A stretch of DNA of 26,114 nt from the IMG/VR virus record IMGVR_UViG_3300012936_000144, positions 1-26,114 of that record, one strand, 5' to 3'. This document shows, piece after piece, positions 1 to 26,114 of this stretch. Under the pieces are notes generated by a model, which searched no databases, was not told the origin of the DNA, and was given only the letters and a program-made list of their open reading frames with translations. A program made the translations under genes and the position numbers. The first letter of the stretch is position 1; every line of letters starts with the position of its first letter. The stretch comes from a virus.

Positions 1-1326
1 AATATTTGAACTTTTAATAAAGCTTAGCTCGTTAGGTCCGAAATATTGTGATATCTGATCAGGTGTTCTTACAGGTACATTTGTAATAGAACAATTTGTT
101 TTTAAAAGTGCCTTCATAAAAGTTTTATAAAGATCTGGTACTTCTAGTGTTGCTGTATCTAAGTTAATTAGTTCTGGATTTCTGTCAAATATTGTTTCGC
201 TATTTAAAGAAGAAAAATCTACATTTATTCTATCGTCTAAAATTTCATTAGAAAATACGTTAAAAGAAATTGATGAGCTATTTTTAGAAATATGACCAAT
301 TTGACTTTCATTTAAAGGAACACTTAAAATATTATTGTCGCTACCTATAATAATGTTTTTATAGTTATCTTGTCTTTTGTCAAAAGTAAGTAAATTGCTT
401 TCGTCTAAGTTTCCAGTTACTTTAAAAGCAGAAGTACTATGATATAAGGCAAGTTTATTTCCAGAAAAAATAGATGAGTTTAATTTTTGTGTTAAAGATA
501 GAATAGCAGTATTTTCTGAAATATTGAATGCATCTTCGACGCTTATGTTTTCAATATTACTTGCGCGGTTTGGTAAAGTATCGATTGCATTATTATAACC
601 TATGACATGTTTATATAGATTTTCAAAATTTTGTTGAGTATTTTGTGTTAAAAGAAAGTTTTGAAAATTTTCAGGATTCATGTTTAAAATATTTAAAGCA
701 TATGAAATTTCAGAGTCTCTTCCTGAAAAATATTTATATGACTTATCTAAAAGTGTCAGGTAAAAAGAAAATTCTTTAATTGAAACTCCTGCTGAAACTG
801 TTTCAACATCTTCTTTTATCATCTTAACTTTGTTTATTAAGTCTTGAATTTCATTTTCATTAAAAAAGCCGCTATAGAACTTATTAATAATTGCGTCTTG
901 ACATTTTGAGCTTTTTGTTAAGAAGTCTAAAATAGTTCTATCTTGGATAGTTTTATCTAAAACGTGAACTGATAACAAGCTGAAAAGGTTTGATGATCTA
1001 TTTGAAATATCAACTAAATGCTGGCTTGTCAAAGAGCTTAAAGAGTTGCTTAAGCTTATCGGAGTCGCTAGATCAATCTCTAAGTCTACGCCTCCGCCTA
1101 TAATTTCAATATCATCTATAGTATTACCTTCTTGATTTTCGCCTTCTTGAGGAATATCTCCTACTAGACTATTTTCATCAATACTTAAATCTACGCCGCC
1201 GCCTGGGATTCCTACTACATTGCTACCATTACTATTATTGCCAGAAGGTGGTGATACGCCTCCAAGGCCTAATCCATTTCTTTGAGATCTAGATCCCCCT
1301 GAATAGTTATTAATAAAAATACTCAT
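1..1326 (-). CDS. Unrecognised phage structural protein, C-terminus beyond window
   Basis: The frame opens with an ATG at 1324-1326, preceded by an AAGG-containing ribosome site, and stays open for 442 codons to the window edge, so the C-terminus is missing. The first 90 or so residues are rich in Gly, Ser and Asn and contain two copies of the motif GGGVDLxID (residues 42-50 and 77-85). After residue 90 the protein looks mostly helical and polar, with no membrane segment or signal peptide. I recognise no family. It is the last visible gene of a co-oriented run that begins with the baseplate core, and the upstream gene stops 9 bases before it, so a tail or baseplate role is inferred from context only. 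The Gly-rich start suggests a flexible linker or tether. Confidence 0.8.
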   Translation of the reverse strand, partial: MSIFINNYSGGSRSQRNGLGLGGVSPPSGNNSNGSNVVGIPGGGVDLSIDENSLVGDIPQEGENQEGNTIDDIEIIGGGVDLEIDLATPISLSNSLSSLTSQHLVDISNRSSNLFSLLSVHVLDKTIQDRTILDFLTKSSKCQDAIINKFYSGFFNENEIQDLINKVKMIKEDVETVSAGVSIKEFSFYLTLLDKSYKYFSGRDSEISYALNILNMNPENFQNFLLTQNTQQNFENLYKHVIGYNNAIDTLPNRASNIENISVEDAFNISENTAILSLTQKLNSSIFSGNKLALYHSTSAFKVTGNLDESNLLTFDKRQDNYKNIIIGSDNNILSVPLNESQIGHISKNSSSISFNVFSNEILDDRINVDFSSLNSETIFDRNPELINLDTATLEVPDLYKTFMKALLKTNCSITNVPVRTPDQISQYFGPNELSFIKSSNI

Positions 1327-1335
1327 TTACTGACC

Positions 1336-2277
1336 TTACATAAAAAATATTAACTCTTTAGTTGAAATTATATCGCTACTATTAATATTATAAACCCTAT
1401 AAGATACTTTAATTTCAAAATTTTTAGCAGTACTTTTTATAGAGTCGTATGACTCTTTAGACAAAATATTAAAATATGCAGACTTTTCTAAAATTAATGG
1501 TTTAACTTTATTTTTTTCATATGTAGCCTCTTTAATAACCTTATTTTTACTAAATATTTTTAAACTTTTCAGGTCAATATTAAAGCGGTTTATATTGCTG
1601 TCAAATAGCTGGCATATGTAACTTTTTTGATTAAAAATTAGATTACTTTTAAAATTAATAGATGTAAAACTATTTGAAGTTTGTAAAGATTCTAAAGTAA
1701 TTGTTTGCTCTGCAGAGCTTTTCGAGTAAGCATTATAAAACTCTCTTGAAATATCATTAACAAAGTTATTTTCTTTTATGCTGTCAGCTATTTTTTTTGT
1801 TAAAGAAGAACTTAAGCTTTTTTTATACTTTCTATAGTAATTGTAAATTATGTCTTCTTCTATTTTGATTCTACTTTTGTTAATTAAGTTAGAAGAAAAA
1901 TTAAAATAGACAACATTATATGTAATAGACTTATATTGTTTTGCTAAACTTTCTATTGAAGGAATGTCTAGATCTATTATATTTCTATCATCATTAAACT
2001 CAAAAAATACTTTATTGTTCTCGTTTAAATTTGAAATATTAACGAAAGAGTTTTCAATAACTCTACTCGACGTTAAGATTTTTCTAGTAATATAAAATCC
2101 GTGAACTTTATCTAAGCTATCTTTGTCTGTAGAAAAGTCACTTAAAAAAACATCGCCTAGACTATTTTTTATTTGATTCTTCGATATGTTTTCTTTAATA
2201 GCAGACTTATCTTCAACTTCTATTTTTACGTTTGGTATATTATCTAATAGAGATACGTTTAATCTAACTTCATACAT
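1336..2277 (-). CDS. Unrecognised protein of the tail gene cluster (313 aa)
   Basis: An intact minus-strand frame starting at an ATG (2275-2277). The region upstream of the start has no convincing Shine-Dalgarno site, only a GTGA-like stretch, so it may depend on reinitiation after the upstream stop 8 bases away. The protein is rich in Asn, Lys, Ser and Ile, with alternating hydrophobic residues suggesting beta-strands at both ends (for example FEIKVSYRVY near the C-terminus) and a more helical, charged middle from about residue 140 to 190. No catalytic motif, signal peptide or membrane segment is visible. I do not recognise it. Its place among baseplate-associated genes suggests a virion component or assembly factor; this is inference. 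Confidence 0.75.
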   Translation of the reverse strand: MYEVRLNVSLLDNIPNVKIEVEDKSAIKENISKNQIKNSLGDVFLSDFSTDKDSLDKVHGFYITRKILTSSRVIENSFVNISNLNENNKVFFEFNDDRNIIDLDIPSIESLAKQYKSITYNVVYFNFSSNLINKSRIKIEEDIIYNYYRKYKKSLSSSLTKKIADSIKENNFVNDISREFYNAYSKSSAEQTITLESLQTSNSFTSINFKSNLIFNQKSYICQLFDSNINRFNIDLKSLKIFSKNKVIKEATYEKNKVKPLILEKSAYFNILSKESYDSIKSTAKNFEIKVSYRVYNINSSDIISTKELIFFM

Positions 2278-2285
2278 ATTTCACG

Positions 2286-2780
2286 CTACAACAAAGAAAT
2301 TTCTTTTAAGTCAATTATTTTTTTTGAAAAAGTAATATTTGCAACTCCTATTACTTCGTCAAATTGATTAATTTCATGTACAATTATTTTTTCTCTATAG
2401 TTATCTTTACCTTTAATGTCTACTTCGTGATCAATATTAACTTTAGGGGAAAGTTTAATATCAGCAAGGCTTTTTTTATAAGACTTTAAAAGCTTTTTTG
2501 AGTCACTATTGTCAAAAACATAAAACAACAAATAACTATTTATATCTACGTTTAATTTATTTGCTAAACTTTGAACTTCATTATCGAAGTTTGTATTATT
2601 TTCTCTTAGACTTTGTATTTTTTTTAAAAAAACTTTTATGTTGAAAATTTTACTTTCATTAGTATCATAATCAACGTAAACCTCTTTGATACCTATTAAA
2701 TTAAGCATAGGACTTTGTTTTTCTATTGTAACTGTTGTAACGACAGGCAAAATATTAATTATTTTTGTTTTACTTGCCAT
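2286..2780 (-). CDS. Unrecognised small protein of the tail gene cluster (164 aa)
   Basis: I place the start at the ATG at 2778-2780 (protein begins MASKTK), because a GAGG ribosome site lies 6 bases upstream. A longer version starting at a TTG at 2790-2792 would place that ribosome site inside the gene. The upstream gene ends at 2782, so the two are nearly adjacent. The N-terminal 60 residues alternate hydrophobic and polar residues (ILPVVTTVTIE, then IGIKEVYVDYD), suggesting a beta-sheet, followed by a helical stretch around residues 55-105 and a further beta-rich C-terminus. No known domain is recognised. A role as a structural or assembly protein of the tail is inferred from neighbours alone. 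Confidence 0.75.
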   Translation of the reverse strand: MASKTKIINILPVVTTVTIEKQSPMLNLIGIKEVYVDYDTNESKIFNIKVFLKKIQSLRENNTNFDNEVQSLANKLNVDINSYLLFYVFDNSDSKKLLKSYKKSLADIKLSPKVNIDHEVDIKGKDNYREKIIVHEINQFDEVIGVANITFSKKIIDLKEISLL

Positions 2781-2781
2781 T

Positions 2782-3816
2782 TTATTCCTCAAAAGTTATA
2801 GTAAATATATTAGAAAATCCAAAATATGACTTTATTTTAATTTGTTGATCCGATTGTAAATATCCGTAGCCTTGTAAGTTCTTTTCTATTCTATACAATT
2901 TTCCTGCAGAAAATACTCTTCTAAACTTTCTTCTTCCAGATATATCAATGTGTTGAATGTCTCCGTGATCTATAATTACTAGCTTTTCAATTAAGTTTAA
3001 ACTTTTTGCAATATCATATATTTGAAAGATAAATTTATCATCTGATTTCTTTTTTGAAATATAAAAAGTTTTCTTTTGAACTTTGTCATTATTATCTAGT
3101 TGAAATATTGACTCGTTAATTGCATTATTAAAGTCGCTTATATTATTAACGCTATTTTTAACAATAACTTTACTTGGGCCATCCTGTGTGTTTATATAAC
3201 TACCTAACTCAGAGCCATTTTTAGTTATTGGCGGCATGTACATAAAATTAGTCTTATTTGCAAATCTTGCATCATCTTTTATTAAATCAAACTCTGTTAA
3301 ATAAACGTCTCGTTTTAACATTGTAGGAGGAAGTTCGCCATCAAGCTGTATTAGATTAAATCTTTCAAATTCACTTATTCCTGAATCAGTGTAAATTAGA
3401 ATGTTATCTAAATCTAATGAGCCTGTTGTTAATAGAATATTTTTATTTTTTAAGTTATTTTCAATTCTTTCATGTAAAACACTAGACGCTGTTAAAAATG
3501 TTTGTTCGTCTTCGTTTAATAGATCATATGCATTTGAAGCAGATCCATCTCCCGTATCTAATCCTAAATTATAAAAACCACCTCTGTTTAAGTCTATTTC
3601 AGGATTAACTAAATCAAGAATATTATTAGACGCTTCCATTCTAAAGTTATGAGATCCACTTACATAAACATTATTTTCATCACTTTCATATAGCGAACTA
3701 TTATCTGAAAATGTTGCGTATTTGAATCTAATGTCTTGAATAGACATCTGCTTATAACCCTCTTCAGTTAGGATAAAGTCAATAATTCTACTTTTTTCAT
3801 CTAAAATTCCTGACAT
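2782..3816 (-). CDS. Putative virion structural protein with an LDxKSRIIDFILTxEG-type N-terminus (344 aa)
   Basis: The ATG at 3814-3816 overlaps the stop of the upstream gene as TAATG and has a full AAGGAGG ribosome site 4 bases upstream, so the start is secure and strong initiation is expected. The N-terminus (residues 5-34, LDEKSRIIDFILTEEGYKQM then IRFKYATFSDNSSLY) resembles a recurrent opening of phage tail or baseplate proteins that I recall as 'D..L...G...L......I..FA.SD...Y'. The remainder looks beta-rich, with Asp- and Asn-rich loops. No enzyme motif, membrane segment or signal peptide is seen. Position directly after the large 797-residue protein fits a peripheral baseplate or tail component. 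The family link is a pattern memory, not a search result. Confidence 0.8.
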   Translation of the reverse strand: MSGILDEKSRIIDFILTEEGYKQMSIQDIRFKYATFSDNSSLYESDENNVYVSGSHNFRMEASNNILDLVNPEIDLNRGGFYNLGLDTGDGSASNAYDLLNEDEQTFLTASSVLHERIENNLKNKNILLTTGSLDLDNILIYTDSGISEFERFNLIQLDGELPPTMLKRDVYLTEFDLIKDDARFANKTNFMYMPPITKNGSELGSYINTQDGPSKVIVKNSVNNISDFNNAINESIFQLDNNDKVQKKTFYISKKKSDDKFIFQIYDIAKSLNLIEKLVIIDHGDIQHIDISGRRKFRRVFSAGKLYRIEKNLQGYGYLQSDQQIKIKSYFGFSNIFTITFEE

Positions 3817-6209
3817 TATTCCTCCTTATACGGTCTTTCTATTGCACTGTAAGAGCTGTTATTAAAACTTAAAATATCTTCTTGCGGTGCTAGCTCACCT
3901 GTATCTTGATTATAAAATATTTTTTCAATTGCATGATTAACTACATTATTACCTACACTAAAATAACTAGTATAAGGCCTTTGTTTGTAAATGTCGGAAA
4001 AGTTACCATAACTGCTGTAATTAAAATGCATTTTTTCAGAAAGAAGAGTGCCCGTTAAAGAAACATCACTATTTTGCAATTCTACAGCTTTTAAGTGAGT
4101 ACCCCTATTACCATCCGAATAATATCCTGTAACAGCTCTATCGATCTTTTCGTTACCTGTAGATTCAACTATTTTATCTATTGAACTACTTGCATAGAAC
4201 TGTATTGGTAACGTATCAAATTTGTCAGTAAAATGTTTATCACCTGATATACCTGTTCTGATACTTTTGCTTGTCAGGAACCTTTTGTCAAACTCAAACT
4301 TAGGACGATCATTATTAATAGGGGTCCCAACTAGAATTAATGTCGATCCTGGTCTTATAAAAGTGTTGGAAAAATAGTTGTTATCAAAAAAGAAATTGTT
4401 AAAAGAAGATACACCTAAGACTATTTCATCTTCAGGATATAGTATGTATGGAACACTTCTACTATCGTTCTCATATAGATTGATCTTGTCACCTAATAAA
4501 TAAAGTGAAGAAGCACCAATATCAAAAGTCCATAAACCTGTTTCGCTTTTTATAATATTGCTATAGTTTTGATTGTTTTTAATATAGCTTTTATTTAGAC
4601 TATTGCCTAGCAGTGAATTTTCTCCATGCGGATTTCCTACAAAAATAACTCCATCATGTGTTCCTTGAAGATCTGTTGTTTCTATTGGAATATAACTAGT
4701 AATATTATCTTTAAAAGCTGTCCTAATAGGAATTTCAAACTCTGCTTCTATATCAGACTTTTCCATTTCTAGAGCCATAAAGCCGCTATTTTTATCGACA
4801 AACGGGCTAGTTTCTATATAGTAGTAATCATCTGCCTGACTTCTTATGTTTTCTAATGTAGTTGTATTTAAATTACTTGATGAAGTATAGCTACCCGTTG
4901 TTGTAATAAATATTTTACCGTAAGTTATTAGTTCTCTATATGAATCAACATCTTTTTGATTACAGTAATCTTCATTATTTGTCACAAGTGATGTACCACT
5001 TTTTGTAACTGTTTTTGTTAATGTCGTGTCATTTTCTATGTTATAATTAACTCTTCTTTTAGAATTTACTTTTTTATTATTTAATAGAAAAATATTTATG
5101 CCGGTCGTAAAAGGAATAGGGAATTCCTGGCTAGCATTATTAAAAAGTCTAGTAATTTTACTTTTATGAGAAAAGTTAATTTTTAGTATTATTTTTTCTA
5201 GAAAGAAAGGTTTGTCTATATAATTAGACATTTTTAACAAGTTATCTTCTAAAGGTTTAAATTTTTCTGAAAATGGGAAGCCAAAATTGGACATAGGTGA
5301 TGAAAGAGACCCAGAGACGTGATTAGTTTGATTGTTCTTTCTTGACCATGTGCTAGGTGTAAAAGGCATAGACATTTTGTCTAAGTTTTGCATAAATGTT
5401 GATTTATTAAAAACAAGATCAGATATTTGATTAGCAACTCTATTTTCGTTATTAGCAATGTATCCTTTAAAATTTGACCAAGTTCCTTCTTTAAAGTTAT
5501 AATAGCTAAAAAAATTAAGATGGGCTTCACCAACGTCTACATTATTAGTTAAAGGCAAAGAAGTATCATCATGATTGTAATATATAGATGATACTGCACC
5601 TTTGGTTCCGTCTAGGCCGTCCGGGTATGAATTTAATGTAAAAAATGGACTGGAAACGCCTAAGCCGTTTTCTGGTTCTCCTTCACCAGATACGTCAAAT
5701 GGAATAGATCCTACAATGGGTATAGATATAGTTTCTCTAGAAGCTAAGCTTTGCTGAAAGTTTGCTGAAACTAACGGACTTGTTCCACTGGCATAAAACT
5801 CTGAAGTTCTATCAATTGTTATTTGATTTTCCTCTTTATAAGGTCTAAAATCGATTGTAAGTCTTTCTTTTTGCCTTTCGTCTTTTAAGAATTTTTGAGA
5901 AATACTACTGTTTTTTGAAAACACAGTCCCTACTGAGTTTGGTGAAGAAATCATACTACCATAAAAGTTATCACTTGACGGAAGACCTTCGCTTATGTTT
6001 GTCAATGGATATGATTGACCAAAAACATAGTTTTTTATATTGTCAGAAAAGCTTATGTTTGTATTTGTTAATTCGTGACCGTTTATAGATAAATCAACTG
6101 GGACTGTCCCTTGAAGGCTATCTTTTTCTTTTAACTGTGCTTTTGGTTGAATTGTTATTGCACCTGATTTTGTTACATTACCTTTTCTTTTTTGTCTAAT
6201 TAAAGGCAT
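3816..6209 (-). CDS. Large putative virion or baseplate protein (797 aa)
   Basis: An intact frame with its ATG at 6207-6209 and a GGAG ribosome site 6 bases upstream. The first 30 residues are basic (MPLIRQKRKGNVTK). The rest is rich in Ser, Asn, Thr, Phe and Tyr, with many short predicted beta-strands and loops, as is usual for phage tail-associated proteins. A segment near residue 335 (PFFLEKIILKINF) is the most hydrophobic strand-like stretch but is too short and charged to be a membrane span. I recall similar large proteins in marine phage structural clusters but cannot name a family. Its stop overlaps the start of the next gene, implying coupled production with the 344-residue protein. 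Enzyme motifs are absent. Confidence 0.8.
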   Translation of the reverse strand: MPLIRQKRKGNVTKSGAITIQPKAQLKEKDSLQGTVPVDLSINGHELTNTNISFSDNIKNYVFGQSYPLTNISEGLPSSDNFYGSMISSPNSVGTVFSKNSSISQKFLKDERQKERLTIDFRPYKEENQITIDRTSEFYASGTSPLVSANFQQSLASRETISIPIVGSIPFDVSGEGEPENGLGVSSPFFTLNSYPDGLDGTKGAVSSIYYNHDDTSLPLTNNVDVGEAHLNFFSYYNFKEGTWSNFKGYIANNENRVANQISDLVFNKSTFMQNLDKMSMPFTPSTWSRKNNQTNHVSGSLSSPMSNFGFPFSEKFKPLEDNLLKMSNYIDKPFFLEKIILKINFSHKSKITRLFNNASQEFPIPFTTGINIFLLNNKKVNSKRRVNYNIENDTTLTKTVTKSGTSLVTNNEDYCNQKDVDSYRELITYGKIFITTTGSYTSSSNLNTTTLENIRSQADDYYYIETSPFVDKNSGFMALEMEKSDIEAEFEIPIRTAFKDNITSYIPIETTDLQGTHDGVIFVGNPHGENSLLGNSLNKSYIKNNQNYSNIIKSETGLWTFDIGASSLYLLGDKINLYENDSRSVPYILYPEDEIVLGVSSFNNFFFDNNYFSNTFIRPGSTLILVGTPINNDRPKFEFDKRFLTSKSIRTGISGDKHFTDKFDTLPIQFYASSSIDKIVESTGNEKIDRAVTGYYSDGNRGTHLKAVELQNSDVSLTGTLLSEKMHFNYSSYGNFSDIYKQRPYTSYFSVGNNVVNHAIEKIFYNQDTGELAPQEDILSFNNSSYSAIERPYKEE
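3821..3827 (-). promoter_or_regulatory. Full-consensus Shine-Dalgarno site (AAGGAGG)
   Basis: The minus strand reads AAGGAGG, then AATA, then ATG. The site lies inside the last codons (Lys-Glu-Glu) of the upstream 797-residue protein and serves the start at 3816, which itself overlaps the upstream stop as TAATG. It is the strongest ribosome site I found in the window. Confidence 0.8.
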
Positions 6210-6212
6210 ATA

Positions 6213-7316
6213 TTACTCCATAATACCACTGAATGCAATTGAGTCCAAACCTTGCACTTTTGATCTATCATATGTATAGCCCGTGCTGTGTTTAACTTCA
6301 AAAATTTTAGGATATTCATTCGATACAGTAACACTATTAGTTTCATAGTATTCGATAATATCATTGTTGTTTATATTAATATATTCAGACTCAGCTATTT
6401 CATCAGATATTGTTTGACTTTTTTGCTGGTATGGAACAACTTGAGAGTTATCATCAGATACCCATGACATATCCAATACTTTATTGTTATGAGTCATTCC
6501 AGCAATTGCTGATACTGAAAATTGGTTTGTTTCTTGATTAAAACTTTCTACAAATTTATTTCTTATAGCACTTTTATTAACAGGCGCAAATATATCTACG
6601 TTGTCTTCAAAAAATTCAATTGACTTAGCATTATAGTTTATTGTTTCTTTAATTAAAAAAGATCTTCTTCTAACATCGTTTAAAGAAAGTGAAGCCTTAA
6701 AAGAGTTTTCTATGAACTCAAAAGTAGATATTTCTTTAATTTTAAGAGGCTCAATGCAACCGTTTTTAGAAATTGCTGACGTGTTACTGTATATCTCTAT
6801 TGTTACTTGATCTAGCTTGTACATTTCGTCTAAAGCATCAAGATTTGCTGGCGACTTAAATATTTTTTCTTTTTCGTGATAAGTTTCTTCTGAAATTGTG
6901 TCGTCAGTATTGCTAAAGTTTGAAAACAAACTTGATTCATAAACACTTTGATCTATTCCAAAGCTCATATGTCTAAGAGGAGTTTTATTTCTTGGAGGCG
7001 ACCCACTTCTATTTTCATTATAAGAAGATCTATACTTTGAATTATTAAATTTTGAAATATTTAAAGGGAAATAAGAAAAATTTGGCCTTATATTAGCAGC
7101 TCCTCCTTGTGCTACGTTACCATTCGGATCTTCTTTGATTACACCATCTTCAGAATTTTCTTCTCGACCTCTACGAGATGAACTATTTCTAGGATTTTTA
7201 GACTCTACAATTTCTAGAATTGTATCGTTTGAACCTTCGATAAAAGGAATTAATCCGTTTGTTCTTATAATCTTACTGCTTCTGGAAGGACTAATTATTT
7301 CACAAGTATTTGACAT
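6213..7316 (-). CDS. Putative virion-associated protein with low-complexity N-terminus (367 aa)
   Basis: The ATG is at 7314-7316, with an AGG ribosome site about 10 bases upstream. Residues 1 to about 130 are poor in hydrophobic residues and rich in Ser, Asn, Arg and Gly (for example SSSRRGREENSEDG), so this part is probably disordered or a linker. From about residue 145 the protein has alternating strands and helices. The C-terminus ends in GLDSIAFSG (356-364), resembling a terminal 'TDS[IV]AFGG' signature that I recall from marine phage structural proteins. No catalytic motif is seen. It lies between the LamG/gpI-like protein and the 797-residue protein, so a baseplate-peripheral role is likely but inferred. 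Confidence 0.78.
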   Translation of the reverse strand: MSNTCEIISPSRSSKIIRTNGLIPFIEGSNDTILEIVESKNPRNSSSRRGREENSEDGVIKEDPNGNVAQGGAANIRPNFSYFPLNISKFNNSKYRSSYNENRSGSPPRNKTPLRHMSFGIDQSVYESSLFSNFSNTDDTISEETYHEKEKIFKSPANLDALDEMYKLDQVTIEIYSNTSAISKNGCIEPLKIKEISTFEFIENSFKASLSLNDVRRRSFLIKETINYNAKSIEFFEDNVDIFAPVNKSAIRNKFVESFNQETNQFSVSAIAGMTHNNKVLDMSWVSDDNSQVVPYQQKSQTISDEIAESEYININNNDIIEYYETNSVTVSNEYPKIFEVKHSTGYTYDRSKVQGLDSIAFSGIME

Positions 7317-7326
7317 TTTTATTTAC

Positions 7327-10300
7327 CTAAGATTGACGGATTTGTAGTAAAGACATTGTATTTCTACTTATTTGTCTTTCTCCTCTGTAAAGAATAGGGA
7401 TTCTATTTTGCGAGTATTTATATTGTATCTTGTGCCTTTCTAAAGAATGAGATTCAACAGTATAGTTATGTCCTGTAAAGTGTGCTTTGTCAGGTATCAT
7501 TTGTCCAATTAAGTCACTAATTAGATTGTCCATATATTTGTATAAGTAGTAAAATGCTCTATTATCAATACTTTGTGATAAATTATTAAAATATATCTCT
7601 CTTAAATTAATTATAGACTTATACTGCACGTCGAATAAACTTGAAGTATCTCCTAGGGCGTTATTAAACTCATCAAGAGAAGACATAATTGTAGCTATAT
7701 CTCTATTAAGAACAAGAGTGTTTGACATCTCAACAATAAACCTATTATCTTCTTCAGCAGTAAAGCTAGTAGGTCTATCATAAACAAAAGTTTCGCTAGA
7801 GTAGTCTGATAGTATTCTTACTTTATTGTTTTCAGACATTTCATCTATTACTACATCAAGCTGATTCATAAGATAATAACTGCTATCAATATAATCTAAT
7901 GGGTCAATATTTTCGTTTTTAATCTTAAATTCAGCTATTGTATAGATGTTTTTTGTTCTATCATATAAACTAACTTTATTATAGTTTCCATCAAAATTAG
8001 AAGCAAGATCTACTTTCATAGGTGATATTTGTATGTTTAGCCGTTGATTTGACCCAGTAACATGATCATTGTAGTTATAATTTACTCTAGGTAGATTAGT
8101 ACCTACTGATGTAATATCTTTTGCGTGTGTAGATCTTTCAGACTTTGTCAAGTCTTTAGAAAAAACATTTATATTAAAAACTTTACCTTCAAAGTTTGTT
8201 TCTAAGACATCTAAGTCTGGTATTTCATTTAGCCTACTAACTTGTCCTAATGTAGTGTCATTAGCATCACCAATTTCATTTTGAAACATATAATTTCCAA
8301 TATGAAATGAAAAGTTTTCGCTTAAATTATTATATTTTAGATTAACTCTTTCCTGCAAGTCTCTGTATGCAACTTCATTAGAATCGTCAAAGCTGTAGCA
8401 AATTTTTTCAACTTCACTTAAAACTTTAAAATTATTGCCGCATCTATGAACATTTAAAAAGTATTCAGACTTATTTCTAACACCTTTTTCTAACTTTTTT
8501 CTACCTACAGAAACTCTATAGATTTCGCCATCAAAAATAGGTACATTGCTAGATGTTAAATAAATAGTATCAGCATTTGAATCATCATAAGGTCTAGAAA
8601 TAAAGTGAATTTTTCCTTCTTCACTAGTAAGATCTTCTTTTTTAAGAATTATATTGGTCATTAAATAAGTTATATCATTTAAGTCATTTTTAGTAACGAT
8701 TCTACCTAAACTCTGATTTAAGCTATATTTGTTTTTATCCTTGATAGGAAACTTATAAAAGCCTTCTATTTCCCAAGAACCGCTTAAAGAACTGTCATTT
8801 AAAGAGCCTGCGACACTTGACGCTTTAAAAGGACCTTCATTTGTGCCTAAGGTTGTATTGACAAGTTTTTCAATGCTTAAAAACATTTTATTTGTTGCTG
8901 ATTCACCTGGACTTTCGATGGTTGGAGCAATCTGAATGTTTTTGTTAAAGTCAAAAGACTTAAGAAGATATTTCTTAGAATTATAATTTTCATTTAAATT
9001 AAAGCTTGAAATTCCTGATTTTTCTTTAAAAATATAGAAAATATCAGGATCTAAACCAGCTGCTCTAATAATAGACTTTATACTGTCACTAGTACCTTTT
9101 TGTCTTAAAAAGTCTTGACTGTTAATTAAAAGACGCTTCCATATTTCATTCTGTATTTTTCTAATTTTAAATTCGGAGTCAGAATTATTATATTGAAGAT
9201 CTTTTCCCTCAAGATTTCTTGCTGAAGGACTGTTAAGGATTTGTGTGAAGTTAAATCCTAAAAATTTAGCTATTTTAGGTAAAAACACACTAGCACCAGG
9301 TTTGTCATTCTGGATGTTTTCGTAATCCACATTTATAATTTCAGTATAATTGTCAATATAGAGTTTTATTGTATCAAAATATCTCGCCCATATTAGCAAC
9401 AAAGAAACAAAGTTACCAATTGCAGGAGAACTAACAGATCCTGCTAGAGCTTCTTTATAAGAAAAAGGCTTGTTTATGTTGCCGTATAAAGAGTCAAAAC
9501 CTTCTTTTTGTGACTGGCCGTCAAAATATTGCTTTGGAAACAAATTAAATATTAAATTAGGATTATTTTGATCAAATAAATGAGCTTTTTTAAAAAGATT
9601 ATTTCTTAGAGTAATAGTTTCGGAATAGTCTGGAAAAAGTACAGGACTCAAGCTTGAGTCTTCATAAATTAAAGGCACACTTACATTTGTATAAGTTGTC
9701 CTCAGGCTTGTATAGTTTAGTTCAGCGCCTGTTGTTTTTATTTTAGAATGTAAAGAATTGCCACTATGATCCATTACTACACTTATATTAGCGTAATCAC
9801 CTGAAGGCTCATTAAACTTGTAATAAAGCTTTAAATCATTACTTTTAAAGATGTTTGTTAAAGACTCATTTCTTATTGTTTCTCTGCTTCTTACAGAATG
9901 AAATACTCTAAAGTCATCAATTGCGCCTATAAATGCTAGTGGGTTTGATAAATTATGCTCATTATATACAACGCCCGTATCAATTTGGTGACTTTCACCG
10001 AACCCTATTTTTAAAGAATTATTTTTAAAGTCAATATTTTCAATATTTAAGCCGCTTCCAACTTGCAAGGTTTCTTGCAAATCACCGTTTAGATAAATGT
10101 CAATTTCTCTTTTACCTAGCTTATGTTTAACATTAAAACACAAGTGATTAAATTTATCTTTTTCAATAGAAACAGCACCTTTAACAAAGTTATGATATGA
10201 CTGATTAGGATTTTGACTTTTGTTTGAAACAATTAACGAAATATTTGCATTGGTTTCTTGATGACTTTCTACAAAACATGTAAAACCATTATGCTCTAAT

Positions 10301-10875
10301 GATTTCTTTTGAAAAATTATCTGGTTATTAGTATCTGAACTTTGAGGTATATAAATCCAAAAGTCAAAAGAAAATTGTTTATTTAACGGGTCTAATACAT
10401 TTGTGCCTGTATTTTCTTCATTAACAGTAAAAAGTGCTCCGGCTTGATCTTTTACTTCTATAAAAGAGTTTCCTTCAAATCTTAAATAACCTATGTTTTT
10501 TTGAATTGATTCTAAAACATAATCTGTAAAGCCATCCAGCTCTTTTTTAAAATCAACATAATCTTCGTATGTTCCTTCAAAAGGAAAGTTATTAATAATT
10601 CTGCTAAAAGCATAATTTACTTTGGCTTCTGCAGAGTCATAAAAAGTATGATTTTCAAATTCAGAAAAATCTACAGAGTCTTTAAGTTGAGCTGTACTAT
10701 AAATTCCAAAATAATCATCGAATCTAATTTTTTCATCAAGACTCTTAGCCGCAAAGCCTAAGCTGTCAAGACTAACCTTATTGCTTTTTTCAAAGTTGTT
10801 AGAAATTGTTCGTTTTATCGCGTCTTTGTCTTTTAAAGATGCTTTTAGAAATGTTGATCCGTGATTTTTAATCAT
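7327..10875 (-). CDS. LamG-domain plus gpI/gp7-like baseplate protein (1182 aa)
   Basis: Probably a large baseplate wedge protein. About residues 130-360 form a concanavalin/LamG-type jelly roll, shown by FSFDFWIYIP, the HLCFNVKH strand, DIYLNGDLQ and FIGAIDDFRVF, which is the usual order in such domains and suggests carbohydrate binding or a structural role. About residues 480-620 carry a region ending in IWKRLLIN and FLRQKGTSDSIKSIIRAAG, which resembles the KGT(E/S)xxI motif of tail protein I-like proteins; in T4 the equivalent is gp7. Gene order supports this, since W(gp25), J(gp6) and I(gp7) are adjacent in P2-type tails and here follow in that order with one extra gene inserted. The C-terminal 550 residues are unassigned and probably beta-rich. 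The start is the ATG at 10873-10875, 3 bases after the upstream stop codon begins, with a weak AGG site. Confidence 0.8.
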   Translation of the reverse strand: MIKNHGSTFLKASLKDKDAIKRTISNNFEKSNKVSLDSLGFAAKSLDEKIRFDDYFGIYSTAQLKDSVDFSEFENHTFYDSAEAKVNYAFSRIINNFPFEGTYEDYVDFKKELDGFTDYVLESIQKNIGYLRFEGNSFIEVKDQAGALFTVNEENTGTNVLDPLNKQFSFDFWIYIPQSSDTNNQIIFQKKSLEHNGFTCFVESHQETNANISLIVSNKSQNPNQSYHNFVKGAVSIEKDKFNHLCFNVKHKLGKREIDIYLNGDLQETLQVGSGLNIENIDFKNNSLKIGFGESHQIDTGVVYNEHNLSNPLAFIGAIDDFRVFHSVRSRETIRNESLTNIFKSNDLKLYYKFNEPSGDYANISVVMDHSGNSLHSKIKTTGAELNYTSLRTTYTNVSVPLIYEDSSLSPVLFPDYSETITLRNNLFKKAHLFDQNNPNLIFNLFPKQYFDGQSQKEGFDSLYGNINKPFSYKEALAGSVSSPAIGNFVSLLLIWARYFDTIKLYIDNYTEIINVDYENIQNDKPGASVFLPKIAKFLGFNFTQILNSPSARNLEGKDLQYNNSDSEFKIRKIQNEIWKRLLINSQDFLRQKGTSDSIKSIIRAAGLDPDIFYIFKEKSGISSFNLNENYNSKKYLLKSFDFNKNIQIAPTIESPGESATNKMFLSIEKLVNTTLGTNEGPFKASSVAGSLNDSSLSGSWEIEGFYKFPIKDKNKYSLNQSLGRIVTKNDLNDITYLMTNIILKKEDLTSEEGKIHFISRPYDDSNADTIYLTSSNVPIFDGEIYRVSVGRKKLEKGVRNKSEYFLNVHRCGNNFKVLSEVEKICYSFDDSNEVAYRDLQERVNLKYNNLSENFSFHIGNYMFQNEIGDANDTTLGQVSRLNEIPDLDVLETNFEGKVFNINVFSKDLTKSERSTHAKDITSVGTNLPRVNYNYNDHVTGSNQRLNIQISPMKVDLASNFDGNYNKVSLYDRTKNIYTIAEFKIKNENIDPLDYIDSSYYLMNQLDVVIDEMSENNKVRILSDYSSETFVYDRPTSFTAEEDNRFIVEMSNTLVLNRDIATIMSSLDEFNNALGDTSSLFDVQYKSIINLREIYFNNLSQSIDNRAFYYLYKYMDNLISDLIGQMIPDKAHFTGHNYTVESHSLERHKIQYKYSQNRIPILYRGERQISRNTMSLLQIRQS

Positions 10876-10877
10876 GT

Positions 10878-12686
10878 TTAAAACCTAAAGACTTTATCAT
10901 TTTCAATTATAAGGTTATTGTACTCTTTAGCGTAAAATTTAAATTTTATTTGCCTATCTTTAAATAACGAAGAATTGTAAAGCGTAAAATAGTAGTCACC
11001 ATCTTCGTAGGACATTTGCGTTCCTTTTTTAACCGTTTCAAAAGGAATAATTTCTTTACCTGAATTAATATCATGTACAGAATAATGTACTTCGCCTAAA
11101 CTTTCTCCTTTTCGTCTAAAAGGAATTTTAATAGCATCAAGATCAGCAATAGTATCTATAAAAGTTACAAAAAACATTTTTTCGTCTTTTGTTCCTGGCT
11201 TATTAAAATTATGTCTTATATCTGAAATGATAAACTTTTCTGGTAGCAACTCATTACTTCCTGTTAATATTTTAATTTTCGTGCTTTTAACTGTAGTGTT
11301 TAGTGAATTATCATCAGCTACTATTATATCCCAACTTAAATTTGCTTCGACTTCTCCTAAACTTGTTAAATAGCCATGCAATATTGGGTCAAACATGTCA
11401 ATATTGAAATCTACTTGATAATAACCGGTCTTTTTATTGCCAAATGAGTCTAGAGTTTGAGTTGCAAATTCAGAAACAGTAAAATCTTCATAAGATATTT
11501 TTACTTCTAACTGATCTGCTGATGCGTCAAGAACAGCGTTACCTGTAAAAGAAAGGTCTTTATGAAAATTACCTTGTCTATTTTCTAAATAAAGTCTTGT
11601 TGGGCTGTTTGTGTATATAACATTATCACTTTTAGAAAATGAGTCATTGTAAGAAAATTCTATCCTAGGTGACAAAAGCTTGTTTTTTAAATGTCTAGAA
11701 CCAAATCTTTTTACAAAATAAGTATGACTATTTTTAAGCGTATCACTTCCGAATTCTAGCACTAAACCATTATTATTGAGGTCACCAGAAAGTGTCTCTG
11801 TGATTAAATTTGTTATATCTATTGATAAGTCTTCATCGCCATTTGAAAATAATTGTTTGTTATCATAATCTGTATTGCTTGATCCAGTAATAATATCAAT
11901 ATTCTCGTCGCCTCGTGATCCTTTTGAACGAAGACCGCTAAGATTCCATTTATCATATTGCAAGGTCGTTACATTTTGTGAAGCAGTTAAGTAATTTGCC
12001 CAACCTCTTTGCCCAAAAGAATATAAATCTCTTCCGATACCTTCATCAAATGACTTTGAAAGTGGGTTTGCATTGACATAAAAGTTTTTAGGCTTAACGT
12101 TACCAGTTGAAATATCAAATAGTTTTAGCTTTGCAGAAAAGTTAGTACTAGCGCTAATGTCAAAATGGTTTGTTATTCCTGAATAATCAAAGTGTAAAAG
12201 AATCTTAGAAACTTCTCTAATGTTAAAGTTTTCAACTGATATTGCTGTTGTATTACTTGTTGATATCGCAGTCTCTGCTTCAAAGCCTGTTCTATCTTGT
12301 TCTAGAATAATTTTATTATTTGACTTTTCAATAGCAGTAAATGTTTGTTGAGAGTCGTTTATTAGTGTATAAGTTGCATTTACAATACTAGAAACAGTTG
12401 GATTTTCTCCTCTTGCTATGTTACCTGCTACAGGATCGCTAGCACCATCAATATAAGTATATACTTTTTCAATTCCAATAGAATTTGTAATTGTCAGAGT
12501 ATCATCGGCAGTTGGAACAGAATTAAAGACAATTTCAGCCTGTGGCTTTAAGTTTTTATTTTCAGACTGGAGCTTAAAAAGATCCAAAGATGCAGCGTCT
12601 CCTACGTTTGCATATCTTCCATCGTTATCACTTGTTTTTCTATTAGTGACGTATGTGTCTTTGCTTGCTGTTAAAATTAAGTACAT
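10878..12686 (-). CDS. DNRLRE-like beta-sandwich virion protein with an inserted domain (602 aa)
   Basis: The N-terminus (LTASKDTYVTNR, then ANVGDAASLDLFKL), the segment SKILLHFDYSGI near residue 160, FDEGIGRDLYSFGQRGW, the stretch EDLSIDITNLI, and YFVKRFGSRH before SPRIEFSYND follow the order of strands in DNRLRE-type carbohydrate-binding-like domains. I recall a marine phage family with the same opening ('DKDTYITN') in baseplate clusters. Residues of about 50-155 interrupt the sandwich after its first strands and read like a separate small beta-domain (IVFNSVPTADDTLTITNS, VYTYIDG, AITLINxxx-like helix, then NKIILEQ). The C-terminal part from about residue 345 looks like further beta-sandwich domains. 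The start is the ATG at 12684-12686, with AAGGA 8 bases upstream. It lies between gp6-like and gpI-like genes, so it is probably a baseplate component. Confidence 0.78.
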   Translation of the reverse strand: MYLILTASKDTYVTNRKTSDNDGRYANVGDAASLDLFKLQSENKNLKPQAEIVFNSVPTADDTLTITNSIGIEKVYTYIDGASDPVAGNIARGENPTVSSIVNATYTLINDSQQTFTAIEKSNNKIILEQDRTGFEAETAISTSNTTAISVENFNIREVSKILLHFDYSGITNHFDISASTNFSAKLKLFDISTGNVKPKNFYVNANPLSKSFDEGIGRDLYSFGQRGWANYLTASQNVTTLQYDKWNLSGLRSKGSRGDENIDIITGSSNTDYDNKQLFSNGDEDLSIDITNLITETLSGDLNNNGLVLEFGSDTLKNSHTYFVKRFGSRHLKNKLLSPRIEFSYNDSFSKSDNVIYTNSPTRLYLENRQGNFHKDLSFTGNAVLDASADQLEVKISYEDFTVSEFATQTLDSFGNKKTGYYQVDFNIDMFDPILHGYLTSLGEVEANLSWDIIVADDNSLNTTVKSTKIKILTGSNELLPEKFIISDIRHNFNKPGTKDEKMFFVTFIDTIADLDAIKIPFRRKGESLGEVHYSVHDINSGKEIIPFETVKKGTQMSYEDGDYYFTLYNSSLFKDRQIKFKFYAKEYNNLIIENDKVFRF

Positions 12687-12698
12687 TCAACAAATCCT

Positions 12699-14531
12699 TT
12701 AAGTATTTACAACTATGTCAAACGAAGGATATTTTAGCTCAAAAATAGCACCTTCTGGTGGATAAAGAATTCCGTCTTTAATATTGTTTTTTAGATTTAT
12801 TACATTATTGCTATAAGATCTTGTGATATCTGTAGAAGAAGATGCAATTTCAACCAAGTTATCAGGAAGTGTTGATAATGAATTAATTCCTTGAGTATTT
12901 ATTACAATGTTTAGAATATCTGTTAGTATTATTGGTTGGTCTATATTAAAAGATTCTATTTTTAAGTTATCAATAAGACGGTTAATTAATCTTGCGATAA
13001 CAATATCGTTATTTTCTCCAACGCCTATTTTTACATCTAGATTTATTGCTATATTAATAATTTTAGTATCAACTATTTCAAAGACATCGCCTATTAATCT
13101 GTGTTCGTTAATATATTTGCTTATATTATTTTTAATTGCATCATTTGCTTGAACAAGATGACCGTTATTGTTTTTACAAACAATATGAAGAAATTTTGAT
13201 AAAATTGCATTTGGGTTATTTCTAATTGCTGCTCTATGAATTCTACCAAAAGGAGCAGGTAATGTATAGATTCTAGACATAATGTCACTATAATTAACTA
13301 CTCTGTTTTGCATTTTCATATGTGAAGGAATAAGGTTTTTAAGTTCATCAATATTAAAACCATTAGTTCCACCTATCGCATTAGATAAGTTTCTTACGTC
13401 AAGAGTAGATAAAACTTGATCGATAGTACCTGCTGTAGCGCCTTCAGGTGACGAAACATTTATACTTACAATTTCATTAATATCACCGGATGACACATTG
13501 TGAGATTCACCGCCACCATGCATATATCTTACTGAAATTGTTGTATTTCTAGGAGCAAGGCCAAGTGTATTTGTTCTTAATAAACTAGCAGGGTCTATAG
13601 AGAATTTTGAAACATAGTTTTTACCAAATAAAGGTAAAGCTGCATCTGATGGGTCTTTTAGTATTTGATCTTCTAGATCTCGTCCGTTATCAGAGCCAAA
13701 TCTTAATGTAGTTATACCGCTTTCTATGTCATCTTCTCTAATAAATCTTCTTAAGGCAGGTTTTATTCTTAGATCATATACTTGATCGTCGTTTGATCTT
13801 TCACCTTTTTCAAAAATTGTATCTTGTGTTAGAAATTCAACTTCATAGAATTGATTATTATCACTATCTACTACGTTTAAAACTTGTGTAACACCTGAGC
13901 TTTCAAGTGTTACGGTTGGAAATTTAATAAAATCAGAACCAAAGTTAAATGTTTGGGTTGATATATTACCAGAGACACAAAATCCTTTTTTTGATATAAT
14001 AACTTTAGTAGGGTTATTATCATCATCTCTTTCTGAAACTATAAATCTATCGTAAACACCGTCGGAAAAGTCTATATCTTCCATAAGCGTAAATCTAGTA
14101 ATAGAAGAGTTTAATATTGTATTTGTTTTTATAGTTATAAGCTGTGTGCTTTCTAAGGCAACACCATTTTCAGCTGAACTGTTTGCAGTTGCATCTACTT
14201 CAATAAAAAAGCTTACATCTACAGAAGAAGGAGACGGTGGAACTGATTTAATTCCTGCGCGCCTAATATGTCTTAGTATATTTTCTCGTTCTGTTACTAA
14301 AGTTGGATCTAATTCTGCAAATTGGTGGTCCATGTAATAAGATAAAGAGTCACCAGTAATTGCTGCAAAGTCTAAAAGCATACCTCCAAGGGAAGACTCT
14401 GAAAAGTCATTTATTTTAGTTGGGAAATAAGCTCTTGCATAACCTAGAAGTTCTGCCCTGTAGTCGTCAAACTCTTTTAATAGATAGTTTTTATCTCTAA
14501 CGTTTTTAAGTTTATTTTTAATATCGGACAT
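12699..14531 (-). CDS. gp6: Baseplate wedge protein, gp6/gpJ-like (610 aa)
   Basis: In T4 this protein forms the ring of the inner baseplate with gp25 and gp7; gpJ is the P2 equivalent. The N-terminus has the family's typical pattern: FDDYRAELLGYARAYFP (21-37), NDFSESSLGGMLLDFAA (41-57), GDSLSYYMDHQFAE (60-73) and ERENILRHIRRAGIK (81-95). Further matches are FGRIHRAAIRNN near residue 430 and a beta-strand repeat INIAINLDVKIG near 497, as in baseplate J proteins. I chose the ATG at 14529-14531 because GAGG lies 6 bases upstream; a TTG at 14541-14543 would place that site inside the gene. The gene follows the gp25-like gene directly, the order seen across contractile tails. Length is near that of T4 gp6. 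Confidence 0.92.
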   Translation of the reverse strand: MSDIKNKLKNVRDKNYLLKEFDDYRAELLGYARAYFPTKINDFSESSLGGMLLDFAAITGDSLSYYMDHQFAELDPTLVTERENILRHIRRAGIKSVPPSPSSVDVSFFIEVDATANSSAENGVALESTQLITIKTNTILNSSITRFTLMEDIDFSDGVYDRFIVSERDDDNNPTKVIISKKGFCVSGNISTQTFNFGSDFIKFPTVTLESSGVTQVLNVVDSDNNQFYEVEFLTQDTIFEKGERSNDDQVYDLRIKPALRRFIREDDIESGITTLRFGSDNGRDLEDQILKDPSDAALPLFGKNYVSKFSIDPASLLRTNTLGLAPRNTTISVRYMHGGGESHNVSSGDINEIVSINVSSPEGATAGTIDQVLSTLDVRNLSNAIGGTNGFNIDELKNLIPSHMKMQNRVVNYSDIMSRIYTLPAPFGRIHRAAIRNNPNAILSKFLHIVCKNNNGHLVQANDAIKNNISKYINEHRLIGDVFEIVDTKIINIAINLDVKIGVGENNDIVIARLINRLIDNLKIESFNIDQPIILTDILNIVINTQGINSLSTLPDNLVEIASSSTDITRSYSNNVINLKNNIKDGILYPPEGAIFELKYPSFDIVVNT

Positions 14532-14537
14532 TCTTAA

Positions 14538-14541
14538 CCTC
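14538..14541 (-). promoter_or_regulatory. Ribosome site fixing the gp6-like start
   Basis: GAGG on the minus strand sits 6 bases before the ATG at 14531. It overlaps the stop of the gp25-like gene and the G of the alternative TTG codon (14541-14543), which makes that TTG an unlikely start. Confidence 0.7.
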
Positions 14542-15022
14542 AATTAGATAAATCAAGCTTTAGATTTAGGGTTTTTTCTTGATTATTATTTATCTGGTAT
14601 ATTATATAAATATTCAACACTGTCTTGCTACTGTCAGAATTTTCATAATTTGATGTAAAGCCGTTTAGCTGAACAAATGGCATGTATTTATCAACTGCTG
14701 ACTTTATTCTATTCATGGCAACTTGATCAATATCTTCTTGCCCTAAGCCATATAAGACATCAGATAAGTCTACACCATAATCTGGAAATCCTAGCCTCTC
14801 ACCTGGTCTAGTTAAAACTAAAGACTTAAAGTTATCTTCTAATTGGTCTTGTAGCAGCGTATTCATTTTAAAAAGACCGTTGCCTGAAGAATTTGTGTCT
14901 AAAGGCAACGCAAAACCTAAAGGTAGGTCTTGACTTTCTTTATTAATTCTTTCTAGTTCTTTTTTAACTCTATCTACATTCTTACCAGAGCTTTTAAATT
15001 TAAAGTTATGTTTAGCAGACAT
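14540..15022 (-). CDS. gp25: Baseplate wedge protein, gp25/gpW-like (160 aa)
   Basis: Small sheath-initiator and wedge protein that joins the gp6/J ring in the baseplate core. The diagnostic stretch is present: LLQDQLEDNFKSLVLTRPGE at about residues 56-75, with TRPGER at 71-76, then PDYG at 80-83 and DLSDVLYG soon after. The C-terminal half alternates beta-strands (VLNIYIIYQI), as expected of the GPW/gp25 fold. The first 40 residues form a charged helical extension that is longer than in minimal family members. The ATG at 15020-15022 is preceded by an AGAGG ribosome site. The neighbouring gp6-like gene confirms the assignment. No lysozyme motif is claimed. Confidence 0.94.
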   Translation of the reverse strand: MSAKHNFKFKSSGKNVDRVKKELERINKESQDLPLGFALPLDTNSSGNGLFKMNTLLQDQLEDNFKSLVLTRPGERLGFPDYGVDLSDVLYGLGQEDIDQVAMNRIKSAVDKYMPFVQLNGFTSNYENSDSSKTVLNIYIIYQINNNQEKTLNLKLDLSN

Positions 15023-15045
15023 TTTTTACCTCTGGTTATACTTAT

Positions 15046-15570
15046 TTAACTAGTAATCCAGTTTGTTGTTATTCCTGTATTAACATCTGTAACAAAAGAA
15101 GAAGACAGTTTTAATGTAAAAGCATCTACAATTGCTGAAGCTAGGTCTCTACTTGTTGATAATGTATTTTTAAAAACTGGGTCAAGAAAGCTTGCTAAAT
15201 CAGAAGATAATTTAAACTGTGCTATAGTAGGAACAAAGTTTTCAGGTAACTCAAAAATTTGTGGAAGCAAGTCAATAAACAAATCTAAAGACCTTCCTAA
15301 CTTAAAAGAATATTCTTGAGTAGTTAAAATTTCTGTTGAAACTCCTGTCATGTTCTCCAAGAATATATCTTTTGTTGGGTCGCTAATTAAAGCAGATAAT
15401 ACAGAGCTAGCAGGAGGAAAAGCTAATCCTTCGCCTGGTACTTCAGAAACATATCTAAAAAATAAATTTGAAAATGTATCAGCATAGTGTGCGTCCGGAT
15501 TGTTATTATTTTCTGGAGGCAAAGTCTGAAAGAACATTTCTAACTCTGTTGTAAGCGTTAATTTGTTCAT
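15046..15570 (-). CDS. Unrecognised baseplate-cluster protein (174 aa)
   Basis: Its start codon overlaps the spike gene stop as ATGA (15567-15570), so the two are probably translationally coupled. The protein begins with a helix (TLTTELEMFFQTLP), then an Asn-rich loop, and continues with several amphipathic helices, for example SLDLFIDLLPQIFELP and DLASFLDPVF. There is no signal peptide or clear membrane span. I recognise no family. Position between the spike and gp25-like genes would suit a hub-to-wedge linker such as the role of T4 gp53, but no LysM motif is visible and that equivalence is only a guess. Confidence 0.78.
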   Translation of the reverse strand: MNKLTLTTELEMFFQTLPPENNNNPDAHYADTFSNLFFRYVSEVPGEGLAFPPASSVLSALISDPTKDIFLENMTGVSTEILTTQEYSFKLGRSLDLFIDLLPQIFELPENFVPTIAQFKLSSDLASFLDPVFKNTLSTSRDLASAIVDAFTLKLSSSFVTDVNTGITTNWITS

Positions 15571-17174
15571 TTAAGCTTACCCATTTTACTCTGAATTGTA
15601 ATTAGATTGTTTTTAATATCGTTAATTGCGTTGGTTACTTCTGTTGTCGAATTAGCTGTTTGTCCTACAACTCCGGGATTTGCTGCTGATCCTATTGCCG
15701 AAGTTGATGCATGCCCATGACCATTAAATATTTCAATAAAGTCTATAAATTGCTGGCACAAGTTATCTAACGTAGCCTGTAACGTATTTCCTAAAACCAT
15801 AGGCTGTGAGCTTTCATCTTCCTCACCTATAAAGACTTGGTTACCGTCACCATTATTTTCAGAAATTCTAAGCGAGTTGCCTAAAACTATTTTTGTTCCA
15901 TCAATTGCAACATTTCCAAGCTCATCCTGATAAATATATGATTGTGTTCCTCTTTGTATGAAACTTTCTGGATAAGTACCTTCTTTAAGTAAAAGTAAAG
16001 ACGAATTTGATCTTTCACTAATATTGTCATTATTAAAAATATTTTGTCTAGCTATAATTCTAACGTTATCAGACTTACAAACTATAGAAGCAATATTTTG
16101 TTTAAGAGGTAACCTAGTATTTAGATTATTAAAAATATTATTATTTATATTAAAAAAATTATCTAAGTTTCTATTTTCTGAAAGACATAATCTTGAGGCG
16201 TCATGATTAAAGTCTGGGCTTCCTTCTTGATTTGACTCTCTAGGTGTTTCTGTAAATCCTTCAAAGTTTTTATTATTTTCATAAGCACCTAAAGAGTTAA
16301 TAATAGTAGGATAACATGTTCTAAAAGAAGAAGTTGTATAAGTTTCCGGATACTTATTTGAATCATTTATATCAAAAAAGTTTCTACTACTTGGCAGATC
16401 ATTAAATCTGCTTCTTCCTACAACAATATCAATAAATCCGTCATTTTGTTTTGTTGTTTTACTTAAACTGCTGTAACTTATATTTTGATCTTCTTCCCAA
16501 GATCTATTTGCCGAATACCCATCAAATGTTTTAAAGGCAATTAAAGTGTTATTAGAACCTTGAAGAACTAACTCATCTTCATTTTTAAAATACCTAGGTA
16601 CAGGTTCTAAAACCATTCTGTTTTGTCGTATTACTCTATTTAGTTCTGACTCTGGGTTTCTATTTGTCTGTAATATAAAGAATCTGTCTCCGTTAGGACC
16701 TTCAATAAAATTGTCAAATCTTGGAAACTCTGCAATATTAAATTCGTTTTCTATTCTTTGCGACTTTGAATATGCTCTATTTGAACCAGCAGCAACTGAA
16801 GTTGGCATTCTATTTGGTGCTGTAAAGTTTGTGTCTTCTGTGTCTATGCTGCCATGGACTCTAGAAATCCAAAAGTAGTTAAAGCCTTGAGTTGATTTTT
16901 CTTGAAAGCTTATTAACCAAACAGCTTCTCCTCTTTTTAGAGGCATTGATATATGAGAAGATAAAAGTGGAATACAAGCAACTCTTTGCTCACCTTCAAC
17001 ACTTTCGTCTGTAAAACTGTTTATACCTACAAGTTCAGCTACAATACTGTTTATAGGCATATTATTAGACAAGTCTTTATTTGTAGTTAGTAATCTTCTA
17101 GCTTCAGTTTTGTCACCTTCTGATCTTATTACATGTCTGACGATGGCTTTATCCATCAACACAGGTACTGACAT
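15567..17174 (-). CDS. gp5: Baseplate central spike, gp5/gpV-like with HxH tip motif (535 aa)
   Basis: The protein resembles membrane-piercing spikes of contractile tails. The N-terminal 115 or so residues fit an OB-fold (INSIVAELVGIN, then VACIPLLSSHISMPLKRGEA and VWLISFQE). A long Asn-rich middle follows. The C-terminal part has short strand repeats of a beta-helix type (SYIYQDELGNVAIDGTKIVL), then the typical QPMVLGNTL segment leading to HGHAS. His486 and His488 form an HxH pair; in P2 gpV and related spikes such a motif binds iron near the tip. A helical tail of about 30 residues follows. There is no lysozyme domain, unlike T4 gp5. The ATG at 17172-17174 has an AAGGA ribosome site. Confidence 0.85.
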   Translation of the reverse strand: MSVPVLMDKAIVRHVIRSEGDKTEARRLLTTNKDLSNNMPINSIVAELVGINSFTDESVEGEQRVACIPLLSSHISMPLKRGEAVWLISFQEKSTQGFNYFWISRVHGSIDTEDTNFTAPNRMPTSVAAGSNRAYSKSQRIENEFNIAEFPRFDNFIEGPNGDRFFILQTNRNPESELNRVIRQNRMVLEPVPRYFKNEDELVLQGSNNTLIAFKTFDGYSANRSWEEDQNISYSSLSKTTKQNDGFIDIVVGRSRFNDLPSSRNFFDINDSNKYPETYTTSSFRTCYPTIINSLGAYENNKNFEGFTETPRESNQEGSPDFNHDASRLCLSENRNLDNFFNINNNIFNNLNTRLPLKQNIASIVCKSDNVRIIARQNIFNNDNISERSNSSLLLLKEGTYPESFIQRGTQSYIYQDELGNVAIDGTKIVLGNSLRISENNGDGNQVFIGEEDESSQPMVLGNTLQATLDNLCQQFIDFIEIFNGHGHASTSAIGSAANPGVVGQTANSTTEVTNAINDIKNNLITIQSKMGKLK

Positions 17175-17177
17175 TTT

Positions 17178-17549
17178 TTATCCTTCTATTTGACTAAATA
17201 TGTCGTCTGGTGAAACTGCGTTAGACTTCTCTTCTTCTTTTGCAATGAGCTCAGCAAGTTTTAAAATTTGATCATTAGACCTACACATTCTTTCAAGATA
17301 TTTTGCTATTACAGAACCAACATTTGCGTGATCACTAAGCGCTCCTGTCAAATTCATATAAACGTCGTTATATAAAACTCTAGCGTTTTCTCTATCATTG
17401 ACAGCATTTTCATATATTTCTTTCCATAAAAGCTTTTTTTTATCTTTTAAAGAATCAATATTGTCAAGAATATCTGAAAAGTTTTCTATTCTAATGTTCT
17501 TTTCTTCAAAGCTGTTTAGTTTTTTATCAATACTATCTAATTCTTTCAT
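17178..17549 (-). CDS. Small helical protein of unknown role (123 aa)
   Basis: The ATG at 17547-17549 follows a GAGG ribosome site, and the gene sits between the sigma factor and the spike with gaps of a few bases. It is almost entirely helical and charged. A strongly patterned core (KKLLWKEIYENAVNDRENAR, then LYNDVYMNLTGALSDHANVG and KYLERMCRSNDQILKLAELI) looks like a conserved functional family, and I have a vague memory of similar small proteins in T4-like marine phages, but I cannot give a name. A possible small DNA-packaging subunit or assembly chaperone would fit the size and helical content; neither is supported by a motif I can point to. Confidence 0.75.
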   Translation of the reverse strand: MKELDSIDKKLNSFEEKNIRIENFSDILDNIDSLKDKKKLLWKEIYENAVNDRENARVLYNDVYMNLTGALSDHANVGSVIAKYLERMCRSNDQILKLAELIAKEEEKSNAVSPDDIFSQIEG

Positions 17550-17556
17550 ATAAACC

Positions 17557-18249
17557 TCAAAAGAAGAGTGAAACTTCTAAATTATTCTTTTTCCATATTC
17601 TTCTTATTCTAGAAAGTGATGAACTTAATTCAGAACTATTTAAACCTGATATTTCTCTAAGATATACGAAAACCGCTCTTTTATTAAAAAAATCTAGCTC
17701 TTCAACGTTTTTAAATATGTGTATTATAGCATGCATGCACTTTTTATCATTACTTTTACTTAATAAACAAACTAATTTTTCAAGTTCTTTCACTATAGTA
17801 CCATTTATTTGTGAAGCATGCATGATATCTTCTGGCGAACCTTTATAGTCTATATCAATTAAAGTTAAACACTCTCTTTCATGCATAGTCATTTCGTCAG
17901 ACTCATGAATACTAACTGAACGTCTGGAATTTTTATTAATTCTTCTCGTATGAATTGTTAGCCAGTTTTTTGCAACAACATTAAAGTAAGAAAAAGCTTT
18001 CTTGCCTTTACTTGCATCCCACTTTCTAATAGTTTCAAATAAAAAAGTAATACAATCATTCTTAAGGTGATTCATATCCTCATTTGAAGCATTGTATTTA
18101 TAGACTGATATTAGTTTTGTTACTAGTTCATCAAAAGCAGGCATTATATACTCAACGTATATTTTTTCCTTTTCAGACATGCTTTCTGCTTCTTGATATT
18201 CTTTTATTTTATCTTGCGTTTGATTGTTGAAATAATAGTTTTTACTCAT
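17557..18249 (-). CDS. gp55: Late-transcription RNA polymerase sigma factor, gp55-like (230 aa)
   Basis: A divergent sigma factor that would redirect host RNA polymerase to phage late promoters. Residues of about 60-112 match a sigma region 2 pattern: LKNDCITFLFETIRKWD, then KGKKAFSYFNVVAKNWL and a basic stretch THTRRINKNSRR-like up to RRSVSIHE. This is the arrangement I recall in gp55-type factors of T4-like phages. The C-terminal part (about 192-222, VFVYLREISGLNSSELSSSL and RIRRIWKKN) could form a helix-turn-helix. The last residues, EVSLFF, resemble a sliding-clamp-binding peptide. The ATG at 18247-18249 overlaps the membrane-protein gene by 8 bases; only a purine-rich AGAGAG precedes it. 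Confidence 0.82.
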   Translation of the reverse strand: MSKNYYFNNQTQDKIKEYQEAESMSEKEKIYVEYIMPAFDELVTKLISVYKYNASNEDMNHLKNDCITFLFETIRKWDASKGKKAFSYFNVVAKNWLTIHTRRINKNSRRSVSIHESDEMTMHERECLTLIDIDYKGSPEDIMHASQINGTIVKELEKLVCLLSKSNDKKCMHAIIHIFKNVEELDFFNKRAVFVYLREISGLNSSELSSSLSRIRRIWKKNNLEVSLFF

Positions 18250-18523
18250 CTCTCTCTTCTTCTATTGATGTAGATAGGCTGCTAGCAATTAAAAGAAGAG
18301 AATCTCTTGAATTTTTTATTTCATCAATAACGATCTTTACTTCCTTGCTATTATAAAAAATAGGTATATTTAAAATTTCTGATATCTTAAAGTAACTTTC
18401 ATCGATTTTTTCCAAAGAGTCTTCTAAAGCATCTTTAACTCTTATTATTATTAGTGCAAACTTAAAGCAATAAAACAGAGATAATAAAAGCAATATTGAA
18501 AGTATTACTATTGACCAAATCAT
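18242..18523 (-). CDS. Small single-span membrane protein (93 aa)
   Basis: Residues 2 to about 27 (IWSIVILSILLLLSLFYCF and following) form one hydrophobic membrane span with no cleavage site. The remaining 65 residues are charged and helical: DALEDSLEKIDESYFKISEI, then NIPIFYNSKEVKIVIDEIK and a hydrophobic helix SRDSLLLIASSL. I recall small conserved proteins of this layout in cyanophages and other T4-like marine phages near structural genes, function unknown. The start overlaps the glycosyltransferase stop as ATGA, and the stop lies inside the start of the sigma gene, so all three are likely made from one transcript. A signal anchor facing the cytoplasm is the simplest topology. Confidence 0.8.
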   Translation of the reverse strand: MIWSIVILSILLLLSLFYCFKFALIIIRVKDALEDSLEKIDESYFKISEILNIPIFYNSKEVKIVIDEIKNSRDSLLLIASSLSTSIEEERDE

Positions 18524-19707
18524 ATATTATTTTCTTTCATAAAGTTATTATAGTTTTCTTTTATAACTTCAAAGTTAAAGTTTTCTTTTATTTTATCAGC
18601 TAATATTCTTGCATCTTTTGCTTTTTTACCATAGTCGTCAAAAGCTTTTTTAAGAGTTAGTCTTAGATGACCGTTTGTAACATTAGCCCATTTAGATCCT
18701 TCCATAAATATTTTATTATCAACCCTAGAAGCATCTATTTCTTGCAATTTATAATTAAGCCTTGTAAAGTTTCCTAGCTTTAAAAAGTCTAAGTGACCAC
18801 TCCAGTTTGTAGCTATAATTGGAAGACCAAGTCTAGCAGACTCGATTAAAGGCAAACCAAAACCTTCACCTCTTGATGCTGAAAGGTAGTAACTTACTTT
18901 TTCATGTGTAAATAGAGTATATAATTGTTTCTCTGTAAGATCTCCGTGCATAATATGAATTTTAGGAAAATCTTTTTTACCTATTTCTTTAACTACACTT
19001 TGTATAATCGACAATGTTTTATTTCTATCGATTTTAGTATTTCTTCCTGTATTAACCTTTAGTATTAAGCCTACGTCTTTATTGTCTTTATAAGCATTAG
19101 TAAATGATTTAATAGTATTGAAAATATTTTTTCTATCAGAAAACTCGTTAAAGCCAGTTATTTGTCCTACTAAAAGAAAGTTTTTTGTTGTAGGAATATT
19201 ATTTAAAACTTCATTTATATAATTGTCTTTTTCAATATCTTTGTCAAATAATTCCGGGTAAGTTTCATGAATTACATTAACTTTTTCTTTAGGCAAACCC
19301 GTATTTACCAACACGCTTTTTGTAAATTCTGATGGCGTTATTACTGCGTCCATTCTGTCACAACATTCAACCCAAGCTGGATTACAAGTATTAGTTTCTA
19401 CAGCAGCTGTTATTCCAATATTTTTCTTTGCAAGAAAAGGATTCCATTCATTGGGCAGCTGAATCTGAAATGATATGTCAAAACTGTTATCTCTATTTGT
19501 GTTTTCATCAATTGATCTATTCATGATTTCATTAATAACTGGATCTGTTTTATCAATATTCCAACTACAGCGACCCCATGGGGTAACAATACATTTAACA
19601 TCAAAGTCACTACGAGACATTAGCCAGCTAAAGACTTGTCTTGAGTGTATTCCGTATCCGCTTTTAGTTAAAAGCGGGCCTTTTATTATAACGCTTTTAT
19701 TGCTCAT
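18520..19707 (-). CDS. GT4-type glycosyltransferase (395 aa)
   Basis: A GT-B-fold retaining glycosyltransferase. The N-terminal domain opens with IIKGPLLTKSGYGIHSRQV, the glycine-containing acceptor-side loop of this class. The C-terminal nucleotide-sugar domain has LLVGQITGFNEFSDRKN, IHIMHGDL and the ExxxxxxxE motif E281-GFGLPLI-E289 followed by GLPIIATNWSGHLDFL. I place the start at 19707, where ATG overlaps the upstream stop as TAATG and GGAG lies 8 bases before it. A longer frame reaching 19782 would overlap the upstream gene by 76 bases and lacks that support. Donor and acceptor cannot be told from the sequence. It is coupled to the second GT4 gene upstream and to the membrane protein downstream. 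Confidence 0.9.
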   Translation of the reverse strand: MSNKSVIIKGPLLTKSGYGIHSRQVFSWLMSRSDFDVKCIVTPWGRCSWNIDKTDPVINEIMNRSIDENTNRDNSFDISFQIQLPNEWNPFLAKKNIGITAAVETNTCNPAWVECCDRMDAVITPSEFTKSVLVNTGLPKEKVNVIHETYPELFDKDIEKDNYINEVLNNIPTTKNFLLVGQITGFNEFSDRKNIFNTIKSFTNAYKDNKDVGLILKVNTGRNTKIDRNKTLSIIQSVVKEIGKKDFPKIHIMHGDLTEKQLYTLFTHEKVSYYLSASRGEGFGLPLIESARLGLPIIATNWSGHLDFLKLGNFTRLNYKLQEIDASRVDNKIFMEGSKWANVTNGHLRLTLKKAFDDYGKKAKDARILADKIKENFNFEVIKENYNNFMKENNI

Positions 19708-20951
19708 TATAGCGTCTCCATATGAACTGTATTTTGTTTTGACTTCCACTTTTCGATTGTTTCTTCTAGAGACTCGTGCCACATATCAATTGTATCTTGA
19801 TATCTAAAAGCCTTTAAGACATATTCTCTTGCTCTTCTACCAACTTCTTTTCTTTTTTCTTCGCCCATCTGATAAAGACTCATGATGGCTTTAGCTACAG
19901 TTGATTGAGAAACATAGTCTTCATAGATATACGGAACTTGTTGTGATCCAACAAGAGATCTATATTCTACTGGAAGAGCAACTCCATTAATAGAACCGTC
20001 TAGATAATTGACGACTTGTCTAGTCATACCTCCAGTTTTTAAAGCAATAATTGGAACTTCTGCGTTCATTGCCTCTAAAGTACCTAAACCAAAGCCTTCA
20101 GCAAGACTAATATTAATATAACAATCAGAGATGTTATAAATGTTATTCATTTCATCAAAAGAAATTCTTTCTGTAGAAAATATAATATTGTCAGTTATGT
20201 TTTGCTGACTAGCAACCTCGTACAAGTTTTGACCTTCGCTATCAAGTGGGTCTGTGTGAAGCAATAAAGATGCATTCCTATGACCAAATTTTTCTTCCAA
20301 CATTTCTAAAAAGATCCTAAATGATAATAATAAATCTCCCGGCCTTTTTCTTCTAGCATTTCTATTTACCCATGAAACAATAAAATGATCTTGTTTGCTA
20401 GGAGGAAGCATTTCTTTTTTTAGAGAATTGATTTTAACTTGTGACAAAGGATAATATAAATCTTCTGGAATAGAATGTGGAATAAATCTAGTTTTATCTT
20501 TAAAGTTTTCTTTACACATATTATATGTCATATAAGAATGACAGTTAATGGCATCTGTTGCCTCATAAAAATGATCATTAAATCTAGGCGTTGGATAATT
20601 GTCCCAAACATGCCACCAAAGCATAGGACAAACTTGATGAATTTCATCTTCCATTTCATAGAGCCATGTAAAGAATCTCGGGTCTGTAAATATTAGAAGA
20701 GCATCAGGTTGTTCTGTTGCTAGTAAAACTCTAATTAATTCTGGACTACCAAAACCATCAATAGGTTTAATAATAAAGTCATCATTAATAATAGCAAGCC
20801 TATAATCACTATGCTTAACTGCAGCCCCTAATTGTCTAAATGACCAACAACCTTTTTTAATTAGACCTTCAATTAAATGCCTTGTTTGAGTTCCAACACC
20901 ACTAGTTGATAAAGCATGGTCTGATAATACGAGTATTTTCTTTTTCTTCAT
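19707..20951 (-). CDS. GT4-type glycosyltransferase (414 aa)
   Basis: A second GT-B enzyme. The N-terminus KILVLSDHALSTSGVGTQTR carries the Rossmann strand and the glycine-rich loop typical of GT4. Middle-domain features are WWHVWDNYPTPRF and the strand FIVSWVNRNARRKRPGDLL that begins the nucleotide-sugar domain. The catalytic ExxxxxxxE motif is E285-GFGLGTL-E293, followed by VPIIALKTGGM. Start and stop both form TAATG junctions (20951 with the nuclease gene and 19707 with the next transferase), so production of all three is probably coupled. It is too different from its neighbour to be a recent duplicate. The sugar and acceptor are unknown. Confidence 0.9.
   Translation of the reverse strand: MKKKKILVLSDHALSTSGVGTQTRHLIEGLIKKGCWSFRQLGAAVKHSDYRLAIINDDFIIKPIDGFGSPELIRVLLATEQPDALLIFTDPRFFTWLYEMEDEIHQVCPMLWWHVWDNYPTPRFNDHFYEATDAINCHSYMTYNMCKENFKDKTRFIPHSIPEDLYYPLSQVKINSLKKEMLPPSKQDHFIVSWVNRNARRKRPGDLLLSFRIFLEMLEEKFGHRNASLLLHTDPLDSEGQNLYEVASQQNITDNIIFSTERISFDEMNNIYNISDCYINISLAEGFGLGTLEAMNAEVPIIALKTGGMTRQVVNYLDGSINGVALPVEYRSLVGSQQVPYIYEDYVSQSTVAKAIMSLYQMGEEKRKEVGRRAREYVLKAFRYQDTIDMWHESLEETIEKWKSKQNTVHMETL
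19716..19719 (-). promoter_or_regulatory. Ribosome site fixing the GT4 start at 19707
   Basis: GGAG on the minus strand, 8 bases before the ATG of the TAATG junction. It lies within the 3' end of the upstream glycosyltransferase gene and supports the shorter 395-residue product. Confidence 0.7.
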
Positions 20952-21787
20952 TATTTACAGTTCTCCGTATTATAAAATTCGCAAAATTTACAGCTGCTTC
21001 TGTTTTTTAGTACAAGACTTGATTTTTGACTTTTTATCATGCTTCTAACTAACTTGTTACTTTTTTCCAGAGTTTTTGGGCCGCTTGCAACTTTAATAAG
21101 CTGACATACTCTACTTTTATTTTTAACTTTTTTTAACAAAACAAAGCCGCATAAAACGTCAGACAACTTAATATTATTTTTAAGTGCCCAATAGTTTTTG
21201 TAAAGGACAACCTGAGCATGGGTTAGAAAGTCTCTTTTCTTATCTGTACTCCAGCCTCTTGGCGAAGATGTTTTCCAATCAATAATCCAATATTTGTATT
21301 TCCCATCAGTTTTTTGTGGTATTTTAATTATACAATCAATATATCCTTTAAACTTAGTTCCTTCAACATTTTCAATTGACTCATATAACTTTTCTTCTGC
21401 AGAAACAATTTCCCACCCGGGAAAAGTTTCTTCTAAAAAAGAAGGAAGCGCCAAAATGCTAGTCTCTGCCCATTCGATCCAGTCAGATCTTTTTGAATGT
21501 TTATATTTCCAGCCTTGCAACTCTGCTTTCATTGTCTGCATGGCAATGTAGTCTTCAGAATCAAATCCATGCTCTTCCCAAGCCACCTTTATTTTACTAG
21601 CTGCTTCTTCTAACTTTAATTCTCTAGTTTTAAGATAATGCTCGCAAGCATCGTGAACAATAGTGCCATAATGTAAGTGGGGAGACTCTTCAAAAGTTTG
21701 CAATTTATCTATATAAATAAGTTTATGTCGCCATGGACATTCTTTCCACTGACGAACTTCAGAATATGATACATGCTCTTTTAACAT
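20951..21787 (-). CDS. PD-(D/E)XK nuclease, RecB/Cas4-type with Fe-S cysteines (278 aa)
   Basis: Motifs of the RecB-like nuclease family appear in order: YSEVRQWKECPWRHKLIY (8-25), GTIVHD with His45, GYIDCI with Asp151, IIDWKTS with Asp170 and Lys172, and QVVLY (192-196, the QxxxY motif). Four cysteines, Cys17 near the start and Cys266, Cys269 and Cys277 at the end, match the single-plus-triple arrangement that binds a 4Fe-4S cluster in Cas4 and AddB. The family cuts DNA as a 5'-end exonuclease or in recombination complexes. Phages use relatives for replication, recombination or host DNA degradation. No cas genes or array are nearby. The ATG is at 21785-21787; no good Shine-Dalgarno site precedes it. 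Its stop overlaps the glycosyltransferase start. Confidence 0.9.
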   Translation of the reverse strand: MLKEHVSYSEVRQWKECPWRHKLIYIDKLQTFEESPHLHYGTIVHDACEHYLKTRELKLEEAASKIKVAWEEHGFDSEDYIAMQTMKAELQGWKYKHSKRSDWIEWAETSILALPSFLEETFPGWEIVSAEEKLYESIENVEGTKFKGYIDCIIKIPQKTDGKYKYWIIDWKTSSPRGWSTDKKRDFLTHAQVVLYKNYWALKNNIKLSDVLCGFVLLKKVKNKSRVCQLIKVASGPKTLEKSNKLVRSMIKSQKSSLVLKNRSSCKFCEFYNTENCK

Positions 21788-21832
21788 TACAATATTATAC
21801 TTTCATTTTTTATATTATAACGCAGCATTATA
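21788..21832 (-). promoter_or_regulatory. Possible promoter before the nuclease gene
   Basis: This 45-base gap, with a few bases of the preceding gene, is almost pure A+T and holds three TATAAT hexamers on the minus strand (one at about 21827-21832 region, one near 21814-21819 and one near 21793-21798). No good -35 element lies 16-18 bases upstream of any of them, so a host sigma70 promoter is doubtful; a phage late promoter needing only a -10-like box is possible. In such A+T-rich sequence the boxes may be chance. No ribosome site is visible in the gap. Confidence 0.3.
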
Positions 21833-22525
21833 TCATTTTATATATAATTTATTTAATAGATATTCATAAAATTCTTTTTTTCTATCAATAGAGCATTTTT
21901 CAAAAAGATCTGACTGGTTTTTGTTATCTTCTATTATTACTGCATTAACAGGTAAAAACTTGCAGTTAAATTTAAGAATATACTTACAAAAAAAAGTTAG
22001 CCACAAGTCTTCTATGTACCAGTATCTTGGGTTTATTAAGTTAAAAATATTATCGTTTGAAAATACTTCTGACTCAATTAACATCATTCCCGTACCACAA
22101 TAGTCAGCTTCTTCATTTAAGCTTAATATTCTTTTACGATCCCAGTAATCTTTACCATTAATTTTCCACGACCACCAAGATTTAATTGTATTTTTTTCAA
22201 TATTATCATAACAAATCTGAATTGTTTTAGAGTCAAAGTCTATATCGTCATCGATAAATAATATGCTTTTATATTTATCTTTTATTTCTTTAGCATAATA
22301 AAACCTACCAAATCCACCACAATTTTTATATGAACTTTTTATTGAAATATTTAGATATGGAAATTTTTTGCATATATTGATTACATCAGACTCAGAATTA
22401 AAATTATTATTCCATATAAAAATATCAAAGTTTTTATTTAATTGAGCTGATAGCATTTGAAGTGTTTTTTCAAGTCTATCTTCTATCCTATTCCATACAC
22501 AAGTAATAATTGCTATTCTATTCAT
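21833..22525 (-). CDS. GT2-family glycosyltransferase (230 aa)
   Basis: A GT-A-fold transferase of the GT2 type. It begins IAIITCVWNRIEDRLEKTLQ, the first strand and helix of the fold, followed by FDIFIWNNNF. The metal-binding DxD region is FIDDDIDF (Asp92 and Asp94 in the window 90-97). NCGGFGRFYYAK at about 68-79 is the substrate-loop equivalent. The second half (YWYIEDLWLTFFCKY) carries an ED pair that often serves as the catalytic base region in GT2. The start overlaps the upstream gene by 8 bases and the preceding region holds AGAGGAA, a usable ribosome site. The gene is among the most AT-rich in the window. Acceptor unknown. Confidence 0.87.
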   Translation of the reverse strand: MNRIAIITCVWNRIEDRLEKTLQMLSAQLNKNFDIFIWNNNFNSESDVINICKKFPYLNISIKSSYKNCGGFGRFYYAKEIKDKYKSILFIDDDIDFDSKTIQICYDNIEKNTIKSWWSWKINGKDYWDRKRILSLNEEADYCGTGMMLIESEVFSNDNIFNLINPRYWYIEDLWLTFFCKYILKFNCKFLPVNAVIIEDNKNQSDLFEKCSIDRKKEFYEYLLNKLYIK

Positions 22526-23264
22526 TACAAATTCCTCTTTGTCTTATGGTAGTAACAGCATTATGAGCTTTTATTCCTAGCGATCCGCCCCTAGGTTTAG
22601 AAGGATTACCTGTATGATGATAAACATAAAGTGGCTCATTTAAAAATACTACGTCTTTAAGAAGGTTACCTTTATTTCTAATGTTTTCAAGAATTGGTAA
22701 AACATATGCCTGATCGCATCCCATTTCAAACCACTTGCCGCTTTTATCTAAAAAGTTTTTATAACTTATTTCTTTAAATTTTTTTGCTTTAAATGTTGAA
22801 ATATGTGAAGTTATCCATTGACTTTCATATGGCTCCCAGTCTTTATCAGGTATTTCCTTACATATGCCAAGATGCCCATTATGAGAATAAACAAAATTTG
22901 AATATAGATAGTCACATTTAAATTTATCGTAAGAATTATATATTTTTTCTAAAACAAATTCATTTAAAAGCCAGTCGTCACCATCAACAATAACAATTAT
23001 GTCTTCATCATTAACTTTATCATGAATTAGGTCATACAGATTTTTAATTTTATACTTTTTTTCTTTATTTTTAATTAGATCAATATAGTCTATAGAATTA
23101 TCATTAATTGTTTTCTCTGCAATATTATAACAACCATCTGTACTTAAATCATCAATAAAATAGTGTGTTTTAGGCTTTAAAGTTTGATTAAAAACTGAAA
23201 GTATATTGTTTTTTACAAAAATATTACCGTTATAATTGCAAGAGACAACTACAATATTTTCCAT
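22518..23264 (-). CDS. GT2-family glycosyltransferase (248 aa)
   Basis: A further GT-A transferase. The N-terminus VVVSCNYNGNIFVKNNILSV is the typical first strand and helix, and FIDDLSTDG (36-44) is the usual D-D-x-S-x-D-G nucleotide-binding motif. The DxD motif is VDGDDW (93-98), preceded by EDIIVI. Near residues 174-190 WFEMGCDQAYVLPIL contains an acidic pair in the position of the GT2 catalytic base. The start forms a TAATG junction with the upstream GT2 gene. The C-terminal tail is basic (KPRGGSLGIKAHN). The nearest functional class, from fold alone, is transfer of a sugar from a nucleotide donor with inversion; specificity cannot be read. Confidence 0.9.
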   Translation of the reverse strand: MENIVVVSCNYNGNIFVKNNILSVFNQTLKPKTHYFIDDLSTDGCYNIAEKTINDNSIDYIDLIKNKEKKYKIKNLYDLIHDKVNDEDIIVIVDGDDWLLNEFVLEKIYNSYDKFKCDYLYSNFVYSHNGHLGICKEIPDKDWEPYESQWITSHISTFKAKKFKEISYKNFLDKSGKWFEMGCDQAYVLPILENIRNKGNLLKDVVFLNEPLYVYHHTGNPSKPRGGSLGIKAHNAVTTIRQRGICNE

Positions 23265-24241
23265 TATAGTTTAATCCAGCTTGTTTTTTTTGACCAATCT
23301 ATTTTCTTATGAAATATCCATCCTCCCATTTCTGACTCTAATCTTTGAGCTAGCTCTTTTATCTCATCATCAGATACATCAGACCAAGACTTATTAAACA
23401 TCATGTTATTTTCTGGAGTATCTTCTATTTTTTTATTGTATAATGAACACCAAAATCTAGACCAGAAGTCTCTATAGTTTTTTATTTTTCTTTCTAGGTT
23501 ATACCAACTGTAATGATAAACTACAGGAAAGTTCTTAGATATACTTTCTAAAACATTTTTATAGATGTTTAAAAACTGATCATTACCAGTACATGCTGCC
23601 TGTCTAATGTTTTCTATTTCCGAAGAATAAAAAGTTGCTGAAGGTAAAATTTCGTATGTTTCTGAATGTATGTAGTTGCATCCGTCAGTTCCTTCTGCAG
23701 CGTAGAGCCTTCCTTCTTCATCAAATCTTCTTAGCTGATTAGGAATACCATGTGTTATATAAGACTTGTTTCTGCTTAGTCGCCATTTCCATGGATTAAC
23801 ATCTACTCTAACTTTACCCTTATTTCCCCAAAACTCTATCACAGGTAAGCAAAGAATATCTACTTCTTCTGGCAGCCTATTGACTATACTTGTAATTTTT
23901 TCATAGTCTTCTTCTTTAACTACTTCATCTACGTCACTTTGCCAGCACCATTCTCCTTTGCATAATCTTCTAGCTCTAGCTTTTTGTTTTCCGTCTGACT
24001 CGTATGCAAATCTTTCATTTTCCCAATCAATTTCATGACGATTTATAGATAATTTATCTTCAATATCAGACCACAATAATAGCTCTTCCCATGTTCCATC
24101 ATCAGATCCACCATCTAAAACTATAACTTCATCACAGAAACCTAACATAGACTCAATAGAATCTTTCCAAGGATATTCTGACTTAATACAGTTATATGTT
24201 GTAGTATAACCTGATATCTTAAGTTTGTAGTTACTCTTCAT
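23264..24241 (-). CDS. GT2-family glycosyltransferase (325 aa)
   Basis: A GT-A transferase resembling the GT2 group that includes lipopolysaccharide core enzymes of the WaaE/KdtX type. YTTTYNCIKSEYPWKDSIES (12-31) is the first strand and helix, EVIVLDGGSDDGTWE (38-52) the donor-binding motif, and WQSDVDEVV (100-108) the DxD motif with Asp103 and Asp105. ARARRLCKGEW before it fits the usual 'R..g...a.gdW' stretch. The C-terminal third contains HYSWYNLERKIKNYRDFWSR and is larger than in the minimal fold. The ATG at 24239-24241 lies 11 bases inside the upstream gene, so both are probably co-translated. A surface-glycan role is suggested by the family, not shown. Confidence 0.9.
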   Translation of the reverse strand: MKSNYKLKISGYTTTYNCIKSEYPWKDSIESMLGFCDEVIVLDGGSDDGTWEELLLWSDIEDKLSINRHEIDWENERFAYESDGKQKARARRLCKGEWCWQSDVDEVVKEEDYEKITSIVNRLPEEVDILCLPVIEFWGNKGKVRVDVNPWKWRLSRNKSYITHGIPNQLRRFDEEGRLYAAEGTDGCNYIHSETYEILPSATFYSSEIENIRQAACTGNDQFLNIYKNVLESISKNFPVVYHYSWYNLERKIKNYRDFWSRFWCSLYNKKIEDTPENNMMFNKSWSDVSDDEIKELAQRLESEMGGWIFHKKIDWSKKTSWIKL

Positions 24242-25091
24242 TATCTAATATCCTATTCCAGAAATAGTATGGTCTATCTGATAGGTATTTTATAATTTTA
24301 TTTTTATCTTTTTTAAACCAGACTTCTTCTCTATGCTGAACGTATTCGTTATCTATTATTTTACAGTCTAATAGTTTAGCTTCTATTACCCACCTAGGAC
24401 AAGTATCAAAACCGTTAGGGAGATAAACTATTCCTCTATGCTTAGCTAAAAGTTTTAGTGCATCTTTATAAGGCAAGTCCCAGACAACTTTAGCATCTAT
24501 ATTTCTTTCTTCACAGTACTCTCTACTACGATCAAAGCCTTTTACCCAAGAATTACTACCTAGAAGTAATATTTCACTACACGAATTTTTATTCTGTAAG
24601 TCTTCAGATAAATCTTTAATGGTTTGTATGTCTTTTTGTGAAAAGATTGAAGAAAGTATAAAATTGTTATTATTTTTAAGGTCTGGAAACTTATTGTGAT
24701 AAAACTTCATTTGACCTTCAGACATCCAGTTAAGTGTTTTAGCACCTTTGTAAAACACCTCTATCAATTTACCTATAGGCGTTTCTTCGCACTTGCATTC
24801 TCCATTATGAGCTGGATGTTGTGGCAGTCTGTGAATACAGTATTTATAATCATATTCTATAATATGATAGTTAGTTAAATTTTGTGATATAAAGAAGATT
24901 AATTCTGGGTTTAATTGACTAAAATTTGTAAAAATCCAGACTTTATCCCTATTATTATTAAGCATATCAATTGTTACTAATCTACTCTTTACTTCTATAT
25001 ACACTTCTTCACAATAACTTAATAAACTATCTGTTGTTAATTCTGCTCCACCGCCATACTCATTAGCAAAAAAGTCTGATACTATGAACAC
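24231..25091 (-). CDS. GT-B-type glycosyltransferase of a phage-associated family (286 aa)
   Basis: The start is a GTG at 25089-25091, supported by AAGAGG 6 bases upstream; no ATG gives a complete N-terminus. The protein opens IVSDFFANEYGGGAELTTDS, the glycine loop of GT-B enzymes. The second half has EILLLGSNSWVKGFDRSREY, IVYLPNGFDTCPRWVIEAKL and NEYVQHREEVWF, which match a glycosyltransferase family I recall from marine phages. Glu237 would be the second Glu of the ExxxxxxxE motif while the first is absent or replaced. Cys85, His92, His95, Cys99 and Cys101 lie close together and could form a metal site. At 286 residues it is shorter than usual GT4 enzymes. It is the first gene after the terminator and begins the glycosyltransferase group. 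Confidence 0.8.
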   Translation of the reverse strand: MFIVSDFFANEYGGGAELTTDSLLSYCEEVYIEVKSRLVTIDMLNNNRDKVWIFTNFSQLNPELIFFISQNLTNYHIIEYDYKYCIHRLPQHPAHNGECKCEETPIGKLIEVFYKGAKTLNWMSEGQMKFYHNKFPDLKNNNNFILSSIFSQKDIQTIKDLSEDLQNKNSCSEILLLGSNSWVKGFDRSREYCEERNIDAKVVWDLPYKDALKLLAKHRGIVYLPNGFDTCPRWVIEAKLLDCKIIDNEYVQHREEVWFKKDKNKIIKYLSDRPYYFWNRILDNEE

Positions 25092-25097
25092 TATATA

Positions 25098-25103
25098 CCT
25101 CTT
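25098..25103 (-). promoter_or_regulatory. Ribosome site for the GTG start at 25091
   Basis: AAGAGG on the minus strand, followed by TATATA and GTG. It is the only reason to accept a non-ATG start for this gene and gives the expected spacing of 6 bases. Confidence 0.65.
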
Positions 25104-25114
25104 TTCAATAAAAA

Positions 25115-25142
25115 AGTATAAAAAAACGCCTTCCTTTGTAAA
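25115..25142 (-). promoter_or_regulatory. Possible sigma70-like promoter overlapping the terminator
   Basis: On the minus strand TTTACA (25137-25142) and TATACT (25115-25120) are separated by 16 bases, each differing from consensus by one base. Transcription would start near 25108 and give a short leader with the AAGAGG site before the GTG at 25091. The -35 box lies in the loop and arm of the terminator hairpin and the -10 box in its T-run. A+T richness makes chance matches likely. Confidence 0.3.
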
Positions 25143-25153
25143 AAGAAAGACGT
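25120..25153 (-). terminator. Intrinsic terminator after the fibre gene
   Basis: The minus strand forms a 12-base-pair stem (arms 25142-25153 and 25126-25137) with a four-base loop (25138-25141) and three G-U pairs, followed by a run of T residues (25120-25125). It lies about 30 bases after the stop of the fibre gene and before the first glycosyltransferase, so it ends the fibre transcript and separates the two units, at least in part. Confidence 0.85.
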
Positions 25154-25182
25154 CTTGTGACTTAAAGTCTAAACTTTAATTA

Positions 25183-26114
25183 TTAACCAAATGTGCAGCC
25201 ATTATTTCCAATGCAATACCATTTTGAGTCAATGTATTGAAGAGTGCATGCTTGACCTTGCGCTGATAGTGTTATTGTACTTCCGGACCAAGCTGGATTT
25301 GTAACTGTAACAACCATGTTTCCACCACCATGAGTCTCCATAGCAAGAACCTTAATCTGACCTTCAGTACCTGCAGCAAGAGTTGATGTTTGGCCTCCAG
25401 CTTCAGTCTGATAATATGTTGCATGTGTAGTTAAAGGAGTAGCAACACCACTACCTCCATCTTCAGCTGAGTCGTTAAGTAAAATTTGACCTATTTCTAG
25501 CGTAGAAGCAGCGCCTGTACTAAAGTCAAATTCTTCAGAGGAAGGATCATCTAAACTTTCATATAGCTTGAATCTTGAATCAGATCTGTCCCATATTAGT
25601 CCTAGATTTTCGTCATTAGAAAGTGTTGAGTATACACCTGTGTCTACGAGAGCTCCAACACCTTCTGCACCTATTTGAATTAGTGTATCTACAATTTCTA
25701 AATTTGTACCATCACTTTCTAAAACACCCGCAACTGTTAGCTTGCCAGAAATGGTTGTATCACCATTTGCTGCAACAACAAACTTATTTGAACCGCCAGC
25801 AACATCTCTGAGACGGAATGTTGCGCCACCGTTTGTGTCAACGATTACGGAACCATTAAGATTTGAAGTACTAGCAACTGTAAGTGTGCCATCAATATCT
25901 ACGTTGTCTGGTAATCCAATTGTAATTGTATCGCCAGAAACTGATGTTTCAATTTCACCTGCAGTACCACTAATTGTAAATGTGTCGCCCAAGTCCAGAT
26001 CAACATTATCACCTGAGTCAGCAGCCAAAGTGATATGATCATTTAAAATCATTGAGTTTACAATGGCATCAGCTTGAATTGTTAAAGCACCACCAGCAGC
26101 TACCGCAGCATCAC
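25183..26114 (-). CDS. Fibre-like or surface virion protein, N-terminus beyond window
   Basis: The frame is open from the window edge to the stop at 25183, giving 309 visible residues. An internal Met at 26052 has no ribosome site and the residues before it (AAVAAGGALTIQADAIVNSM) fit the same protein, so it is not the start. The sequence is Gly-, Thr- and Ser-rich with repeated short strands (DTFTISGTAGEIETSVSGDT, TLTVASTSNLNGSVIV, DTTISGKLTVAGVL), a pattern common in marine phage fibre and surface proteins. The C-terminus (ACTLQYIDSKWYCIGNNGCT) has three Cys and resembles a terminal beta-domain in such proteins. The gene is clearly less AT-rich than the rest of the window. Cell-binding function is inferred. 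Confidence 0.82.
   Translation of the reverse strand, partial: DAAVAAGGALTIQADAIVNSMILNDHITLAADSGDNVDLDLGDTFTISGTAGEIETSVSGDTITIGLPDNVDIDGTLTVASTSNLNGSVIVDTNGGATFRLRDVAGGSNKFVVAANGDTTISGKLTVAGVLESDGTNLEIVDTLIQIGAEGVGALVDTGVYSTLSNDENLGLIWDRSDSRFKLYESLDDPSSEEFDFSTGAASTLEIGQILLNDSAEDGGSGVATPLTTHATYYQTEAGGQTSTLAAGTEGQIKVLAMETHGGGNMVVTVTNPAWSGSTITLSAQGQACTLQYIDSKWYCIGNNGCTFG

Follow-up and report, generated by a model that had tools for sequence, protein, structure and literature searches.

A minimal, putative glycan-assembly locus between tail-fibre and baseplate genes of uncultured T4-like phages

The window analysed here (26,114 nt of IMGVR_UViG_3300012936_000144, positions 1 to 26,114 of that record) carries six ORFs of glycosyltransferase (GT) type, which together form a minimal version of a phage-encoded glycan locus that lies, in uncultured T4-like phages, between tail-fibre and baseplate genes. 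What would a phage build with such a set? From the genes as we read them, we would give an even chance to virion proteins, probably the fibres, being glycosylated in the cytoplasm by a pathway that the phage encodes. More tentatively, the wider picture might be one of phages, in a widespread and uncultured lineage, that supply their virions with serotype-like glycans of their own: a conserved core from a GT4 pair and from a bifunctional GT-B/GT-A enzyme, and outer sugars (in some phages nonulosonic acids as well) determined by an exchangeable cassette next to the tail-fibre genes. In part, the evidence supports what the initial annotation had proposed, a multi-sugar glycan pathway in a structural or late gene region, with virion glycosylation as a leading reading.

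Layout of the locus

All six claimed ORFs are present on the minus strand, between 18520 and 25091 (Table 1). Their proposed division into two GT4 enzymes, three GT2 enzymes and one short GT-B enzyme stands for the GT4 pair, for GT_D and for the motifs (those of DxD type are found in GT_C, GT_D and GT_E, and E-x7-E in GT_A and GT_B), with GT_E and GT_C borderline in Pfam. The list had left out a nuclease gene within the set, and it had counted six independent enzymes, whereas GT_A and GT_B are core to the whole phage group, GT_F and GT_E together correspond to a single bifunctional enzyme and GT_C stands alone as an orphan. By ORF coordinates, the genes are spaced as follows: GT_F and GT_E overlap by 11 nt, GT_E and GT_D by 1 nt and GT_D and GT_C by 8 nt; a gap of 45 nt separates GT_C from the nuclease; and overlaps of 1 nt (nuclease and GT_B), 1 nt (GT_B and GT_A) and 4 nt (GT_A and the next ORF) follow.

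Table 1. Features of the locus and its surroundings in the window
Feature	Positions	Strand	Basis
gp55-like late sigma factor, conserved-block member	17557..18249	-	phrog_234; synteny
Small one-TM protein, conserved-block member	18242..18523	-	hydrophobic segment; synteny
GT_A, second core GT4, 395 aa	18520..19707	-	PF00534, E 2.3e-8
GT_B, core GT4	19707..20951	-	PF00534, E 8.5e-13; E-x7-E
PD-(D/E)XK nuclease (RecB/Cas4-type), adjoins GT_B	20951..21787	-	PF12705, E 2.4e-20
GT_C, orphan GT2-like protein	21833..22525	-	PF00535, E 2.5e-4, below cut-off
GT_D, GT2 adjoining bifunctional GT	22518..23264	-	PF00535, E 8e-10
GT_E, GT-A/GT2-like half of bifunctional GT, DxDE	23264..24241	-	PF13704; fused homologues
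GT_F, GT-B-fold half of bifunctional GT	24231..25091	-	fused homologues, D-x7-E
Terminator-like hairpin with U tract, between fibre gene and GT_F	25123..25156	-	15-pair stem
Fibre-like structural protein, C-terminal part, runs off window end	25183..26112	-	ORF open at end

Gene order and motifs are kept across many contigs, and the GT set is therefore not a matter of chance. The set consists of two conserved modules, one of F-E with GT_D and one of the nuclease with GT_B and GT_A, and a variable island lies between them. Against the closest relative, dN/dS in the window is 0.13-0.16 for GT_A, GT_B and GT_F. Defence-system models run against the locus gave a single weak match, to GT_D (E 0.006).

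The bifunctional enzyme and the conserved block

GT_F and GT_E are separate in the window and fused, in most relatives, as one protein of ~640 aa; GT_F is 38-44% identical to the N-terminal half, and GT_E 51-56% identical to the C-terminal half, of fused ORFs of 569-640 aa. Because the two are also split in the relatives G026 (41-nt gap) and G005 (11-nt gap), a sequencing error in the window is unlikely. At least 248 viral stretches encode the fused enzyme, and no F-E homologue was found in the phage records searched. GT_F has no Pfam match and GT_E reaches PF13704 with 27.5 bits, exactly at the cut-off; the D-x7-E motif of the one half and the DxDE motif of the other are each present in 19 of 19 fused homologues. 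In an AF2 model of a fused homologue, the GT_F region forms a GT-B domain (mean pLDDT 90), and residues 12-301, as two Rossmann domains, match GT-B enzymes with Z up to 19.9 (272 residues, 3.5 A); for the GT_E half, the nearest structure by Foldseek is SunS 7msp (E 2e-10). Structural searches with the fused model gave mostly single-domain matches, so we draw no substrate from them.

In all 17 contigs that had been picked up through F-E alone, GT_B follows F-E on the same strand at a distance of 8-26 kb downstream. The nuclease, GT_B and GT_A form an ordered block kept in ~80 related viral contigs or loci. GT_A holds its place in 80 of 80 loci and the nuclease in 76 of 80 (it is also found in phages immuto and Mel-JY01), and the late sigma gene and the small one-TM protein are syntenic in 78 and 63 loci, the hydrophobic segment of the latter being present in 61 of 63 homologues. 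In the late sigma family alignment, 11 of 20 members match phrog_234, a family annotated as late sigma transcription factor, with E 2.8e-7 at best. Both GT4 enzymes score above the cut-off of 26.4 bits for Pfam Glycos_transf_1 (PF00534), GT_B with 48.6 bits and GT_A with 34.2. No enzyme of the locus is better conserved than GT_B (~60% identity); its relatives are encoded by 229 stretches (viral contigs), its E-x7-E is kept in 40 of 40 homologues, its AF2 model has a GT-B fold (pLDDT 86.9) and, among proteins of solved structure, its best relative by sequence is the chlorovirus GT B736L (E 6e-11). In GT_A, the first Glu of this motif is found in 27 of 27 homologues and the second in 24, with Asp in the other three. 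The start of GT_A is most likely the ATG at 19707, because it overlaps the GT_B stop as TAATG and because homologues have a median length of 389 aa; the same two points disfavour the GTG at 19782.

The variable island and its counterparts

Between the modules, the window holds GT_D and GT_C only, that is, GTs without sugar-making genes. A GT2 cluster similar to GT_D (23 proteins, 21 genomes) occurs in most relatives, and a GT2 gene usually lies 3' of F-E in them. GT_C, at 21.5 bits for PF00535 against a cut-off of 23.3, had no relatives among phage records or viral contigs. In relatives, the island runs to 2-36 genes, many of them for nucleotide sugars: epimerases, UDP-sugar dehydrogenase, NeuB-type synthase, cytidylyltransferase, UDP-galactopyranose mutase and RfbH-type aminotransferase. 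Epimerase matches in the IMG/VR records fall inside islands in 47 of 52 cases, and the islands differ greatly in what they carry (502 proteins in 220 clusters). Since relatives hold nucleotide-sugar genes at the very place where the window has a minimal version, the earlier idea that the glycan is built from host nucleotide sugars is not supported as a rule.

The locus would be a different version of phage sugar clusters that are already known, and it resembles the virion glycosylation of chloroviruses. A close phage case is that of the Prochlorococcus phage P-SSM2 (PSSM2_257-271), likewise a one-strand cluster of epimerases and soluble GTs, although this likeness (epimerases and GTs without membrane proteins) is a feature of the relatives, the window itself showing GTs only. 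P-SSM2 differs in that GT_A, GT_B and F-E are absent from its first 232 kb by profile search, with no protein match to GT_D or GT_E, and its cluster sits between small ORFs and hli genes rather than directly by a fibre gene or the gp25/late-sigma block. Flavobacterium phage immuto shares the order nuclease-GT_B-GT_A, followed by GT2, WecE-type aminotransferase, epimerase and acetyltransferase-type genes, but its sugar genes lie 3' of GT_A, by GroEL and lysis genes and not by fibres; LR756508, too, has sugar genes near GT_B. By analogy, conserved ends with nucleotide-sugar and GT genes that can be exchanged between them may be likened to bacterial O-antigen and capsule loci, from which the phage locus differs by its late or structural context and its lack of Wzx, Wzy or any polytopic protein.

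In chloroviruses, the capsid protein is glycosylated by virus-encoded enzymes, and multidomain GTs make a conserved core (PMC7826918). The likeness to PBCV-1 A111/114R and NY2A B736L lies in such virus-encoded multidomain GTs and in a conserved core with variable sugars (PMC7826918, PMC9614988); the differences are that chloroviruses infect eukaryotic algae, that their capsid N-glycan has been shown chemically whereas that of the phage locus is predicted from its genes, and that no fused F-E homologue was identified among them. A search of one literature collection for phage virion glycosylation found nothing useful.

What the glycan would be attached to

In the pathway that we favour, soluble GTs would act in the host cytoplasm and build a short oligosaccharide, its core conserved (the GT_A/GT_B and F-E steps) and its outer part varying with the island. 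The chain would be assembled directly on late-made virion proteins, of which the tail fibres encoded next door are the most plausible. The phage of the window would draw its sugars from the host or make them with genes that lie beyond the 26 kb, and exchange of the island would alter the glycan "serotype" of the particle. If this is true, virion glycosylation would belong to the basic equipment of a large environmental phage group instead of being an accessory oddity, a modular locus could diversify particle surfaces, hundreds of uncultured phages would be tied to a testable biochemical pathway, and phage "LPS" clusters (e.g., that of P-SSM2) would be worth re-examining as possible virion-glycan pathways.

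The main rival, which we think somewhat unlikely, is that the GTs and sugar enzymes change the LPS or capsule of the infected cell, for example excluding competing phages. Peripheral soluble GTs can extend an LPS core at the inner leaflet, and at the inner membrane they can also act on intermediates of the host that are lipid-linked or belong to the LPS core, so that absent Wzx and Wzy are no proof of a protein acceptor. Absent they appear to be: a hydrophobicity test that flags E. coli Wzx and Wzy marks not one of 471 island proteins as polytopic, and thus no flippase or polymerase was found, nor any initiating membrane transferase among the same proteins, and the flippase family PF01943 is missing from all 25 long records (controls positive in 13 of 14). 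This counts against a changed cell surface, as do the setting of the genes in a fibre/baseplate/late-sigma region and the retention of fused F-E and of GT_A/GT_B across very different phages, hence presumably hosts. By the same test, membrane proteins are likewise missing from the P-SSM2 cluster, which is usually interpreted as serving LPS modification. An LPS-type reading has been proposed for that cluster, with epimerases and GTs among its genes, and the kinds of genes in our loci match those of clusters so read (epimerases, GTs, nucleotidyltransferases, carbamoyltransferase) (PMC7824862).

Could the acceptor be DNA, as had also been suggested? T4 is the precedent for phage GTs with DNA as their target (PMC9614988), and a GT4 pair that glycosylates modified phage bases would have nuclease and late sigma neighbours reflecting DNA metabolism; the pair's most consistent neighbour is indeed the PD-(D/E)XK nuclease, and phage immuto carries 7-deazaguanine DNA-modification genes. 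Searches for the enzymes of base modification made this target less likely. Of 25 IMG/VR records, 22 lack the thymidylate-synthase/hydroxymethylase family, records of 257 kb and 237 kb among them (records may be fragments), the DpdA-type family (phrog_19058) was found only in immuto, and a TET/JBP search, run without a positive control, gave no match. PF01702 (TGT family), tried as a DpdA detector, failed to pick up the DpdA annotated in immuto; its negative was therefore discarded and phrog_19058 used in its place. Nearly all loci, moreover, add further GTs and sugar-nucleotide genes, which is atypical of base glucosylation, and we hold DNA to be an improbable acceptor. It is very doubtful, too, that the GTs are loose cargo, morons of a recombination hotspot with no common pathway: orphan GT_C and the 220 clusters of the island speak for this, but in the core GTs the catalytic motifs are conserved, dN/dS is low, gene order and orientation are fixed, and F and E occur as a fused enzyme.

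The fibres, as acceptors, are suggested by position. The fibre-like ORF of the window, directly 5' of the GT genes, matches phrog_18186 (tail, baseplate wedge subunit; E 8e-6), and the gene 5' of the fused GT in relatives usually encodes a large fibre-like protein, sometimes PhoH. About a dozen loci have no large same-strand gene directly 5' of F-E, and the GT4 pair is not next to annotated fibre genes in immuto, Mel-JY01 and RM378; the adjacency could stem from late expression or a recombination hotspot. The T4-type late promoter (TATAAATA) was not enriched over shuffles upstream of F-E. The region of the hairpin between the fibre gene and GT_F (25105-25185) folds with an MFE of -20.3 kcal/mol (z -4.0), a value that none of 200 shuffles reached.

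A bifunctional transferase and its link to GT_B

The window is a virus record of 26 kb from IMG/VR. Two half-enzymes that are encoded separately in it, GT_F (a GT-B glycosyltransferase half) and GT_E (a GT-A/GT2-like half), are covered in most relatives by one frame of ~610-670 aa, the fused F-E enzyme. It is encoded in at least 248 stretches of viral contigs, and no match was found among 50,697 phage records. The fused enzyme also occurs in two metagenome-assembled bacterial contigs (Halobacteriovorax, 27.7 kb, and Methylococcaceae TMED69, 305.8 kb; L126, L127); judging by the large fibre-type gene and the GT2 gene on either side of it, both look like phage sequence and are probably misbinned. 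The window and two relatives have the halves as separate genes, and since the junctions differ (11-nt overlap, 41-nt gap, 11-nt gap), we take the split to be real. Adjacency still ties the separate genes together.

In a predicted model of a fused homologue (mean pLDDT 90), the F half forms a GT-B domain that scores Z 19.9 against sucrose-phosphate synthase and similarly against HepE and BshA, and the nearest Foldseek match of the modelled E half is the peptide S-glycosyltransferase SunS (E 2e-10). The substrate of F-E cannot be read from such a predicted fold.

How firmly is this enzyme tied to GT_B, one of two GT4 enzymes at the locus? Because our first set of loci was found through GT_B, the F-E genes in it came to light by way of GT_B; the reverse search, with 17 long records picked by F-E alone, is the independent check. 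All 17 carry GT_B downstream in the same orientation, at distances of 8.1-26.2 kb (median 15.9 kb). The first set has F-E in 21 of its 27 long records; in the remaining six, by coordinates, the contig stops short of the expected F-E position. Upstream of F-E, a hairpin-like element (TTGTATAA...TTGTACAA, then an A run) recurs, for example in L128, L130 and L131, and TTGTACA occurs in 16 of 68 such regions vs. 1.2 expected from shuffles.

Conserved flank and variable island

Gene order in the window
Feature	Position	Strand	Remark
fibre end	25183-26112	-	first in minus-strand order
terminator-like hairpin	25123-25156	-	between fibre end and GT_F
GT_F	24231-25091	-	
GT_E	23264-24241	-	
GT_D	22518-23264	-	
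GT_C	21833-22525	-	
PD-(D/E)XK nuclease	20951-21787	-	
GT_B	19707-20951	-	
GT_A	18520-19707	-	
one-TM protein	18242-18523	-	between GT_A and late sigma factor
gp55-like late sigma factor	17557-18249	-	
baseplate-type genes incl. gp25 homologue		-	after late sigma factor in minus-strand order

GT_B relatives are encoded by 229 viral stretches, the best 80 of which are ~57-80% identical to it. Loci found with GT_B keep the order nuclease, GT_B, GT_A, small TM protein, late sigma factor, orf13, orf12, gp25, orf9, orf8, and median identity falls from 60% in GT_B to 40% in the late sigma factor and 35% in the gp25 homologue. The nuclease-GT_B-GT_A trio is also present, at 26-40% identity, in the cultured phages immuto (Flavobacterium) and Mel-JY01 (Microcystis), and RM378 has GT_B with a GT_A-like neighbour.

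In nearly all relatives, and in immuto and Mel-JY01, the nuclease separates the sugar island from GT_B; an additional ORF of 287-289 aa lies between nuclease and GT_B in three relatives (G008, G012, G027; L094, L097, L108). The small protein, with a single N-terminal TM segment, keeps its place in 63 loci. The Mel-JY01 GT_B homologue (L084:12001-13492) is annotated as two adjoining CDSs, its N- and C-terminal parts, and RM378 ORF14 (L085:10449-11726) resembles a divergent GT_A in which, read by eye, the second catalytic Glu is apparently Asn.

Between the F-E/GT_D and nuclease-GT_B-GT_A modules, relatives carry an island of 2-36 genes, of which the window is the minimal version. Representative families in the islands of relatives are NDP-sugar epimerase/dehydratase, UDP-glucose/GDP-mannose dehydrogenase, UDP-galactopyranose mutase, PseF/KdsB-like cytidylyltransferase, NeuB with SAF domain, DegT/RfbH aminotransferase, HldE-type kinase and nucleotidyltransferase, NodU-like carbamoyltransferase and AroB-related lyase. 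By our own count, 47 of 52 epimerase matches in IMG/VR records lie within islands. NeuB is found in 11 of 27 records, inside islands by coordinates, and in LR756508 it lies ~16 kb from GT_B; its relatives are scarce in phage records (3 of 50,697), one being MH319754.1 87464-88264 from the single-cell-derived marine virus AG-345-L05.

Candidate acceptors

Directly 5' of F-E, in 52 non-redundant loci picked for a same-strand ORF of ≥150 aa at that position (about a dozen further loci have none), the gene is PhoH in seven; the others are large and often rich in Ser/Thr/Asn. Those matching PHROGs belong mainly to tail-fibre or tail families, and some bear Peptidase_S74, collagen, PA14 or GLEYA domains. 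Because these neighbours are mostly large and fibre-like, fibre proteins are, from position, the most plausible acceptor.

ALTERNATIVES Modification of the host surface by the locus is the main rival reading, though a less probable one. In a simple hydropathy test that gave nine segments for E. coli Wzx and six for Wzy, and flagged 61 of 63 small TM protein homologues, none of 471 island proteins (25 records) had two or more hydrophobic segments, and the Wzx family PF01943 was absent from 25 long records (control genomes, 13 of 14 positive). The missing membrane machinery speaks against a lipid-linked polysaccharide being assembled and exported; it is compatible with soluble transferases acting on host intermediates. 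DNA glycosylation is less likely, for among records that may in part be fragments, a hydroxymethylase-type family is absent from 22 of 25 (IMG/VR) and DpdA from all except immuto. The annotated QueC, QueD, QueE, FolE, QueF-like and DpdA genes of immuto (L087:18607-37015) suggest 7-deazaguanine in its DNA.

Known viral systems

The closest known phage cluster, that of P-SSM2, is unlike the present locus in not lying directly beside fibres, and the first 232 kb of P-SSM2 hold none of the core transferases. Usually called LPS biosynthesis, it likewise shows no TM protein in the hydropathy test (L213:429-12501), and that reading could be re-examined. What is new here is the architecture of conserved flank and variable island together with the fused GT-B/GT-A enzyme, neither of which is in the phage records searched. 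Of systems known to work, that of the chloroviruses comes closest: there, transferases encoded by the virus, multidomain ones among them, assemble a capsid-protein glycan whose core is conserved and whose decoration varies (PMC7826918, PMC9614988); the best solved sequence relative of GT_B is the chlorovirus transferase B736L.
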